A stretch of 64,000 bases of DNA, from NCBI RefSeq assembly GCF_003144095.1, contig NZ_NSKH01000023.1, positions 841,611-905,610 of the forward strand, given 5' to 3'. Positions 1 through 64,000 of the stretch are shown here, one piece after another. The DNA comes from Streptomyces sp. ICBB 8177. Lineage in GTDB: Bacteria; Actinomycetota; Actinomycetes; Streptomycetales; Streptomycetaceae. Each line of letters starts with the position of its first letter. Within the stretch, counting starts at the first letter, position 1. Below the pieces are notes generated by a model. It was given only the letters and a program-made list of their open reading frames with translations. It made no database searches and had not been told where the DNA came from. The position numbers and the translations under genes are program-made.

Positions 1-393
1 GCGCGATCGGGTGTGACGCGGGAGCCCGTGACGACGCTCGCACCGGGCTTCCCCCGCGGCCCACGAGGAGAGGCGCACCAGGGCCCCGACCAGGCCGCAC
101 AGGTGCGACGGACACGACGAACAGCGATGGAGCCGGAAGCGGCACGAGAAGCCTCAGGACCACAGGAGCCGACAGGACCGGTAGCACCATCAGGACCGGC
201 TGGAACAGCAGGATCGGTTGGCACGTCAGAACCGGTTGGAACAGCAGGACCAGCGCGACCAACGGGGCGAGCGGTGCGGCGGGAAGCGCCGGGACCGCCT
301 GAACCACCAGCACGACACGACCAGCGAGAACCGGAAGAACCGGAAGCAGCAGTGGTACGGAACGCGGCAAAGGAAGACGGGGGACCACGATGA
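1..393 (+). CDS. C-terminal tail of a gene that begins before the window, probably the conservon sensor kinase
   Basis: The frame is open from the first base and stops at 391-393. The start codon of the next gene (ATGA) overlaps this stop, so the two are translationally coupled. The visible 130 residues are low complexity, rich in Pro, Gly, Glu and Arg, with no recognisable domain. Streptomyces CvnA kinases often end in such a tail and are followed by a roadblock gene, as here. The kinase identity is therefore inferred from gene order, not from any visible catalytic motif. Confidence 0.45.
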   Translation, partial: ARSGVTREPVTTLAPGFPRGPRGEAHQGPDQAAQVRRTRRTAMEPEAAREASGPQEPTGPVAPSGPAGTAGSVGTSEPVGTAGPARPTGRAVRREAPGPPEPPARHDQREPEEPEAAVVRNAAKEDGGPR

Positions 394-962
394 CCAGCGG
401 AGCCACCACACCCGGCGAGCACGGCATGCCGAGGAGGCCGACCGGGCACGGCCGTACGCAGGAGCCCGGGTGGCCGGACGCGTCCGGCGCGGCGCGCGGA
501 CCGCAGGCCCCGGGTGCACCGGGCGCCCAGGGGGAGGACGGCGGACTCGACTGGCTGCTCGACGACATGGCGGACCGCATCGAACAGGTCAAGCACGCGC
601 TGATCCTGTCCAACGACGGCCTGGTCACCGGCGCCAGCCGGGACCTGCGCGGTGCCGACGCGGAACACCTCGCCGCGATATCGTCCGGCTTCCACAGCCT
701 GGCCAAGGGCGCCGGGCGGCACTTCCGCGCGGGCGAGGTCCGCCAGACGATGGTCGAGTTCGACGCCGGATTCCTCTTCGTGACGTCGGCGGGCGACGGC
801 AGTTGCCTGTCGGTGCTGACCGGTGAGGGTACGGATGTCGGCCAGATCGCGTACGAGATGACGCTCCTGGTCAACCGCGTGGGCGAGCACCTCGGGGTCG
901 CTCCCCGCACCGAGGACGGCGTCGTCCCCCAGACCGAGGACGGCGCCGCGACAGGAACATGA
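390..962 (+). CDS. Roadblock/LC7 domain protein (CvnB-like)
   Basis: This is a 190-residue protein. A disordered N-terminus of about 50 residues precedes a roadblock/LC7 domain at about 52-170, with the typical segments LDWLLDDMADRIEQVKHALI and LSNDGLVTGAS and the closing helix LVNRVGEHLG. CvnB proteins act with a membrane kinase and a Ras-like GTPase in a signalling complex. The gene overlaps the preceding and following frames by four bases each (ATGA), which is classic conservon packing. It is longer than the intact paralogue at 15043-15450 (135 residues). Its DUF742 partner is broken and no GTPase follows, so it may be an orphan. Confidence 0.85.
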   Translation: MTSGATTPGEHGMPRRPTGHGRTQEPGWPDASGAARGPQAPGAPGAQGEDGGLDWLLDDMADRIEQVKHALILSNDGLVTGASRDLRGADAEHLAAISSGFHSLAKGAGRHFRAGEVRQTMVEFDAGFLFVTSAGDGSCLSVLTGEGTDVGQIAYEMTLLVNRVGEHLGVAPRTEDGVVPQTEDGAATGT

Positions 963-1105
963 GCCGCGCGCCGGACGGTTCGGGCCCGCTGTGGTACGAC
1001 GACGGGGCGGGCTCCATGGTCCGCCCGTACACCGTCATCCGCGGCCGGACCACTTCGGCACCCGGCACCCCGAGGATCGACCTGCTCGCGGTGTTCATGA
1101 GCGCT
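959..1105 (+). pseudogene. Truncated DUF742 (CvnC) remnant
   Basis: The ATG overlaps the stop of the roadblock gene, where cvnC normally starts. The first 45 or so residues carry the DUF742 N-terminal signature (WYDDGAGSMVRPYTVIRGRT, then DLLAVFMSAPE). Similarity stops abruptly near base 1105. The winged-helix part that follows in real CvnC proteins (compare the intact 119-residue copy at 14687-15046) is absent. The frame happens to stay open into the next gene, so a fused product is possible on paper, but that gene has its own start and leader at 1159-1217. No GTPase gene follows. Confidence 0.7.
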
Positions 1106-1158
1106 CCGGAGTGTCCCCGAAGCTTCCCAGAGTTATCCACAGGCCTGACGCGGTGTCG

Positions 1159-1210
1159 GCCCCTTCGCCTACAGTCGTTACAGAAAGTGATCGACCAGAA
1201 GCGAAGGGGC
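1159..1210 (+). promoter_or_regulatory. Leader hairpin that would mask the ribosome binding site
   Basis: GCCCCTTCGC at 1159-1168 is perfectly complementary to GCGAAGGGGC at 1201-1210. The second arm contains the only good Shine-Dalgarno (AAGGGG, 1204-1209) for the ATG at 1217. If transcription starts upstream of 1159, the folded leader would hide the site. If it starts after about 1168, the hairpin cannot form. This suggests leader or promoter-choice control of the next gene. Confidence 0.45.
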
Positions 1211-1216
1211 ATCATC

Positions 1217-2560
1217 ATGAGCACGCGAATGGACGCGCGGAACCGAGACCGCTCAGGCTCAGACCGTCACCGTCCCGGCCCGGTGCGCGACGGCACGGGC
1301 CCGGCCCGCAGCGCCGTGAGCCCGGCCCGCAGCGCCGTGAGCCCGGCCAGGAGCCGGAGCGGGCCGCCTCGGCGGCGAACCGGCGCCCTCGGAAACCGAG
1401 GTCCGGAACCCGGCCCGGGTGAGCTGCTGGACCCGTCCGTGGCGAGGGCCGAACTGTGCCTGGACGCCAAGGAGTTCGAGCTCGCCGTCGAGCTGGGGGA
1501 GGTGCGGACCGCCGTCGTGGACCCGGGCGTCCCACGGCGCCGCCCGGTGCCGAGGCGCGAGGTCGACCGCCTGGTCGCCGAACACGGCTTCCCGGACGCG
1601 CTGCGTGAACGGTTGCACCTGGTCGGGGCGGTGACCGGCGCGGAGCTGCTGGGCATCACCCGCGGCCGGTTCGCCTGCCTGGCCAGAGCCGGGTGCTTCC
1701 GTCCGGCCCGCTGGTACGTCAACCGCTACCGGGCGACCGTCTGGCTCTACCTGGCCTCCGACGTACTGGGATTCGCCGAGGAGCACGACGACTGGCTCAT
1801 CGGGAGACTCCCGAAGGCGGTGCGCGAGAAGGCCCGGAGCGGGGTGGACCTGCGGGCCCAGGGGTGGCGGGCCCGCCGGGTCGAGCAGCTCGTGGCCGCG
1901 GCCGTCGACGCCTGGGACGAGGCCGCCGCCTGGGCGGCCCTGCTCGCAGCGGACGACCGCGCGGGCCTGATCGCCGACGCGGACGAACGCCGGGCCCTGA
2001 CCGCCCTGGTCCCGTCGCTGTCCTCGGTTCGGCCGGGCGGCCCACCCGGCCCAACCGTCGAACCCGCCGCGCCGCTGGTCGCGGACGATCCCGACGAGAT
2101 CGCCTTCGCCCGCCTCAGCCTCGCGCACGCGCTCGAACGGGCCCGCGCCCACAGCCCGGCCCCGGCAGTCCCAACGGCACCAAGAACACCACCGACGCCA
2201 CTTACGGCACGGACACCCCTGGCCTCACCGACACCACTGAGTTCGCCGACACCATTGGCCGCCTCTGCCGCGCCAGCTGCTCGGGACGCGTGGGCACCAC
2301 CCAACGGGCACACAACGCACACACAGGGCACGGGTGCGGCCACGATGAGTGGGCACGGTACGCCGGGTGAGGGGCCTCGCGGGACCCGTTGCCGAACGGT
2401 GACGAAGCGCGCGCAACGATGGTCGTGGCTGCGGGGTCTGTCACACCGTACGACCCGGGACACACGCGGCACGGGCCACGGCGCGAGCGGTGGCGAACGG
2501 GGAGCCGGCCGCGCCGCGCCGGACACCGACCGACCTGACCAGTCGAAGGGGAAACCATGA
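1217..2560 (+). CDS. DUF6397 family protein
   Basis: This 447-residue protein resembles the actinomycete DUF6397 family, whose function is unknown. The start at 1217 has AAGGGG eight bases upstream. The N-terminus is Arg/Pro rich with a short tandem repeat (ARSAVSP twice). The conserved core, about residues 60-230, contains CLDAKEFELAVELGEVRTAV, EVDRLVAEHGFPDALRERLH and YVNRYRATVWLYLASDVLGF, which look helical and DNA-binding-like. The C-terminus is a long low-complexity Thr/Pro/Ser tail. It is coupled to the next gene by an ATGA overlap. The family assignment is from memory of conserved stretches. Confidence 0.6.
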   Translation: MSTRMDARNRDRSGSDRHRPGPVRDGTGPARSAVSPARSAVSPARSRSGPPRRRTGALGNRGPEPGPGELLDPSVARAELCLDAKEFELAVELGEVRTAVVDPGVPRRRPVPRREVDRLVAEHGFPDALRERLHLVGAVTGAELLGITRGRFACLARAGCFRPARWYVNRYRATVWLYLASDVLGFAEEHDDWLIGRLPKAVREKARSGVDLRAQGWRARRVEQLVAAAVDAWDEAAAWAALLAADDRAGLIADADERRALTALVPSLSSVRPGGPPGPTVEPAAPLVADDPDEIAFARLSLAHALERARAHSPAPAVPTAPRTPPTPLTARTPLASPTPLSSPTPLAASAAPAARDAWAPPNGHTTHTQGTGAATMSGHGTPGEGPRGTRCRTVTKRAQRWSWLRGLSHRTTRDTRGTGHGASGGERGAGRAAPDTDRPDQSKGKP

Positions 2561-2967
2561 TCCACCGCAACCGCCGCACCCTGCGCCTCGCCGTAGTCGC
2601 CGCCTCGGGACTGTGCGCCCTCGGCCTCGCCGCGGGCACCGCGTCGGCCAAGTCCGGCATCTACTTCTCGGCGGGCCCGCACAACGTGCGGCTGGGAAGC
2701 CTCATACACGCCACCGGGCACGGTGAGGACGACAACGCCACGTTCAACAAGTTCTGCGTGCAGGAGCGCTCCGGCGGCTCCGCCTGGAAGACGCTGAGGT
2801 GCTCGCGGGGCAGCTACAACGGCGGCGGGTCGGTCAGCATATCGACCCGGGCCGAGCGGCGCGGGGTGGTGTCCCTGCGCGGGGTGCTGCTGGAGGGCTC
2901 GTCGCCCAAGGACAACCACCCCAAGGTGCGGCTGACCTCCCGGGTCTTCGCACTGGCCGTGCGCTAG
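2557..2967 (+). CDS. Small secreted protein of unknown function
   Basis: This 136-residue protein starts with a standard signal peptide: a basic start (IHRNRRTLR), a hydrophobic core and a probable AxA cleavage site near GTASA, about residue 31. The mature part, about 105 residues, has two cysteines (FCVQER and LRCSRG) that could pair, and a Gly/Ser-rich centre. The ATG overlaps the stop of the DUF6397 gene, so the two are probably co-transcribed. I do not recognise a named family. Confidence 0.75.
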   Translation: MIHRNRRTLRLAVVAASGLCALGLAAGTASAKSGIYFSAGPHNVRLGSLIHATGHGEDDNATFNKFCVQERSGGSAWKTLRCSRGSYNGGGSVSISTRAERRGVVSLRGVLLEGSSPKDNHPKVRLTSRVFALAVR

Positions 2968-2986
2968 CGGATCCCGGCCGGCCGGA

Positions 2987-3406
2987 CTACGACCGGTCGG
3001 CCAGTTCGGCCCGCAGCCGGGCGGCGACGTCCCGCGCCTGCTCCTCGCCGGAGTAGTGGCCGCGCGGCCAGAAGAACCCCCGCAGTCCGTCCTTGCGGTT
3101 GCGCGGCACGACGTGGACGTGGAGATGGGGCACGGACTGGCTGACCCGGTTGTTCATCGCCACGAACGACCCGGCCGCCTCCATGCCGCGCTCCACGGCA
3201 CCCGCGACACGCCGCACCCGGGCGAAGAACGGACCCACCGCGTCCTCGGGCAGGTCGGTCAGCGTCTCGACGTGGACGCGCGGCACGACCAGCGCGTGTC
3301 CGGGGAAGAGCGGCCTGTGGTCCAGGAAGGCGACCACCATGTCGTCGTCGAGAACCAGGTGGCTCGCCGTCTCACCGGCGACGATGGAACAGAAGGCGCA
3401 CGTCAT
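2987..3406 (-). CDS. HIT family nucleotide-binding protein
   Basis: This 139-residue cytoplasmic protein has the histidine triad VPHLHVHVVPR near residue 95, preceded by the usual FVAMNNRVSQ strand. HIT proteins hydrolyse or transfer nucleotidyl groups from dinucleotides and aminoacyl adenylates. CAFCSIV at the start is the N-terminal motif common in bacterial HIT proteins. I chose the ATG at 3406; a TTG four codons upstream is also in frame. It lies 20 bp from the convergent secreted-protein gene and may form a unit with the thioesterase gene upstream. Confidence 0.9.
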   Translation of the reverse strand: MTCAFCSIVAGETASHLVLDDDMVVAFLDHRPLFPGHALVVPRVHVETLTDLPEDAVGPFFARVRRVAGAVERGMEAAGSFVAMNNRVSQSVPHLHVHVVPRNRKDGLRGFFWPRGHYSGEEQARDVAARLRAELADRS

Positions 3407-3477
3407 ACGGCCAGTCAACTACGCGCAGGCGCCTGGGCCGAGGCACCGCGCGGCCGTGCCCCCGACAGCTCGGTGGT

Positions 3478-4359
3478 TCACCGCGCGTGCGGGCGGAACA
3501 GGCCCTCCTGCATCACGGAGACCAGCAACCTGCCCCGGCGGTCGTAGATCTGGCCGCGGGCCAGGCCGCGACCGCCGATCAGGACCGGGGACTCCTGCTG
3601 GTAGAGGAACCACTCGTCGGCCCGGAAGGGGCGGTGGAACCACATGGCGTGATCCAGCGAGGCCATGTCGAACCCGCGTGGTCCCCACAGGGGCTCGATC
3701 GGCACCCGCACCGCGTCCAGCAGCATCATGTCGCTGGCATAGGTGACCGCGCAGGTGTGCACCAGCGGATCGTCGCCGAGAGGTCCCACGGCCCGCATCC
3801 ACACGGCGCTGCGCGGCTCGGCCGCGGCGACCTCCTCGGGGGTCCACCGCAGCCGCTCGACGTAGCGGATGTCGAACGGCTGGCGGCGCGCCATCCGCTC
3901 CAGGGCCTCCGGCAGGGTGCCGAGATGGCCGCGCAACTCGTCGGCGAGCCTGGGCAGTTCCTCGGGTCCGGGCACCTCGGGCATCGGAAGCTGCTGCTCC
4001 GAGCCCGGTTCGGGAAGATGGAAGGAGGCGGTCAGGTTGAAGATCGTGCGGCCCTCCTGGACCGCGACCACCCGCCGGGTGGTGAACGAGCGCCCGTCGC
4101 GCACGCGTTCCACCTGGTACACGATCGGCACGCCCGGGTGGCCGGGACGCAGGAAGTACGCGTGCAGCGAGTGCACCGGGCGTTCGCCGTCCGTGGTGCG
4201 GCCGGCGGCCACCAGCGCCTGCCCGGCGACCTGCCCGCCGAAGACCCGTTGCAGACGCTCCTGGGGGCTGCGACCGCGGAAGATGTTCTCCTCGATGCGT
4301 TCCAGGTCGAGCAGGTCCACCAGCCGCTCGGCGGGGTTCGGTTCTGCGCGGTCGGGCAT
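3478..4359 (-). CDS. tesB: Acyl-CoA thioesterase II
   Basis: This 293-residue protein is the usual length for TesB, a double hot-dog thioesterase that hydrolyses medium- and long-chain acyl-CoA. Typical blocks are FRGRSPQERLQRVFGGQVAG near the start, HSLHAYFLRPG and PIVYQVERVRDGRSFTTRRV in the first half, and SLDHAMWFHRPFRADEWFLY in the second. The ATG at 4359 has GGAGGAA nine bases upstream. It probably follows the helicase gene in one transcriptional unit (55 bp gap). Confidence 0.92.
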   Translation of the reverse strand: MPDRAEPNPAERLVDLLDLERIEENIFRGRSPQERLQRVFGGQVAGQALVAAGRTTDGERPVHSLHAYFLRPGHPGVPIVYQVERVRDGRSFTTRRVVAVQEGRTIFNLTASFHLPEPGSEQQLPMPEVPGPEELPRLADELRGHLGTLPEALERMARRQPFDIRYVERLRWTPEEVAAAEPRSAVWMRAVGPLGDDPLVHTCAVTYASDMMLLDAVRVPIEPLWGPRGFDMASLDHAMWFHRPFRADEWFLYQQESPVLIGGRGLARGQIYDRRGRLLVSVMQEGLFRPHAR

Positions 4360-4414
4360 GGCTGGTTCCTCCGGTGGTCCTCGGGCTGCGTCAGCGTACC
4401 GGCGGCCGCCCGAG

Positions 4415-6931
4415 CTACAGGTGTCCCACGTCGGTGAGCCGGATCACCGCACGGCCCTCCTCGTCCGAGGCCGCCAGGTCGACCTCGGCCGACAGACCCC
4501 AGTCGTGGTCGCCCTCGGGATCGGCGAAGACCTGACGGACCTTCCACAACCCGTGCTGCGGCTGCTCCTCGATCTGCAGCAGCTTCGGCCCGCGGGCGTC
4601 GGGACCTGTGCCCAGGTCCTCGTACTCGTCCCAGTAGCCGTCCATCGCGTCCGCCCAGGCGTCGGCGTCCCAGCCCGACTCGCCGTCCATCTCGCCGAGT
4701 TCGTCGTACTTCTCCAGCGCGGCCAGCTCCACCCGGCGGAACATCGCGTTGCGCACCAGCACCCGGAAGGCCCTGGCGTTCGCGGTGACCGGCTTGATCT
4801 GCTGGTCGGCGTGGTCGGCGGCCTCGTCCGCCGTCTCCTCCTGCGGGTTCGCCAACTGCTCCCATTCGTCCAGCAGGCTGGAGTCCACCTGGCGCACCAT
4901 CTCGCCCAGCCACGCGATCAGGTCCTGCAGATCCTCGGACTTCAGGTCCTCCGGAACCGTGTGCTCAAGGGTCTTGTAGGCGTTCGCCAGGTAGCGCAGC
5001 ACGATGCCCTCGGCACGGGCGAGTTCGTAGAAGGTGGTGAACTCCGTGAAGGTCATGGCCCGTTCGTACATGTCACGGACCACGGACTTCGGGGACAGCG
5101 GATGGTCGCCGACCCACGGGTGGCTCTTGCGGTAGACGCCGTAGGCGTGGAAGAGCAGTTCCTCCAGCGGCTTGGGGTACGTCACGTCCTGGAGCCGCTC
5201 CATGCGCTCCTCGTACTCCACGCCGTCGGCCTTCATCTCGGCGACCGCCTCGCCGCGCGCCTTGTTCTGCTGCGCGGCCAGGATCTGCCGCGGGTCGTCC
5301 AGCGTGGACTCCACGACCGACAGCATGTCCAGGGCGTACGACGGCGACTCGGGGTCGAGCAGGTCGAAGGAGGCCAGCGCGAAGGTGGACAGCGGCTGAT
5401 TGAGGGCGAAGTCGGACTGGAGGTCGACGGTCAGCCGGACGATGCGGCCCTCCGCGTCCGGGGTCTGCAGACGTTCGACGACCCCGCCGTCCAGCAGCGA
5501 GCGGTAGATGGCGATGGCCCGGCGGATGTGGCGCAGCTGCGCCTTGCGCGGCTCGTGGTTGTCCTCCAGCAGCCGCCGCATCGCCTCGAACGCGTTGCCG
5601 GGCCGGGCGATCACCGCCAGCAGCATGGCGTGGGTGACGCGGAAACGCGAGGTCAGCGGCTCCGGTTCGGAGGCGATCAGCTTGGTGAAGGTCTGCTCCG
5701 ACCAGTTCACGAAGCCTTCCGGCGCCTTCTTGCGCACCACCTTGCGGCGCTTCTTCGGGTCGTCGCCCGCCTTCGCCAGCGCCTTCTCGTTCTCGATGAC
5801 GTGTTCCGGTGCCTGCGCCACGACCAGGCCGGCGGTGTCGAATCCGGCACGCCCGGCGCGACCCGCGATCTGGTGGAACTCGCGCGCCCGCAGCACCCGC
5901 ACCCGGGACCCGTCGTACTTGGTCAAGGCGGTGAACAGCACCGTGCGGATGGGCACGTTGACGCCCACGCCGAGGGTGTCGGTGCCGCAGATGACCTTGA
6001 GCAGGCCTGCTTGCGCGAGCCGTTCCACCAGGCGGCGGTACTTCGGCAGCATGCCCGCGTGGTGCACACCGATGCCGTGGCGCACGAAACGCGACAGGTT
6101 GCGGCCGAACTTGGTGGTGAAGCGGAAGTTGCCGATCAGCGCCCCGATGGCGTCCTTCTCCTCGCGGGTGCACATGTTGATGCTCATCAGCGCCTGCGCC
6201 CGCTCGACAGCGGCGGCCTGGGTGAAGTGCACGATGTAGACCGGCGCCTGATGGGTCTGCAGCAGCTCGGTGAGCGTCTCGGTCATCGGGGTGGTGACGT
6301 ATTCGTAGCTCAGCGGCACCGGACGCGTCGCCGAGCGCACCACGGAGGTCGGCCGCCCGGTGCGCCGGGACAGGTCCTCCTCGAACCGCGTCACGTCGCC
6401 GAGCGTCGCCGACATCAGCAGGAACTGCGCCTGCGGCAGCTCCAGCAGCGGGATCTGCCAGGCCCACCCGCGGTCCGGCTCGGCGTAGAAGTGGAACTCG
6501 TCCATCACCACCTGGCCGACGTCCGCGTCCCGCCCGTCCCGCAGCGCGATGGACGCCAGCACCTCGGCGGTGCAGCAGATGACCGGGGCGTCCGGGTTGA
6601 CCGACGCGTCACCGGTCAGCATGCCGACGTTCTCGGTGCCGAACAGCTTGCACAGGTCGAAGAACTTCTCCGACACCAGGGCCTTGATCGGCGCGGTGTA
6701 GAAGGTCACCTGGTCGTTCGCCAGCGCGGCGAAGTGGGCCCCCGCCGCCACCAGGCTCTTCCCGGAACCGGTGGGGGTGGACAGGATCACGTTGGACCCC
6801 GAGACCACCTCGATCAGTGCTTCTTCCTGAGCCGGGTAGAGGGTGATGCCGCGTTCGGTGGCCCAGGTGGAGAAGGCCTCGAAGAGGGCGTCCGGATCCG
6901 GGGTCGAGGGGAGCTGATCGATGAGGGTCAC
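4415..6931 (-). CDS. DEAD/DEAH-box helicase with C-terminal DUF3516
   Basis: This 838-residue superfamily 2 helicase has Walker A STPTGSGKS (about residue 55), the DEAD-equivalent VMDEFHF, motif III LMSATLGD and motif VI QIAGRAGRAGFDT. After the helicase core, about residue 450, the protein continues with the mostly helical DUF3516 region typical of actinobacterial members. It is likely an RNA helicase of the Ski2-like group with a role in RNA turnover or ribosome function; the substrate is not known. The start is GTG at 6931. It is divergent from the membrane hydrolase gene across 135 bp. Confidence 0.92.
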   Translation of the reverse strand: MTLIDQLPSTPDPDALFEAFSTWATERGITLYPAQEEALIEVVSGSNVILSTPTGSGKSLVAAGAHFAALANDQVTFYTAPIKALVSEKFFDLCKLFGTENVGMLTGDASVNPDAPVICCTAEVLASIALRDGRDADVGQVVMDEFHFYAEPDRGWAWQIPLLELPQAQFLLMSATLGDVTRFEEDLSRRTGRPTSVVRSATRPVPLSYEYVTTPMTETLTELLQTHQAPVYIVHFTQAAAVERAQALMSINMCTREEKDAIGALIGNFRFTTKFGRNLSRFVRHGIGVHHAGMLPKYRRLVERLAQAGLLKVICGTDTLGVGVNVPIRTVLFTALTKYDGSRVRVLRAREFHQIAGRAGRAGFDTAGLVVAQAPEHVIENEKALAKAGDDPKKRRKVVRKKAPEGFVNWSEQTFTKLIASEPEPLTSRFRVTHAMLLAVIARPGNAFEAMRRLLEDNHEPRKAQLRHIRRAIAIYRSLLDGGVVERLQTPDAEGRIVRLTVDLQSDFALNQPLSTFALASFDLLDPESPSYALDMLSVVESTLDDPRQILAAQQNKARGEAVAEMKADGVEYEERMERLQDVTYPKPLEELLFHAYGVYRKSHPWVGDHPLSPKSVVRDMYERAMTFTEFTTFYELARAEGIVLRYLANAYKTLEHTVPEDLKSEDLQDLIAWLGEMVRQVDSSLLDEWEQLANPQEETADEAADHADQQIKPVTANARAFRVLVRNAMFRRVELAALEKYDELGEMDGESGWDADAWADAMDGYWDEYEDLGTGPDARGPKLLQIEEQPQHGLWKVRQVFADPEGDHDWGLSAEVDLAASDEEGRAVIRLTDVGHL

Positions 6932-7066
6932 GCACCCATCTTGCCTGGCTCGGCGCCCCCACGGAGAACCGGCCGTTCATGTGAAGATCACCCACCGCTA
7001 GGCTGTGCCGTCGCGAGAACATCAACTCCCGTCCTCGGACGGGCAGAAGGGGGCGGGGCGCACACC

Positions 7067-7867
7067 ATGATGGGACCGGCGCATTCCTTGTCCGGGGCGG
7101 CGGCCTGGCTGGCCGCGGGAGCGGTGGCGGCCGGGCTCGGCCACCCCATGCCCTGGCCGACCCTCGCGGTCGGTGCCCTGATCTGCGCGGGTGCGGCGCT
7201 CGCCCCCGACCTCGACCACAAACCGGCGACGATCTCCCGGGCCTTCGGACCGCTGTCCCGCCTCCTGTGCGTGATCGTGGAGCACATCGCGGAGGCCGTC
7301 TACAACGGCACCCGGATGAAGGGCGACCCGCACCGCAACGGCGGCCACCGCACCCTGACCCACACCTGGCCCTGGGCCGTGCTGATCGGCGCGGGCAGCT
7401 CGGCGATCTGCGTCTACGGCGGCCGCTGGGGCGTGCTCGGGGTGCTGTTCGTACACCTGGTGCTCGCCATCGACGGGCTGCTGTGGCGCCAGGTCAAGAG
7501 TGGCCACCAGCTGATCGTCTGGCTGCTGGGGGCGGCCGGCGCCTGGATACTCGCCGACGTCCTGAAGGACCCGGGCAACGGCAGGACGTGGCTGTTCACC
7601 CACCCGGGGCAGCAGTACCTGTGGATCGGACTGCCGGTGGTGCTGGGCGCGCTCGTGCACTGCATCGGCGACGCGATCACCGTCTCCGGATGCCCGTTCC
7701 TGTGGCCGATACCGATCGGGCGCAAGCGGTGGTACCCGCTGGGCACCCCGCACTTCATGCGGTTCCGCGCCGGCAGCCCGGTGGAGCTGAAGGTGCTGAT
7801 GCCGATGTTCATGGTGATCGGCGGCCTGAGCTGCTTGGACGCGCTGGGCCTGATCAAGCTGCGCTGA
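7067..7867 (+). CDS. Membrane-bound metal-dependent hydrolase (YdjM/LexA-binding type)
   Basis: This 266-residue integral membrane protein resembles the YdjM-like metal-dependent hydrolase family (PF04307). Putative metal ligands are the early PAHSLSGA, LAPDLDH near residue 50, and HRNGGHRTLTHT near 90. At least five hydrophobic segments follow, with a conserved HCIGDAITVSG late in the protein. Two adjacent ATGs start the frame at 7067. It is probably active at the membrane; the physiological substrate is unknown. It is convergent with the MarR gene, with a hairpin between them. Confidence 0.85.
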   Translation: MMGPAHSLSGAAAWLAAGAVAAGLGHPMPWPTLAVGALICAGAALAPDLDHKPATISRAFGPLSRLLCVIVEHIAEAVYNGTRMKGDPHRNGGHRTLTHTWPWAVLIGAGSSAICVYGGRWGVLGVLFVHLVLAIDGLLWRQVKSGHQLIVWLLGAAGAWILADVLKDPGNGRTWLFTHPGQQYLWIGLPVVLGALVHCIGDAITVSGCPFLWPIPIGRKRWYPLGTPHFMRFRAGSPVELKVLMPMFMVIGGLSCLDALGLIKLR

Positions 7868-7884
7868 GCGCGTCGACAGCGTGA

Positions 7885-7916
7885 CCCCGGCCGGTAGTCG
7901 CGACTGCGGGCCGGGG
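7885..7916. terminator. Bidirectional hairpin terminator candidate
   Basis: CCCCGGCC at 7885-7892 pairs with GGCCGGGG at 7909-7916 around a 16-base loop, between the convergent stops at 7867 and 7918. There is no T-run, as is usual in Streptomyces. Confidence 0.45.
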
Positions 7917-7917
7917 C

Positions 7918-8394
7918 TCAGCCCTCCGGGTGGCGCTCCGCACCCGCGTCCAGCGCGGTCAGCAGGGCGCCGAGCTGTGCGCGCTGGTCCGCGTCGAGCG
8001 GCGCGAGGATCTCCTCGATGGCGGCCCGGCGTGCCTCGCGCAGCCGGCGCAGTACGCCCTCGCCCTCCGCGGTGACCTCGACCCGGACCACCCGGCGGTT
8101 GGCGGGGTCGGCGACCCGCCGCACGAGGCCGGCCGCCTCCAGGCCGTCGACCAGCGTCGTCACCGCGCGCGGCACCACGTCCAGCCGCTGCGCCAGATCG
8201 ACCATGCGCTGCGGCTGCTCCCCGTGGCTCGCGGCGCGCAGCAGCCGGGACATGGCGGGGGTGATCCCCAGCGGCTCCAGGTGCCGCTTCTGGGTGCGGT
8301 GCGTCCGCCGGGTCAGCCGCAGCAGCTGATCGGCGAGGGTCCCGGCGGGGTCCGTCGTCTCGACCACGTCGTGCGGTGCGTCGGTGACAGCCAT
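7918..8394 (-). CDS. MarR family transcriptional regulator
   Basis: This 158-residue protein has the MarR winged helix at about residues 35-125. The recognition region is MVDLAQRLDVVPRAVTTLVD, followed by the wing AGLVRRVADPANRRVVRVEV. It is divergent from an ABC exporter gene. The 122 bp between the two starts hold a perfect palindrome (8417-8445) that is the likely operator. It most likely represses the exporter and itself until an inducing ligand binds. Confidence 0.92.
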   Translation of the reverse strand: MAVTDAPHDVVETTDPAGTLADQLLRLTRRTHRTQKRHLEPLGITPAMSRLLRAASHGEQPQRMVDLAQRLDVVPRAVTTLVDGLEAAGLVRRVADPANRRVVRVEVTAEGEGVLRRLREARRAAIEEILAPLDADQRAQLGALLTALDAGAERHPEG

Positions 8395-8416
8395 GGTCAG
8401 AGGCTATCAGGACACC

Positions 8417-8445
8417 GGTCATTGTGAGCCTAGGTAACAATGACC
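8417..8445. promoter_or_regulatory. Perfect palindromic operator for the MarR/ABC divergent pair
   Basis: GGTCATTGT (8417-8425) and ACAATGACC (8437-8445) form a perfect 9+9 inverted repeat with an 11-base spacer containing CCTAGG. It sits in the divergent promoter region, 23 bp from the MarR start and 72 bp from the chosen ABC start. Confidence 0.7.
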
Positions 8446-8516
8446 TATCCTCGGCTTCGTCGCCGCTCGTCCACGCGGTCCGAAGGGACGGATCCCGAGG
8501 GGCGCCCAAGGAGCTC

Positions 8517-10373
8517 ATGAAGATCCCCGAAATCAACTGGACCCCGCCGCCCAAGGATCCCGGCAAGCCCGCTGACGTGTGGCGGATCCTGCGGCTCTTC
8601 CGTCCCTACCGCGGTCGGCTGGCCTTCGTGCTGCTGCTGGTCGCGGCCTCGTCGCTGGTCTCGGTCGCCTCGCCGTTCCTGCTGCGGGCGATCCTCGACA
8701 CCGCGATCCCGCAGGGCCGGGTCGGTCTGCTGAGCGTGCTCGCCCTGGGCATGATCGCGACCGCGGTCGTCACCAGCGTGTTCGGCGTGCTGCAGACGCT
8801 GATCTCGACCACCGTGGGCCAGCGCGTCATGCACGATCTGCGCACGGCCGTCTACGCGCGGTTGCAGCGCATGTCGCTCGCCTTCTTCACCCGTACGCGC
8901 ACCGGCGAGGTGCAGTCGCGCATCGCCAACGACATCGGCGGCATGCAGGCCACCGTCACCACGACCGCGACCTCCATCGTCTCCAACCTCACCAGCGTCG
9001 TCGCCTCCATCGTCGCCATGGTGGCGCTGGACTGGCGGCTGACCATCGCCTCCCTCCTGCTGCTGCCCGTCTTCGTCTGGATCAGCCGCCGCGTGGGCCA
9101 GGAGCGCCGCCGTATCACCACCCAGCAGCAGCGGCAGATGGCCGCGATGTCGGCCATCGTCAGCGAGTCGCTGTCGGTCAGCGGCATCCTGCTCGGCCGC
9201 ACGATGGGCCGCGCCGACTCCCTCACCAGCGCCTTCGAGGGCGAGTCGGAGCGACTGGTCGACCTGGAGGTGCGCTCCAACATGGCCGGGCGCTGGCGGA
9301 TGTCGACCATCAGCATCGTCATGGCCGCCATGCCCGCCCTGATCTACTGGGCCGCGGGCATCGCCCTGCACGTCGGCGGAGCGGCGATATCGATCGGCAC
9401 GCTGGTCGCGTTCGTCTCGCTCCAGCAGGGGCTGTTCCGGCCCACCGTCAGCCTGTTGCAGACCGGTGTGCAGGTGCAGACCTCGATAGCGCTCTTCCAG
9501 CGCATCTTCGAGTACCTGGACCTGCCCGTCGACATCACCGAACGCCCCGAGCCGGTGCGGCTGGAGAGGGTCCGCGGCGACGTGCGGTTCGAGGGCGTCG
9601 ACTTCTCCTACGCCCCCGCCTCCGGCGAGCCGACCCTCACCGGCATCGACCTGACCGTCCCCGCAGGGGGGAGCCTGGCGGTCGTCGGCGCCACCGGATC
9701 AGGTAAGAGCACCCTGAGCTACCTGGTCCCCAGGCTCTACGACGTGACCGGCGGACGGGTCAGCATCGACGGGGTGGACGTGCGGGACCTGGCGTTCGAC
9801 ACCCTGTCCTCGGCGGTCGGGGTGGTCTCCCAGGAGACCTACCTCTTCCACGCCTCCGTCGCGGAGAACCTGCGCTTCGCCAAGCCGGACGCCACCGACG
9901 CGGAACTCGTCGAGGCCGCCCGCGCCGCCCAGATCCACGACCACATCGCGGGCCTGCCGGACGGCTACGACACCGTGGTCGGCGAACGCGGCTACCGGTT
10001 CTCCGGCGGTGAGAAGCAACGGCTGGCCATCGCCCGCACCATCCTGCGCGATCCGCCGGTGCTCATCCTGGACGAGGCCACCAGCGCGCTGGACACCCGC
10101 ACCGAACTCGCGGTGCAGGACGCCATCGACGCGCTGGCCGCCGGGCGCACCACCATCACCATCGCCCACCGCTTGTCCACCGTCCGCGACGCCGACCAGA
10201 TCGTCGTCCTGGAAGCGGGCCGCATCGCGGAGCGCGGCACGCACGACGAACTCCTCGCCCTCGACGGCCGCTACGCCGCCCTGGTGCGCCGCGACGCCCG
10301 CATGACCGACGCGACGGCCGCGGACTCCGGCGACGGGGAGGCCCTGGCCGCCGCCGCCCGCCACGCCCGCTAG
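8517..10373 (+). CDS. ABC transporter, fused permease and ATPase (exporter)
   Basis: This 618-residue half-transporter has a six-helix membrane domain at about residues 25-330 and an ATPase domain after about 355. The ATPase has Walker A GATGSGKST, Q-loop SQETYLF, signature FSGGEKQ (in place of LSGGQ), Walker B VLILDEATSALD and the H-loop AHRLSTV. Such proteins dimerise to export drugs or lipids. The ATG at 8517 has AAGGAG a few bases upstream, which is better than an in-frame ATG-less start at 8424. The last bases (CTAG, 10370-10373) also encode the stop of the convergent gene. Confidence 0.93.
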   Translation: MKIPEINWTPPPKDPGKPADVWRILRLFRPYRGRLAFVLLLVAASSLVSVASPFLLRAILDTAIPQGRVGLLSVLALGMIATAVVTSVFGVLQTLISTTVGQRVMHDLRTAVYARLQRMSLAFFTRTRTGEVQSRIANDIGGMQATVTTTATSIVSNLTSVVASIVAMVALDWRLTIASLLLLPVFVWISRRVGQERRRITTQQQRQMAAMSAIVSESLSVSGILLGRTMGRADSLTSAFEGESERLVDLEVRSNMAGRWRMSTISIVMAAMPALIYWAAGIALHVGGAAISIGTLVAFVSLQQGLFRPTVSLLQTGVQVQTSIALFQRIFEYLDLPVDITERPEPVRLERVRGDVRFEGVDFSYAPASGEPTLTGIDLTVPAGGSLAVVGATGSGKSTLSYLVPRLYDVTGGRVSIDGVDVRDLAFDTLSSAVGVVSQETYLFHASVAENLRFAKPDATDAELVEAARAAQIHDHIAGLPDGYDTVVGERGYRFSGGEKQRLAIARTILRDPPVLILDEATSALDTRTELAVQDAIDALAAGRTTITIAHRLSTVRDADQIVVLEAGRIAERGTHDELLALDGRYAALVRRDARMTDATAADSGDGEALAAAARHAR

Positions 10374-10735
10374 GAGAACCTGCCGCCGAAGTACACCTGC
10401 GTCTCGGTGATCCGCCCGTCCCGCACCGTGCTCAACTCGACGTTGCGGTACCGCTCGCCGTCGCGCAGCACGTACTCGTACGCGAGGAACACCGTGCCGG
10501 GCCCCGCGGGCACCGCGTGCAGGACCCGCTGCTCGACGAAACGGCCGGCGGTCGGAAAGCATCGGCGGAAGAACTCCTCCTTGCCGATGTGGTCGTCCTG
10601 CGGGCTGGTGAACACGAAGTCGTCGGCGGTCAGCCGCTCCACCGCCGCGCGGTCCTGGGCCCGGTAGCCGGCCAGACAGGCCAGCACCACGTCGACGTCG
10701 GACCGGCTCGCACCGCCCGCGTCGTGGGTCGCCAC
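10370..10735 (-). CDS. SnoaL-like / nuclear transport factor 2 family protein
   Basis: This protein of about 121 residues has the NTF2-like cone fold pattern: an N-terminal helix (DVVLACLAGYRAQDRAAVER), the LTADDFVFTSP strand, then IGKEEFFRRCFP and a C-terminal sheet ending ITETQVYFGGRF. SnoaL-like proteins are small cyclases, isomerases or ligand-binding proteins, and the role cannot be read from the sequence. The start is uncertain: GTG at 10735 has GGGAGG eight bases upstream, while the GTG at 10744 would overlap that site. Its stop shares CTAG with the convergent ABC gene. Confidence 0.85.
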   Translation of the reverse strand: MATHDAGGASRSDVDVVLACLAGYRAQDRAAVERLTADDFVFTSPQDDHIGKEEFFRRCFPTAGRFVEQRVLHAVPAGPGTVFLAYEYVLRDGERYRNVELSTVRDGRITETQVYFGGRFS

Positions 10736-10871
10736 ACCTACCACCTCCCGCGCCCGGCACGGGAGTCGGGCCGCGGGGCCACGGTAGGCGGTGCGGAGCG
10801 ACCGGACACGGTGGAGCCGCCACGCCGATCACTATTGATCGCCAAGGGTCGGTTCGGGACTAAAATGGAAC

Positions 10872-10976
10872 CTGTCCCTCCGCACTACTCGACCGTATTG
10901 AATCCATGCCGCGACGTTGAATGTTCATGGGCATGGTGGGGGATGACCGTATTAACACACTGCACTCTGGGGACAG
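10872..10976 (+). promoter_or_regulatory. Repeat-rich promoter region of the terpene synthase
   Basis: Within 105 bp lie a direct repeat GACCGTATT (10891-10899 and 10945-10953), an inverted pair CCATGCC/GGCATGG (10904-10910 and 10930-10936), and an outer inverted pair CTGTCCC/GGGACAG (10872-10878 and 10970-10976). The region is AT-richer than its surroundings and ends 43 bp before the terpene synthase start. Confidence 0.4.
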
Positions 10977-11018
10977 TTGTGCCTCCGGAGCGCGGTGACA
11001 ACCGGTCAAGGAGTTGTG

Positions 11019-12164
11019 ATGATTGCCAGCAGGGCGCCTTCTCATCCGCCTGCCGTGGGGATCCCAACACTCTGGTGCCCGTTCCCCGCCCGGGTTAATC
11101 CCCGTGCCGCCGGGGTCGAGGAACACCTGATCGACTGGGCGAGGAGATTCGACCTCGTCCGCAGCCCCGAGGCGGAACGCCACCTGAGGGACTGCGGGTT
11201 CGGAAAGTTCGCCGCCGACGTGTACCCCAGGGCCGAACGCCTGCGGCTGGTCGCCGAATGGACCGTCTACAGCTGGATACTCGACGACCAGCTCGACGAG
11301 GGCCACGAGGACAACCGCGCCGCCGACACCTCCTCCCAGCAGGCCCTGTTCATCGAGGAACTCATCGCCCAGCTCACCCCCGAACCAGCCGCGGCCCCGA
11401 AGCCCGCCATGGCCCAAGGGCTCGCCATGGCCCCGGAACCCGCCGTGGCGGCACGGCCGGTCGCCCCGTACGGGCCGACGGCCCGGGCGGGCGGCCCCGC
11501 GGTCGCCGCCATCGCCGACCTGTGGCGGCGCACCGCCGGACCGATGTCCCGGGCCTGGCGTGAGCGGTTCGCCGCGCACTACCGCGACTATCTCGTCTTC
11601 AGCGTGATGCCGTTACCCCGTCAGCCAGGGGCGTACGGCACCGCGCCGGAGCTGACCGGGTTCGTGCGCAGGCGGCGGCTGTTCTCCGGCTGCGAGATGT
11701 TCTTCGACCTGAGCGAGGTCGCCAACGCGGCCGAGGTCCCGGCCGTCGTGGCGGACAGCGATCCTTACCGGGCGATCCGCCTGGCCGCCAACGACATCAT
11801 CACCTGGACCAACGACATCTACTCGGTGCGCAAGGAACTCGCCCGCGGCGATCACGACCACAACATCGTCGCGGTCCTGAAGGACATCACCGGCGACAGC
11901 TGGCAGGAGACCCTCGACCGGGTCGCCGGAATGATCGCCGAGTCCACCCGCGACTTCCTCCAGGCCTGCGAGGACCTGCGCGGCATGCGGTTCCTCTACG
12001 GGCTGGACGACGAGGCCTGGGGCAGGGTGGAGGACTCGCTCACCGATCTGGGCGCCTGGATCTCCGGCAGCCTCAACTGGCACCGCACCAGCCCCCGTTA
12101 CCAGGACGGCGGCTTCGGCCCGGCGGGACAGGCACCCGCCTACGTCGAACAGCACCTGTACTGA
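11019..12164 (+). CDS. Class I sesquiterpene-type terpene synthase
   Basis: This is a 381-residue cyclase of the microbial terpene synthase family. It ionises a prenyl diphosphate (probably farnesyl diphosphate) with three magnesium ions. The Asp-rich motif is WILDDQLDE (DD at residues 89-90). The NSE triad is NDIYSVRKE (265-273), followed by DHDHN. HRTSPRY near the end supplies the usual RY pair. An unusual Ala/Pro/Met-rich stretch of about 40 residues (119-160) is inserted between the Asp-rich helix and IADLWRR. AAGGAG precedes the ATG at 11019. It is convergent with the conservon P450 gene, a pairing that suggests co-function. The product cannot be predicted. Confidence 0.92.
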   Translation: MIASRAPSHPPAVGIPTLWCPFPARVNPRAAGVEEHLIDWARRFDLVRSPEAERHLRDCGFGKFAADVYPRAERLRLVAEWTVYSWILDDQLDEGHEDNRAADTSSQQALFIEELIAQLTPEPAAAPKPAMAQGLAMAPEPAVAARPVAPYGPTARAGGPAVAAIADLWRRTAGPMSRAWRERFAAHYRDYLVFSVMPLPRQPGAYGTAPELTGFVRRRRLFSGCEMFFDLSEVANAAEVPAVVADSDPYRAIRLAANDIITWTNDIYSVRKELARGDHDHNIVAVLKDITGDSWQETLDRVAGMIAESTRDFLQACEDLRGMRFLYGLDDEAWGRVEDSLTDLGAWISGSLNWHRTSPRYQDGGFGPAGQAPAYVEQHLY

Positions 12165-12226
12165 CCAGCACCTCTTCCCGTCGAGGCGAAGCTCCGACGC
12201 GGAAGGCGCAACCGGCCGTACGGGAC

Positions 12227-12251
12227 GTCCCGCCCTTTCCAGGGGCGGGAC
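12227..12251. terminator. Hairpin between terpene synthase and P450 genes
   Basis: GTCCCGCCC (12227-12235) pairs perfectly with GGGCGGGAC (12243-12251) across a 7-base loop. It lies in the 186 bp between convergent stops and could serve both genes. Confidence 0.55.
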
Positions 12252-12350
12252 CCGCGGCAGGCAGACCCGGGCGGGCCGTCCGCCCGCGCCCCGCACCCCC
12301 GCGCGCCGGCGCAACCCTCGCGCCCCGCTCCCCGGCGCGCCCCCCGCGCC

Positions 12351-13967
12351 TCACACCTCCCCGCGCCACCACCGCCCCAGCGCGCGCCACCACCGGCCCA
12401 CCGGACCGCCACGGTCCTGCGCACTGCCGCCCCCGCCCGGGCCGGTAGCGCCGGGCACCGGTTCCGGTGCCCGTTCCGGCAGCCGCTGCGGTGCCCGCCG
12501 TTCGGCGGCGGAAGCCGGGGCCGCCTCCTCGCGGGCCGCCGGGACGGACGCGGCGGCCGTCGCCACCCCCACCGACGCCGTGGCCACCGGATCCCCGAAG
12601 CCCGCCACCACGCCACCGGCCAGCGCGCCGTCGAGCGGCCCCGACTGCGTGGCCGTCGCGTTGCGCCACACCGACTCGGGGTGCGACGGCGACCTGGGCG
12701 GCGTGAACTCAAGCGGCAGCGACATCAGGCGCCGCGACAGCACGTTGTACTCCCAGCGCAACTCCTCCTCCGGGACCGCGAGCCGGGCGTCCGGCAGCCG
12801 CATCAGCAACGCGTCGATGCCCACCTCGGTGATCGCCCGGCCGATGTCCTGCCCCGGGCACTCGTGCGGGCCGCCGCTGAACGCCAGATGGGAACGGTTG
12901 CCGTGCATCGGCACGTTCAGGTCGGGGCGCACCACCGGGTCGCAGTTGGCCGCCGCGAGGCCCAGCACCAGCATGTCGCCCGCCTTGATGTGCTGACCGG
13001 CGAAGACCGTGTCCCCGGTGGCCCAGCGGCCGTAGACCCGGGCGAACGGCGGGTTGTCCCAGAGCACCTGCTCCACCGCGTTGGGCAGTGTCATGGAACC
13101 GCCCGCCAGCGACGAACGGAACCGCGGATCGGTCACCACCATCAGCAACGTGGTCGCGATCAGGTTCGCCGTCGTCTCGTACGAGGCGATCAGCACCATC
13201 CGCAGCTGCTCGACCGCCTCGTCGTCGTCGAGTTCCGCCGGGTGGGTCAGCAGCCAGGAGGCGAAGTCGTTGGCGGGCTCCGCCCGTTTGCGGTCCACCA
13301 GCTGACGCAACGTCTTGACCAGGTACTCGTTGGAGGCGAGCGCTGTCGGGGACGCCTGCATCATGTCCCGCGTGGCGTCCACCAGCCGCGGCCCGTACTC
13401 CTCCGGCATCCCCAGCAGCTGGGTCATCGTCAGCATCGGCAGGTGCTGGGCGAAGCGCTCCACGATGTCCACCAGGCCCTCGCCCGCGAACTCGTCGATC
13501 AACTGGTTGGCGAAACGCGTCACATGGCGGCGCATGCCGCGGCTGTCGAAGCGGTCCATGCTGTCGGTGACCGCCGCGCGCAGCCGCTCGTGCTCCTCGC
13601 CGTCGAGGAAGGAGCACATCGGCTGCCAGGTGACCACCGCCAGCAGCGGGGAGTCCGGCGGCACCCGCCCCTCGCGCATCTCCCGCCAGCGGCGCGAGTC
13701 GTGCGAGAAACGGGACGGGTTGCGCATCGCCTCCAGGTTCTCGCTGTGACCCAGCACGATCCAGGCCGGGAAGTCGCCCGGCACCAGGACCGGGGCCACC
13801 GCGCCGTACTCGGCGCGCAGTTTGGCGTACAGGCCGCGCGGGTCGGCGTCGGCCTCCGGTCCGTAGAGCCTGCGCAGCCCGTTGGGGCCGAGCCCGTGGG
13901 CCGGACAGCCGGGCGGCGGTCCGAGCAGTGAATCGAGGCGGGAGTTGTCCGGCTGGGAAGCGGTCAC
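12351..13967 (-). CDS. Conservon cytochrome P450, CYP157-like, with atypical K-helix
   Basis: This 538-residue P450 has I-helix ASYETTAN (about 261-268) and heme loop FSGGPHECPG with Cys370. The K-helix reads EQVLW (299-303), so the almost universal ExxR arginine is missing. This is the hallmark reported for the CYP157 family, which is typically encoded in Streptomyces conservons. A tail of about 108 residues after position 430 is Ala/Pro/Gly-rich and ends in two WWR motifs; it lies beyond the P450 fold. The gene is downstream of the GTPase (100 bp) and so occupies the cvnE position. Its substrate is unknown, and it may act in signalling or on the terpene next door. Confidence 0.9.
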   Translation of the reverse strand: MTASQPDNSRLDSLLGPPPGCPAHGLGPNGLRRLYGPEADADPRGLYAKLRAEYGAVAPVLVPGDFPAWIVLGHSENLEAMRNPSRFSHDSRRWREMREGRVPPDSPLLAVVTWQPMCSFLDGEEHERLRAAVTDSMDRFDSRGMRRHVTRFANQLIDEFAGEGLVDIVERFAQHLPMLTMTQLLGMPEEYGPRLVDATRDMMQASPTALASNEYLVKTLRQLVDRKRAEPANDFASWLLTHPAELDDDEAVEQLRMVLIASYETTANLIATTLLMVVTDPRFRSSLAGGSMTLPNAVEQVLWDNPPFARVYGRWATGDTVFAGQHIKAGDMLVLGLAAANCDPVVRPDLNVPMHGNRSHLAFSGGPHECPGQDIGRAITEVGIDALLMRLPDARLAVPEEELRWEYNVLSRRLMSLPLEFTPPRSPSHPESVWRNATATQSGPLDGALAGGVVAGFGDPVATASVGVATAAASVPAAREEAAPASAAERRAPQRLPERAPEPVPGATGPGGGGSAQDRGGPVGRWWRALGRWWRGEV

Positions 13968-14067
13968 GACGGCTCCGGTACGACGGGGTTCTCGGGATGG
14001 ACAGCGGGGTTCATGGGGGACGGGGGGGCAAGGGGCGGCGGGAGCCGTGCCACGGCTCCCGCCGCCT

Positions 14068-14706
14068 TCACGCGCCCGCCGGGTTCAGCGTCATCGCGTG
14101 CAGATACCGCATCAGCGTCATCAGCACGTCGCGGCTGGAGGCCCGCTTGCGTGCGTCGCAGTCCACGATCGGCACCTGTTCCGGCAGGTCCAGCGCCGCC
14201 CGCAACTCGTCGATCGGGTAGGACGGCGCGTCGGGGAAGGTGTTCATGGCGACCACGAACGGCACGCCGCGTTCCTCCAGGCGCCCGATCACGTCGAAGC
14301 TGACCTCGATGCGACGGGTGTCGACCAGCACCACGGCGCCCAACGCGCCTTCGAACAGCCCGTTCCACAGGAACCAGAAACGCTGCTGGCCCGGGGTGCC
14401 GAACAGGTACAGCACCAGCTCGCGGTTGATGCTGATGCGGCCGAAGTCCATCGCCACGGTCGTCGCGGTCTTGCGCTCGACCCCGGCGGTGTCGTCCACA
14501 CCGACACCGGCCTGGGTCATCGTCTCCTCGGTGGTCAGCGGCCTGATCTCGCTGACCGAGCCGACCAGGGTGGTCTTGCCGACGCCGAAGCCGCCCACGA
14601 TCACGATCTTCACCGCCGCGGCGGCGGACGACGGCAGCAGGTCCTCACTGCGCGGCCCTACGATCGTGCCGACTCCGTCGACCGGGTCAGAGCTTTTGAA
14701 GTCCAT
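14068..14706 (-). CDS. cvnD: Conservon Ras-like GTPase (CvnD)
   Basis: This 212-residue GTP/ATP-binding protein has P-loop GGFGVGKTT (residues 38-46), switch II LFGTPGQQRF, and NTFP in place of the classical NKxD specificity motif, as usual for MglA-like and CvnD proteins. CvnD cycles between nucleotide states under the kinase/roadblock complex at the membrane. Its start overlaps the DUF742 gene by 20 bases. The first 30 residues form a short extension before the G-domain. Confidence 0.93.
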   Translation of the reverse strand: MDFKSSDPVDGVGTIVGPRSEDLLPSSAAAAVKIVIVGGFGVGKTTLVGSVSEIRPLTTEETMTQAGVGVDDTAGVERKTATTVAMDFGRISINRELVLYLFGTPGQQRFWFLWNGLFEGALGAVVLVDTRRIEVSFDVIGRLEERGVPFVVAMNTFPDAPSYPIDELRAALDLPEQVPIVDCDARKRASSRDVLMTLMRYLHAMTLNPAGA

Positions 14707-15046
14707 ACATCACCGCCTCGATGATCGCTGGATCGGGGAGCTGCGCCGGCGGCACCAGCGAGCGTGCTTCCACCCGGTCTTCGGCCAGCAGGTCGTGGAC
14801 GAGCACGCTGACCATGCTGACCGGAAGATGTAAGTACGCGGAGATCTCGGCCACGGAGAGCGGTGAGCGGCACAGCCGCAACACGTTGGACTGCTCCGGC
14901 TCCATGCCCGGGGTGGGCCCGGAGCGGGAGACGATCAGTGTCACCAGGTCCAGCGGCGCCTTGTCGTCCGCGCCGCTGCGCCCCCGGGTGACCACGTACG
15001 GCCGTTCGGGCTCGCCGCTCTCCCACACCTGATCGGATTCGCTCAT
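14687..15046 (-). CDS. cvnC: DUF742 protein (CvnC)
   Basis: This 119-residue conservon component opens with the RPYVVTRGRS motif and has a winged-helix-like centre (CRSPLSVAEISAYLHLPVSM, VLVHDLLAEDRVEARSLV). CvnC takes part in the kinase/GTPase complex; its precise role is not established. It overlaps the roadblock gene by four bases (ATGA) and the GTPase gene by 20. It is the intact counterpart of the remnant at 959-1105. Confidence 0.94.
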   Translation of the reverse strand: MSESDQVWESGEPERPYVVTRGRSGADDKAPLDLVTLIVSRSGPTPGMEPEQSNVLRLCRSPLSVAEISAYLHLPVSMVSVLVHDLLAEDRVEARSLVPPAQLPDPAIIEAVMYGLQKL

Positions 15047-15450
15047 GTGACCTGCCCGTCATGGCGCGGCGGACTGCTCAGGTGCTCGCCGATCCGGGCC
15101 ACCAGGTCGCGCATCCGGTGGCCCATCAGCCCGGCGTCCACGCCCTCGTCGGCCAGCACCGCGAGGTACGCGCCCACGCCCGCCGCCATCAGGTAGAAGT
15201 AGCCGCCGTTGATCTCGATCACGACCAGCCGCATCCGGCCGTCGCTGTGTGGGAACTCCGCGCCCACCGCGGCGGCCAGGCTCTGCAGCCCGGCGCAGGC
15301 CGCGGCCAGCCGGTCCGCCGCGTCGGGCTCGCCGCCGAACTGGGCGATCCGCAAGCCGTCTGAGGACAGCACCACCACCTGGCGGGTCTGCGGGACGCTC
15401 TGCGCGAGGTCCTTGAGCATCCAGTCCATGTTGGCTCGCAACTGCATCAT
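15043..15450 (-). CDS. cvnB: Roadblock/LC7 protein (CvnB)
   Basis: This 135-residue roadblock domain fills the whole protein: the N-terminal helix MDWMLKDLAQSVPQTRQVVV, then LSSDGLRIAQ, and LVARIGEHL at the end. In conservons the CvnB protein couples the sensor kinase to the GTPase. It begins two bases after the kinase stop and overlaps the DUF742 start by four bases. It is one domain length, unlike the longer paralogue at 390-962. Confidence 0.95.
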   Translation of the reverse strand: MMQLRANMDWMLKDLAQSVPQTRQVVVLSSDGLRIAQFGGEPDAADRLAAACAGLQSLAAAVGAEFPHSDGRMRLVVIEINGGYFYLMAAGVGAYLAVLADEGVDAGLMGHRMRDLVARIGEHLSSPPRHDGQVT

Positions 15451-15452
15451 GG

Positions 15453-17087
15453 CTATTCACCCTTGTCCGACTCGTCCGACGACTCGTCGCTCTTGTCGCG
15501 CGCCTCACCCGGAGCCGGGCTCTCGCCGGCCACGGCGCTGGTGAAGGCGGCCAGCCACATACCGGGCTGTACGGGATCCTCGGACGGCTTCGGTGCCGCC
15601 GGGTCGGCCGACCGCGCCGAGGGCGGGGCGGCCGGGGTGTTCGGGGCGGAACCGGTCACAGGCCGCGCGTGGCCGCGGGTCATGACCCCCGGCACGCGGC
15701 GCCTGCGCTGCGGCAGCCCGTTGGCGGTGCGCTCGGTGACGATAGGGATGTCGTCCTCGAACGGCGGCGGGGGAGGCGGCTTGGGCACCGAGGTGCGCGC
15801 CGCCCGCGAGCCGGACCGCACGCCCGGGTGCTGCACCGGGCGCTGCGGGGTGCTGATCCGCGGCAGGGTGGTGCGCGGCGGGGCCTTCTCGGTGCGGGTG
15901 CCCGCGGAGACGGCGCCGATGCCGTGCGCCCGGCCGGGCGCGGGGGCGGTGGTGAGGTACTCGGACGGCACGATGAGCACCGCGCGCACCCCGCCGTACG
16001 CCGACGGGCGCAGGGCGACCTGGAACCCGTACAGCTGGCAGAGCCTGCCGACGACCGCGAGACCGAGTCGCGGGGTCTCGCCGAGGTCGTTGAGGTCGAT
16101 GCCCGCCTGGGCCTGCAACAGCAGGCGTTCGGCCCGCAGCCGCGCCTCCTCGCTGAGGCTCACGCCGCCGTCCTCGATCTCCACGGCGATGCCCGACTGC
16201 ACCTCGACCGCGGTCAGATGGACCATGGTCTGCGGCGGCGAGTAGCGGGTGGCGTTGTCGAGCAGCTCGGCCAGCGCGTGGATGAGCGGCTCGACGGCGG
16301 GGCCGACGATGGCGATCTCGGTGACCGAGTGCAGTTCGACCCGGGTGTAGTCGAGGATGCGGGACATCGCGCCGCGCAGCACGCTGAACAGCGGGACCGG
16401 CCTGCTCCACTGCCTGCCGGGCCGGGCGCCGCCGAGGACGGCGATGCTGTCGGCGAGGCGGCCGATGAGCGCGGTGCCGTGGTCGATGCGCAGCAGGTCG
16501 CCGAAGACCTCGGGGTCGGCGCCGTGCCGGTCCTCCATCTCCCGCAGGTCCTGGGCCTGTTGGTGGGTGATGGCCTGGACGCGGCGGGCGATGTTGACGA
16601 ACGCCCGCTGCGCGGAGTCGCGCTGGTCCTCCTCGGTGGAGACGATCTCCAGCACCTCGCGCAGCACCCTGCGGTGCGACGCGTTGAACGGGGTGCCGCT
16701 CGCCACCTCCTGGGTGGCCATCGACTCCAGCACGTCCAGCGGGCTCTCGCCCTTGCGCAGCCGGGTCAGGCCGATGGGCAGCAGCACCTCGGCGATCCGG
16801 GCGGTCTCCTCGTCGTGCCGGGCGAGGCGGCGGGCGATCGACTGCTCCTGCCGGTCGTACCTGCGCCGCAGGTCGGCCAGCGCCCGGTCGCGGCGCGACC
16901 CCACGACGCAGACCACGGCCACCACGGCCGTCGCGGCCCCGCCGCACCAGATCACCGGCGCGCGGGCCGCCGAAGTGGTCGTCGCCGCCACGACCGCGGT
17001 GCACGCGGCGACCGCGAGCGCGGGCAGTAACCAGGCGAGACCCGAGGCGGGCCGGGAGACTCCGGTTGACGATCCTCTACGAACCAT
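15453..17087 (-). CDS. cvnA: Conservon sensor histidine kinase-like protein (CvnA)
   Basis: This 544-residue membrane protein has two adjacent hydrophobic helices near residues 15-60 and almost no extracytoplasmic loop. A coiled helical region follows, then a GHKL ATPase with N-box ELLDNATRYSPP, a G1-like EDGGVSL and GLAVVGRLC. The last 170 residues are a disordered Pro/Arg/Ser-rich tail. No NIT-type sensor domain is present, so it may sense through the membrane or a partner. The ATG at 17087 has GAGG six bases upstream; an ATG at 17093 and longer frames lack a good site. It heads the cvnABCD-P450 operon. Confidence 0.92.
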   Translation of the reverse strand: MVRRGSSTGVSRPASGLAWLLPALAVAACTAVVAATTTSAARAPVIWCGGAATAVVAVVCVVGSRRDRALADLRRRYDRQEQSIARRLARHDEETARIAEVLLPIGLTRLRKGESPLDVLESMATQEVASGTPFNASHRRVLREVLEIVSTEEDQRDSAQRAFVNIARRVQAITHQQAQDLREMEDRHGADPEVFGDLLRIDHGTALIGRLADSIAVLGGARPGRQWSRPVPLFSVLRGAMSRILDYTRVELHSVTEIAIVGPAVEPLIHALAELLDNATRYSPPQTMVHLTAVEVQSGIAVEIEDGGVSLSEEARLRAERLLLQAQAGIDLNDLGETPRLGLAVVGRLCQLYGFQVALRPSAYGGVRAVLIVPSEYLTTAPAPGRAHGIGAVSAGTRTEKAPPRTTLPRISTPQRPVQHPGVRSGSRAARTSVPKPPPPPPFEDDIPIVTERTANGLPQRRRRVPGVMTRGHARPVTGSAPNTPAAPPSARSADPAAPKPSEDPVQPGMWLAAFTSAVAGESPAPGEARDKSDESSDESDKGE

Positions 17088-17376
17088 CAGCATCCTCAAA
17101 CCGTCGGCAGACAGGGAATCGGACCAGCGAAATTCAGCGTCAGGCGGAAGATCTTCGCAGGTCAGAGGACATGCGTTGACCAGGCGTAATTGCGACAACA
17201 CGCTGAGCCGCAAGTAGCATAGCCGTCCTCCGCTTGTGGCTGACGCATAATCACCTCGCTTGTGACAGCAGCCCATGGCGGTCCTGATTTTGCGGTACGG
17301 TGCCCCCCTTCAGGCCGCGTCCCAGCCCTCGTTCACCCGACGGAGTCGGACCCGAACTGGCTTGCCCCGAACATGA
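17088..17376 (-). promoter_or_regulatory. Upstream region of the conservon operon
   Basis: This is 289 bp without a gene. Read on the minus strand it holds a TATGCT -10-like hexamer (17221-17216). Just upstream is an 8-bp direct repeat CACAAGCG (complement of 17231-17238 and 17257-17264), spaced 26 bp. The repeat may be an activator site; no clear -35 is seen. Confidence 0.3.
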
Positions 17377-17417
17377 CTTCGCCCCGCCGGGGGGTGGGCA
17401 GGCCCGGCGGGGCGAAG
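17377..17417 (-). terminator. Strong hairpin terminator after the G1 peptidase gene
   Basis: Perfect 15-bp arms (17377-17391 and 17403-17417) with an 11-base loop lie 40 bp past the peptidase stop and upstream of the conservon promoter. They separate two minus-strand units. Confidence 0.75.
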
Positions 17418-17457
17418 GGTGTGCGGTGCCGACCGGTGCGCGGCGGCGGGTGGGGTG

Positions 17458-18270
17458 TCAGCTGTAGTTCTCCCAGGTGTCGGAGAAGTCGCCGCCGGAC
17501 AGCGAGCCGGGCTGGGCCATCACGTCGCCGCTGTCCTGGTTCTGCATGGTGATCTCGGTGGGCGAAGTGCTGTCCAGCGACTGGCCGTTGGCGGTGGAGC
17601 CGGTGAAGTCGACCTCGCCGAAGTTCGACAGCTGGGCTATCTGGCCGCCGACGCTGGTCGCCTCGGCCACGACCTCGGCGGAGCTGTCCTGGTAGCCGGA
17701 GGAGCCCGAGTGCCTGGTGGTCTTGGTCCAGCCCTGGGTCGAGTCGGCGAGCGTCATGGTGAAGGTGCCGTCCCCGTTGTCGGTGACGGTCGCGGTCAGC
17801 TGGTCGCCGGGGGCGACGGTGACCGAGTACGGGCTCTCCGAGGCGGGCAGCACCTCCCACCAGGCGCCGTACTCCGCCTGGCCGCCGATGCAGTCGGCCT
17901 CCGTGCCGGTCTGCTCCAGCGCCGAGTTGTTGTAGCCGTCGAGACCGACCCAGTACGAGGAGTAGGTGTCCTGGTCGCCGCAGGTGATCGACGGCTGGAC
18001 CCAGGAGGAGGAGACGGAGGTGTCGCTGCCGTTGGACCCGGTGGCGGCGTAGCCGGACCAGTTGCCCGAGGTCACCCCGGCGTGCTTGCCGGCGTCGCGG
18101 ACGTTGCGCAGATCGTGGCTCTCGTGGCGGGCCACGGAGGGGCTGACCTGCGCCGGGTGGGCGTGGTGGGCGGTCGGCGCGGCGGCGTGCGCGGCGGGGG
18201 TGACGGCGAGCGCGAGGCCCGCCGCTCCCGCGGCGACCGTGAGCAGGCGTGCGGAACCCTTGTGGGGCAT
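17458..18270 (-). CDS. Secreted G1-family (eqolisin-type) peptidase
   Basis: This 270-residue protein has a signal peptide (residues 1-31, ending AAHAA) and a beta-sandwich G1 domain at about 68-268. It begins GNWSGYAATG and contains SSYWVGLDGYNNSALEQTGT. The glutamine in LEQTGT and a glutamate in the SSAEVVAEA region match the catalytic Gln/Glu pair of scytalidoglutamic-type acid peptidases. It is likely an extracellular acid protease. The ATG at 18270 is preceded by GGGAG. It is divergent from a helix-turn-helix regulator gene across 271 bp and followed by a strong terminator. Confidence 0.88.
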   Translation of the reverse strand: MPHKGSARLLTVAAGAAGLALAVTPAAHAAAPTAHHAHPAQVSPSVARHESHDLRNVRDAGKHAGVTSGNWSGYAATGSNGSDTSVSSSWVQPSITCGDQDTYSSYWVGLDGYNNSALEQTGTEADCIGGQAEYGAWWEVLPASESPYSVTVAPGDQLTATVTDNGDGTFTMTLADSTQGWTKTTRHSGSSGYQDSSAEVVAEATSVGGQIAQLSNFGEVDFTGSTANGQSLDSTSPTEITMQNQDSGDVMAQPGSLSGGDFSDTWENYS

Positions 18271-18541
18271 GGGGAACTCCCTCGAATCGTGGGGGGTTTG
18301 TGGGGGGTGCTTGCGCAGGGCTGTGCGGGCTGCTTGCGTGTGGTGCGCGGTACGGCCCTGGTCCCCGTTGGGGCGAGGACCAGGTGGTGGTGGGGGGTGC
18401 CGCAGGAAAGACTGCACGTCGCGTCATGTGCATGGCAAGATGCTGGAAGTCGTTCAGAATTGAGCGAATTGGCGCAGCAGTGCGCAGCGGCACGCGCAAG
18501 TGCGCGGCAGCGCGCGGGACCGGGAAGGCCAGGACGACCCC

Positions 18542-19657
18542 ATGGAGCCCAGACCGCAGGTCGAGTCCAGAACACAGGCCCGCGCCGCGAGAGGGCGGAC
18601 ATCGTTGTCCCCCGGCGTGGGCCCCGCCCCGCAGCCGGCCGGCTGGCCTCCCGCCGACCGGGCGCCCGACCCGCGTCCGGACCGCGCCCGCGCCGCGCGC
18701 CCCGCCGAGTGCGGCGCCGGACACCCGCAGGTGGCCCGGCTGTTGCGAACCGGCCCGTTCGCGGAGGCGCTGCGCGCCGCGATCGCCGCCAGCGGCCTGA
18801 GCCTGGAGCGGGTGCAGGACCGGCTGCGCCGCCGCGGCACCACCGTCTCGGCCGCCACCCTCAGCTCCTGGCAGTCCGGCCGCAACCGCCCCGAACGCCC
18901 CAGCTCACTGCTGGCGTTGACCGCCCTGGAGGACGTACTCGGGCTGCCGCAGGGCGCGTTGGCCGCGCTGCTCGGGCCGCCCCGGCCGCGCGGCAGACGG
19001 GTACCCGGCGCCGCGCGCCGCTCCGCGCTGGCCGACGTGTGGTCCGGACTCGACGACGTCGCCCAGGCGCTGCGCCGGGTCGACACCCGCTGGGACAGCA
19101 GCCTGACCCGGCTGAGCAGCACCATCAGGATCGAACTCGACGAGCGGGGCCGCGAGCGCTCCAAGTGGGCCCGTCAGCTGCTGCTCGCCGACCGCGACGG
19201 GCCCGACCGCTGGGTCACCGTCTACCGCCTCGAACGCCCGGGCCCGCCCCCGCTGGTGCGCGCCGCCCCGCCCTGCCGCACCGGCCGGGTCGTGGAGGTG
19301 CCGGAAAGCGGGCTGCTGGTGGCGGAGTTGCTCTTCGACCGGCCGCTCGTGCGCGGTGAGACGATCATCGTCGAGTCCACCCTCGAACACCGCGCGCCGC
19401 GCCCGTTCTCCACCCGCATCGAGTCCACGCTGCACGTGCCGGTGCGCGAGTACGTGCTGGAGGTGCGGTTCGACCCGGCCGCGCTGCCCGTCACCTGCCA
19501 CTCCTTCCGCAGCGCCGGGCTCGACTCCCGCCCGCAGGAGAAGCTGCTCAGGCTGGACGCGGCGGGCGCCGTCCACGCCGTCGCGCTCGCCGCCGGACCG
19601 TGCCGCTTCGGCATCCGCTGGAGCTGGGACGACGCCCACGGCACCGGCGACGCCTGA
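18542..19657 (+). CDS. XRE-like helix-turn-helix protein with C-terminal sensory-like region
   Basis: This is about 371 residues. A disordered basic Pro/Arg-rich start (about 1-60) leads into a helix-turn-helix at about 75-125 (FAEALRAAIAASGLSLERVQ, then TTVSAATLSSWQSGRNRPER). A C-terminal region of about 200 residues reads as a beta-rich domain (TVYRLERPGP, ETIIVESTLEHRAP, EYVLEVRFDPAAL). It could be a DNA-binding regulator with a ligand- or partner-binding domain. Targets are unknown, but it lies between the secreted peptidase and the prenyl-synthase pair. The start at 18542 has AGGACG upstream; a longer frame from 18500 is possible. Confidence 0.8.
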   Translation: MEPRPQVESRTQARAARGRTSLSPGVGPAPQPAGWPPADRAPDPRPDRARAARPAECGAGHPQVARLLRTGPFAEALRAAIAASGLSLERVQDRLRRRGTTVSAATLSSWQSGRNRPERPSSLLALTALEDVLGLPQGALAALLGPPRPRGRRVPGAARRSALADVWSGLDDVAQALRRVDTRWDSSLTRLSSTIRIELDERGRERSKWARQLLLADRDGPDRWVTVYRLERPGPPPLVRAAPPCRTGRVVEVPESGLLVAELLFDRPLVRGETIIVESTLEHRAPRPFSTRIESTLHVPVREYVLEVRFDPAALPVTCHSFRSAGLDSRPQEKLLRLDAAGAVHAVALAAGPCRFGIRWSWDDAHGTGDA

Positions 19658-19686
19658 CACGGGCGACCCCGGGCCGTCGGCCGGAC

Positions 19687-20607
19687 TCAGCGCCCGCGAC
19701 GGGCGTTGACCCACTCGCGCAGCAGCACCGCGGCCGTCCCCGGCTTCGACGCCTTCACCGGACCGCGCAGCAGCCCCGCGCCCTCGGCCCGCGCCGCCGT
19801 CAGCGTCAGGTCGTCCAGACCGGCCAGGGCGCGCAGCAGCGGCCGGCCCACCGGCGGCACGTCGGGGATCAGCCGGTGGGTGGCGGCGAGCCCGTCGCGG
19901 ACCTGCCCCAGCACGTACGCGACCAACTCGCGCGTCGCGGGCGTGTCCCGGGCCGACCGCAGATCGTCGCGCGTGACGCCGAAGCGCTCCAGCGTCTCCA
20001 GCGGCAGCGTGAGCCGCCCGGCCGCCAGGTCCTCCGCGAGGTCGTTGACGAAGTCGAGCCGCTGGGCCGCGTCGATGTAGGTCCGGCAGGCGGTGCGGAA
20101 CGCGGCCCGGGCGGCGTCCCCCTCGGGTTCCAGCAGGCAGGCGACGAGCAGGAACGCGGGCAGCGAATAGCGCTCCACATAACGCAGGTGGTCCGCCTCC
20201 GTCGCGAACCCGGTGAAGTCCAGGTCCGCCCGCGCCGTGTCCAGGTAGGCGGCCACGTGCTCGCCCAGCCGGGGCCTCGCCGCCGCGCTGTGCAGCAGGG
20301 CTCGCAGGCCCGGGTCGGCCTCGCGGTCGGCGCCGTCCGCCAGCCCGGCACGCACCTCGCGCTCCCATGCCTCCCATGCCTGCGCCCGGCCCTCCTTGGG
20401 GCCGCTGTCGAGGAGGTTGTCGCAGGTGTGCATGAACGCGGTCGCCGCCACCACGTGCGGCAACAGCTCACGCGGCAGCAGCAGGAGCGCCGCGAGGTAG
20501 GCGTCGCGCTTGAACCGCACGACCACCTCGCGCTGCCGGGTGTAGTCGGCGCGCAGCGCCGTGTCGCGGATCCCGGCCGCGTCGAGTGACTTCTCCCATG
20601 CGCCCAT
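19687..20607 (-). CDS. Squalene/phytoene synthase family enzyme
   Basis: This 306-residue all-helical trans-isoprenyl diphosphate synthase family member has the first Asp motif TCDNLLDSG (D63 and D67) and the second DFVNDLAEDLAAGR, which bind magnesium-diphosphate. A substrate helix RLTLPLETLERFGV lies between. Family members condense two prenyl diphosphates (to presqualene, squalene or phytoene). No hopanoid or carotenoid genes are in view, so the product is open. The ATG at 20607 is chosen over an upstream GTG/ATG extension. It is divergent, by 176 bp, from an FAD oxidoreductase that could act on its product. Confidence 0.88.
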   Translation of the reverse strand: MGAWEKSLDAAGIRDTALRADYTRQREVVVRFKRDAYLAALLLLPRELLPHVVAATAFMHTCDNLLDSGPKEGRAQAWEAWEREVRAGLADGADREADPGLRALLHSAAARPRLGEHVAAYLDTARADLDFTGFATEADHLRYVERYSLPAFLLVACLLEPEGDAARAAFRTACRTYIDAAQRLDFVNDLAEDLAAGRLTLPLETLERFGVTRDDLRSARDTPATRELVAYVLGQVRDGLAATHRLIPDVPPVGRPLLRALAGLDDLTLTAARAEGAGLLRGPVKASKPGTAAVLLREWVNARRGR

Positions 20608-20783
20608 CCCGGCCGCCCTTCGTCGTCCCACGCTCCGTGGCGGCCCCGCCCCCGGGTCAGGATCCCGGCGAACCGCTCCGGGACAGTGGATCACGCCGCG
20701 CCGCACGCCGTCAGCGGGGCCCACGGCAGGCGCGAGCCCCTTAGGGTGCGGTGGGGGAACGATGCCGATTCCGAGGGGGAGTT

Positions 20784-22196
20784 GTGCGTACGGCTGTCGT
20801 GCTGGGGGCCAGCGTCGCGGGGCTGCTGGCGGCCAGAGTGCTGAGTGATCACGCCGAGCGCGTGGTGATCGTCGAACCGGACGACATGGCGGCCGGTGGC
20901 CGCACCGGTACGGACGCCGGGGGAGCGGCGGGCGGCCCCCGGCCGGGCGTGCCGCAAGGGGTGCAGTTGCACGTCCTGATGGCGATGGGCCGCACCCAGC
21001 TGGACCGCTGGCTGCCCGGCATGTCGGACGAACTCCTCGGCGACGGCGCGGTGTTCTGCGCGGGCGAGCGGGTCCACCAGTACACCGACGGCGTCCGCCG
21101 GCCGCTGATCCCGGGGCACGACCTGATCAGCTCCACCCGCCCGTTCCTGGAGCAGCGGGTGCGGCGCCGGGTGCTTGGCCTGCCCAACGTCGAAGTGGTG
21201 CGCGGCCGGGCGGACGGCCTGCGCTTCACGGCCAACACCGTCGGCCGGCGGGTGTGCGGCGCCTCCTACCTGCCCACCGGTGATCCGGCGACCGACGACG
21301 AGCGGTCCCCGGCCGGGCCCGCCGGCGCCCGCCGCGTCTGCCTGGCCGCCGACCTCGTGGTGGACGCGACCGGTCGCGGCACCCGGATCGGCGCGTGGCT
21401 GGAGAAGGCGGGCTGGCAGGCGCCCCCGGTCGAACGCATCGCCATCGACCTGGGCTACGCCACCGCCCTGCTGCGGCGCGGCCCCGAACTCCCCGACGTC
21501 GCCGTCACCACCGCGCTGTCCACCCCGGCGCCCGCCGGGTCGCCCCAGCCGGACTCGGCCGCCGTGGCCGAGGTGGAGGGCGGCCGGTGGATGATGGTTT
21601 TGAGCGGATACGCCGCACGCCGCCCCGGCCGCGACCCGCGGGAGTTCGTGGCGCGCTGTGCCGCGATCCCGGCCGGGCCGGTGCGCGAGATCGCGACCGG
21701 GTGCGAGCTCCTCGGCGACGTCGTGTGCCACCGGGTCCCGGACAGCAGGCGGCGGGAGTTCACCCGGCTGAGCCGCTTCCCGGCCGGGCTGGTCGTGGTC
21801 GGCGACGCCGCCGCCTCCTTCAACCCCGTCTACGGGCAGGGCATGACGTCGGCGGCCCTGCACGCGTCCTGTCTGTCCGCGTACCTGCGTTCGGGCGGCC
21901 GGGTCGACGAGCCCGCCCGGGACTTCTTCGTCCGGCAGCGCGTCGTGGTCGACGCGGCATGGCAGCTGTCGGCCGTCGGCGACCTGGCCCAGCCGCACGT
22001 CGACGGCCCCTACCCAGCCGGATTCCGGGCCGCCCAGTGGTACAGCGCCCGCCTCGGCCGAGCCTGCGCACTCGACCCCGAGGTCTACCGCCGGTTCCTC
22101 GACGTGGTGAACATGCGCGAGCGCCCGGGGCTGCTGTCCCGGCCCGGCACCGCGCTGCGCGTCGCCCGCGCGCTGCTCGCCGCGAACCGCGGCTGA
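20784..22196 (+). CDS. FAD-dependent oxidoreductase (monooxygenase/halogenase-like fold)
   Basis: This 470-residue flavoprotein has an N-terminal dinucleotide fold VVLGASVAGLLAARVL ending in the acidic VVIVEPDD. Its second FAD motif is VVVGDAAASFNPVYGQGMTSA (about 335-355), the GD-box of PHBH-type and squalene-epoxidase/geranylgeranyl-reductase-like enzymes. The middle holds the substrate domain. The GTG at 20784 is preceded by GAGGGGG. It is divergent from the squalene/phytoene-synthase gene, so it may oxidise or reduce that product. It is convergent, 13 bp apart, with the MAB_1171c membrane gene. Confidence 0.88.
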   Translation: MRTAVVLGASVAGLLAARVLSDHAERVVIVEPDDMAAGGRTGTDAGGAAGGPRPGVPQGVQLHVLMAMGRTQLDRWLPGMSDELLGDGAVFCAGERVHQYTDGVRRPLIPGHDLISSTRPFLEQRVRRRVLGLPNVEVVRGRADGLRFTANTVGRRVCGASYLPTGDPATDDERSPAGPAGARRVCLAADLVVDATGRGTRIGAWLEKAGWQAPPVERIAIDLGYATALLRRGPELPDVAVTTALSTPAPAGSPQPDSAAVAEVEGGRWMMVLSGYAARRPGRDPREFVARCAAIPAGPVREIATGCELLGDVVCHRVPDSRRREFTRLSRFPAGLVVVGDAAASFNPVYGQGMTSAALHASCLSAYLRSGGRVDEPARDFFVRQRVVVDAAWQLSAVGDLAQPHVDGPYPAGFRAAQWYSARLGRACALDPEVYRRFLDVVNMRERPGLLSRPGTALRVARALLAANRG

Positions 22197-22209
22197 GCGC
22201 CTCCCGCCG

Positions 22210-23409
22210 TCACGCTGCGGCGGTGCGCCGTCCCAGGAGGTCGCGCACCAGCGGATGGTCCAGCGAGCGTGCCACCCTCACCAGGTGGGCACGCTCGCTG
22301 TGCGGCGCCACGTCGGTGTGCCGGGGCAGCACGCTGTACGCCGGCGGCTCGCCGCGCCCCCTGCGGTCCACCGCGTCCAGCAGCATCGCGGCGGCGGTCA
22401 GCGCGCGCACCTCCTCGGGGGTGGCCCGCGCCGCGTCCGCCGCCCGCGCGACCTCAGCGGCGAGCCCGGGGTCCATCCAGGGCGACAACGCCCGCTCCGC
22501 GTCGCAGATGTCGGCCAGCCGCCGCACCAGCAGCCAGGCCCCCGCGCTCAGCAGCGACCAGCGCTCCACCATCCGTCCCGGCGGCGCCAGCGCCACGGTG
22601 CGCCCCGCGCCCTCCACCGCGGTGTCCCACAGCGGTCGCAGCCGCCGGTAGTCGCGCCGGTCGCGCCACCAGGTCTGCAACACCGGCCCGGAAAAGCCCC
22701 AGTTGAGGACGAAGGCGCCCACCGTGCCGGACAGCGCACCGAGTTGGGTCAGCTGGTCGAGCGCGTGGTCCCCGGTGGCGGCCAGCGCCAGCGAGGGCCC
22801 GGAGAAGACCACGTAGCCGAAGATGAACAGGGACGCCGTGCCGATGTCGCGCAGGCCCTTGCGCAGCCGCTCGTTCTCGGTGCGCGAGCCCTGCCGGCAC
22901 TCCCAGGCCGCCGACAGCATCGAGTACGACAGGCCCACCATGAACACCGTGAGGAAGGCGACCACTTCCCCGTCGCCCGCGTACGAGACGTTGAACGTCA
23001 GCGGATGCTCCGGCCCCGTGATGCGGGCGCGCAGGAACGTGACGGCCATAGCCGCGAGGATCGCCGCGTAGCAGACGGCGTGCACCCCCACGCGCAGCCT
23101 CGGCGCGGGCACGCCCCTGACCTCGGCGGCCCACAGCACGGCCAGCAGATGGGCATGCGCGCTGAACAGGACGATGCAGGAGTACACCACGAGCGTCGCG
23201 AACCCCGGCCGTCCGGCGGCGGAGTCGATCGCCCGGTACACCAGCGGGGTCGCCCCCAGGAAGGCCCCGATCCCCGCGACGTGGCAGGAGATCATCACCA
23301 CCAGCGACACCGTGAAGCCGCGCCGCAGCGCCACCACCTTCACCGCCGCGCTGGAGCAGCCGATGAGCACGACGACCAGGTAGACGACGTCGGCCGTGCC
23401 CTCAGACAC
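22210..23409 (-). CDS. MAB_1171c family (DUF6545) polytopic membrane protein, module 1
   Basis: This 399-residue protein has about seven hydrophobic helices in residues 1-245, then a soluble helical C-terminal domain (about 250-399) with GRMVERWSLLSAGAWLLVRR and RRLADICDAERAL. The family is annotated as a putative transporter, but nothing in the sequence shows transport. Receptor-like architecture (membrane part plus cytoplasmic helical domain) fits equally well. The GTG start overlaps the upstream HExxH gene by eight bases, so the two are co-translated. A paralogue with the same layout is at 38575-39795. Confidence 0.8.
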   Translation of the reverse strand: MSEGTADVVYLVVVLIGCSSAAVKVVALRRGFTVSLVVMISCHVAGIGAFLGATPLVYRAIDSAAGRPGFATLVVYSCIVLFSAHAHLLAVLWAAEVRGVPAPRLRVGVHAVCYAAILAAMAVTFLRARITGPEHPLTFNVSYAGDGEVVAFLTVFMVGLSYSMLSAAWECRQGSRTENERLRKGLRDIGTASLFIFGYVVFSGPSLALAATGDHALDQLTQLGALSGTVGAFVLNWGFSGPVLQTWWRDRRDYRRLRPLWDTAVEGAGRTVALAPPGRMVERWSLLSAGAWLLVRRLADICDAERALSPWMDPGLAAEVARAADAARATPEEVRALTAAAMLLDAVDRRGRGEPPAYSVLPRHTDVAPHSERAHLVRVARSLDHPLVRDLLGRRTAAA

Positions 23410-23926
23410 CGGGCCTCCTGTTCTCCAGCGCCGAGGTGTACGAGCCGGTGGCCGCGGCGCCCGGGGTCAGGTCGAGCATCTGCATCAGCTCGGTACCGCC
23501 GACCTCCGCCAGGTGCTCCACCTCGTCCCGGTCGTGCGCGCCGTCCAGGCAGCGGCCGAGCAGCACCATCTCCACCATGTCCTGGCCGAGACCGGGCATC
23601 AGCGCGCGGGCGGTCTCCGGGTCGATGGGCCCGTCCTGCGCGGGCGCGTCGTCGTGCAGCAGGTGGAACAACTCGTGGCAGGTGATGACCATCTGGAGGA
23701 ACCGCGGGGCGGTCGCGTCGACCACCACGACGTCCCGGTCCTGGCGCACCGCGCAGAAGCCGGTCACCCGCGGCGCCAGCACCCGGTGCACCACCTCGAC
23801 GGGCTTGCCGCGTGCCGCGGCCACCGCGTCGACCAGGTGCTGGAGGGTGAGCGGGCGGCCCTGCGGGAGGGCGAGCCGCCGGCGGATGAGCCTGCGGGCA
23901 CGGCGCCTGTCGCTGCTGATGCCCAT
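23402..23926 (-). CDS. ImmA/IrrE-type HExxH metalloprotease-like protein, module 1
   Basis: This 174-residue protein has the zinc-protease motif ITCHELFHLLHDD (HELFH at 84-88) after a short helix-rich N-terminus (LTLQHLVDAVAAARGKPVEV). ImmA/IrrE proteins cleave or otherwise inactivate helix-turn-helix repressors, and the gene directly follows such a regulator (174 bp). A zinc site is therefore plausible, but the third ligand is not certain. It overlaps the membrane-protein gene by eight bases. RBS GAGGAAG precedes the ATG. The paralogue is at 39779-40450. It is often annotated as a toxin component; that label is not supported here. Confidence 0.8.
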   Translation of the reverse strand: MGISSDRRRARRLIRRRLALPQGRPLTLQHLVDAVAAARGKPVEVVHRVLAPRVTGFCAVRQDRDVVVVDATAPRFLQMVITCHELFHLLHDDAPAQDGPIDPETARALMPGLGQDMVEMVLLGRCLDGAHDRDEVEHLAEVGGTELMQMLDLTPGAAATGSYTSALENRRPGV

Positions 23927-24100
23927 CTGCCTTCCTCCTCAAGGCGCGTGCGGCCGGCGTCGAACGGCTGATCGCTGGAGCACCGATCGTAGTCGCGGAC
24001 GGGGACGACCCCGACCATGGCGGCCGGGCGGGGCCCGGGCCGCCGGGGGAGCGCCGCCTCAACGGCCCGATGAGGCGGCGGCCCGCGGACGGCCCAAGGT

Positions 24101-24919
24101 CTAGGACCGCTTCGGCCAGGTGTGGTTGAGGACGCGCCCGACGACCCGCTGGACCCGCTCGTCCCGCAGGGCGATCAGCGTGCGCAGGCTCTGCTCGATC
24201 TCCTGGACGGCCGGCGAGTCGTCCTCCGCCGTGAGGTAGACCTCCGAGACCCGGAAGTGCCGGGCGACCAGTTCCTTCGGGCCGTGGACGAAGTACGACA
24301 GTGAGACGCCGAAGAAGCGGGCGAGTTCCGCGGCGACCGGCAGGCCCGGCTCGTTGGTCCCGGCACGCAGGTTGCCGATGTACTGGCCGGACTTGCCGAC
24401 CGCGGCGCCCACCTCGCGGTTGGAGTACGGCTTGCCGGTGGCCGGGGAGATGCGCTGGCACAACTGGTCCAGCCGCACCGCGAAGGTGTCGCCGTTCAGC
24501 GGAGCCCCCACGCACAGCCGCCGGATCGTCTCCACCGGGACGCCGCTGGACTCGGCGACCTCCTCGTGCGTCCACGGGCCGCGCCCGGCCGGGTAGATGT
24601 CGGCGAACAGCAGGTTCATGCGCCGGGACACGCACGTCCAGGCGCGCACCTGCGGCGAGTCGTCCGGCAGTGTCAGGAATTCCACCGGGACCCTGAAGTG
24701 CCGTGCGACTGACTTGAGTTGGTCGTCCGTCGGGTCGGGCGCGTCGCTCGCCTCGGCGTCGCACAGCCGCCGGATGACCTCCGCCGGCACGCCGGTGGAC
24801 TCGGCGACCTCTTCCTGCGTCCACGGGCCGCGGCCCGCAGGGTGGACGGCCCGGAAGAGCGAGCGCAGTCGGCGGGCCACCCGCAGGGCGGGCCGGTCGG
24901 CGCTGCTGCCGTTGCTCAT
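24101..24919 (-). CDS. EspR-like regulator with repeated, apparently nested helix-turn-helix units, module 1
   Basis: This 272-residue protein has unit 1 as residues 18-90. Unit 2 begins at 99-136 (AGRGPWTHEEVAESSGVP, nearly identical to residues 28-45). It is then interrupted by a third full unit at about 145-215 (GKPYSNREVGAAV, YIGNLRAGTNEP, LARFFGVSLSYF). It resumes at 218-238 (VARHFRVSEVYL, matching VARHFRVPVEFL at 71-82). The end, TLIALRDERVQRVVGRVL, matches the dimerisation helix of EspR-type regulators. It probably binds DNA. The ATG at 24919 is chosen; a GTG five codons upstream (24934) is also possible. It heads the module at 22210-24919. Confidence 0.82.
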   Translation of the reverse strand: MSNGSSADRPALRVARRLRSLFRAVHPAGRGPWTQEEVAESTGVPAEVIRRLCDAEASDAPDPTDDQLKSVARHFRVPVEFLTLPDDSPQVRAWTCVSRRMNLLFADIYPAGRGPWTHEEVAESSGVPVETIRRLCVGAPLNGDTFAVRLDQLCQRISPATGKPYSNREVGAAVGKSGQYIGNLRAGTNEPGLPVAAELARFFGVSLSYFVHGPKELVARHFRVSEVYLTAEDDSPAVQEIEQSLRTLIALRDERVQRVVGRVLNHTWPKRS

Positions 24920-25063
24920 TCCGCGGTCGCTCACTTCCGTAAGGAGGCACTCCTCTCGGTCACCGCTCCTACTGTGGCAGCGCGGATCCGGGCCCGGCAA
25001 GAGCGGGTGACCGTACGGGCAAGGCGGCGGGAGCGCGGTGATCGGGGGGTGGTGAAAGTATAG

Positions 25064-25093
25064 TTGACAACACCTCGCGACCTGGCGCAGGAT
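25064..25093 (+). promoter_or_regulatory. Sigma-70-type promoter in the intergenic region
   Basis: TTGACA (25064-25069) and CAGGAT (25088-25093) are separated by 18 bases, close to the Streptomyces HrdB consensus. It points right, away from the EspR-like gene, with no convincing gene directly downstream. Confidence 0.5.
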
Positions 25094-25099
25094 CGGGTA

Positions 25100-25205
25100 C
25101 AGCGCCGAACCGGCCGACCGCCCCAGGGCGGAGCGCCCGGCGCCACACGGGGGTAGTCGCAGCTCAGGGCGCGGCATTTCGGGCCACGTCCTGAACTGCG
25201 ACTCA
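25100..25205 (+). ncRNA. Candidate small RNA ending in a long hairpin
   Basis: Downstream of the promoter at 25064-25093, a 14-bp stem with one mismatch (25155-25168 with 25190-25203, 21-base loop) could end a transcript of about 105 bases. There is no ribosome binding site plus open frame inside it. It resembles no RNA family I recognise. Confidence 0.35.
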
Positions 25206-25746
25206 AGTCCCCGGGCCGCGGCGCGATGCCTCACCAACGCGGCCCGCTCACCCGCCACTTGGCCGATCCTCCCGAGGCGACCGCGCCCCGCCAGGCCTGG
25301 CGTGCGCGGCGCTGCCGGTCATCGCGGTCTTCACCGTCAAGGACTTCGGCTTCCTGCCGGCGCCGACCCCGGCTCGTCGCTGAGCCGGATCCTGCCCGGC
25401 GTCGTCGCGCCGGCCGCCCGCGCGGGCCTCGTCGACAGCCTGGCTGTCAAGGCCCGCCGCCCCGAGGCCCACGCCCGCATCGGCCCGGGCGACGAGGCCT
25501 TCCAACTGGAGAGGGCCGCCTCTTCCTGAACCCACTCCCCGCGCTCCCGCCCCCTGGCCCGCCCCCCCGTCCGAGCGCAGGCGGGCGGCAGGTGGCGGCG
25601 GTAGCATCCGACGCGGGGGCGAGGTGGTCGTTTCGCGGCCTTCGCCCCCGCGTACGTGCTTGGGAAGGAAGGCGACTCGCAGGCCGTCACACCAGGCGTT
25701 CCCGCCGTGCGACGTCGTCCGCTCCGACGACCTCGAAGGGACCACC
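25206..25746 (+). other. Gene-poor stretch with possible decayed coding fragments
   Basis: These 541 bp hold no convincing intact gene. At 25281-25382 one frame reads like a coherent peptide (ALPVIAVFTVKDFGFLPAP, then a stop). A second frame at 25372-25529 continues protein-like (LSRILPGVVAPAARAGLVDS, ending in a stop). The pair suggests a frameshifted remnant, but I recognise no family. The last 100 bp lead to the dodecin start. Confidence 0.3.
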
Positions 25747-25962
25747 ATGACCAATCGCACCTACCGGGTGACCGAGATCGTCGGCACCTCGCCCGACAGC
25801 GTCGAGGCGGCGATCCGCAACGGCATCAAGCGCGCGGGCCGCAAGCTGCGCAACCTCGACTGGTTCGAGATCACCCAGGTACGCGGGCAGATCGTGGACG
25901 ACGAGGTGGAGCACTTCCAGGTCGGGATGAAGGTCGGCTTCCGCCTGGAGGACGCCGACTGA
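25747..25962 (+). CDS. Dodecin family flavin-binding protein
   Basis: This 71-residue protein matches dodecins, dodecameric flavin-storage proteins of the cytoplasm. It has RVTEIVGTSPDSVEAAIRNG, then LRNLDWFEITQVRGQI with the flavin-stacking Trp, and the C-terminal strand HFQVGMKVGFRLED. The full family length is 65-75 residues. AAGGGA lies before the ATG at 25747. It stands alone between a gene-poor stretch and a convergent membrane-protein gene. Confidence 0.95.
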   Translation: MTNRTYRVTEIVGTSPDSVEAAIRNGIKRAGRKLRNLDWFEITQVRGQIVDDEVEHFQVGMKVGFRLEDAD

Positions 25963-25984
25963 GACACGGCCGGCCCGAGGGCCG

Positions 25985-26881
25985 TCAGTCGCACCAGAAC
26001 AGGAAGCACGAGCCCGGCGCGGACCGCGAGGGACTCGGCGCCGGAGCCGTGCTCGCGGGCGCGGTCGGGCTCTGCGGGGGCGCGCTGGTGACCGGTGGCG
26101 GCGCGGGCGCGTTCGCGGTGGGCGTGGTGACGGGCGCACGGCTCGCCGGCGTGCTCGGTCGCGCGGACGCCTTGGCGGAGGGCGAAGCGCTGTTGCCGGA
26201 GGGCGACGTCGAGGGCAGGTGAAGGGCGGCGGCCGGCTCGGCGCTCGTGCCCGGCAGGCTGCTCGCGCCGCCGCCGTCGTCGGAGGCGCTCGCGCCGGCG
26301 TCGGGCGTGCCGGACGGCGCCCGCTGCCCGGTGGGCACGAACTCGCCCGGCAGCGCGGTCACCACCGCCCCGGCGAGCACGCATCCGGTGGCCATGCCCA
26401 GCGCCACCTTCAGGCCGCGCCGCCTGGGCCGCGCCCGGCGGCCACCACGCCCGGTGCGCCCGTGCCCGGGCCCCGGCACAACGGCGTCGGCGTCGTCGGA
26501 CCCGGCGTCCGCGTCCGTGCCGGCACCGGCGGGCGTCGCGTCGGACAGCGGGTCAGGCACACCCGCCGGACCCGTCAGCGGCTCGCGAGAACCTGGCGGA
26601 TCGGCCAGGGTGGCGGCGGCTTCGTCCCAGTCGCCCGCCCACACGCCGGCGCCGGGTGCCGCGGAGCCCGGCCCCGTCTCGTACGGCTCGTACGCCTCGA
26701 ACCGCGTGTAGGGGGCGGCCACGTGCCTGTCGTGCGAGGCGACGGCCACCGGCTCCGGCGCGTAAGGACGCGGCAGCGGCGTCTGCGGGGGCTCGGGGCG
26801 CGGATGGAACGCCTGCGTCGCGCAGGCGGGGCAGCCCGGCCCCTGACCCGGGAAGGCGCCGCAGACAGGGCAGTGGTCCAT
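25985..26881 (-). CDS. Zinc-ribbon, single-span membrane protein with Ser/Pro-rich tail
   Basis: This 298-residue protein starts with a zinc-ribbon-like knuckle pair (CPVCGAFPGQGPGCPACA). A disordered acidic/proline region of about 130 residues follows, then an Arg cluster, one transmembrane helix (VALGMATGCVLAGAVVTALP, about 165) and an extracytoplasmic Ser/Thr/Pro/Ala tail ending in CFLFWC. Several Streptomyces families of unknown function share this design (for example the SCO2400 type), but I cannot assign it. The ATG at 26881 is placed at the zinc knuckle. Confidence 0.65.
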   Translation of the reverse strand: MDHCPVCGAFPGQGPGCPACATQAFHPRPEPPQTPLPRPYAPEPVAVASHDRHVAAPYTRFEAYEPYETGPGSAAPGAGVWAGDWDEAAATLADPPGSREPLTGPAGVPDPLSDATPAGAGTDADAGSDDADAVVPGPGHGRTGRGGRRARPRRRGLKVALGMATGCVLAGAVVTALPGEFVPTGQRAPSGTPDAGASASDDGGGASSLPGTSAEPAAALHLPSTSPSGNSASPSAKASARPSTPASRAPVTTPTANAPAPPPVTSAPPQSPTAPASTAPAPSPSRSAPGSCFLFWCD

Positions 26882-27119
26882 GGCCCGCCGGTACTCCCTC
26901 GTCCTTCTCCCTTCACCCGGTCCGGGCGAGGTGGCGATCAATGTAGCGGCGGGGGGACCACGGCAGGAGGTGCCTTTGTGATGCCTGGGTGAAAGGCGGC
27001 GCGGGGGTGGTGGGGACAGTGTGAAGGGCACGCGTAAGGGATCACGTGCCCTGTACGGGACTTATCGCGCCGGAGCCGGGCCACGCGCGGCGATCGGGGG
27101 CGGTTCGCCCGCGGCCCCG

Positions 27120-27980
27120 CTACGCGTACGCCACGGCGGACGGCCACGGGCCGCTGGCCAGGCGGCTCAGGCGGGCCGCCGCGGTCTTCGTGGCGTCGAT
27201 GACCTCGGGCGGGGCGAGCGGCATCTCGTGCATCGGCTTCAGCAGCAGCACGGCTCCCATGATCGAGTCGTCCCACATGATGGGCGCGGCGCAGGAGTTC
27301 CATCCGGCCATGCACTCCTGCTGGCCGAGTGCGTAGCCGCGGTCGCGCACGTCGGCGAGGGAGGCGATCAGCGCGTCGTCGTCCACGTAGACGCCGGGGC
27401 CCGCCTCCTCGGGGACGCGTTCGGCGATGACGCGTTCCTGGAGGGAACGCGGAAGATAGGCCAGAATCGTTCGTCCGGAGGCGCCGGTGCGCAGGGACCT
27501 GGTCACCGACAGCACGTCACGCGGGGTCATCCCGAGTTCGACCAGGTCGGAGTCGCCGACGGCCATGTCGATGCACTGCCGCTGGGCGCCGCCGAAGGGC
27601 GCGAGCATGTAGAGGAACGCCAGTCCGCCGCCGGTCGCGGTGCGCAGCTCCTGCAACGCGGCGTGGCCCGCGTCGCCCTCCGGGCCCCGCGCCAGCGCGT
27701 GCAGGCCCAACTGTGCGGCGGCGAGGCCGAGTTGGTACTGCCCGCGGCCCACCCGCACGAACGTGCCCTGGTAGACGCCGGACTGGAGGATGCGGTGCAC
27801 CGCCGAGTCGTCGAGACCGGTCACCCTGGCCAGCTCACCGGGGCCGTGCGAGACGCCGCCGAGTTCGGCGAAGGCGGTCTGCACCCGGAAGACCCGCTCG
27901 GCGTGGCTGGTGCCGCCCGGCGAGGCGTGGCCGTCGCGCCGTGTGTCCACGGGGTGCCCGGAGTTGCTGTGCCTGCTCAT
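27120..27980 (-). CDS. IclR family transcriptional regulator
   Basis: This 286-residue protein has an N-terminal winged helix (about 28-90: RVFRVQTAFAELGGVSHGPG, LARVTGLDDSAVHRILQSGV). A C-terminal effector domain follows, with TGASGRTILAYLP, YALGQQECMAGWNSCAAPIM and a closing helix. IclR proteins control catabolic or secondary metabolism genes in response to small ligands. The nearest candidate target is the quinone-oxidoreductase gene 225 bp upstream on the same strand, but no operator was found. Confidence 0.9.
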   Translation of the reverse strand: MSRHSNSGHPVDTRRDGHASPGGTSHAERVFRVQTAFAELGGVSHGPGELARVTGLDDSAVHRILQSGVYQGTFVRVGRGQYQLGLAAAQLGLHALARGPEGDAGHAALQELRTATGGGLAFLYMLAPFGGAQRQCIDMAVGDSDLVELGMTPRDVLSVTRSLRTGASGRTILAYLPRSLQERVIAERVPEEAGPGVYVDDDALIASLADVRDRGYALGQQECMAGWNSCAAPIMWDDSIMGAVLLLKPMHEMPLAPPEVIDATKTAAARLSRLASGPWPSAVAYA

Positions 27981-28090
27981 CGCGGTGAGCCCGCCCCTCG
28001 CTCAGGTGACGTGACATGGTCAGGGGAACAGCTTTCCACGGAAACCGCGGCACGCAAGCTCGGGCCGCCCGACGCGGGGCATACCGGACG

Positions 28091-28117
28091 CCGGGCGGTC
28101 GATTCCCGGCCGCCCGG
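28091..28117 (-). terminator. Hairpin after the oxidoreductase gene
   Basis: CCGGGCGG (28091-28098) pairs with CCGCCCGG (28110-28117), loop 11 bases. It lies 88 bp past the oxidoreductase stop on the minus strand. Confidence 0.35.
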
Positions 28118-28204
28118 TACGCCCTGCCGCCCGCGACCGCGCCTTGCCCAACTCCCCGCGATCGGGTCCTCGCGCGCCCTCGCGGAACGCGGTGCGCCGT
28201 GCCC

Positions 28205-29152
28205 TCAGGAAGCCGTCGTGAGCACCAGCTTCCCCGCGCCCGTCCGCTCGGCCAGGGCCCGGTGCGCCCGCGCCGCCTCGGCCAGCGGGTAGGTCGCGCC
28301 GATCACCGGACGCAGTGCGCCGGAGCGCACCGCCGCGATGAGCGCCCGCATGCTCGTGGGCAGCGCGTGGCGGTCGGTGTACAGCTGGGGGAGCCAGAAG
28401 CCGCTGACGGTGACCGACTTCTCCATCAGCAGCCGCACGGGCACGTCCACCGCCTCACCGGACGCGTAGCCGTACACCGCCAGCCGGCCCCGCGGGGCGA
28501 CCGCGGCGAGGGTCGCGTGGAAGGTGGCGCCGCCGGTCATCTCCAGCGCCGCGGCCACCGGACCGCCCGCCGCGTCCAGGATGCGCTCCGTCAGGCCCTC
28601 GGGCGTGGAGGAGTCGACGACCGCGGCGGCGCCGAGGTCGGCCGCGAGCCGGCGCTTGGCCTCGGTGCCGGCCATGGCGATCACCCTGGCGCCCGCCTGC
28701 TCGGCCAGCTGCACCGCCAGCGAGCCGAGGCCGCCACCCGCCGCGGGGATCAGCACGGTCTGCCCGGCGGTCACCTGGGCGGCGCCGAACAGCAGGTGCC
28801 AGGCGCTGTTGCCCTGAAGGGCGAGCGCGACCGCCTGCTCGTCGGTGATGTCGTCCGGCACGTCGAACGCCACCTTGCGGTGGACCAGGGTCTTCTCCGC
28901 GTAGCCGCCGCCCCGGGTCAGGGCGACGACCCGGCGGCCGTCCTCGGTGGTGCCGACGATCTCGTTGCCGGGGATGTACGGCAGCTCGACCGGGGCCAGA
29001 TAGGTGTTGCCGCGCACGTGCACGTCGGCGTAGTTGACCCCGGCACGGGTCACGTTCACCAGGAGGTGGCCTCCCCGGGGTTCGGGGTCGGGAACCTCGG
29101 CGAGTTCGAGCACCTCGGGCCCGCCGAACTCACGCATGGTGATAGCGCGCAT
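28205..29152 (-). CDS. Zinc-free quinone oxidoreductase-like dehydrogenase (MDR family)
   Basis: This 315-residue protein has a GroES-like N-terminal half (MREFGGPEVLELAEVPDPEP, AGVNYADVHVRGN, PYIPGNEIVGTT) and a nucleotide-binding half with AAGGGLGSLAVQLAEQAG at about 143-160. The catalytic-zinc ligands of alcohol dehydrogenases are absent, as in NADPH:quinone reductases. The ATG at 29152 has GAGGAGA just upstream; the frame extends far further but without protein-like sequence. Its upstream region is the structured interval 29153-29816. Confidence 0.9.
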   Translation of the reverse strand: MRAITMREFGGPEVLELAEVPDPEPRGGHLLVNVTRAGVNYADVHVRGNTYLAPVELPYIPGNEIVGTTEDGRRVVALTRGGGYAEKTLVHRKVAFDVPDDITDEQAVALALQGNSAWHLLFGAAQVTAGQTVLIPAAGGGLGSLAVQLAEQAGARVIAMAGTEAKRRLAADLGAAAVVDSSTPEGLTERILDAAGGPVAAALEMTGGATFHATLAAVAPRGRLAVYGYASGEAVDVPVRLLMEKSVTVSGFWLPQLYTDRHALPTSMRALIAAVRSGALRPVIGATYPLAEAARAHRALAERTGAGKLVLTTAS

Positions 29153-29360
29153 TCTTCTCCTCGCCTGCCTCAACTGCCCCGACCGTCCTGGCCGGCCACA
29201 TTTCTCTGCTGCCCCCTGAGGACCGTCCGGCCGCCGCTGGAGCGTGCCGCGGACAGCCGCCGGAGTCCTGCCGACGACAGCGTATGACATTCGCCGATCC
29301 CGGGTACGCGAACCCGGCGCGGCCGTACGCGGTGTCACGGGAACCCCGCTCCGCATTACG
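29153..29360. other. Non-coding upstream of the oxidoreductase gene
   Basis: I see no gene, clear promoter or long repeat in these 208 bp. They are the start of a 664-bp gene-free interval whose other parts are listed separately. Confidence 0.4.
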
Positions 29361-29450
29361 TTTCTCGCCCTGCGAGAAAGCGCGGAGAGCCGGAAGTCGT
29401 CGCATCCGGACATAACGGAGTACCGCTTTCTCGCAGGGCGAGAAAGCGGT
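29361..29450. repeat. Two oppositely oriented copies of a palindromic sequence
   Basis: A 22-base sequence at 29361-29382 recurs as its exact reverse complement at 29424-29445. Each copy contains TTTCTCGC and GCGAGAAA separated by three bases. The second copy extends to perfect 13-bp arms (29422-29434 and 29438-29450). It could be a pair of operators, a hairpin-type transcription signal or a dispersed palindromic repeat. Confidence 0.75.
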
Positions 29451-29494
29451 TGAGGCCTTGCGGTGCGGGGGCAGCTTTGACATAGTGAACTCGC

Positions 29495-29588
29495 GAGTCG
29501 CGCTCGGGTCTTGAACCCGCAAGGTCCGCGGGGGATTTTTGGTCCTGCGGGTTCTGGGTGGGATTTACCCCACACCCGAGCGCGACTC
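29495..29588. other. 94-bp three-way-junction element of unknown nature
   Basis: Perfect 15-bp outer arms (29495-29509 and 29574-29588) enclose a second perfect 9-bp stem (29513-29521 and 29546-29554) and a small GTGGG/CCCAC hairpin near 29557-29572. The fold is possible on either strand. No target-site duplication is evident at the ends. It could be a structured RNA, a small non-autonomous element or an integration relic. Confidence 0.6.
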
Positions 29589-29816
29589 ATTCAGTTTTCT
29601 GGAAAGCGCAGGGCCCCGCGTAGAACGCCGATCGGCCGCCTTTCCTCACCCGCACTCCTTGACTCCTTTTCGCGTCGTCTTTTCCTTGTGCGGGAAATTC
29701 GTCCGCGTGCCGCCGAATCAGCGCGTTCCCGGGTGGGGGAGCGGGCCGGGCGCCGTGGTGGGTCCGAGCGGATAATGGGCCGTGTCCGCTCGGTCCATTG
29801 ACCGCAGGAGGCCCAA
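29589..29816 (+). other. Non-coding leader region of the ABM gene
   Basis: These 228 bp are AT-richer in places (runs of T near 29590-29690) and hold no convincing gene. The promoter of the ABM-domain gene should lie here, but no clear hexamers stand out. GCAGGAGG at 29803-29810 is its ribosome binding site. Confidence 0.4.
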
Positions 29817-30116
29817 GTGATCGTCCGCGTGTGGGAGGCGCCGGTCGTCCCCGGCCTGATGGGGGAGTTCTGCGCCATGATGGCCGCGGACGTCGTGCCG
29901 CCGATCCGGCAGGTGGACGGGTGCCTGGGCGCGGAGCTGCTGTGCTCCACGGACCCGCAGGAGCCCCGGGTGCTGCTGGTGAGCCGCTGGCGCGACGAGG
30001 CGGCGCTGCGCGGCTACGCGGGCCCGATGTGGCGGGTCAGGCCGGTCTGGGCCGAGCAGGAGCTGCGCTACCTGCTGCGGGCGCCGAGGGTCTCGCACTT
30101 CACCCCGCAGGGCTGA
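29817..30116 (+). CDS. Antibiotic biosynthesis monooxygenase (ABM) domain protein
   Basis: This 99-residue single ABM/ferredoxin-like alpha-beta domain runs VIVRVWEAPV-like strand, helix with MMAADVVPPIRQVDGCLGAE, the strand PRVLLVSRWRDEAALRGYAG and a C-terminal strand. The family includes small cofactor-free oxygenases and heme-degrading enzymes; the substrate is unknown. A strong AGGAGG-type site precedes the ATG. It is a single-gene unit downstream of the structured interval. Confidence 0.85.
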   Translation: MIVRVWEAPVVPGLMGEFCAMMAADVVPPIRQVDGCLGAELLCSTDPQEPRVLLVSRWRDEAALRGYAGPMWRVRPVWAEQELRYLLRAPRVSHFTPQG

Positions 30117-30164
30117 ACGCCGTGGCCCGTGCGGAACTCGTCCCCCGCGGCCGCGTTCACCGCC

Positions 30165-30398
30165 TCACGACAGCGGTTTGACGTCCGTGGGGCGGGTGAG
30201 CGCCTGACGGCCTCCGGAGGGCAGCATCCGCACCTCGCCCTCGTCGCTGATCTCCGCCCTGACGATGCCGCTGTCGTCCTCGTAGACCGCGCTGCCGCCG
30301 GGTCCGGACGCGTCGGTTCGGCGCACCACCACGCGGTCGGGCTCCTCCTGCCCGGGGTGCGGGAAGGCCAGTTCGTACGCCGTCGTCCGTGTGTCCAT
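30165..30398 (-). CDS. DUF6296 family small protein
   Basis: This 77-residue protein is all beta-like: YELAFPHPG, DRVVVRRTDASGPGGSAVYE, then DDSGIVRAEISDEGEVRML and a basic C-terminus. It matches my recollection of DUF6296, a small Streptomyces family of unknown function usually found in accessory regions. Its upstream region carries 20-bp-spaced direct repeats (30462-30492), suggesting specific regulation. Confidence 0.65.
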   Translation of the reverse strand: MDTRTTAYELAFPHPGQEEPDRVVVRRTDASGPGGSAVYEDDSGIVRAEISDEGEVRMLPSGGRQALTRPTDVKPLS

Positions 30399-30461
30399 GG
30401 CACCTCCCGGTGCTGGTCCGTGCGAGCAATGTGAGGGATGTGAAGCGCGTTCCGCCGGTAG

Positions 30462-30492
30462 ACATCAGTACACGTAAGTGCACATCAGTACA
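30462..30492 (-). promoter_or_regulatory. Direct-repeat operator upstream of the DUF6296 gene
   Basis: ACATCAGTACA occurs at 30462-30472 and again at 30482-30492, exactly 20 bp apart (two helical turns). The interval between is a degenerate third copy when read as 10-bp units on the minus strand (TGTACTGATG, TGCACTTACG, TGTACTGATG). It lies 64-94 bp upstream of the DUF6296 start, a position and phasing typical of tandem-binding activators such as SARP-type proteins. Confidence 0.6.
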
Positions 30493-30540
30493 TTTTCGCA
30501 CCTTTCCGCGACCCAGGTCGTCCGCACGGCCCCCCCGGAT

Positions 30541-31293
30541 CTACGGGGTCCGGGTGGGATCCCGGCCGGAGGCGGCCAGGACCCGGGCGAAGGCCGACGC
30601 GTCGAGCACCGCCGCGCCCCCCGGGTCGTTGTTGAAGTACGCGAACACCTCGGCCTCCCGCGGCCAGGCGTCCGCGATCCGTCCCGCCCAGCTCTCCAGC
30701 GCCTGGCGCCCGTAGCGCGGCCACGGCTCGGCCAGGCCCGCGTGGAACCTCACGTACCCCCACGAGGCGGTGCGCCACAACGGGGTCACCGGGCGCGAGC
30801 CGCGGTCGGCCCAGCACAGCGCGGCGCCGTGCCGCTCCAGCACGCCGCGGACCCCGTCCGTCCACCACGACTCGTGCCGCATCTCGACCGCGACCCGGAC
30901 GCGTTCGGGGAAGCAGCCGAGGCAGGCGTCGAGCAGCCCGGTGTCGCAGCGCAGGTTGGGCGGCAACTGGAGCAGCACCGGGCCGAGCCGGGCGCCGAGC
31001 CCCGCCGCGTGCGCGAGCAGCCGGCGCACCGGCTCCTCGGGATCGTGGAGCCGCTTCATGTGGGTGAGGTAGCGGCTCGCCTTGACCGCGATCACGAAGT
31101 CGTCCGGTGTGGCGCGCCGCCAGTCCGCGAAGGTCGCCTCGGACGGCAGCCGGTAGAAGGCGTTGTTGTTCTCCACGGTGGCGAAGCGGGCCGCGTACTC
31201 GGCGAGCCACTCGCGCTGCGGCGTCCCCTGCGGATAGAGCACCTCGCGCCAGTCCTTGTACTGCCACCCCGATGTCCCTACCAGTACCGGCAC
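30541..31293 (-). CDS. DUF72 domain protein (YecE-like TIM barrel)
   Basis: This 250-residue protein has the N-terminal VLVGTSGWQYKDWREVLYPQ, the middle FVIAVKASRYLTHMKRLHDP and the LQLPPNL segment, all typical of DUF72. The family is a TIM barrel of unknown reaction. The GTG at 31293 has CTGGAG eight bases upstream; the longer frame to 31482 lacks protein-like sequence. It follows the amidase gene on the same strand by 17 bp. Confidence 0.9.
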   Translation of the reverse strand: MPVLVGTSGWQYKDWREVLYPQGTPQREWLAEYAARFATVENNNAFYRLPSEATFADWRRATPDDFVIAVKASRYLTHMKRLHDPEEPVRRLLAHAAGLGARLGPVLLQLPPNLRCDTGLLDACLGCFPERVRVAVEMRHESWWTDGVRGVLERHGAALCWADRGSRPVTPLWRTASWGYVRFHAGLAEPWPRYGRQALESWAGRIADAWPREAEVFAYFNNDPGGAAVLDASAFARVLAASGRDPTRTP

Positions 31294-31309
31294 GCGGACT
31301 CCAGCGGTG

Positions 31310-32167
31310 TCACGACAGCGCCCTGCGGACGAAGGAGGGCGGCACCACGGAGGGCAGGGTGCCGGCGGGAGCGCTGCGGTCCTGGAGGTCGTAGGCCCGT
31401 GCCCGCAGGTCGGGCAGCCGGGCGTAGAGGGAGTCGCCGGGGCACCTGGTGCAGTAGCCGTCACGGTGGCCGGATATGACACGGAAGACGTGGCGGGTGC
31501 CGCGGGCGAAGCGGCTGCCGCTGTTGGTGGAGACCAGGACGGTGCTGCCGCGCGCGTCCACCCCGTACATGCCGAGCTTCCACGCGCACAGCCGGGCTAT
31601 CGACTCCAGCATCGCGTCGGGCACCGGCTCGCCGCCGCCGTAACTGCCTATCGCCGCTATGCCCACCGTGCCCACGTTGAACCCGAGGGTGTGCGCGCCT
31701 ATCACCGCGTTGTCCACGCCCCCGGCCCGGCCCTCGTAGATCACACCGGTGCGGTCGACCAGGAAGTTGTAGCCGATGTCGCCCCAGTCGCGGCTCTCTA
31801 TGTGGTCGTTGTAGAACGACTGGATCAACTCCGGTACGTCACCGGGGGAGTAGTCGTTGCCGCTGTCGGTGTGGTGCACGAATACGGCCTTCACCGAGGG
31901 CGCCGAGAGGCTGGGCTTCTCGTGGTGCGCCGGATCCGGATGCCAGGCCGAACGCGGTACGACGTCAGGGCGCGCCGCCGACCAGCGCGCGGCGGCCACG
32001 GCCACGTCCCGGCCGCGCGAGGGGCGGGACGGCCCCACGGGCCGCGCCGACCTGCTCCGGGACGACCGGCCCGCCTCGGCCGCCGCCAGGGCCGCGCCGA
32101 GCAGGCCCGCGGCGGCGGCCCTGCTCAGGCCGCGCAGCACCATGCGCCGGTCTATGGTCATGATCAT
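31310..32167 (-). CDS. Tat-exported PGRP-type N-acetylmuramoyl-L-alanine amidase
   Basis: This 285-residue protein has a twin-arginine signal (DRRMVLRGLSRAAAAG) followed by a hydrophobic Ala/Leu stretch. The mature peptidoglycan-recognition/amidase_2 domain spans about 75-245. Probable zinc ligands are in FVHHTDSGNDY and in SGHRDGYCTRCPGD, and the fold motif IGYNFLVDRTGVIYEGR is present. It likely cleaves or binds cell-wall peptides outside the membrane. ATGs at 32167 and 32161 are both possible. Confidence 0.92.
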   Translation of the reverse strand: MIMTIDRRMVLRGLSRAAAAGLLGAALAAAEAGRSSRSRSARPVGPSRPSRGRDVAVAAARWSAARPDVVPRSAWHPDPAHHEKPSLSAPSVKAVFVHHTDSGNDYSPGDVPELIQSFYNDHIESRDWGDIGYNFLVDRTGVIYEGRAGGVDNAVIGAHTLGFNVGTVGIAAIGSYGGGEPVPDAMLESIARLCAWKLGMYGVDARGSTVLVSTNSGSRFARGTRHVFRVISGHRDGYCTRCPGDSLYARLPDLRARAYDLQDRSAPAGTLPSVVPPSFVRRALS

Positions 32168-32271
32168 GAGCGTAAGCGGCACCCGCGGGCGCCGCATCCG
32201 CTGTCCGCCGCCGACCGGCCGCGGTACCGCGGCCGGTCGGCGGCGGCCGCCCAGGCGTGACGCGGGCCGTC

Positions 32272-33450
32272 TCAGGAGTCCAGCCAGGCGGCGATCTCCT
32301 CGGTGTGTTCGCCCAGCCGGGGCGGACGCCGGTCGTAGCGCGGCGGAGTCGCCGACAGCCCGATGGGGTCCCGCACCAGATCCATCGCGCCGTCCCCGGC
32401 CCCGCCCGCACCCCGAGCCGCGCCGTCCGCCTCGGGCACCGCGACCGTCGGCCGCAGCCCCAGCCGTTCCGCCAGGTCCACCGCCGCGGCCAGGTCGTTG
32501 ACCGGACCGCATGGCACGCCCAGCGGGGTCAGCAGCTCGAACCACCGCGCCGCCGTGCGCCGGCGCAGCGCCGCGCCGAGCACCGCCGCCAGCTCCTCGA
32601 CGTGCGCGACGCGGTCGGGATTGGTCGCGAACCGGGGGTCGGCGGCCAGTTCCGGTGTGCCGAGACCCCGGCACAACGCGGCGAACTGGCGGTCGTTGCC
32701 CACCGCGATCACGATCGGCCGGTCCGCCGCCTCGAACACCTCGTACGGCGCGATGGACGGGTGGCGGTTGCCCAGGATGCCCGGGACCGCTCCGGCCAGG
32801 GTGTACCCGGCGGACTGGTTGACCAGGCTGGACAGCAGCGTGGACAGCAGGTTCACCTCCACCAGCTGGCCCTGCCCGGTGGCGTCCCGGTGCCGCAGCG
32901 CCGCCAGCACCCCGACCGCCGCGTGCAGCCCGGTCAGCACGTCGACCAGCGCGGCGCCGGTCTTGACCGGCTCGCCCGGCGCGGGCCCGGTCACGCTCAT
33001 CAGCCCGCCGAGCGCCTGGAGCAGCAGGTCGTAGCCGGGCAGCGCCGCGCCCGCGCCGCCCCCGAACCCGGTGACCGAGCAGTAGACCAGACCCGGGTTC
33101 AGCTCCCGCGCCCGCTCCCAGCCGAGGCCGTACTTGTCCATCGTGCCCGGCCGGAAGTTCTCGAACAGCACGTCGGCGCGGCGCACGAGCTCCTCGCAGC
33201 GCGCGCGGTCGCGTTCGTCGGCCAGATCGGCGGCGAAGGAGCGCTTGTTGCGGTTGACCGAAAGGAAGTAGGTGGCCTCGCCGTGCGCGTGCGGCGGCCC
33301 CCAGGCGCGGGTGTCGTCGCCGCTCCCGGGACGCTCGACCTTGACGACGTCCGCGCCGAGGTCCGCCAGCAGCATGGTCGCGTACGGCGCGGCCAGCACC
33401 CGGCTGAAGTCGGCCACCAGCACTCCGGACAGCGCGGCACGGGACGTCAC
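32272..33450 (-). CDS. CaiB/BaiF family CoA transferase
   Basis: This 392-residue family III CoA transferase has LSGVLVADFSRVLAAPYATM at the start, GADVVKVERPGSGDDTR, NKRSFAADLADERDR and GYDLLLQALGGLMS, whose Asp is the position that carries the catalytic aspartate in this family. These enzymes move CoA between carboxylic acids; the acid here is unknown. The GTG at 33450 is preceded by GGAGG; an ATG at 33480 is the alternative. It is divergent from the DUF6230 cluster. Confidence 0.92.
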   Translation of the reverse strand: MTSRAALSGVLVADFSRVLAAPYATMLLADLGADVVKVERPGSGDDTRAWGPPHAHGEATYFLSVNRNKRSFAADLADERDRARCEELVRRADVLFENFRPGTMDKYGLGWERARELNPGLVYCSVTGFGGGAGAALPGYDLLLQALGGLMSVTGPAPGEPVKTGAALVDVLTGLHAAVGVLAALRHRDATGQGQLVEVNLLSTLLSSLVNQSAGYTLAGAVPGILGNRHPSIAPYEVFEAADRPIVIAVGNDRQFAALCRGLGTPELAADPRFATNPDRVAHVEELAAVLGAALRRRTAARWFELLTPLGVPCGPVNDLAAAVDLAERLGLRPTVAVPEADGAARGAGGAGDGAMDLVRDPIGLSATPPRYDRRPPRLGEHTEEIAAWLDS

Positions 33451-33578
33451 GGACACCTCCGGATCGGCGGGGACGCCCATTCTGCCGCCGCGCCACGCCC
33501 CGTCAACCGTCCCGCCCAGCCTCACGGGTGGGGCCGGTTCCGGTTGCCGGGGTGCGGCGGCGCGGTTGCAATGGTCGG

Positions 33579-34196
33579 GTGAGCAGCCCCGTACCCGTGA
33601 CGCACCACGGCCACACCCGCAGGAAGCGGCTGGCCCTGGTCCTGCTGCTGGTGCTGCCGGCCGCCGCCGTGCTGATGGTGGGTGTGGGCGCGGGAGCGGT
33701 GCCGGTCTCGCTGGCGATATCGGCCCGCTCGCCCGCGCTGTCCGGCCAGACCTTCCAGGTCGCCGCCGACCGCCTCCAGGGCACCGGCTTCACCCAGTCC
33801 ACCGGGGACGACTCCACCGCCCGCGGAGGCTTCCCCGAGGCCGTCTCCGGGATCAGGTCGGCGGACCTGTACGACCTGTGCCAGTCCGTCGTCAGCAAGG
33901 TGCCCGGCTTCGGCGCGGTCACCGTACGCATCACCGCTGGCGGCGGCGGACACCCCGCACACGCCGACAACCTGGTGGTCCGCAGCGACGACCTGTCCGG
34001 CGACGCCACCTTCCGCGACGTCACCATGGGCGTGGACGCGGGCACCTTCGGCGGCGCGGCCGGCAGTGTCGGCCAGCAGGCTGACGCGGTGACCATCGAC
34101 CACCTGCGTCAGACCACCCGGGCGGTGAGCGCGGCCACCTTCCGCCTCAACGGACTGCACCTGAGCGTCCGAGCGCACGCCGCCCCCTGTTTCTAG
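33579..34196 (+). CDS. DUF6230 family membrane-anchored/secreted protein, copy 1
   Basis: This 205-residue protein has a basic start followed by a long hydrophobic helix (LALVLLLVLPAAAVLMVGVG), then a beta-rich exported domain beginning VPVSLAISARSPALSGQTFQ. Two cysteines remain: DLYDLCQSVV and the terminal APCF. The family has been annotated as cholesterol esterase without evidence. It is paralogous to the next gene throughout. The GTG at 33579 is the likely start. Confidence 0.85.
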   Translation: MSSPVPVTHHGHTRRKRLALVLLLVLPAAAVLMVGVGAGAVPVSLAISARSPALSGQTFQVAADRLQGTGFTQSTGDDSTARGGFPEAVSGIRSADLYDLCQSVVSKVPGFGAVTVRITAGGGGHPAHADNLVVRSDDLSGDATFRDVTMGVDAGTFGGAAGSVGQQADAVTIDHLRQTTRAVSAATFRLNGLHLSVRAHAAPCF

Positions 34197-34305
34197 CCGT
34201 CGGCCGCCGCAACGACCCCCGGACGGGGGCGCGCCGGGCGTACGCCGATCGGGTGGTCGCCCGCCGGGCCCGACACCGGGCGGTCGGTACCGCGTTTGAG
34301 AAGAC

Positions 34306-34983
34306 GTGCACCCCGACGACACCCTGCCCCCGGCCGCGCGGACCGCGCCTCCCGCCGTCCCGGCCGCCGCGGCGACGGGCCGGACCCGGTGGGGGCGGCT
34401 GGCGCTGGTGATGGTGCCGGTGCTGGCGGTCTCCGCGGCCCTGCTCGCCGCCACCGCGGAGGGAGCGCTCGCCGCGTCCTTCGGCGTCTCCGCCAACTCC
34501 TTCACGGTTTCCGGCCGCAGCTTCCAGATCAGCGCCGACACCCTCGCCGGCACGGACTTCGTGCAGTACGGCGTGGTGGACCAGGGCCGCTCCGGCTCCT
34601 ACCCGGAGGCGCTGTCCGGCATCAACTCCGCCGATCTGTACGACCTGTGCCAGTCCGTCGTCCAGGACCTGCCGTTCGTCGGCCCGGTCACGCTGCGGCT
34701 GACCTCCGGGACCGCCGGCCCGCCCGCGCACGCCGACCGGCTGGTGGTGGACGCTCACGACCTGCGCGGCGACGCGGTCTTCCACCACATCGACATCGGC
34801 CAGGACGCCTCGACGGTCTCCGGCGTGCCCGGCGTTCAGGGATCGCCCGGCGGGTTCGGAGAGCAGGCCGCCACCATCCGCATCGACCACCTGCGCCAGC
34901 AGACCCGTTCGGTGAGCGCCGCCACCTTCCGGCTGCCCGGGCTGCACCTGTCCGTGACGTCGGGCGACCGTTCGTGCTTCTGA
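34306..34983 (+). CDS. DUF6230 family protein, copy 2
   Basis: This 225-residue paralogue of the preceding gene has an N-terminal cytoplasmic segment, one hydrophobic helix (LALVMVPVLAVSAALLAATA), then ASFGVSANSFTVSGRSFQIS. It shares ADLYDLCQSVV, the IDHLRQ(Q)TR motif, SAATFRL and a terminal SCF. The start is GTG at 34306. It overlaps the DUF6114 gene by ten bases, which fits the common DUF6230-DUF6114 pairing; the two probably form a cell-surface complex of unknown purpose. Confidence 0.87.
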   Translation: MHPDDTLPPAARTAPPAVPAAAATGRTRWGRLALVMVPVLAVSAALLAATAEGALAASFGVSANSFTVSGRSFQISADTLAGTDFVQYGVVDQGRSGSYPEALSGINSADLYDLCQSVVQDLPFVGPVTLRLTSGTAGPPAHADRLVVDAHDLRGDAVFHHIDIGQDASTVSGVPGVQGSPGGFGEQAATIRIDHLRQQTRSVSAATFRLPGLHLSVTSGDRSCF

Positions 34984-36863
34984 GCGCCACCACCGGGAGG
35001 CGGGCCGGCTTCCGCGACTGGCGGCGCGGCAGGCCGTTCTGGGCCGGGGTGTGGACGCTGCTGGCCGGGGTGGAGATCCTCTCCATCCCGCTGGCGCCAC
35101 TGGCGTTGATGATCCACGAGGGCATCGCCGGGGTCTCCGGCATGCTCATGGGCGTCTTCCTCGTCGTACTCGCCCTCACCCTCTGGCTCGCCCCGCATTA
35201 CCGGGTCTTCGCGGGCATCGCCACCCTGGTCTTCGCCGTCGCCTCCCTCGTCCTGTCCAACTTCGGGGGCTTCCTCGTCGGATTCCTGCTGGGCGCGCTC
35301 GGCGGCGCGATGGCGGTCAGCTGGACCCCGGACGCACCTGTGCCGCGCCCGCGACCGGTGCGCCAACCCGGGCTCAACTGGCCGCACGACGGGGACGACC
35401 GAGACGACGGGACGGGCGGCGGACCGGGCCCCGGGCCGAACCCCGGCCCCGGGGGCGGCGGTCCGGGTCCTGCTCCGGGCCCCACCTCCGGCCCCGGCCA
35501 CGGCCCGACCGGCAAGCTGTTCAAGGCGATCGGTGTGCTGCCCGCCGGGGGAGCGCTGCTCGCCGGCGGAGTGCACCCGCTGCATCCGGCGCAGCACGCC
35601 GCCGCCCCGGCCGCGCCCCCGGACGGCGGCGGTGCCCACGACGCGGGCGGCGGGCTCACCGTCTGCTCGCTGCTCGACGCCCTCCTGGCCGCCGCCGGCC
35701 CCACCGTGCACATCGCGGGTGACGGCGGCCCCGTCACGTCCGCCACCCACGCCGGCGACCCCTCCGGATCCCAGGACTCGCAAGGCATCCACCTCGGCCT
35801 CGACGGCCCCCTCGGCCTGCACGCCTCCGTCCACGCCACCCTGCCCGGCCGGCGCACGCCGGGTCCGCCCGCGCCGGAGCCGCCCCGCAGCGGCGGCCTG
35901 CTCGGCGCCGTCACCGGGCTGCTCGGGCTCAATCCAGCGGAGCACGAGGGCGGTTCGGCTCCCCACGCCGCGCGCGGCCCCACGGAGCACGTGCCCGGCG
36001 GGCCCAGCCCCGCGACACCGGCGCCGAAATCCCGCTCGGCGCCCGGCGCTTCGGCCTCCGCGTCCCCGCGGCCCCCGGCGACCGCCGGGAAGCCCGGCGT
36101 GGGAACCGGGAACTCCGTCTCGCCGTCGTTGCTGCGGCTGGTGCTGCCCCGGCTGCCCGCCGACCACGGCATGGACGGCGTGCTGGCCGGGCTGCCGCTC
36201 CAACTGCGTCCGGGCGAGGCCGATCCGCACTCCCCGTGGTGCCTGGACTCGGTCTCGCTCGCGCTGTCACCGGGTGCCGCCCGCTACGGCGACGTGCGCG
36301 CCGCCGCCCAGCCGTTCCGGGTCCGCACACCCCTGCTGGCGCTGACGGGACTCACCTACCACGGCATCACCGAGGTGCCCACCGCGTCCGGGCCGCAGCG
36401 CGTGCTGGCGTTCACCGCCTACCGGGTGGACATCGCGAGCCTGCGACAGACCGCCGCACTGCTCGCGCCGGGGTGCGGGCCGGGGCCGGGCGGGTTCCCG
36501 TACTTCCATGGGCTGCCCGGACTGCGGCTGCCGCTGCTGGACATGGGGATTCCCGGCATCGGGCTGACCGATCCGGACGCGCCGCGGCCGTGGGCGGCCT
36601 GCCAGGGGCAGTCGGAGACCGACGGCGACCCGGACGGCACCACGACTGCGACCGGCGCACCGGTGGTGCTGCTGACCCGGGTGCTCAGCGGTGACCTGCT
36701 CGGGCTGCTGCCGGTCACGTTCACCCCCGACATGCCGCCGCCGCTGCCGCCCGGGCTGACCGTGCCGATCCCGCTGTTCTTCACCGACGTCACGACGTAC
36801 GACCAGTACCTGGGCGCCGACGACCTGACGGTCCCGGGCCTGCACCAGACCGCCGTCGGGTAG
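34974..36863 (+). CDS. DUF6114 membrane protein with very long extracytoplasmic extension
   Basis: This 629-residue protein has residues 1-120 as the DUF6114 core, with four or so membrane helices (GVWTLLAGVEILSIPLAPLA, ALTLWLAPHYRVFAGIATLV, FLVGFLLGALGGAMAVSW). A Gly/Pro/Asp-rich linker follows. A large region, about 200-629, is rich in Gly/Pro and contains a segment with ALTGLTYHGITEVPTASGPQ that resembles the beta domain of these cell-surface families. DUF6114 proteins are usually only a few hundred residues. The start is inferred: a GTG inside the end of the DUF6230 gene. Confidence 0.8.
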   Translation: MLLSATTGRRAGFRDWRRGRPFWAGVWTLLAGVEILSIPLAPLALMIHEGIAGVSGMLMGVFLVVLALTLWLAPHYRVFAGIATLVFAVASLVLSNFGGFLVGFLLGALGGAMAVSWTPDAPVPRPRPVRQPGLNWPHDGDDRDDGTGGGPGPGPNPGPGGGGPGPAPGPTSGPGHGPTGKLFKAIGVLPAGGALLAGGVHPLHPAQHAAAPAAPPDGGGAHDAGGGLTVCSLLDALLAAAGPTVHIAGDGGPVTSATHAGDPSGSQDSQGIHLGLDGPLGLHASVHATLPGRRTPGPPAPEPPRSGGLLGAVTGLLGLNPAEHEGGSAPHAARGPTEHVPGGPSPATPAPKSRSAPGASASASPRPPATAGKPGVGTGNSVSPSLLRLVLPRLPADHGMDGVLAGLPLQLRPGEADPHSPWCLDSVSLALSPGAARYGDVRAAAQPFRVRTPLLALTGLTYHGITEVPTASGPQRVLAFTAYRVDIASLRQTAALLAPGCGPGPGGFPYFHGLPGLRLPLLDMGIPGIGLTDPDAPRPWAACQGQSETDGDPDGTTTATGAPVVLLTRVLSGDLLGLLPVTFTPDMPPPLPPGLTVPIPLFFTDVTTYDQYLGADDLTVPGLHQTAVG

Positions 36864-36909
36864 CGCGTCGCGGGCCCGGCTCCCCGGGACAGACCGGGTG
36901 AACGAAGAA

Positions 36910-36945
36910 CCTGCCCGGTGCGACGGGGGATGCACACCGGGCAGG
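36910..36945 (+). terminator. Intrinsic terminator after the DUF6114 gene
   Basis: CCTGCCCGGTG (36910-36920) pairs perfectly with CACCGGGCAGG (36935-36945). TTTTT follows at 36956-36960. It lies 47 bp past the DUF6114 stop and 50 bp before the end of the convergent P450 gene. Confidence 0.8.
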
Positions 36946-36995
36946 CTCAAGGATCTTTTTACCGCATCGGGCACGGGTTACGCATCAAAAACCGC

Positions 36996-38231
36996 TCAGT
37001 TCCGGCCTTCCCAGCGAACGGGGAGCGAGATCAGGCCACGGGCCCGGATCGTCGGCCGCCACCGCAACTCGGAGCGAGGTACCGACAGTTCCAGCACCGG
37101 GAACCTGGCCAGCAGTTCCCGCAGCGCCACCTCGGTCTCCATCCTGGCCAGCGCCGCCCCCAGGCAGTAGTGGACGCCGTGCCCGAGGCCCAGGTGCCCG
37201 CCGCGGTCGCGCCCGAAGTCGAGGCGGTCCGGGTCGCGGAAGCGCTCCGGGTCGCGGTTGGCGGATCCCACCGCCAGCAGCACCGTCTCGCCCGCGGGGA
37301 CGGTCACGCCGCCCACCTCGACGTCGGTCACCGGGAAGCGGCGGATCGCCAGCGGACCGGGACCGTCGAAACGCGCGAACTCGTCCGCCGCACCGGCCAG
37401 CCGCTCCGGGTGCTCGCGCAGTTCGCGCAGTCGTTCCGGATCGTCCAGCAGGGCGAGCACCGCGTTGGCGATCAGGTGCACGGTGTTCTCGTAGCCCGCG
37501 AAGAGGATGAGGAACGCCAGCGACGTCAACTCGTCCTCCGACAAGCGGTCCCCGCCCCCCTCGGACTCGTCGTCGCGCACCGCGATCAGGTCGGAGAGCA
37601 GGTCGTCACCGGGCCGATCCCGCTTGCTCGCGATGAGTTCGGCGTAGAAGCGCATCATGCTGCCGACCGCCTCTCGCGTCGCCTCCGGGCGTGCCGGATC
37701 AGGCGTGATCAGGCGGTCGGTCCAAGCCCTGAAGTCCACCCGCGCCTGCGGTGGGACGCCCAGCAGGTCGCAGATCACCGCGATGGGCAGCGGCCCCGCG
37801 TACGTGGCCAGCAGGTCGGCTCCGCCGTCCGGGGCGACGGCGTCCAGCAGTTCACCGGCGAGCCGCGTCACCGGCTCGCGCAGCCGCTCCACCCGGCCCG
37901 GAGTGAACGCCTTCGCCACCAGGCGGCGCACCCGGGTGTGGTCCGGCGGGTCCATGTTGAGCAGGTTGGCGTCCAGGGCGGCAGGCAGCCGCAGGCCGTC
38001 GTAGTTCCCCGGCAGCGCGTTCCGCTTGTCCAGCGAGAAGCGGGGGTCGGCCAGCGCCCGCCGCACGTCCTCGTACCTGACGACCAGCCAGGCGGGCCTG
38101 CCGTCAGGACCCGTGACCCGGTGCACGGGCCCGGCCTCGCGCAGCCCGGCGTAGACGGAATGGGGATCGGCGATCAGCGCCTCGGTGTCCACGGTGGTGA
38201 CCGGACACCGGGGCGGGGTGGAGTTCCGCAT
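36996..38231 (-). CDS. Cytochrome P450 (CYP107-like)
   Basis: This 411-residue standard bacterial P450 has I-helix LFAGYENT (about 243-250), K-helix EFAR (284-287, giving a normal ExxR) and heme loop LGHGVHYCLG with Cys356, where the usual leading Phe is Leu. It hydroxylates a small molecule using ferredoxin; none is encoded nearby. The ATG at 38231 has GGGAG close upstream. It follows the second EspR-type module on the same strand, separated by a hairpin. Confidence 0.93.
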   Translation of the reverse strand: MRNSTPPRCPVTTVDTEALIADPHSVYAGLREAGPVHRVTGPDGRPAWLVVRYEDVRRALADPRFSLDKRNALPGNYDGLRLPAALDANLLNMDPPDHTRVRRLVAKAFTPGRVERLREPVTRLAGELLDAVAPDGGADLLATYAGPLPIAVICDLLGVPPQARVDFRAWTDRLITPDPARPEATREAVGSMMRFYAELIASKRDRPGDDLLSDLIAVRDDESEGGGDRLSEDELTSLAFLILFAGYENTVHLIANAVLALLDDPERLRELREHPERLAGAADEFARFDGPGPLAIRRFPVTDVEVGGVTVPAGETVLLAVGSANRDPERFRDPDRLDFGRDRGGHLGLGHGVHYCLGAALARMETEVALRELLARFPVLELSVPRSELRWRPTIRARGLISLPVRWEGRN

Positions 38232-38471
38232 GGCTCCCGACTCTAGACGCAGCCGGCCCGGCCCCCGGCCGCGTGAACGGCACACGGCCGGTGCCGATGC
38301 CTTCACCGCCACAACTGGCTGGAAACGGACGTCACCTGGCGTCGCCGCGCGAAGCGACCCGGCGAACGGTTCCGTACCGGGCGGTCGCGCACGGCGTGGT
38401 CACGCGGCACGGCGGCCGCGTGCGGCGCGGTCGCAGCACACCGGTCGCGTGCCGCGCGGTCGCGCCGGTCG
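38232..38471. other. GC-rich repetitive spacer
   Basis: This is 240 bp with no gene. Short degenerate repeats of GCGGTCGC/CGGTCGCG occur around 38370-38470. The P450 promoter should be here, but no hexamers are recognisable. Confidence 0.35.
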
Positions 38472-38520
38472 CACAGGGCGCGGCCCCCGGGGCCGGGTGC
38501 TCCCCGGGGCCGCCCCTGTG
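38472..38520 (-). terminator. Long hairpin terminator after module 2
   Basis: Outer arms CACAGGG/CCCTGTG (38472-38478 and 38514-38520) continue into a GC-rich inner stem (38480-38492 with 38502-38513, one bulge). It lies 54 bp beyond the membrane-protein stop. Confidence 0.6.
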
Positions 38521-38574
38521 GTGCAGGTGGCCCTGACCCCCGTCCGGGGCCACCCGGATCTCGGCCGCGCGCCG

Positions 38575-39795
38575 TCAGCCTCCCGCGGCAGCACTGCGGT
38601 CCCGCAGGGCCGCGAGCGCGTCGTCCACCAGCGGCAGCCGGTAGACGTCGGCGACGCGCGCCAAATGCTCGTGCTCCTCGGCCAGTTCACCGCTCACCGT
38701 GACCACGAGGGTTTCCGCGGGCGGGCTCGGCACCTGGCCCGCCGCCTGGTTGCACAGGCCCCGGCGCAGCGCGACGGCCTCGGCGAAGGCGTCCAGCCTC
38801 CGGTCCGCCAGGCCCGCGGCGGCGCCCAGTTCCCTCGCGGTGTCGAGCGCGTCGGCCTCCACGTAGCGGCGTATCGCCCGCTGCACGTCGCGGATCTCCG
38901 CCATCTGCCGGTTGGCCCGCCACTCCAGGTCGGCCAGCGGCCACCACCGCGACCAGCCCGGCTCGTCCATCGTGACCTCCGGCGCCTGAGCGGCCACCGC
39001 CCGCCACAACGGCCGCAGCCGCCGCAGCCTGCGCCACGCGGACGCCCGGGGACCGGCGGCCGGCATCGCGAAACCGACCAGGACCAGCAGCGCGGCCACC
39101 GAAGCGCTCAGCGGGGCCACCCCGTTGGACAGCCACCGCTGGTCCGCCCCGGCCCAGGAGCAGAAGAAGCCGACGACCTTGCACAGGCAGTAGAACATCC
39201 CGCCCCAGCAGCCCACCGCCAGCACCCGCAGGCCGCGCGCCAGCCAGGTGCGCCCCAGCCGGGCCGCGTACCGCGGGCACAGCACGCCCAACGCGCCCGC
39301 GGCGGAGCCGAAGACCGCCAGGTACAGCACCAGGAACGCGACCACGCCCGGCGCGTGGGCGTACGCGGTGCTGAAGTCCCGCGGATGCTCGACCGCGTCG
39401 GGGCGGCCGACCGCGAAGCACACGATCGCGACCGTCCACACGGCGGCGACCACCGCGACCGCGACCCGGGCCCGCCGGGCCGCGCGGATCCGCGCCGCCT
39501 CGCTGTGGCGGCCGTGCCAGCGCAGCAGCAGCACCAGCGCCCCGGTGGCGAACACCACCACGGAGGAGTACAGGAAGGCCATGGCGAGGTTCGCCACACC
39601 CGTCAGCCGGTCGAACCAGCGGTAGATGCTGGGCGCGGAGAACAGGAAGACGGTCGCGATGGCCGCCGTCATCACGCAGGTCAGGCCCAGGTCGGTGTTG
39701 CCCCGGTCGCGCAGCCAGGCACGGCACTTGTAGCCGGTGATAGTCCAGGCGGCCAGGGCGAAGCACAGGTAGACGACGTCAAACACCCGGCTCAC
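38575..39795 (-). CDS. MAB_1171c family (DUF6545) polytopic membrane protein, module 2
   Basis: This 406-residue protein has about seven membrane helices (1-245), then a soluble domain (LRRLRPLWRAVAAQAPEV, WRANRQMAEIRDVQRAIRRY). The corresponding positions in the paralogue at 22210-23409 read YRRLRPLWDTAV and RRLADICDAERAL. The GTG start overlaps the HExxH gene by 17 bases. Function is not established; it is annotated as a putative transporter but is equally compatible with a membrane receptor for the upstream protease/regulator pair. Confidence 0.8.
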   Translation of the reverse strand: MSRVFDVVYLCFALAAWTITGYKCRAWLRDRGNTDLGLTCVMTAAIATVFLFSAPSIYRWFDRLTGVANLAMAFLYSSVVVFATGALVLLLRWHGRHSEAARIRAARRARVAVAVVAAVWTVAIVCFAVGRPDAVEHPRDFSTAYAHAPGVVAFLVLYLAVFGSAAGALGVLCPRYAARLGRTWLARGLRVLAVGCWGGMFYCLCKVVGFFCSWAGADQRWLSNGVAPLSASVAALLVLVGFAMPAAGPRASAWRRLRRLRPLWRAVAAQAPEVTMDEPGWSRWWPLADLEWRANRQMAEIRDVQRAIRRYVEADALDTARELGAAAGLADRRLDAFAEAVALRRGLCNQAAGQVPSPPAETLVVTVSGELAEEHEHLARVADVYRLPLVDDALAALRDRSAAAGG

Positions 39796-40450
39796 CGCCC
39801 GGCCCCGGCTCCTCGCGCCGCTGCCGCTCGCTCTGCACGTGGCGCAGGGCGGGCCCGAGGGACTCGGCGAGTTGCGCTGCCGGGCCGTCCAGCGGCAGAC
39901 CGCGGTCGGTGGTGGACGGCACGACGCGCTCCATCAGCAGCGTGCCCAGCACCTCGGTCTCGCGCTCGGCGAGGTTGTCGTAGCAGTTGTGCCGGGCGAA
40001 GCCCATGGCCAGGCCCATCCGCCTGATCGCGGTGGCCACGTCCACCGACGGCGTCCAGACCTTCAGCGCCTCCTCGGTGACGCTGGGCTCCTGGTCGTGG
40101 CCGAGCAGCAGGTGGCCGATCTCGTGCAGCACGATGTGCGTCTGGTGCCAGGGCGAGGTGCCGCGTTCGTAGAACACCCAGAACGCGTCCTCGGTGGTCG
40201 CGGTCATGCCGGAGACCACACCGTCCAGGCCCATCGGCACCAGGTGGATGGGGCGGCCGACGCGGCGGGCCACCACGTCGCACAGCTCGCGCAGCCCGGT
40301 CGCGGCCGGGACTCCCAACTCGTCGACGAGCCGCTTGCAGCGACGACGCATCACACCGACGCGCATGACCGTACCGTCCTCGTCCGACGTCCGTTGCCAG
40401 GTGTGGAAGAGCTGTTCGCGCTCGTCGACGTCCGCCGCCCCGGCGCTCAT
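39779..40450 (-). CDS. ImmA/IrrE-type HExxH metalloprotease-like protein, module 2
   Basis: This 223-residue protein has motif HIVLHEIGHLLLGHD (HEIGH 109-113), a better zinc-protease match than the module-1 copy. An N-terminal region (CKRLVDELGVPAATGLRELC, ARRVGRPIHL) aligns with that copy. The ATG overlaps the regulator stop by four bases, so regulator, protease and membrane protein are one coupled operon. By analogy with ImmA/ImmR it may cleave the EspR-like protein; that is inference. Confidence 0.83.
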   Translation of the reverse strand: MSAGAADVDEREQLFHTWQRTSDEDGTVMRVGVMRRRCKRLVDELGVPAATGLRELCDVVARRVGRPIHLVPMGLDGVVSGMTATTEDAFWVFYERGTSPWHQTHIVLHEIGHLLLGHDQEPSVTEEALKVWTPSVDVATAIRRMGLAMGFARHNCYDNLAERETEVLGTLLMERVVPSTTDRGLPLDGPAAQLAESLGPALRHVQSERQRREEPGPGGEPGV

Positions 40451-40959
40451 CGGGCGCCCTCGCCGGGGACGTCGCCGGGGGCTGGGGGCCCGCCGTCGCG
40501 CGGGTCGGCCGGAAGGTTCATCTGGGCGCGGAACTGGGCGATGATCGTGCCCAGGCTGTCCTGCACCTCCGGCGGCAGCCCCACCGAGCGCAACGCGATC
40601 GCCCGGACCCGCTGGTCGCGCATGGCCACGAGGAAGCGGACCTCCTCCTCGACCCGCTCCGCCTGCGACGGCGACAGGTCGCCCAGTAGGTAACCGACCG
40701 GCACGGCGAAGAACTTCGCCAGCGCCCGCAGCACGTCGGGACTGGGGTTGGCACGCCGTCCGTTGCGCAGCATCGAAAGGTACTGCTCGGTCAGCCGCAC
40801 CCCGCCGTACTCCTCGGCGCCCTGGCTGATCTCGGCCGCCACGTGCGCGTTGGTGTACGGGGCGCCGGGCGGATGCATGTGCGTGAACAGGTAGTTGAGG
40901 CGGGTGGCGAGCGTGCCGCCGTCCGCGCCCCGAGGTGTTCTGTCCTCGGTCGCCGCCAT
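40447..40959 (-). CDS. EspR-like helix-turn-helix regulator, module 2
   Basis: This 170-residue protein aligns along its length with mycobacterial EspR-type regulators: LNYLFTHMHPPGAPYTNAHV, an extended helix-turn-helix with YLSMLRNGRRANPSPDVLRA, the FFAVPVGYLLGD edge and the dimerisation part VRFLVAMRDQRVRAIALRSV. EspR is a nucleoid-associated DNA-binding protein that shapes promoters at long range. One unit is present here, versus three in the module-1 paralogue. The ATG at 40959 is chosen with GAGGGG upstream. Confidence 0.85.
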   Translation of the reverse strand: MAATEDRTPRGADGGTLATRLNYLFTHMHPPGAPYTNAHVAAEISQGAEEYGGVRLTEQYLSMLRNGRRANPSPDVLRALAKFFAVPVGYLLGDLSPSQAERVEEEVRFLVAMRDQRVRAIALRSVGLPPEVQDSLGTIIAQFRAQMNLPADPRDGGPPAPGDVPGEGAR

Positions 40960-41213
40960 GCCGCACCACCCCTCGCCGTCCCGGGCCGTCCCGCGCGTGG
41001 TGGCACCGTCGCCGCCGTGCGCCAACGGGCGTGTTCTCACGGTCAGTTAAGACGCGTCACACCCTGGTGAGCATCCTGCCACGGAGGCACGGCGGCGCAC
41101 TAGGCCGGTTTCGGTACGTCTCCACTCGCCGTACTTAACCGGCGGTTGATACGGCCCCGGCCTGCGGGGACGCGTCAGGGCGGCCCCCGGCCGGGACGGC
41201 CGGCGTGCGGCCG

Positions 41214-42326
41214 TCAGTGCGGGTGCGGGCCCTCGCGGTGCACCGGGCCGTGGGTGTCGGCACAGTGCCCGGTGTGCTCGGCGTCAGCCGCGGTCTGCGG
41301 GTTCGGCGCCACCGCGAGCAACTGCTCGGGCGCGTGGTCGACCTGGAGGGTGGTGTGGGTGATGCCGTGGTCCTCGCGCAGCATCTCCACCATCTCCCGC
41401 TGCACCGTGTGGCAGTCGCCGGCCGGCTCGACCAGGACGTGCGCGGAAAGGGCCGGCTGGCCGGAAGTGATCTGCCAGACGTGCAGATCGTGCACCTCCA
41501 CCACCTCGGGCCGGGAGACCAGCAGGTCACCGAGCGCGTCGGGATCGACCCCGGCGGGCGCCGCCTCCAGGAAGATCCGGCCCGACTCGCGCACCAGACC
41601 GGTGCCCGCCCGCAGCATCAGCGCCACCACGACCAGCGAGGCGATCGCGTCCGCCCGGGAGAAGCCGGTGGTCAGCACCACGAGTCCGGCGATCGCGGTG
41701 GCGATGAAGCCGAACAGGTCGGTCAGGATGTGCTGGTAGGCGCCCTCGACGTTGAGCGAGGTGCGGTTGGCCCGGGAGATGCACCACGCGGCCAGCACGT
41801 TGACGGCCACCCCGACCAGCGCGGTGGCCAGCACCAGGCCACCGGTCACCGCGGGCGGCGCGATCAGCCTGCGCACCGCCTCGTACGCCAGCCACACCGA
41901 CAGCAGCAGCAATGTGATGCCGTTGGCCTGGGCGGAGAGGATCTCGGCCCGCTTGAGTCCGTAGGTGAAGGTGCCCCGGGCCGGACGCGCCGCCAGCCGC
42001 ATCGCGATCAGCGCCAGCACGATGGAGGCCGCGTCGGTCAGCATGTGGGCCGCGTCCGAGATCAGGGCCAGCGAGTGGGCGATCACGCCGACGACCACCT
42101 CGACGGCCATGAACGCCGCGATCAGTGCCAGCGCCATGGTCAGCCAGCGGCGGTCGGCGTCGGCGGCGACACCGTGCGAGTGCCCGTGCCCGCCGTGGTC
42201 ATGACCGCCATGCCCGTGCCCGTCGTGCCCGTGCCGGTCGTGATCGTTCCCGGCGCCCGCCCCGGAGGCCGGAACGGCACCGTGGTCGTGGTCGTGGCTC
42301 CGGTCCTGCCGCGGTCCGCTGCTCAT
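41214..42326 (-). CDS. Cation diffusion facilitator (CDF) family metal exporter
   Basis: This 370-residue protein has a His/Asp/Gly-rich cytoplasmic start (DHDHG and HGHGGHDHGGHGHSHG repeats) and six membrane helices. The HxxxD metal sites are HMLTD (helix 2) and HILTD (helix 5). A C-terminal cytoplasmic ferredoxin-like domain (EVHDLHVWQITSGQPALSAH) follows. It exchanges zinc or a similar divalent ion for protons at the membrane. The ATG at 42326 is chosen, with AAGGG upstream. Confidence 0.95.
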   Translation of the reverse strand: MSSGPRQDRSHDHDHGAVPASGAGAGNDHDRHGHDGHGHGGHDHGGHGHSHGVAADADRRWLTMALALIAAFMAVEVVVGVIAHSLALISDAAHMLTDAASIVLALIAMRLAARPARGTFTYGLKRAEILSAQANGITLLLLSVWLAYEAVRRLIAPPAVTGGLVLATALVGVAVNVLAAWCISRANRTSLNVEGAYQHILTDLFGFIATAIAGLVVLTTGFSRADAIASLVVVALMLRAGTGLVRESGRIFLEAAPAGVDPDALGDLLVSRPEVVEVHDLHVWQITSGQPALSAHVLVEPAGDCHTVQREMVEMLREDHGITHTTLQVDHAPEQLLAVAPNPQTAADAEHTGHCADTHGPVHREGPHPH

Positions 42327-42534
42327 CGCCAAGCCCTTCGCCCCGTCGTCGTCCGTTGGCCGGCCGCGACGCGTTTCGTCACGTCCGGCCCCCAGCAGTG
42401 AACCGCGAAACGGCGAAAGATCCAAAGACTGCACTGGGAACGGTTATCGGCGCCGGTAAGGTGGCTCTGACCTGCGGTTTCGGCGCGAGTGGCGCGTCGG
42501 TGAGATCATCGGATGTACGGCCCGCAGTCCTGGC

Positions 42535-43788
42535 TCACGGCTTACGCACCGCCCACTGGGTGACCGGCATCGCCTGCCGCCAGCCGGTGAACCCGCCGAC
42601 CGGGACGGCCTGCGCCACCGCGATCCTGACCAGGTCCCCGCCGTGCCGCGCGTACCACTGCCCCAGCAGTGCCTCCGACTCCAGCGTGACGGTGTTCGCG
42701 ACCAGCCGTCCGCCCGGCGGCAACGCCTCCCAGCACGCCGCGAGCAGCCCCGGCGCGGTCAGCCCGCCGCCGACGAACACCGCGTCCGGCACGGGCAGTC
42801 CGGCCAGCGCCTGCGGTGCCGGGCCGGTGACCAGCCGCAGGCCGGGCACGCCCAGCGCGTCGGCGTTGCGGATCACGCGTTCGGCCCTGGCCGGGTCGCG
42901 TTCCACCGCGATCGCCCGGCACGAGCCGTGGGCCCGCATCCACTCGATCCCGATGCTGCCGGAGCCCGCCCCGACATCCCAGAGCAGTTCGCCGGGGGCC
43001 GGGGCGAGCGCGGCGAGGGTGGCCGCCCGCACGTGGCGCTTGGTCAGCTGCCCGTCGTGCTCGTACGCCTCGTCCGGCAGTCCCGGCACCAGCGACAGGG
43101 GATGGGCGTCGGCGCCGGCCGCGCACTCCAGTGCGATGACGTTCAGGGGGTCGCCGGGCGGGTGCGGCCAGGCGTCCGCGGTGCCGTCCAGGACGCGTTC
43201 GCGCTCACCGCCGAGCTGCTCCAGCACCCGCATCCGGCTCGCACCGAAGCCCCGTTCGCGCAGCAGGCGCGCCACCTCGGCGGGGGTGGCCGCGTCCGCG
43301 CTCAGCACGAGGAGCCGGCGCCGGTCGTACAGCGCCGCGTGCAGCCCCGACGCCGGGCGGCCGACCAGCGAGACCACCTCGGTGCGCTCCACCGGCCAGC
43401 CCAGCCGGGCGCAGGCGTGGGAGACCGACGACGGATGCGGCAGGACCCGCAGCCGCTCGGCGCCGGCCACCTCGGCCAGGGTACGGCCGATCCCGTGGAA
43501 CATCGGGTCACCGCTCGCCAGCACCGCCACCCGGCGCCCGGCGTGCTCCGCCAGCAGCCCCGGCACGGCGGGCCGCAGCGGCGAGGGCCAGGCGACCCGC
43601 TCGCCCGCGCACTCGGGCGGCAGCAGGCCGAGTTGCCGCCCCGCGCCGATCAGCACCTGGGCCCGCCGCAACTCCGCGCGTGCCCGCTCAGTGAGACCCG
43701 CCCAGCCGTCGGCGCCGATGCCGACCACGGTGAGCGGTTCGCCCGTGCGGGGAACGGGGGCCGCAGGGAGGGAATTCAACGGGGGCAC
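42535..43788 (-). CDS. cobL: Precorrin-6Y C5,15-methyltransferase (decarboxylating), CbiE/CbiT fusion
   Basis: This 417-residue protein has an N-terminal CbiE-type half (LTVVGIGADGWAGLTERARA, LASGDPMFHGIG) and a C-terminal CbiT half with the S-adenosylmethionine motif LWDVGAGSGSIGIEW, ERDPARAERVIRNADALGV and VFVGGGL. It methylates and decarboxylates the corrin ring in aerobic cobalamin synthesis. No other cob genes are in the window, so the pathway is dispersed. The start is GTG at 43788; a TTG three codons later has the better-spaced GAGG. Confidence 0.93.
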   Translation of the reverse strand: MPPLNSLPAAPVPRTGEPLTVVGIGADGWAGLTERARAELRRAQVLIGAGRQLGLLPPECAGERVAWPSPLRPAVPGLLAEHAGRRVAVLASGDPMFHGIGRTLAEVAGAERLRVLPHPSSVSHACARLGWPVERTEVVSLVGRPASGLHAALYDRRRLLVLSADAATPAEVARLLRERGFGASRMRVLEQLGGERERVLDGTADAWPHPPGDPLNVIALECAAGADAHPLSLVPGLPDEAYEHDGQLTKRHVRAATLAALAPAPGELLWDVGAGSGSIGIEWMRAHGSCRAIAVERDPARAERVIRNADALGVPGLRLVTGPAPQALAGLPVPDAVFVGGGLTAPGLLAACWEALPPGGRLVANTVTLESEALLGQWYARHGGDLVRIAVAQAVPVGGFTGWRQAMPVTQWAVRKP

Positions 43789-43919
43789 CTCGGGTCTTCT
43801 GGCACGGTCCGGGGACGGACCGGGAACGGGTCGCGGGCCACGGGCCGCGGAAGGGCCCGCGCGGGCCCTCGCACTCTACTGAAGCCGTCGGCGGGCACGG
43901 GCAGGCGGCCGAACGCGAC

Positions 43920-43960
43920 GACGCCGGGAGCCACGGGGGTCACCCGCGGCTCCCGGCGTC
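43920..43960 (-). terminator. Hairpin terminator after the inhibitor gene
   Basis: Perfect 13-bp arms (43920-43932 and 43948-43960), loop 15 bases, lie 57 bp past the subtilisin-inhibitor stop. Confidence 0.65.
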
Positions 43961-44017
43961 CGACGACGGACCGCCCGCGCACGACCGGATCGGGTCGTGC
44001 GCGAAGGACCCGGTCGC

Positions 44018-44452
44018 TCAGAAGTGGAACACGTACTTGCTGGCGCCCTGCATCATGCAGGCGTTGGGGTAGGTGTGCGAGTACGACACCTCGCGGCCCT
44101 GCCAGACGCCTTCCGCGGTCACCACCACGGGCTTCCACAGCATCATGCAGATCGGCTGCGGGCTGGCGCCGGTGAGCGAGGTGAAGTCGCCGTGCACGCC
44201 GTCGAGTTCGCTACAGGCTCCCTGCGGGTCCGGGTGGTTGCCGCCTACCTCGGGGTCACAGGTGAGGGTCACGGCGCGCTGCACGGCCGCGGAGGTGGCG
44301 TTGTCACCCTGGGCGATGGTCAGCACCAGGTCGGTCGGGTCGGCCGGGTTCGCTTCGGCGTGCGCGGCGGTGGTGCCCACGCCCATGAGGCAGCTTGCCG
44401 CGATGGCGGCGACGGCGCCCAGCGAGCCCAGCGTTCCCTTGATGTTCCGCAT
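44018..44452 (-). CDS. Streptomyces subtilisin inhibitor-like (SSI) protein
   Basis: This 144-residue protein has a signal peptide (1-32, ending AAHAEA) and an SSI domain of about 110 residues. The reactive-site loop is ICMMLWKPV, so the inhibitory P1 residue is predicted as Met, as in classical SSI. Disulphide cysteines are in LTCDPEVGG/GACSELDG and ICMML/NACMMQG. The closing VFHF matches the family. It blocks secreted serine proteases and is often tied to morphological control. AAGGAG lies eight bases before the ATG. Confidence 0.93.
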   Translation of the reverse strand: MRNIKGTLGSLGAVAAIAASCLMGVGTTAAHAEANPADPTDLVLTIAQGDNATSAAVQRAVTLTCDPEVGGNHPDPQGACSELDGVHGDFTSLTGASPQPICMMLWKPVVVTAEGVWQGREVSYSHTYPNACMMQGASKYVFHF

Positions 44453-44745
44453 TCCGGATACTCCTTGGTCGGGGTTGTGCGGATAACGGACGGGAGTCTT
44501 GCCGAACCGTTCACGGGACGCACATCGATCGCACACTTCCGGTCGCGCTCGGCGACGCCTCCGTGGCGCATTGTGGCGACCGTTCCTCACGGGCAGGGTT
44601 CGACGGCCGTGGGCTGGGCCGGTCGTTGCCGGAAGACGGGCCGCGGAAGGCGATTGACGCCTTGCCGGCTCGTGCGCGCGGAGTGTGAGCGACGCTCTCA
44701 AGTCGTGGCGACTCGACCGGAAACCACCGTTTTGCGGCACGGAAA
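44453..44745. other. Non-coding region upstream of the inhibitor gene
   Basis: This is 293 bp without a convincing gene. It should carry the SSI promoter, but no clear hexamers stand out, and no long repeat is visible. Confidence 0.35.
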
Positions 44746-44778
44746 ACCCCCGCCGCCCATGATCGGGGCGACGGGGGT
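44746..44778 (-). terminator. Intrinsic terminator after the lysyltransferase-like gene
   Basis: Read on the minus strand, a 13-bp stem with one mismatch (44778-44766 with 44758-44746, 7-base loop) is followed by TTTT, 76 bp past the stop at 44855. It is one of the few hairpins here with a T-run. Confidence 0.75.
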
Positions 44779-44854
44779 CGTGGACCGCACGGCGTCCGTG
44801 GCGTCACTGCGACGGCGGCCCCCGAACGTCAACGGGACTGCGACGCAAGGGCTT

Positions 44855-46642
44855 TCACGTGTCGCGGCGCAGCCGGGCCAACGGGGCCGGGGCCACGATG
44901 AAGCCCTCGGCGCGGGCGCTCGCCAGGCCGATGCGCGGCAACTGCGAGCTCTTCTCGAACAGCAGGAAGCGCGGCTCCCAGATCGGGCGGTACTTGGCGT
45001 TGGCCCGGTACAGCGACTCCAGCTGCCACCAGCGCGAGAAGAACATCAGCGCGGACCGCCACAGCCGCAGCACCGGACCCGCGCCCAGCCGCGCGCCCTC
45101 CTCGAAGACCGAACGGAACATCGCGAAGTTCAGCGAGATCCGCTGCACGCCCACCGAGTCCGCCTGCTGGATCAGCTCCAGCACCATGAACTCGACCAGA
45201 CCGTTCTCCGAGGCACGGTCGCGGCGCATCAGGTCCAGCGACAGGCCCTTCGGGCCCCACGGCACGAAGCTCAGCAGGGCACGCAACTCGCCCTCGCCGT
45301 CGTGGCACTCGATCATCACGCAGTCCCCGTCGGCCGGGTCGCCCAGCCGCCCCAGCGCCATCGAGAACCCGCGCTCGGTCTGGCCGTCGCGCCAGCGGTC
45401 GGCCGCCGCGAGCAGCTGGGCCATCTCGTCGGCCGGGATGTCGTGGTGGCGCCGGATGCGCGTGGTGTAACCGGCGCGCTTGACGCGGTTGTACGCCTGG
45501 CGCACGCCGCGCATCGCCCGGCCGTCCAAGGTGAACTCACCGGTCTCCACGATCGCCTCGTCGCCCAGCTCCAGGGCGTCGAGGCCGTGCCGCGCGTAGA
45601 CCGTGCCGCCCTCCTCGCTGGCGCCCATCACGGCCGGGATCCACGCGTGCTCGCGCGCCTCGGCCAGCCAGGCGTCGATCGCGCCCGGCCACGCCTCGAC
45701 GTCCCCGATCGGGTCGCCGGAGGCCAGCGTCACACCGCCGACCACCCGGTAGGTGACCGCCGCCTTGCCGGTCGGAGAGAAGATCACCGACTTGTCCCGG
45801 CGCAGCGCGAAGTAGCCCAGCGAGTCCCGGGCGCCATGCCGGGCCAGCAGCGCCCGCAGTTTGTCCTCGTCGTCCCGGCCGAGCCGCTCCCGCCCGCGCG
45901 GCGAGCGGAAGAGCGCGTACAGCACGGCGAGGAAGAGCACCAGGCCGGTGAGGTTGATGCCCGCGCCCACCCAGTGGTTGACGCGCAGCGCCTGGAAGTC
46001 CTGGTCGTTGGTGAGCGCGGTCAGCCGCAGCGCCACGTACCACACGCGGTCGCCGATGCTGGCGTGGTCCGGCCCGGCGGCCGTCACCAGGGTCGCCCCC
46101 GCGCCCACCGAGATCAGCGCACCGACGCCGAGCACCGCCAGCGCCAGCTGCGGGTTGGTGCGGTCGCCCTTGGCGTAGAACTCCCTGCGCCCGATCAGGG
46201 TGCAGACCAGCACCAGGCAGGTCACGCCCGTGGAGACCCAGTTGAACGGATGGCGGCGCAGGTCGTCGAAGGTCAGCGCCCACACCGACAGCACCGCGTA
46301 CAGCCCGCACAGCAGCGTGACCACGATCCACGCGACCCGCTTGCGGCGCCCCAGCATCATCGCCATGAACAGCGCGGCGGCGGCCGAGGTGAACCCGGCG
46401 AAGAGCATGAAGGGCGTGTAGAGGTCGCCGGTGTTGTGCGCGTGCACCTGCTCGCGCAGCGTGAAGGAGACGGCGGTCAGCAGATTGAGCAGACCCACCA
46501 CCCGCAGGTACCACTCGGGCACCAGGGCCATGCGGCGGGTGAGAGCGGTCGAGCGGTCACCCGGCCGACGTGGTTGCTGCCCCCCGGCGCCCTGCCCGGT
46601 GCCGGCATCGGCACGTGGCGAGACATTGACAGCATTGCTCAT
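44855..46642 (-). CDS. MprF/LysX-type membrane protein with DUF2156 (lipid aminoacyl transferase-like)
   Basis: This 595-residue protein has about six to seven membrane helices in the N-terminal 260 residues. The DUF2156 GNAT-like domain (about 300-580) has VTYRVVGGVTLASGDPIGDV, MRGVRQAYNRVKRAGY and LSFVPWGPKGLSLDLMRRDR. Such proteins transfer lysine from tRNA to phosphatidylglycerol and lower the surface charge. There is no fused lysyl-tRNA synthetase, unlike mycobacterial LysX, so the aminoacyl donor may come from elsewhere. GAGAGG precedes the ATG. Confidence 0.85.
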   Translation of the reverse strand: MSNAVNVSPRADAGTGQGAGGQQPRRPGDRSTALTRRMALVPEWYLRVVGLLNLLTAVSFTLREQVHAHNTGDLYTPFMLFAGFTSAAAALFMAMMLGRRKRVAWIVVTLLCGLYAVLSVWALTFDDLRRHPFNWVSTGVTCLVLVCTLIGRREFYAKGDRTNPQLALAVLGVGALISVGAGATLVTAAGPDHASIGDRVWYVALRLTALTNDQDFQALRVNHWVGAGINLTGLVLFLAVLYALFRSPRGRERLGRDDEDKLRALLARHGARDSLGYFALRRDKSVIFSPTGKAAVTYRVVGGVTLASGDPIGDVEAWPGAIDAWLAEAREHAWIPAVMGASEEGGTVYARHGLDALELGDEAIVETGEFTLDGRAMRGVRQAYNRVKRAGYTTRIRRHHDIPADEMAQLLAAADRWRDGQTERGFSMALGRLGDPADGDCVMIECHDGEGELRALLSFVPWGPKGLSLDLMRRDRASENGLVEFMVLELIQQADSVGVQRISLNFAMFRSVFEEGARLGAGPVLRLWRSALMFFSRWWQLESLYRANAKYRPIWEPRFLLFEKSSQLPRIGLASARAEGFIVAPAPLARLRRDT

Positions 46643-46718
46643 CTACGGCGCCTCTCAGATTCTTCTCATGATGCCAGGGCGCCCGACGATATCAATGACA
46701 CGAAAGGGTGGTACCGCG

Positions 46719-46743
46719 CGTGGGCCGTGGACCACGGCCCACG
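46719..46743 (-). terminator. Near-perfect 25-bp palindrome between genes
   Basis: CGTGGGCCGTGG (46719-46730) and CCACGGCCCACG (46732-46743) flank a single A. It lies between two minus-strand genes. As RNA the hairpin would end the small helical-protein gene; as DNA it could be an operator of the downstream gene. Confidence 0.5.
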
Positions 46744-46775
46744 TGGGCGACATCACGTCGAGGACGACCGCGGGA

Positions 46776-47216
46776 TCAGGCGCCGCCGAAGCCCAGCAGC
46801 CGTTCCATCGCCTGCCGGGCCCTCGCGTCCGACGCGGCACGGGCCGCGATGGCACCGGCCAGCTCCCGCGCCCACTCGTCCAGGCCCACCGGCCGCCGGG
46901 AGAGCACCACCCCGCGCACCTCCTTGCAGACCTCCCCCTTGGGGCGGCCGCCGGCCAGGTCCAGCACCAGCCGCTGCTCGCCCAGTGCCACCTGAAGGCG
47001 CTCCACCCTGCCCTCGCGGCCCGCCAGCCGGTCGGCCATCCCGCGCTTGCGCTCGATCGTCACCGCGTCCGGCGGCAGCGCGTCGGCCAGGCTGCCGGTG
47101 AGCACCTGGGCGTAGACCTCCAGGTCGGCGGCGTCCTGGCGCAGCGCCGCGGTCAGCAGGTCCACCGAGGCCGGGTCGCCGGCGGGTTCGTAGGGCATCG
47201 GGTCGTTGGCGGTCAT
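46776..47216 (-). CDS. Small helical protein linked to the YbjQ-type genes
   Basis: This 146-residue soluble protein has no signal or membrane segment. It is mainly helical, with LLTAALRQDAADLEVYAQVL, a beta/basic centre (VERLQVALGEQRLVLDL, GRPKGEVCKEVRGVVLSR) and a C-terminal helix ending MERLLGFGGA. I do not recognise the family. Its position 106 bp downstream of the two YbjQ-type genes on the same strand suggests a common operon and function. Confidence 0.65.
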   Translation of the reverse strand: MTANDPMPYEPAGDPASVDLLTAALRQDAADLEVYAQVLTGSLADALPPDAVTIERKRGMADRLAGREGRVERLQVALGEQRLVLDLAGGRPKGEVCKEVRGVVLSRRPVGLDEWARELAGAIAARAASDARARQAMERLLGFGGA

Positions 47217-47322
47217 CGCCGGGCCTCTCGCGGTCGTGCGGTCACGGGGGGATTCCACGCGGTACGTCGCGTACGCCGGGCACCTCGCGTGCGCCGCGTA
47301 CACCTGTTACAGGGTCGCGCGA

Positions 47323-48156
47323 TCAGCCGTCGAGGCTCAACACCATGGTCGGGCGCTCGATGACGTGGTCGTCGCGCAGCGGGCGCACCGCCGTGCCGAT
47401 CGCGAAGAACTCCGTCGTGTGACCGCCCCAGCGGTGGTTGTGCGCGTTCAGCTGCACGCCGACGATGCCCTCCGCGTGCAGTTCCTCCGCCTCGTTCTGC
47501 ATCCGCTCCATCGCCAGCTCGCGGGCGTCGTACAGGGCCTGGGTGAACGGTTCGATCTCCACGTTCTTGCCGATGTTGGAGAAGACCGAGCCGAGCTTCT
47601 GGTGCGCGATGTGGTACACGCAGGTGCCCATCACCATGCCCAGCGGCGCGTAGCCCGCGCGGATCAGCGTCCAGAAGTCCTGGCCGCTCAGGTCCGAGGT
47701 GAACGGCTGGCCCTTGGCGTTGCGCCAGCTGCCGTTGCCGCCCGGCGCGGGGGAGTCCGCCTTGACCGCGGTGCCGAGGGCGATGAACTCGGCGATGTCG
47801 TTGCCGAACTCCCGCGCCTCGACCGACAGCCGCACGCCCACGATGCCGTCGGCGCCCAGCTGCGCGGCCTCCGCCTCCATGCGGGTCATCGCCAGCTCAC
47901 GGGCGTGGTACATCGCCTGGCTGAGCGTGGTCAGCTCCTGGTTCTTGCCCCAGCGGCCCAGCTGGATGCCGACGTGGTAGATCGAGCTGCCCAGCACCAG
48001 GCCGATCGGACGGAACCCGGCCTCGCGCACCAGAAGGAACTCGTTGACCGACAGGTCACTGGTGAACAGCCCGCCGGGCTGGCCCGGGCGCAGGTCCGCC
48101 AGCCGGCGCATCGCGTCGGCGGGCACGCCCTGCGGGGCGGGGTCGGTGGCGCTCAT
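47323..48156 (-). CDS. Two-domain YbjQ-type heavy-metal-binding-like protein
   Basis: This 277-residue protein contains two copies of the small YbjQ (PF01906-like) fold. The first (about 28-130) has FTSDLSVNEFLLVREAGFRP, VVGIQL-like strands and ADGIVGVRLSVE, and the second (about 150-265) has FTSDLSGQDFWTLIRAGYAP, RMQNEAEELHAEGIVGVQLN and FFAIGTAVR. YbjQ itself is single-domain and forms a pentamer; the tandem form is an actinomycete elaboration. Metal binding is a family label only. It is 52 bp downstream of a related gene. Confidence 0.85.
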   Translation of the reverse strand: MSATDPAPQGVPADAMRRLADLRPGQPGGLFTSDLSVNEFLLVREAGFRPIGLVLGSSIYHVGIQLGRWGKNQELTTLSQAMYHARELAMTRMEAEAAQLGADGIVGVRLSVEAREFGNDIAEFIALGTAVKADSPAPGGNGSWRNAKGQPFTSDLSGQDFWTLIRAGYAPLGMVMGTCVYHIAHQKLGSVFSNIGKNVEIEPFTQALYDARELAMERMQNEAEELHAEGIVGVQLNAHNHRWGGHTTEFFAIGTAVRPLRDDHVIERPTMVLSLDG

Positions 48157-48208
48157 GATCGGGTTCCCCTCGTTGTGCCGCGGGCGCGCCCCGCGTCGAC
48201 GGTGCGGT

Positions 48209-49228
48209 TCACTCGGTGCCGTCCAGCTCGGACAGCTCCGTCATCATCCTGCGGACCTCGTACGGGTCCGTGCCGTACGAGCCCAGCTCGCGTTCGATCC
48301 GCCTGCGCAGCCGCTTGCGGCGGGAGTCCAGCGGCATGATGCTCAGCGTGCGCGCCGGGCTCCCGGTCACGGTGAACGAGGCGATCGCCGAGCCGACCAG
48401 TGTCGCCTCGGCGACGTGGTCCTCCTGCTCGGAGTTGTTGTTCTTGGCGCGGATGCACGACTCGCCCCACACCCGCAGGTCGCTGCTGCCCAGCACCACG
48501 CCCTGCGCGCCCGCGTCACGGGCCTGGCGGGTCAGGTGGGCGCGGGCGTCGTGGCGGGTGGCGTTCACCAGCTCGCTCCAGCCGGTGACCTCCTGGTTCC
48601 CGGCGCTCAGGCGGCGCTGCTGGTAGACCTCCCAGTCGTCGTGGCGCACCCCGATCGAGATGCCGACCAGCAGCTCCACCGGGACCCAGCCCGAGGCGAG
48701 CAGCTTGGCGAAGCCCTGGCCGTCCAGATGCGTGGTGAACGGCTGCCGCGGCCGCACCGGGCCCTGCGCGCGTACCGCCGTGCCGATGACCTGGAACTCC
48801 AGGCAGTTGGGCTGCGCGGGGAACGGCGCCATCGTCAGGTTCGCCGCCACCACCCCGTCGCCGCCCAGCGCCGCGCACTCGGCCACCATGCGCTCCAGCG
48901 CCTTGTGGCGGGCGTCCATCAGCACCTTGACCAGCGCGCGGGAGGCCGCGCCCTGCCCGGACAGCGCGACGTTCGCCACCCGGTCGAAGCGGCCCATCAG
49001 CCCCGCGTAGCCGTGGCCGCAGTCGTAGTAGCCCCAGTACGTGCCGCTGCGGGAGACGTGGTAGACGGCCGACCCCATCACCTGGCCCACCGGCTCGAAG
49101 CCGACGGACCGGATCGCGGCGAACTCGCCGGTGGACAGCGCGGAGGACCACGTGCCGCTGCGCCGCGCTTCCGCGGTGCGCGCCGCCGCCACCGGCGGCA
49201 GCCCCGCCGAGGTCCATTCCCCGCTCAT
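48209..49228 (-). CDS. YbjQ-type repeat protein with C-terminal extension
   Basis: This 339-residue protein is related to the downstream gene. It has FAAIRSVGFEPVGQVMGSAV, DARHKALERMVAECAALG, GDGVVAANLTM in repeat 1 and FAKLLASGWVPVELLVGISI, DAGAQGVVLGSSDLRV in repeat 2. It ends with a basic charged tail (SRRKRLRRRIERELGSYGTD, VRRMMTELSELD) not seen in the partner. The ATG at 49228 is chosen, with GGGAG upstream. It heads the three-gene set and is divergent from a GNAT gene. Confidence 0.82.
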   Translation of the reverse strand: MSGEWTSAGLPPVAAARTAEARRSGTWSSALSTGEFAAIRSVGFEPVGQVMGSAVYHVSRSGTYWGYYDCGHGYAGLMGRFDRVANVALSGQGAASRALVKVLMDARHKALERMVAECAALGGDGVVAANLTMAPFPAQPNCLEFQVIGTAVRAQGPVRPRQPFTTHLDGQGFAKLLASGWVPVELLVGISIGVRHDDWEVYQQRRLSAGNQEVTGWSELVNATRHDARAHLTRQARDAGAQGVVLGSSDLRVWGESCIRAKNNNSEQEDHVAEATLVGSAIASFTVTGSPARTLSIMPLDSRRKRLRRRIERELGSYGTDPYEVRRMMTELSELDGTE

Positions 49229-49462
49229 GGACACCAACTCCCGCTTCACCACCCCCCACCGGGGGCATGGGAGCACGAGTCTAGGACCTGGCGCCGACAC
49301 CCCGCACGTGGGTGCGGCACCGCGTGCCGCGCCCTGGACGACCGCGCGGCGCGTTCCGTCGCGCCCCGGGGGTCTCGCAGATCCCGGGGGCGGCGGGCGA
49401 TACCGGTCGCGCCGGGGGTCTGCGCGCCCCGTCGCGCCGGTAAAGTCGGAAAGGTGAAGGTG

Positions 49463-49951
49463 ATGCGGATCGTCACGCCCCGGCTGACGCTGCGGCCACT
49501 GACCGTCGAGGACGCGACGGCCCTGGTCGATCTGCACGCCGACGAACGGGTCAGCCGCTACACCGGCGCCTACTCCCACGAACGCGCGCTGGTGCGGCTT
49601 GCCGCCGTCGAGGAGCAGTGGCGCACCCGCGGATACGGGCTGTGCGCCGTGGAGTTGAAGGCCACCGGCGAGTTCCTGGGCCGCTGCGGCCTCAACTACT
49701 GGGAGCAGTTCGACGAGGTGGAGGCGGGCTGGGCGCTGCGGGCCGCCGCCTGGGGCCACGGGTACGCCACCGAGGCGGCCCGGGCCTGCGTCGAGTGGGC
49801 CGCCGCCGCGCTCGACGTCCCGTACCTCACCGCGATGATCCACCCCGGCAACACGGCCTCCTCGCGGGTCGCCGAACGGCTGGGCTTCGTCCCGCACCGC
49901 GAGGACGTCCTGTTCGGCGCCCCCGTCACGGTGTACGTGCGCCCGCTGTGA
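49463..49951 (+). CDS. GNAT family acetyltransferase (RimJ/RimL-like)
   Basis: This 162-residue protein has the N-terminal TPRLTLRPLTVEDATAL of RimJ-type GNATs, a middle beta region (LGRCGLNYWEQFDEVEAGWA), the acetyl-CoA loop AAWGHGYATEAARACVEWAA (Q/RxxGxG/A-type) and the end NTASSRVAERLGFVPHRED. It transfers acetyl groups to an amine, possibly a protein N-terminus. ATG at 49463 or GTG at 49454. Confidence 0.92.
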   Translation: MRIVTPRLTLRPLTVEDATALVDLHADERVSRYTGAYSHERALVRLAAVEEQWRTRGYGLCAVELKATGEFLGRCGLNYWEQFDEVEAGWALRAAAWGHGYATEAARACVEWAAAALDVPYLTAMIHPGNTASSRVAERLGFVPHREDVLFGAPVTVYVRPL

Positions 49952-49958
49952 CGGAGCG

Positions 49959-49980
49959 GGGGTGTGCCGGCTCACACCCC
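49959..49980 (+). terminator. Hairpin terminator after the GNAT gene
   Basis: GGGGTGTG (49959-49966) pairs with CACACCCC (49973-49980), loop 6 bases, 7 bp past the stop. Confidence 0.65.
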
Positions 49981-50277
49981 GTAATCGGCCGCGCCGCGCT
50001 CGCGCTCGGCGGCGGGGGGCGGGGGACTGGCACCCACCGCCCCAGGTCGGACCTGCGTCCACCGTGTCGTGTGGTCGTCAACTGCCGTGATCCGAGAGCC
50101 TGTCGAGGCACCGGAAGCGGGTGTGCGGCTTCCTCGTGCCGGAAGCCGCCCGGGGCACCCCCGGCCCGCGCGCCGTGAGCCGGGACGGCGGCGCGCGGCG
50201 GCCGGAACGCGCCGTCAGACGATCCCGGGCTCGGCCCGCGGCGCGAAATCGTGGCGCGGAGCCCGTCCAAAGCGCGC
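49981..50277. other. Non-coding spacer before the MarR gene
   Basis: This is 297 bp of GC-rich sequence with no convincing gene. Short complementary GC tracts are present around 50110-50210, but none makes a clean hairpin. Confidence 0.35.
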
Positions 50278-50303
50278 TACACTAACTTGCTGGATACAAG
50301 CAA
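50278..50303 (+). promoter_or_regulatory. Promoter and inverted-repeat operator of the MarR/MFS operon
   Basis: TACACT (50278-50283) fits a -10 box. Just after it, TTGCT (50287-50291) and AGCAA (50299-50303) form an inverted repeat that would cover the transcription start. This is a typical autoregulatory site for the MarR gene beginning at 50336. Confidence 0.5.
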
Positions 50304-50335
50304 TACCGGCACAGGGGTAGCGGAGGCGGTGAGCG

Positions 50336-50914
50336 ATGGGCAAGGGGACGGTCCATGGCGGGGACCAGGCGAGAGCGCCCGGTACGGCCACGATCACCGC
50401 GGAGCAGGGGCCACCGGTGGCGACCGCCGCCGAAGCGGCGTCCGGGCTGGGCTCGGAGATCGTACGCTTCACCCGGCTCATCGCGGCCTGGAAGCACAAG
50501 GCGAAGAACGAGCCGGGTGCGGCCGACCGCGTCCTGCTGGCCCGGCTGGTCGTGGGCGGCGAGCGGAGGGCGACCGATCTGGCCGCGGACGCCTTCCTCG
50601 ATCTGTCGACCGTCAGCAGGCAGGTGCGGTCCCTGGTGGAACGCGGCCTGGTCGAGCGCCACCCGGATCCGGAGGACCGGAGGGGGTCGCTGCTGACCGC
50701 GACGGAGGCCGGCCGGGAGGCGTTCGAGCAGTACCGCCGGCAGCGCGACGCGGAACTCGCCGCGCTGCTGGAACCGTGGCCGGCCGAGGACCGCTACCAG
50801 CTGATCAGGCTGCTGGCGCGCCTCAACGACGACTTGGTGGAACAACAACACGCGCGGCACTGTCCCGGGGGACACACGGGCACCGCGGCGAAGCAGGGAG
50901 AAACACAACGATGA
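50336..50914 (+). CDS. MarR family transcriptional regulator of the adjacent exporter
   Basis: This 192-residue protein has the winged helix at about 70-145: LLARLVVGGERRATDLAADA, LDLSTVSRQVRSLVERGL, wing RHPDPEDRRGSLLTATEAGR. A C-terminal helix follows. The N-terminal 35 residues are an extra flexible segment. It overlaps the MFS gene by four bases (ATGA), so regulator and transporter are made together. An inverted repeat at the promoter suggests autorepression relieved by a substrate drug. Confidence 0.93.
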   Translation: MGKGTVHGGDQARAPGTATITAEQGPPVATAAEAASGLGSEIVRFTRLIAAWKHKAKNEPGAADRVLLARLVVGGERRATDLAADAFLDLSTVSRQVRSLVERGLVERHPDPEDRRGSLLTATEAGREAFEQYRRQRDAELAALLEPWPAEDRYQLIRLLARLNDDLVEQQHARHCPGGHTGTAAKQGETQR

Positions 50915-53532
50915 GCGACTCCGCGTCCCCGCCGACCGCGGGAGCGAAGGCGATAGCCTCGCCGGGCGGCCTTACGCACCGGCAGATCCTGACCATCCTC
51001 AGCGGCCTCATGCTCGGCATGTTCCTGGCCGCGCTCGACCAGACCATCGTCTCGACGTCCATCCGGACCATCGCCGACGACCTCCACGGCCTCAGCCAGC
51101 AGGCGTGGGCCACCACCGCGTACCTCATCACCTCGACGATCGCGACGCCGCTCTACGGCAAGCTGTCCGACCTGCACGGACGCAAGCCGTACTTCCTGAC
51201 CGCGATCACGATCTTCATCGCCGGCTCGGCGATGTGCACGTTCTCCACGTCGATGACCGAGCTGGCCGCGTTCCGCGCCTTCCAGGGGCTCGGTGCCGGT
51301 GGTCTGATGTCGCTCGCGCTGGCGATCATCGGCGACATCGTGCCGCCCCGTGAGCGCGCCCGGTACCAGGGCTACATGCTCGCCACCTTCGCCACCTCCA
51401 GCGTCGCCGGCCCCCTCATCGGCGGCGCCCTGGCCGGCCAGCAGCACCTGCTGGGCATCACCGGCTGGCGCTGGGTCTTCCTGGTCAACGTGCCGATCGG
51501 CATCGTCGCGCTGTTCGTGGTCGCGAAGGTGCTCAACCTGCCGCACACCCGCCGCGACCACCGCATCGACTGGTGGGGCGCGATCACCATCGCCATCGGC
51601 GTCGTCCCGCTGCTGCTCGTCGCGGAACAGGGCCAGGACTGGGGCTGGGGCTCGGCCAAGTCGCTGGCCTGCTACGTGATCGGCGGCGTCGGCATCGTCG
51701 CCTGGATCTTCGTGGAGCGCTGGATCGGCGACGACGCCCTGATCCCGATGCGGCTGTTCCGCAACGGCACCTTCAGCAAGACCAGCCTGCTGTCCGTCCT
51801 CATCGGCATGGGCATGTTCGGCGGCATGCTGCTCATCCCGCAGTACCTGCAGATCGTCAAGGGCTCCAGCCCGACCAAGTCCGGTCTGGAGATGCTGCCG
51901 CTGATGGCGGGCATGATGGTCGCCTCCATCGTCTCCGGCCAGATCACCTCCAAGACCGGTCGCTACAAGATCTTCCCGATCATGGGCACCGCGCTGATGG
52001 TCGTGGCGATGCTGCTGTTCTACCGCGAGGTGCAGTGGAACACGCCGCTGTGGCAGACCATGGTCTACATGCTGGTCTTCGGCGCCGGCCTCGGTCTGTG
52101 CATGCAGACCCTCGTGCTCGCCGTGCAGAACGCCGTGCCGCCGCGCGACATGGGTGTCGCCACCGCGTCCTCGACCTTCTTCCGCCAGATGGGCGCCACC
52201 GCCGGCACCGCTGTCTTCCTGTCCGTGCTGTTCAGCACGGTCGGCGACAAGATCTCGTCGGCGTTCAGGAGCGACGTGCCCACCAGCTGGTTCCAGGGCG
52301 CGCTGCACGACCCGTCGGTGGTCTCCAACCCGGCCAACAAGCCGGTGCTCGACATGCTCAAGAACCCCACCGGGGGCGGCGGTTCGTCCAGCGTCCTGAG
52401 CGACTCCTCGTTCATCCAGAAGCTGGACCCGCGGCTGGCCGAGCCCTTCAAGCAGGGCTTCGCCGACTCGATGCACGTCGTCTTCCTGATGGGCGCCGCC
52501 ATCATGCTCGCGGCCTTCCTGCTGATGTGGTTCATCAAGGAGGTCCCGCTGCGGCAGGTCTCCGGTCTCCAGGCCGCCGCCGCCGAGGCCGCGGAGGTCG
52601 CGGGCGTGGTCGTCCCGGGCGACGGTGAGGGCGGCGCGGCGGCTGCCGCTGACGCGCCCGGTGCGGTCGCCGGTGCCACGGGTGCGCCGGACGGCGCCGG
52701 CCCGGTGACAGCCGCCCTGGGCGCCTCCGCCCCGGCGCAGACCGCCGTGCTGGAGAAGTCCCCGGCCGCGGGCGCGCCCGTCCAGGGCCTGGTGCGCGAC
52801 GGCGACGGCAGCCCGGTGGCGCAGGCCGTGGTCACCCTGATCGACGTCAGCGGTCGGCAGCTGGACCGCACCGTCACGGGTGCGGACGGCCGCTACCAGG
52901 TCGGCACCCCGGGCGGCGGCACGTACGTGCTGATCGGCTCCGCCGGTGCCCGCTCGCCGCAGGCCGCCACCGTGGTGGTCGGCGACGCGCCGGTCGACTT
53001 CGACCTCACCCTGTCCGGCGCGGCCGGGCTGAGCGGTGCGGTGCGCGACGCCGACGGCGAGGTGCTGGCCGGCGCCCTGGTGGTCGCCACCGACTTCCGC
53101 GGCGAGGTCGTGGCCTCCGGCGCGGCGGACTCCGACGGCGGCTTCGCCTTCGGCGAGCTGGTCCCCGGCGGCTACACCCTGGCGGTGAGCGCCGAGGGCC
53201 ACCGCCCGACCGCGCTCCAGGTCGAGGTGGCTCCCGGCGGCGCCAACCGCTACGAGGTCCGGCTCGCGCCCGGCGCCAGCATCACCGGCACCGTGCGCAC
53301 CGCCGAGGGCCGGCCGCTGGACGACGCACGGGTCACCCTGCTCGACCCCGCGGGCCACGTCATCGGCACCGCCACCACCGGTACGGACGGCGCCTACGGG
53401 TTCACCGACCTCGACGGCGGCGAGTACACCGTGATCGCCAGCGGATACGCGCCGGTCGCCACGCCGGTGCGGGTCGACGGCGCGGGCCGGGACGACTTCG
53501 ACGTCGACCTCGGCCACGAGCCGGTCAACTGA
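50911..53532 (+). CDS. DHA2-type 14-helix MFS exporter with three C-terminal carboxypeptidase-like regulatory repeats
   Basis: This 873-residue protein has residues 1-545 as a 14-helix drug:proton antiporter, with ALDQTIVSTSIRTIADDL in helix 1 and YGKLSDLHGRKPYF as motif A. After an Ala-rich linker (about 550-620) come three beta-sandwich repeats of about 83 residues at roughly 622-700, 701-785 and 786-873. They begin VQGLVRDGDGSPVAQAVVTL, LSGAVRDADGEVLAGALVVA and ITGTVRTAEGRPLDDARVTL. The transporter alone is usually 480-550 residues. The C-terminus of this family is normally cytoplasmic, where such folds are rare. Confidence 0.92.
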   Translation: MSDSASPPTAGAKAIASPGGLTHRQILTILSGLMLGMFLAALDQTIVSTSIRTIADDLHGLSQQAWATTAYLITSTIATPLYGKLSDLHGRKPYFLTAITIFIAGSAMCTFSTSMTELAAFRAFQGLGAGGLMSLALAIIGDIVPPRERARYQGYMLATFATSSVAGPLIGGALAGQQHLLGITGWRWVFLVNVPIGIVALFVVAKVLNLPHTRRDHRIDWWGAITIAIGVVPLLLVAEQGQDWGWGSAKSLACYVIGGVGIVAWIFVERWIGDDALIPMRLFRNGTFSKTSLLSVLIGMGMFGGMLLIPQYLQIVKGSSPTKSGLEMLPLMAGMMVASIVSGQITSKTGRYKIFPIMGTALMVVAMLLFYREVQWNTPLWQTMVYMLVFGAGLGLCMQTLVLAVQNAVPPRDMGVATASSTFFRQMGATAGTAVFLSVLFSTVGDKISSAFRSDVPTSWFQGALHDPSVVSNPANKPVLDMLKNPTGGGGSSSVLSDSSFIQKLDPRLAEPFKQGFADSMHVVFLMGAAIMLAAFLLMWFIKEVPLRQVSGLQAAAAEAAEVAGVVVPGDGEGGAAAAADAPGAVAGATGAPDGAGPVTAALGASAPAQTAVLEKSPAAGAPVQGLVRDGDGSPVAQAVVTLIDVSGRQLDRTVTGADGRYQVGTPGGGTYVLIGSAGARSPQAATVVVGDAPVDFDLTLSGAAGLSGAVRDADGEVLAGALVVATDFRGEVVASGAADSDGGFAFGELVPGGYTLAVSAEGHRPTALQVEVAPGGANRYEVRLAPGASITGTVRTAEGRPLDDARVTLLDPAGHVIGTATTGTDGAYGFTDLDGGEYTVIASGYAPVATPVRVDGAGRDDFDVDLGHEPVN

Positions 53533-53564
53533 CGCGAGGCGCTGACCGGTCGGCTCGACCGGAC

Positions 53565-53599
53565 GCGGGGCCCGGACCGTTCAGCGGTCCGGGCCCCGC
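53565..53599. terminator. Perfect bidirectional terminator
   Basis: Perfect 15-bp arms (53565-53579 and 53585-53599) with loop TTCAG lie between the convergent stops of the exporter and the TetR gene. Confidence 0.85.
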
Positions 53600-53631
53600 C
53601 TGCGTTCCGCCCGCCGCGGACCGCCTCGCGC

Positions 53632-54216
53632 TCAGGAACCGAGCAGCGCGGGCAGGATGACCGCGTCCACGTAGCGCGTCAGGTAGTCCGCGTCCGCGAA
53701 GCGGTCCTCCACGATCTTGCGCGCGGGCAGGGCGCCCAGCAGCATGTGGACGAAGAACTCCACCGCCGCCGCGTCCGCGCGGATCTCCCCGCGGTCCACC
53801 GCCCGCCGCACCAGCTGGTCCAGCAGCGCGCGCTCCGGCTCGATCAGCATCTCGCGCAGCGCCACCGCCAGCTCGGGGGTCTGGTGCACCGCGTGGCCCA
53901 CCGCGTTCATGAACGCCGTGTCCCGGCCCGCCGCGTCGCCGATCTGCCGGGCCAGCTCGTGCAGGTCGCCCCGCAGGCTCCCGGTGTCCACCGACGAGGT
54001 CCGCACCGGCTTGGTGTGCCGCATCGCCGCCGCGACCAGTTGCGGCTTGCCCTTCCACTGCCGGTAGAGCGTCGCCTTGCTGGACCGGCTGCGCGCGGCC
54101 ACCGCGTCCATGGTCATCGCCTCGTAGCCCACCTCCCGCACCAGTTCGATGACGGCCTCGTACAGCTCGCCCTCGCGCTCGGGGGTGAGCCGGGAACGAC
54201 GGACCGGGGCGGTCAT
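53632..54216 (-). CDS. TetR family transcriptional regulator
   Basis: This 194-residue protein has an N-terminal helix-turn-helix (about 12-58: LYEAVIELVREVGYEAMTMD, AVAARSRSSKATLYRQWKGK) and a helical ligand-binding C-terminus (TetR_C type: PELAVALREMLIEPERALLD, FFVHMLLGALPARKI). It is divergent from the glutaminase gene (100 bp) and convergent with the exporter gene. It may regulate either neighbour or itself; no operator was recognised. Confidence 0.92.
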   Translation of the reverse strand: MTAPVRRSRLTPEREGELYEAVIELVREVGYEAMTMDAVAARSRSSKATLYRQWKGKPQLVAAAMRHTKPVRTSSVDTGSLRGDLHELARQIGDAAGRDTAFMNAVGHAVHQTPELAVALREMLIEPERALLDQLVRRAVDRGEIRADAAAVEFFVHMLLGALPARKIVEDRFADADYLTRYVDAVILPALLGS

Positions 54217-54315
54217 GATGCGGCTCCATTCAGTACGCGACGCACACGGCACCGGCTCCCACCAGGCAGGAGGTGCCGTCCCAAGGCAGCTTAGGGCCTG
54301 TGGACAATAGCGCCC

Positions 54316-55227
54316 ATGGACTACCAGCAGCTGTTGCACGACGCCATGGACGCCGCCCGCGCCACGGTGGGCCGGGGCAAGGTCGCCGACTACATCCCGG
54401 CGCTCGCCGGGGTCGATCCGGACGGCTTCGGCATGGCGCTGGCGACCGTCGAGGGCGAGGTCTTCGGCGTGGGGGACTGGGAGAAACCATTCTCCGTGCA
54501 GAGCGTCTCCAAGCTCTTCTCGCTCGCCCTGGTCCTCGCGCACGGCGGTGACGGCATCTGGCACCGGGTCGGCCGCGAGCCGTCCGGCAACCCCTTCAAC
54601 TCGCTGGTCCAGCTGGAGAGCGAACGCGGCATCCCGCGCAACCCGTTCATCAACGCGGGTGCCCTCGTCGTCACCGACCGCCTTCTCACCCTCACCGGTG
54701 ACGCGGCCGAGTCGGTACGGGAGTTCCTGCGCGCCGAGTCCGGCAATCCGGGCCTCGACACCGACCCCGCGGTGGCCGCCTCCGAGGCCGAGCACGGCCA
54801 CCGCAACGCCGCCCTCGCGCACTTCATCGCCAGCCACGGCAACCTGGACAACGACGTCGACACCGTCCTGGAGCACTACTACGGCCACTGCGCGATCGCG
54901 GCGAGCTGCCGGGACCTGGCGCTGGCGGGCGGCTTCCTGGCCCGGCACGGCACCCGGGCCGACGGCATCCGGCTGCTGAGCCGCAGCGAGGCCAAGCGGA
55001 TCAACGCGGTGCTGCTGACCTGCGGTACCTACGACGCGGCGGGCGAGTTCGCGTTCCGGGTGGGGCTGCCGGGCAAGAGCGGCGTGGGCGGCGGGGTGCT
55101 CGCCGTGCTGCCGGGGCGCGCCTCGCTGTGCGCCTGGGGACCGGAGCTGGACGCGGCCGGCAACTCGGTGGCCGCCGTCGCCGCGCTCGACGCCTTCACC
55201 ACGGCGACCGGGCTGTCGGTGTTCTGA
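54316..55227 (+). CDS. glsA: Glutaminase A
   Basis: This 303-residue serine-dependent glutaminase hydrolyses glutamine to glutamate and ammonia. The catalytic Ser-Lys pair is in FSVQSVSK (S63 and K66). Supporting blocks are NPFINAGALVVTDRL, YYGHCAIAASCRDLALAGGF and GKSGVGGGVLAVLPG. Family proteins are 300-310 residues, so it is complete. It stands alone between the TetR gene and the UvrA-like gene. Confidence 0.95.
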   Translation: MDYQQLLHDAMDAARATVGRGKVADYIPALAGVDPDGFGMALATVEGEVFGVGDWEKPFSVQSVSKLFSLALVLAHGGDGIWHRVGREPSGNPFNSLVQLESERGIPRNPFINAGALVVTDRLLTLTGDAAESVREFLRAESGNPGLDTDPAVAASEAEHGHRNAALAHFIASHGNLDNDVDTVLEHYYGHCAIAASCRDLALAGGFLARHGTRADGIRLLSRSEAKRINAVLLTCGTYDAAGEFAFRVGLPGKSGVGGGVLAVLPGRASLCAWGPELDAAGNSVAAVAALDAFTTATGLSVF

Positions 55228-55322
55228 GCGCGGCGGCCGGGCACATACCCGGCCATGAATCCAGGGCATACCCGTACAATCACGCCGAAAAGCCACCGGT
55301 GCCGAGCGGAGACGACCAGCAG

Positions 55323-57902
<2,580 letters not shown>

Positions 57903-58064
57903 GGTCGCGGGTCGCGGGGCCACGGTTCCGCGGGATCACGGGCGCGGAGGAGGCACGGGTTCGCGGGGCCGGGCGGGGCGGGCCCCGGGGCCATCCGGGC
58001 GAATGAGCGCGACCGGCCCGCCGGGCCGGGAAGATCCTGCGCCGCGCCGGACTTGTATCCAGGC

Positions 58065-59093
58065 ATGAAGTCGATCGTCTACACCCAGCACGGCGGCCCC
58101 GAGGTCCTCTCGCTCGTCGAGCGGCCGCTTCCCGAGCCCGGCCCCGGCGAGGTGCGTGTCAAGGTGCACGTCTCCGGCGTCAATCCGACGGACTGGAAGT
58201 CGCGGGCCACGCCCATGCGCCCGCTGCCCGAGGACGGCGGCGGCCAGGTGCCCAACCAGGACGGAGCGGGCGTCGTCGACGCGGTCGGGGAGGGCGTTCC
58301 CGCGTCCCGCGTCGGTGAGCGCGTCTGGCTGTACCTCGCCGCGTACGGAAGCGGACACGGCAGCGCGCAGGAGTACACCGTGATCCCGCAGCACCGGGCG
58401 GTCCCACTGCCCGAGGGAGCCTCGTTCGACGTGGGCGCGTCCCTGGGGGTGCCCGCGCTGACGGCGCACCGCTGCCTGACCGTCGCCGAGGACGGCCCGC
58501 GACGGCTCGCCCCCGGCGCGCTGACCGGGCGCACCGTGCTGGTCGCGGGCGGGGCCGGGGCGGTCGGCAACTGCGCCATTCAGCTCGCGCGTTGGGCCGG
58601 CGCCACCGTCGTGACGACCATCAGCAGCGACCGCAAGGCGCGGCTCGCCCGGGCGGCCGGAGCACACCACATCGTCAACTACCGCACCGAGAAGGCGGAC
58701 GAGGCGATCCGCGAGGCGGCGCCGGACGGCGTGGACATCGTCGTGGAGGTCTCACCGGCGATGAACGCCGGCCTGGACGTCGCGGTGACCGCCAACAACG
58801 CGGCGATCGCCTACTACGCCAACAACGGCGGCGACGAGGTCACGATCCCGTTGCGCGAGTCGTTCAGCCGGAACCTGCGCTGGCAGGGCGTGCTGCTCTA
58901 CAACGTGCCCGACGAGGCGCTGGCGGCGGCCGTCGAGGCGGTCTCGGCCGCGGTCGCGGACGGCGCGCTGCGGGTGGGCGAGGAGGCCGGACTCCCGCTG
59001 CACCGCTACCCGTTGGACCGCACCGGCGACGCCCACACCGCCGTCGAGGAGGGCGCGGTCGGCAAGGTGCTCATCGACGTCGCCGGGGCCTGA
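58065..59093 (+). CDS. NADPH:quinone oxidoreductase-like MDR protein
   Basis: This 342-residue protein has an N-terminal GroES-like domain (YTQHGGPEVLSLVERPLPEP, VSGVNPTDWKSRATPM, VPNQDGAGVVDAVGEG) and a nucleotide-binding domain with VAGGAGAVGNCAIQLARWAG near residue 165. The zinc ligands of alcohol dehydrogenases are absent. It is a cytoplasmic reductase of quinones or enals. An ATG four codons upstream (58053) is an alternative. A long inverted repeat terminates it. Confidence 0.92.
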   Translation: MKSIVYTQHGGPEVLSLVERPLPEPGPGEVRVKVHVSGVNPTDWKSRATPMRPLPEDGGGQVPNQDGAGVVDAVGEGVPASRVGERVWLYLAAYGSGHGSAQEYTVIPQHRAVPLPEGASFDVGASLGVPALTAHRCLTVAEDGPRRLAPGALTGRTVLVAGGAGAVGNCAIQLARWAGATVVTTISSDRKARLARAAGAHHIVNYRTEKADEAIREAAPDGVDIVVEVSPAMNAGLDVAVTANNAAIAYYANNGGDEVTIPLRESFSRNLRWQGVLLYNVPDEALAAAVEAVSAAVADGALRVGEEAGLPLHRYPLDRTGDAHTAVEEGAVGKVLIDVAGA

Positions 59094-59117
59094 GGCGCCG
59101 ACGCCTGACAGGACGGG

Positions 59118-59193
59118 ACGACCGCCCGCCTCCGAGATCCCCGCCCCCGCACGGAACGCGTCCGGGGCGGAACAGACGGAGGCGGGCGGTCGT
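59118..59193 (+). terminator. Long-arm terminator after the quinone oxidoreductase gene
   Basis: Perfect 17-bp arms (59118-59134 and 59177-59193) flank a 42-base loop, 25 bp past the stop and 45 bp before the DUF427 start. Confidence 0.7.
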
Positions 59194-59238
59194 TGTGCTG
59201 GGTGACGGAACGCACCGCGGGGGAGAGGGAGGACGGTC

Positions 59239-59628
59239 ATGCCGGACAGCAAGCGAGGGCACCGCGTCACCGCCGTGCCCGGCTCGCAGCACGTCAGGGT
59301 GGAGATAGCGGGCCGCGTGGTCGCCGACAGCCGCCGTCCCGTGGTGGTACACGAGACCGGCCTGCCGGTGCGCTACTACCTGCCGCCGCAGGACGTGGAC
59401 CTCACGCTCTTCGAGCCCACCGACACGCACACCACCTGCCCGTTCAAGGGCATCGCGTCGTACTGGACCTACCGGGGCGACGGCGACGCCACCCGCAAGC
59501 AGGACGTGGTGTGGGCCTACGAGGAGCCGCTGGCCGCGGTGGCCGCGATCAAGGGCCACCTGTCGTTCTACGACACCGTCGCGGACGTCACCGTCGAGGG
59601 CCCGGAGCCCGAGGCGCCGCAGGACTGA
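59239..59628 (+). CDS. DUF427 domain protein
   Basis: This 129-residue protein matches DUF427: VRVEIAGRVVADSRRPVVVH, TGLPVRYYLPPQDVDLTLFE, the CPFKGIASYW signature, WAYEEPLAAVAAIKGHLSFY. It is a beta-rich tent-like fold of unknown function that is common next to redox genes. The ATG at 59239 is preceded by a GAGGGAGGA-type site. Its stop lies inside the terminator hairpin. Confidence 0.95.
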   Translation: MPDSKRGHRVTAVPGSQHVRVEIAGRVVADSRRPVVVHETGLPVRYYLPPQDVDLTLFEPTDTHTTCPFKGIASYWTYRGDGDATRKQDVVWAYEEPLAAVAAIKGHLSFYDTVADVTVEGPEPEAPQD

Positions 59629-59664
59629 CCGCCCCCGGCCGAGCCGTCGATCCGTGGCGGTCAG
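59625..59664. terminator. Hairpin between DUF427 and DNA polymerase genes
   Basis: CTGACCGCC (59625-59633, including the DUF427 stop) pairs with GGCGGTCAG (59656-59664). It lies between convergent genes. Confidence 0.55.
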
Positions 59665-59686
59665 GCAGCCGGCTGCTGCTGGCGGG

Positions 59687-61432
59687 TCACTTCGCGCGCG
59701 GACGCCCGGTGCGCTGTCCGGCGCCCTTCGCGTCCGCGTAACAGGCGACCGCCCGGGTCTCGAGCGGGAAGCGCACCGGGGTCGGACCGAAGACCAGGCG
59801 CCCGGCGCGTGCCCCAGCCTCCCGGACCGCCTCGACCACGGCGTCGGCGAGAGCGGCGGGGCAGTGCACCACGACCTCGTCGTGCTGGAAGAACACCAGC
59901 CGGGCCGGGGACGGCGCGCCCTCCCCGCCGAGCCCGGCCAGGGACAGCCGCAGCGTGGCGAGCAGGGCGAGCGCCCAGTCCGACGCGCTGGCCTGCACGC
60001 GGAAGTTGCGGGTGAACCTGCCCCACGCGCGGGCGGCCCGCAGCGCCGGTGAGCCGTCGCCCGCCTCGTCGCCGAACGGGCCCGTCTCGTCCTGGGGACC
60101 GCCCGCCGAGGGCCGGGGCGAGGTGCGCCCGAGGCGGGAGCGGACCATGCCGCCCGCCTCGCCGGTGCGCGCCGCCTCCTCCAGCAGTTCCATGGCGTCG
60201 GGGAACCGCCTGCGCAGGACCGCCACCAACTGCCCGGCCTCGCCGCTGGTCTGGCCGTACATCGCGGCCAGCAGCCCGATCTTGGCGCGGGCCCGGTCGC
60301 CGTCGAACGCGGCGGCGGCGAGCCCCGCGTACAGGTCGCCGCCCGCCGCGGCCCGAGTCATCGCCCGGTCCCGCGACATCGCCGCCAGCACCCGCGGCTC
60401 CAACTGCCCGGCGTCCGCGACGACCAGCAGGTGGCCGGGGTCGGCCACGACGGCCGAGCGCAGCGGGCGGGGGATCTGCAACGCGCCGCCGCCCCGGGTC
60501 GCCCAGCGGCCGGAGACCACCCCACCGGCCACGTACTCCGGGCGGAACCTGCCGTCGCGTACCCACTGTTCGCGCCAGGCCCAGCCGTGTGCCGAGTGGA
60601 TGCGGGAGAGTTCCTTGTAGCGCAGCAGCAGCGCGGCGGCCGGATGCGTCACCTCGCGCAGCACGTACGACCTGGTGGAGGCCAGCGGTACGCCGATCCT
60701 GGCGAACGCCGACATCACCTGCGCGGGCGAGTCCGGGTTGACCGGCCGGCCGAGCGCGTCGGAGAACTCGGCCGCCAGCCGGCCCAGCACCTCGGGCCTG
60801 GCGCCCCCCGCGGGCCGCGGCCCGAGCAGCGACGACAGCAACGCGTCGTGGACGCTCGCGCTCCACGGCAGCCCGTCGAGGCGCATCTCCACGGCCGCAA
60901 GCACCCCCGCGGACTCCGCCGCGCACAGCAGCCGCATCGCCTCCGGGTTCTCCAACTCGGCGGTCCTGCGCAGTTGGTCCGCGTGCACGTCGACGACGGC
61001 CGTCAGGTGGTCGGCCCCGGGCGGCAGGCGGTGCCGGTCGGCGGCGAACAGCGAGGGCTGGCCGTCCGCGGCCCCTTCTCCTGCGTCATCGGGAACGGGC
61101 AGGCCGCGCAGCCTGGCCCACGCGGCGCCCAGCGACCGCGGATGGTGGTGGCGGCCCGCGTGGCCGAGCAGCAGCGCCTCGGTGAGCTTCAGGTCGTGGC
61201 AGCGGCCGAGCCGTACGGCCACGCGGTCCAGCAGGCGGGGGTAGAGGCCGTCGGTGGCCGCCCAGATCCAGCGGGGGTGGCGGCGCGCTTCGAGATCGGC
61301 GACCGCGCGGGCGAGATCGGTGACCGTCTCCACCGGCCCGGCGGGCGTCCCGTCGTCGGCGACGGCCAGCAACCGGCCGCCCGGGCCCACCTCGTCGGGG
61401 GCCACGGCGAAGCGGTCGGCGGCGGCGGTCAC
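59687..61432 (-). CDS. Short family-A DNA polymerase with degenerate exonuclease region
   Basis: This 581-residue protein has family-A motifs A VVADAGQLEPRVLAAMS, B RARAKIGLLAAMYGQT and C FFQHDEVVVH. The N-terminal 200 residues are at the position of the 3'-5' exonuclease but lack its DxE acidic set, and there is no 5' nuclease. Housekeeping PolA is about 900 residues. Actinobacteria often carry such a second, short enzyme, annotated as bifunctional 3'-5' exonuclease/DNA polymerase. A repair or gap-filling role is plausible, not shown. Confidence 0.92.
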   Translation of the reverse strand: MTAAADRFAVAPDEVGPGGRLLAVADDGTPAGPVETVTDLARAVADLEARRHPRWIWAATDGLYPRLLDRVAVRLGRCHDLKLTEALLLGHAGRHHHPRSLGAAWARLRGLPVPDDAGEGAADGQPSLFAADRHRLPPGADHLTAVVDVHADQLRRTAELENPEAMRLLCAAESAGVLAAVEMRLDGLPWSASVHDALLSSLLGPRPAGGARPEVLGRLAAEFSDALGRPVNPDSPAQVMSAFARIGVPLASTRSYVLREVTHPAAALLLRYKELSRIHSAHGWAWREQWVRDGRFRPEYVAGGVVSGRWATRGGGALQIPRPLRSAVVADPGHLLVVADAGQLEPRVLAAMSRDRAMTRAAAGGDLYAGLAAAAFDGDRARAKIGLLAAMYGQTSGEAGQLVAVLRRRFPDAMELLEEAARTGEAGGMVRSRLGRTSPRPSAGGPQDETGPFGDEAGDGSPALRAARAWGRFTRNFRVQASASDWALALLATLRLSLAGLGGEGAPSPARLVFFQHDEVVVHCPAALADAVVEAVREAGARAGRLVFGPTPVRFPLETRAVACYADAKGAGQRTGRPRAK

Positions 61433-61516
61433 CGGCCGAGTTTATCCGAACGGCCGTACGAATGCCGGGAGTGGGGCAGGCGCGTCAGGGTGACGAGAGA
61501 GAGGGGGCCGGGCGCT

Positions 61517-61792
61517 TCAGAAGCCGGGGGTCCAGCTGATGCTGTGGTGCGTGGCGATCAGCGTGGCGAGGATCGCGACGTCCGCGACGCCGAGCGTGAT
61601 GCCGAGCAGCGCGCGTCCGCGGCGGCGGGTGGCGCGGGTCAGCGAGACGCAGCCGAGGATGATGGCGAGCGGTCCGAAGACCGCGTTGAGCACGAAGGTG
61701 CCGAGCAGACCGATGATGAACGACGCCACGGCGGTGCCGTCGGCGTCCGAACGCGTCGCGGCCGGGGTGTGGGCAGGAGCGACGGTGTTCAT
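61517..61792 (-). CDS. DUF4190-like two-span membrane protein
   Basis: This 91-residue protein has two hydrophobic helices (VASFIIGLLGTFVLNAVFGP and LLGITLGVADVAILATLIAT) around a short basic loop (LTRATRRRGR), the layout of DUF4190 proteins. Function is unknown. It is on the minus strand 42 bp downstream of the next small membrane gene and probably shares its transcript, controlled from 62049-62139. Confidence 0.75.
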   Translation of the reverse strand: MNTVAPAHTPAATRSDADGTAVASFIIGLLGTFVLNAVFGPLAIILGCVSLTRATRRRGRALLGITLGVADVAILATLIATHHSISWTPGF

Positions 61793-61834
61793 GGGATCAG
61801 CTTCCTAGGTCGGAGTGGGTGAGGGGCGGGCGCG

Positions 61835-61996
61835 TCACTGGTCGCGGGTGCGGGTCCGGGAGACGTACTCGCGCAGGCAGAACGCCAGCAGCCAGCCGCC
61901 GATGAGCGCACCGGCGATGACGAACACCGGCGCGGGCGCGTACGCCGCGGCACCGAACAGCGTTCCCAGGACGATGACGATGAGGGCGAGAGCCAT
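61835..61996 (-). CDS. Small two-span membrane protein
   Basis: This 53-residue protein is almost entirely hydrophobic (LALIVIVLGTLFGAAAYA, PVFVIAGALIGGWLLAFCL) with a basic end (REYVSRTRTRDQ). AGGAAAGG precedes the ATG at 61996. It is divergent from the FabR-like regulator gene, across a region with two operator-like sites, and so is a likely target of that regulator. Confidence 0.7.
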   Translation of the reverse strand: MALALIVIVLGTLFGAAAYAPAPVFVIAGALIGGWLLAFCLREYVSRTRTRDQ

Positions 61997-62048
61997 GATC
62001 GGCCTTTCCTGTGGACGGTGTGGGTCCACGATGTGTCGTCGCGGTAAA

Positions 62049-62139
62049 GTCAGTGAACAGTTGGGATGACACTTGTTCACTGACACTCCTACCTTACCCC
62101 GCCCGCCCCCTCGCCAAAGTCGGCGAACGACTGTTTACT
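62049..62139. promoter_or_regulatory. Two operator-like sites for the FabR-like TetR regulator
   Basis: Site 1 is GTCAGTGAACA (62049-62059) with TGTTCACTGAC (62074-62084), a perfect 11-bp inverted repeat with a 14-base spacer. Site 2 is GGCGAAC-gac-TGTTTACT (62122-62139), a degenerate version with the half-sites 3 bases apart. The half-site AGTGAAC/GTTCACT resembles known DesT/FabR-type operators. Both lie between the small membrane gene and the regulator. Confidence 0.65.
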
Positions 62140-62146
62140 GGATGAC

Positions 62147-62806
62147 GTGAGTCACATCCTTGGGGCCCGCCAGGCCCAGAAGCTCCGCACGCGTCAGGCA
62201 CTGCTCGACGCGGGGCTGCGTCTGCTCGAACACCAGAGCCTCAGCAGCCTCGGCCTGCGCGAGATCACCCGCGAGGTCGGCGTCGCCCCCGCGGGCTTCT
62301 ACCGGCACTTCCGCGACATGAGCGACCTGGGCGTCGCCCTGGTCGAGGAGTCGTTCGGCTCACTGCGCGCCATGGTCCGCGTCATCCGCGACGGCCGCGC
62401 CAGGTCCGACGAGGTCATAGACAGCACGGTCGACGTCATCGCCGCCTACGTACGCGACCACCGCGCGCACTTCCGCTTCATCGCCCGCGAGCGCAACGGG
62501 GGAGTGCGCGAGGTGCGCGACGCCATCGCCGGTGAACTCGCCCTGTTCGCGGAGGAGTTGGCGAGCGATCTGGCCGAGCAACCGGAGTCGGCCGGGTGGA
62601 GCCCCGAGGATGTCAGGATGCTGGCCGACCTGTATGTCGACCACATGGTGATGACGGCGACCGCCTTCCTCGACGTACCCGCCGCGCCCTCCCCGGAGGC
62701 CACCGCCGCGGAGCAGGCCATCGCGCGCAGGGCGCGCCGCCAGATGCGCCTGATCCACCTGGGCCGCAGCCACTGGCTCGACGATGGCCCGGGCGGGGCG
62801 GACTGA
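62147..62806 (+). CDS. TetR family regulator, FabR-like
   Basis: This 219-residue protein has an N-terminal helix-turn-helix with LGLREITREVGVAPAGFYRH and FRDMSDLGVALVEESFGSL. The latter pair of motifs is characteristic of FabR/DesT-type regulators of unsaturated fatty acid synthesis. The helical C-terminus ends RQMRLIHLGRSHWLDD. The start is GTG at 62147, only 7 bp beyond the second operator-like site, so the message may be nearly leaderless. It probably represses itself and the divergent membrane genes. Confidence 0.9.
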   Translation: MSHILGARQAQKLRTRQALLDAGLRLLEHQSLSSLGLREITREVGVAPAGFYRHFRDMSDLGVALVEESFGSLRAMVRVIRDGRARSDEVIDSTVDVIAAYVRDHRAHFRFIARERNGGVREVRDAIAGELALFAEELASDLAEQPESAGWSPEDVRMLADLYVDHMVMTATAFLDVPAAPSPEATAAEQAIARRARRQMRLIHLGRSHWLDDGPGGAD

Positions 62807-62974
62807 GGGGCGGTCCGCCGTAGAGCCCGCGCATCCGGCGCAGCCGCGCGCCCCTTATCGGGCGCATATCGACCCGCACCACGCGTGTCCCGCCCGCGCC
62901 CGGGCACCAGCCAAGGAAGAAAGGTACCGAGGCCGGAAGGCGACCTGCCGGCCCGGGAGCGTGGGAGGTGGGCG

Positions 62975-64000
62975 ATGGCGACGCCAGGCGACGTGCGCGG
63001 CGGGCACGACGACGACCGGCGCGGCAGGGGAACGGGACGTGCGGGCGCGGGAGGCGGTGGCGCCGCGAGCGGTCCGGCCGTCAGGACCTCGGTCCCGGCC
63101 CGGCTCGACCGGCTCCCGTGGTCGCGCTGGCACTGGATGATCGTCATCGGCCTCGGCACGGTGTGGATCCTCGACGGCCTCGAAGTCACCGTCGTCGGCA
63201 ACATCGCCTCCCGCCTGTCCCAGCCCGGCAGCGGCCTGCACGTCTCCAGCGCCCAGGTCACCGGGCTCGCCGCCGCGCTCTACGTGGCCGGCGCCTGCGT
63301 GGGGGCGCTCTTCTTCGGCTGGCTCACCGACCGGCGCGGACGCAAGAAGCTCTTCCTGATCACCCTCGCCGTCTACCTCGCCGCGACCGCGCTGACCGCG
63401 CTGTCGACCCAGCCGTGGTGGTTCTTCACCTTCCGGTTCCTCACCGGTTTCGGCATCGGCGGAGAGTACGCGGCGATCAACTCCGCCATCGACGAGCTGA
63501 TCCCGTCCAGGCACCGCGGCCGGGTGGACCTCATCATCAACGGCAGCTTCTGGGTGGGCGCCGTCGGCGGCTCGCTGCTGTCCATCCTCATGCTCAACAC
63601 GAACTACTTCCCGGCCAACGTCGGCTGGCGGCTCACCTTCGCGCTAGGCGTGGTCCTCGGCCTGGTCATCCTGCTGGTGCGGCGCAACGTGCCGGAGTCG
63701 CCGCGCTGGATGTTCATCCACGGCCGCGGCGACGAGGCCGAGCGACTGGTGTCCTCCATCGAGGAACGCATCAGCGAGGAGACCGGCCGCCAACTGGAGC
63801 CGGTGGACCGCGAGATCACCATCCACCAGCGCGAGAGCGTCGGCTTCGGCGAGATCGCGCGCACCGTCTTCCGCGACTACCCCCGCCGCGCCGTGCTCGG
63901 CCTGGCCCTCTTCATCGGCCAGGCGTTCCTCTACAACGCGATCACCTTCGGCTTCGGCTCGATCCTCAACAAGTTCTACGGCACGCCTTCCGACCACACC
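62975..64000 (+). CDS. MFS transporter of the sugar-porter type, cut by the window end
   Basis: 342 residues are visible. A disordered Gly/Arg-rich cytoplasmic start (about 48 residues) leads into helix 1 WMIVIGLGTVWILDGLEVTV. The MFS motif GWLTDRRGRKKLF follows, then RFLTGFGIGGEYAAINSAID and the loop PESPRWMFIHGRGDEAE typical of sugar porters. About seven membrane helices are included before the cut at 64000. The substrate is unknown. GGGAGG precedes the ATG at 62975. Confidence 0.9.
   Translation, partial: MATPGDVRGGHDDDRRGRGTGRAGAGGGGAASGPAVRTSVPARLDRLPWSRWHWMIVIGLGTVWILDGLEVTVVGNIASRLSQPGSGLHVSSAQVTGLAAALYVAGACVGALFFGWLTDRRGRKKLFLITLAVYLAATALTALSTQPWWFFTFRFLTGFGIGGEYAAINSAIDELIPSRHRGRVDLIINGSFWVGAVGGSLLSILMLNTNYFPANVGWRLTFALGVVLGLVILLVRRNVPESPRWMFIHGRGDEAERLVSSIEERISEETGRQLEPVDREITIHQRESVGFGEIARTVFRDYPRRAVLGLALFIGQAFLYNAITFGFGSILNKFYGTPSDHT

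Follow-up and report, generated by a model that had tools for sequence, protein, structure and literature searches.

Positions 29495–29588 of the window (the whole stretch of 64,000 nucleotides from Streptomyces sp. ICBB 8177 analysed here) hold a compact 94-base element, for which the initial annotation offered three identities: a new structured RNA, a miniature mobile element or a recombination site. The question is which of these the element is and, if it is an RNA, from which strand it is made and with what it might interact.

Fold and distribution of the element

On the plus strand, the element is predicted to fold as a three-way junction (3WJ). The outer stem, P1, pairs positions 29495–29509 with 29574–29588 in 15 perfect base pairs (GAGTCGCGCTCGGGT / ACCCGAGCGCGACTC). 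The P2 arm (29513–29554) contains a second stem of 9 base pairs (GAACCCGCA / TGCGGGTTC) with an imperfect inner extension, and alignments A2 and A3 show a conserved apical region, CRCGGGGGAWTT, with GGGGGA at 29530–29535. The third hairpin, P3 (29558–29573), has 5 base pairs (GTGGG-ATTTAC-CCCAC, stem GTGGG / CCCAC) and the weakest covariation support of the stems. The computed fold thus bears out the paired outer bases, second stem and third small hairpin described from the letters. The minimum free energy is −61.3 kcal/mol on the plus strand (z-score −6.5) and −58.6 kcal/mol on the minus strand (z-score −8.2), and none of 200 shuffles folds equally well on either.

The window contains 49 pairs of inverted repeats of at least 14 nt, many of them imperfect (the 25 longest were inspected). 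Since others reach a similar length, P1 alone is not decisive, and the reality of the 3WJ rests on the three-stem fold and its conservation. The element was said not to be a functional tRNA, and indeed ARAGORN calls no tRNA or tmRNA in the window. A scan of the whole window against Rfam release 15 gives no match at the gathering score; a permissive scan gives weak matches only, the one over the element being to VA RNA (15.2 bits versus 62, E 5.3).

The element is single-copy in its own genome, where all further matches are of 22 nt or less. The one other genome of the same GTDB genus examined (G001) carries a copy which is 96% identical (95.7% over the 3WJ). A DNA search of 394 genomes of the family, in which 47 have a match at E ≤ 0.1, adds one more full-length relative (G026, 71% identity, E 0.009), and the element is found in all three genomes of the genus of G026; six loci with weak matches (L010, L011, L012, L018, L035 and L037) were inspected and none has the element. 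A covariance model, R1, was built from the five copies, window included, of these two GTDB genera. Searched with R1, the 394 family genomes give six with a match: the same five and G282, whose locus L048 was rejected because it looks like coding sequence. True matches are therefore present in 5 of 394 family genomes, all in two genera, although remote relatives may escape searches of this size, whose filters are stricter. A search of 28 of the 394 genomes with laxer filters gives two matches, with E-values of 0.19 and 0.41. The first (L088) was rejected as a homologue and reads as an ordinary terminator hairpin; the second (L089) scores 16.4 bits. Among 394 genomes of the class, R1 matches that of the window and, in a single further genus, two more. 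Of these two, L101 was rejected as a simple terminator-like hairpin and L102 as a stretch which looks coding and lacks the element.

An exact-pattern search of a collection of 84,980 species finds the element in Streptantibioticus parmotrematis, S. ferralitis, S. rubrisoli and Streptomyces sp. RPT161, four records which correspond to the four relatives with a copy already described. The NCBI taxonomy has five named species of Streptantibioticus; S. cattleyicolor and S. silvisoli are not among the matches.

In all five genomes, the element adjoins a gene for a zinc-binding dehydrogenase (QOR), itself flanked by an IclR-like gene, and on the opposite side is a DUF6296 gene. The homologue search proposed by the initial annotation, which was to separate dispersed copies from a syntenic one, therefore returns one syntenic copy with some compensatory changes, and favours the structured RNA among its options. 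As far as these comparisons reach, the element is retained by only a few Streptomyces-like bacteria, next to the oxidoreductase gene and its operator-like sites.

Evidence for a probable RNA gene on the plus strand

Folded singly, each of the five copies gives the same 3WJ topology on the plus strand, with z-scores from −6.1 to −7.1. The z-scores of the minus strand (−6.2 to −8.9) are about as good or better and so do not choose the strand. The plus-strand fold is the more stable in all five copies, by 2.7 kcal/mol in the window and by 5.9 to 10.4 kcal/mol in the other four. In the related genus, P1 includes U-G and G-U pairs; read from the minus strand these positions would be A-C mismatches, and as the wobbles are valid on the plus strand only, the plus strand is favoured. 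The notion that the ends pair on either strand stands for the window copy and fails in two of the three copies of the related genus, where the outer stem loses the pairing of its last three bases when the minus strand is folded.

In alignment A2, 93.5% of the pair cells are paired, compared to 87.9% in shuffles and 30–52% in slid controls. Five pairs are changed on both sides (two in P1, three in P2 and none in P3), in nine cells. This number of doubly changed cells and the covariation score of 0.238 are each reached by none of 500 shuffles, which ignore the relatedness among the five sequences. Nothing unusual is seen in how many pairs change, a count equalled or exceeded in 76 of 500 shuffles, or in how many further pair types occur (321 of 500). 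In P1, 10 of 14 pairs are invariant across the alignment, and in P3 84% of the cells are paired. The power of covariation is low because there are only five copies from two GTDB genera. Conserved structure and compensatory change, as expected of an sRNA gene, are both found, in five sequences and with two of five covariation measures ordinary.

The best-kept parts of the 3WJ in the alignment are P1, the apical CRCGGGGGAWUU and, in the third hairpin, GGGAUUU. When the window is compared with G001, of the same genus, identity is 95.7% over the 3WJ, 92.2% over the palindrome cassette (see below) and 88.6% over the promoter stretch; it is 84.7% over the QOR leader and 79.2% over the downstream intergenic stretch, and reaches 96.1% at the start of the QOR coding sequence and 91.0% in the ABM gene.

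A putative promoter precedes the element. A −35 element, TTGCGG (29458–29463), is identical in all five copies and lies 17 nt before an extended −10, TGA-CATAGT (29478–29486), of which TGA is present in five copies and CATAGT in four, the fifth having CACACT. The pattern across copies is TTGCGG-N17-CAYAST with the TGA extension, and in every copy 6–9 nt separate the end of the −10 from the AGTC with which the outer stem opens. P1 is followed by a T-rich tail, ATTCAGTTTTC (29589–29603), a putative intrinsic terminator which is broken in the window's genus and strong in the related genus (ATTTTTCTTTT, AATTTTTTT, TATTTTTTT). The spacing of the −10 and the T-rich tail place a putative RNA gene at about 29493–29603 on the plus strand, with a start near 29493–29495. 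A strict consensus scan reports no promoter in the stretch upstream of the element, so that the promoter and end signals are inferred from conservation and spacing; the consensus scan gives one terminator-like site, inside the element, at chance level.

It seems quite probable, on sequence grounds, that the plus strand encodes a free-standing small RNA of about 95–110 nt, with a putative promoter, a putative end signal and a putative G-rich recognition loop. Transcription would begin from a promoter of the sigma-70 type, within the first few bases of P1, and would stop at P1 together with the T-rich tract which follows it; the RNA would fold into the three-way junction.

An alternative, which appears unlikely, is that the element is a cis-acting leader or attenuator of the downstream gene, with the 3WJ as an aptamer and P1 doubling as the terminator stem. 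The order of promoter, 3WJ and T-tract resembles that of an attenuator. However, the downstream gene on the plus strand is not constant: the five genomes have three kinds, namely an ABM monooxygenase gene (two genomes), an XRE-like gene (one) and what we take to be a chaplin-like gene (two). Its start lies 193–287 nt past the outer stem in four genomes and at 85 nt in the fifth, where the predicted frame is over-long. Motifs with a three-stem junction are reported upstream of genes in Streptomyces, among them dauA and asfR (PMC11109978), and the 3WJ resembles them in its junction; unlike the 3WJ, whose downstream gene changes, these are upstream of a fixed gene. A leader is expected to keep its gene, and the change of gene suggests that the element is more likely its own gene and probably not a leader.

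It is quite unlikely that the element works as DNA, as a cruciform, a protein-binding site or a recombination site in which the inverted repeat is needed and a transcript is not. The sequence of P1 is near-invariant, beyond what pairing requires, the z-scores of the minus strand match those of the plus strand, and the adjoining palindromes resemble DNA sites whose cassette is inverted between genera. This reading does not agree with P1 wobbles tolerated on the plus strand only, with a minus-strand fold which is the less stable in every copy, or with promoter-like elements phased to P1. As for a recombination site, the inversion between genera is seen only in the neighbouring palindrome cassette and gives no support to this identity for the 3WJ.

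Finally, a miniature inverted-repeat transposable element or other mobile copy is very improbable despite the perfect terminal inverted repeats: the genome has a single copy (with no other match above 22 nt), neither dispersed copies nor a variable insertion site are found, the chromosomal place is the same in all five genomes, searches of phage and plasmid records give no match to the element, and viral sequences give no match to the promoter pattern and seven contigs matching the stem pattern, which were rejected (best 10.6 bits, E 0.28 with the model).

The preferred reading, a free-standing small RNA gene, has precedents in the genus. The scr, sar and svr small RNAs of Streptomyces are intergenic, some are species-specific, one is 89 nt long and most of those discussed have two or three predicted stem-loops (PMC3765725). 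The 3WJ element is like them an intergenic small RNA candidate in Streptomyces. It differs from them, taken as a set, in being a three-way junction closed by a P1 of 14–15 base pairs and in its presence in 5 of 394 family genomes, all in two genera. The literature titles listed include none on a 3WJ RNA of this kind or on its neighbouring operators, and the element most likely represents a narrowly distributed RNA family which was not previously described.

The palindromes and the QOR/IclR module

The palindrome pair noted beside the element is real. Its two members, TTTCTCGCCCTGCGAGAAA (29361–29379) and TTTCTCGCAGGGCGAGAAA (29427–29445), are operator-like in genome and multi-genome site scans and share the form TTTCTCGC-N3-GCGAGAAA, which occurs twice in the whole genome, both times at this locus. 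The divergent QOR gene, encoding a zinc-binding dehydrogenase resembling quinone oxidoreductases, is on the minus strand at 28205–29152, stop included (Pfam ADH_zinc_N, 2.5e-26), with a start codon chosen by us within a longer frame; an orthologue is at the same place in all five genomes. The IclR-like gene follows on the same strand (27120–27980; Pfam IclR_C, 7.4e-09; HTH_IclR, 21.6 bits for a cut-off of 22), and its product is the candidate binder of the palindromes.

The association between palindromes and QOR extends beyond the genomes which have the RNA. A looser pattern, TTTCTCRNNNNNYGAGAAA, was scanned in 12 chosen genomes; eight of them have sites, 16 in total, all within 300 bp upstream of QOR, and the reversed control gives none. 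Three of these eight genomes (G047, G093 and G108) have no match to the RNA model in the laxer-filter search. Two of the four genomes which have no TTTCTCRNNNNNYGAGAAA site (G103 and G148) have degenerate sites upstream of QOR. In other Streptomycetaceae, three tandem degenerate copies of the palindrome lie upstream of QOR at L065, and four at L067.

Of 150 family genomes searched for QOR, 65 have a match with an E-value of at most 1e-60, and the best 30 places were taken as loci; an IclR-like gene is beside QOR in 14 of the 30. Sites with at most three mismatches are found upstream of QOR at 10 of the 14 loci with an IclR gene in the fetched flank and at none of the 16 others, and sites with four mismatches at L068 (IclR gene present) and L082 (IclR gene absent). 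The cut of three mismatches was set after seeing the list and the 14 IclR loci are the nearest QOR orthologues, so that the association is confounded by relatedness and is suggestive rather than proof. As in IclR/operator systems, the site is thus present where the IclR gene neighbours its target, with that same confounding.

The most fitting interpretation of the palindromes is that they serve the QOR/IclR module as operators. The locus resembles those of IclR regulators with palindromic operators by their target, in that the IclR-like gene adjoins QOR and dedicated palindromes lie upstream of it; it departs from such systems in having a putative RNA gene across the operators, found in this clade only, and the binding proposed here is predicted from sequence. 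The putative promoter of the RNA is 11–12 bp from the nearer palindrome in all five copies (in the window, the one at 29427–29445, 12 bp upstream of the −35), which makes shared control plausible. The RNA gene would be transcribed away from QOR, and the IclR-like regulator probably controls the two together.

The segment between the palindromes is inverted between the two genera: its alignment scores 18–26 in the inverted orientation versus 10–11 forward, and the inverted score is reached by 0 to 17 of 1000 shuffles. This fits an old inversion at the palindromes. The palindrome pair together with its core, in which CGGACATAACG (29407–29417) is conserved, is inverted relative to the window in the three genomes of the related genus (S. 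ferralitis and the two which match S. rubrisoli and sp. RPT161).

Two other features of the window were observed. Positions 32205–32246 form a perfect palindrome of 42 bp, with two arms of 21 nt which are 100% complementary and no spacer. Farther on, the neighbouring stretches 33609–34163 and 34378–34950 are about 68% alike, as seen from cross matches against a relative, and are probably tandem paralogous genes.

The G-rich loop and 6C RNA

The apical region is constant and G-rich while the stem which carries it varies, which hints at a site for recognizing C-rich RNA and at a trans-acting RNA: the apical CRCGGGGGAWUU would act as the site recognizing C-rich partner RNAs. The predicted openness of the G run differs among copies, and the run is mostly paired in some of them, such as that of G026.

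Targets were sought in the five genomes by the complement of the loop, with AAWTCCCCCGYG. This occurs in the own genome only within the RNA gene itself; there is one further site in G001 and one or two in each of the other three genomes. One further site is common to the three genomes of the related genus, within a region which is about 91% identical by inheritance. The search gives no evidence of a target.

This shared site is at L095, L096 and L100, near position 1500, where the loop 12-mer, CACGGGGGAATT, precedes a clgR-like gene and reads in the direction of that gene. We take this gene to be clgR, and the shared motif presumably resembles a SigR −35 element. The site was rejected as a target, its sense strand carrying the same G-rich letters and not their complement.

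A mechanism which can be considered for the small RNA gene is that it serves as a sponge for the actinobacterial 6C sRNA (RF01066), with a kissing contact between its GGGGGA and the C-rich loops of that sRNA. Both are small actinobacterial RNAs with a run of one base in loops, C in 6C and G in the 3WJ; 6C differs from the G-bearing three-way junction in consisting of two hairpins with C-rich loops, at another locus. All five genomes have a 6C-like RNA, with the same sequence in each, although these matches are below the Rfam cut-off (43.4 versus 47 bits). In each genome, the best contact is the six-pair GGGGGA/UCCCCC, with a net energy of −7.4 to −10.7 kcal/mol after opening costs, and mononucleotide shuffles are as good in 1, 1, 4, 1 and 0 of 30. 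With so few shuffles the control is a loose one; the scan covered gapless contacts of 5–8 pairs only, and an unpaired run of five G would score about as well. The C-rich loops of 6C reportedly act as the seed in M. tuberculosis (Mai, 2019). In the mycobacterial B11 RNA, too, C-rich loops are the seed (PMC12395582). The predicted pairing of most of the G run in G026 is unfavourable to a sponge, as is the distribution of 6C, which is described as much more widespread than that of the 3WJ RNA. In the literature searched, no report of a sponge of 6C RNA was found.

On balance, the sponge mechanism is unlikely; as a partner, 6C RNA is possible but has weak support and can be taken as a lead only. 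It is distinctly improbable, as a fuller scheme, that a clade-specific sponge operates at this locus, in which the IclR-like regulator, by one operator array, would drive both QOR and the 3WJ RNA, whose loop would titrate 6C and so link a local metabolic signal to the 6C regulon.

If the small RNA gene is real, it would define a new and well-bounded RNA family in antibiotic-producing actinobacteria. The locus would offer a clean test system, in which a single RNA and a single divergent gene flank a pair of dedicated operator-like sites, and the relatives which have operator-like sites and in which no RNA is found add to its value in this respect. If the G-rich loop pairs with 6C RNA, the 3WJ RNA would be a 6C sponge.
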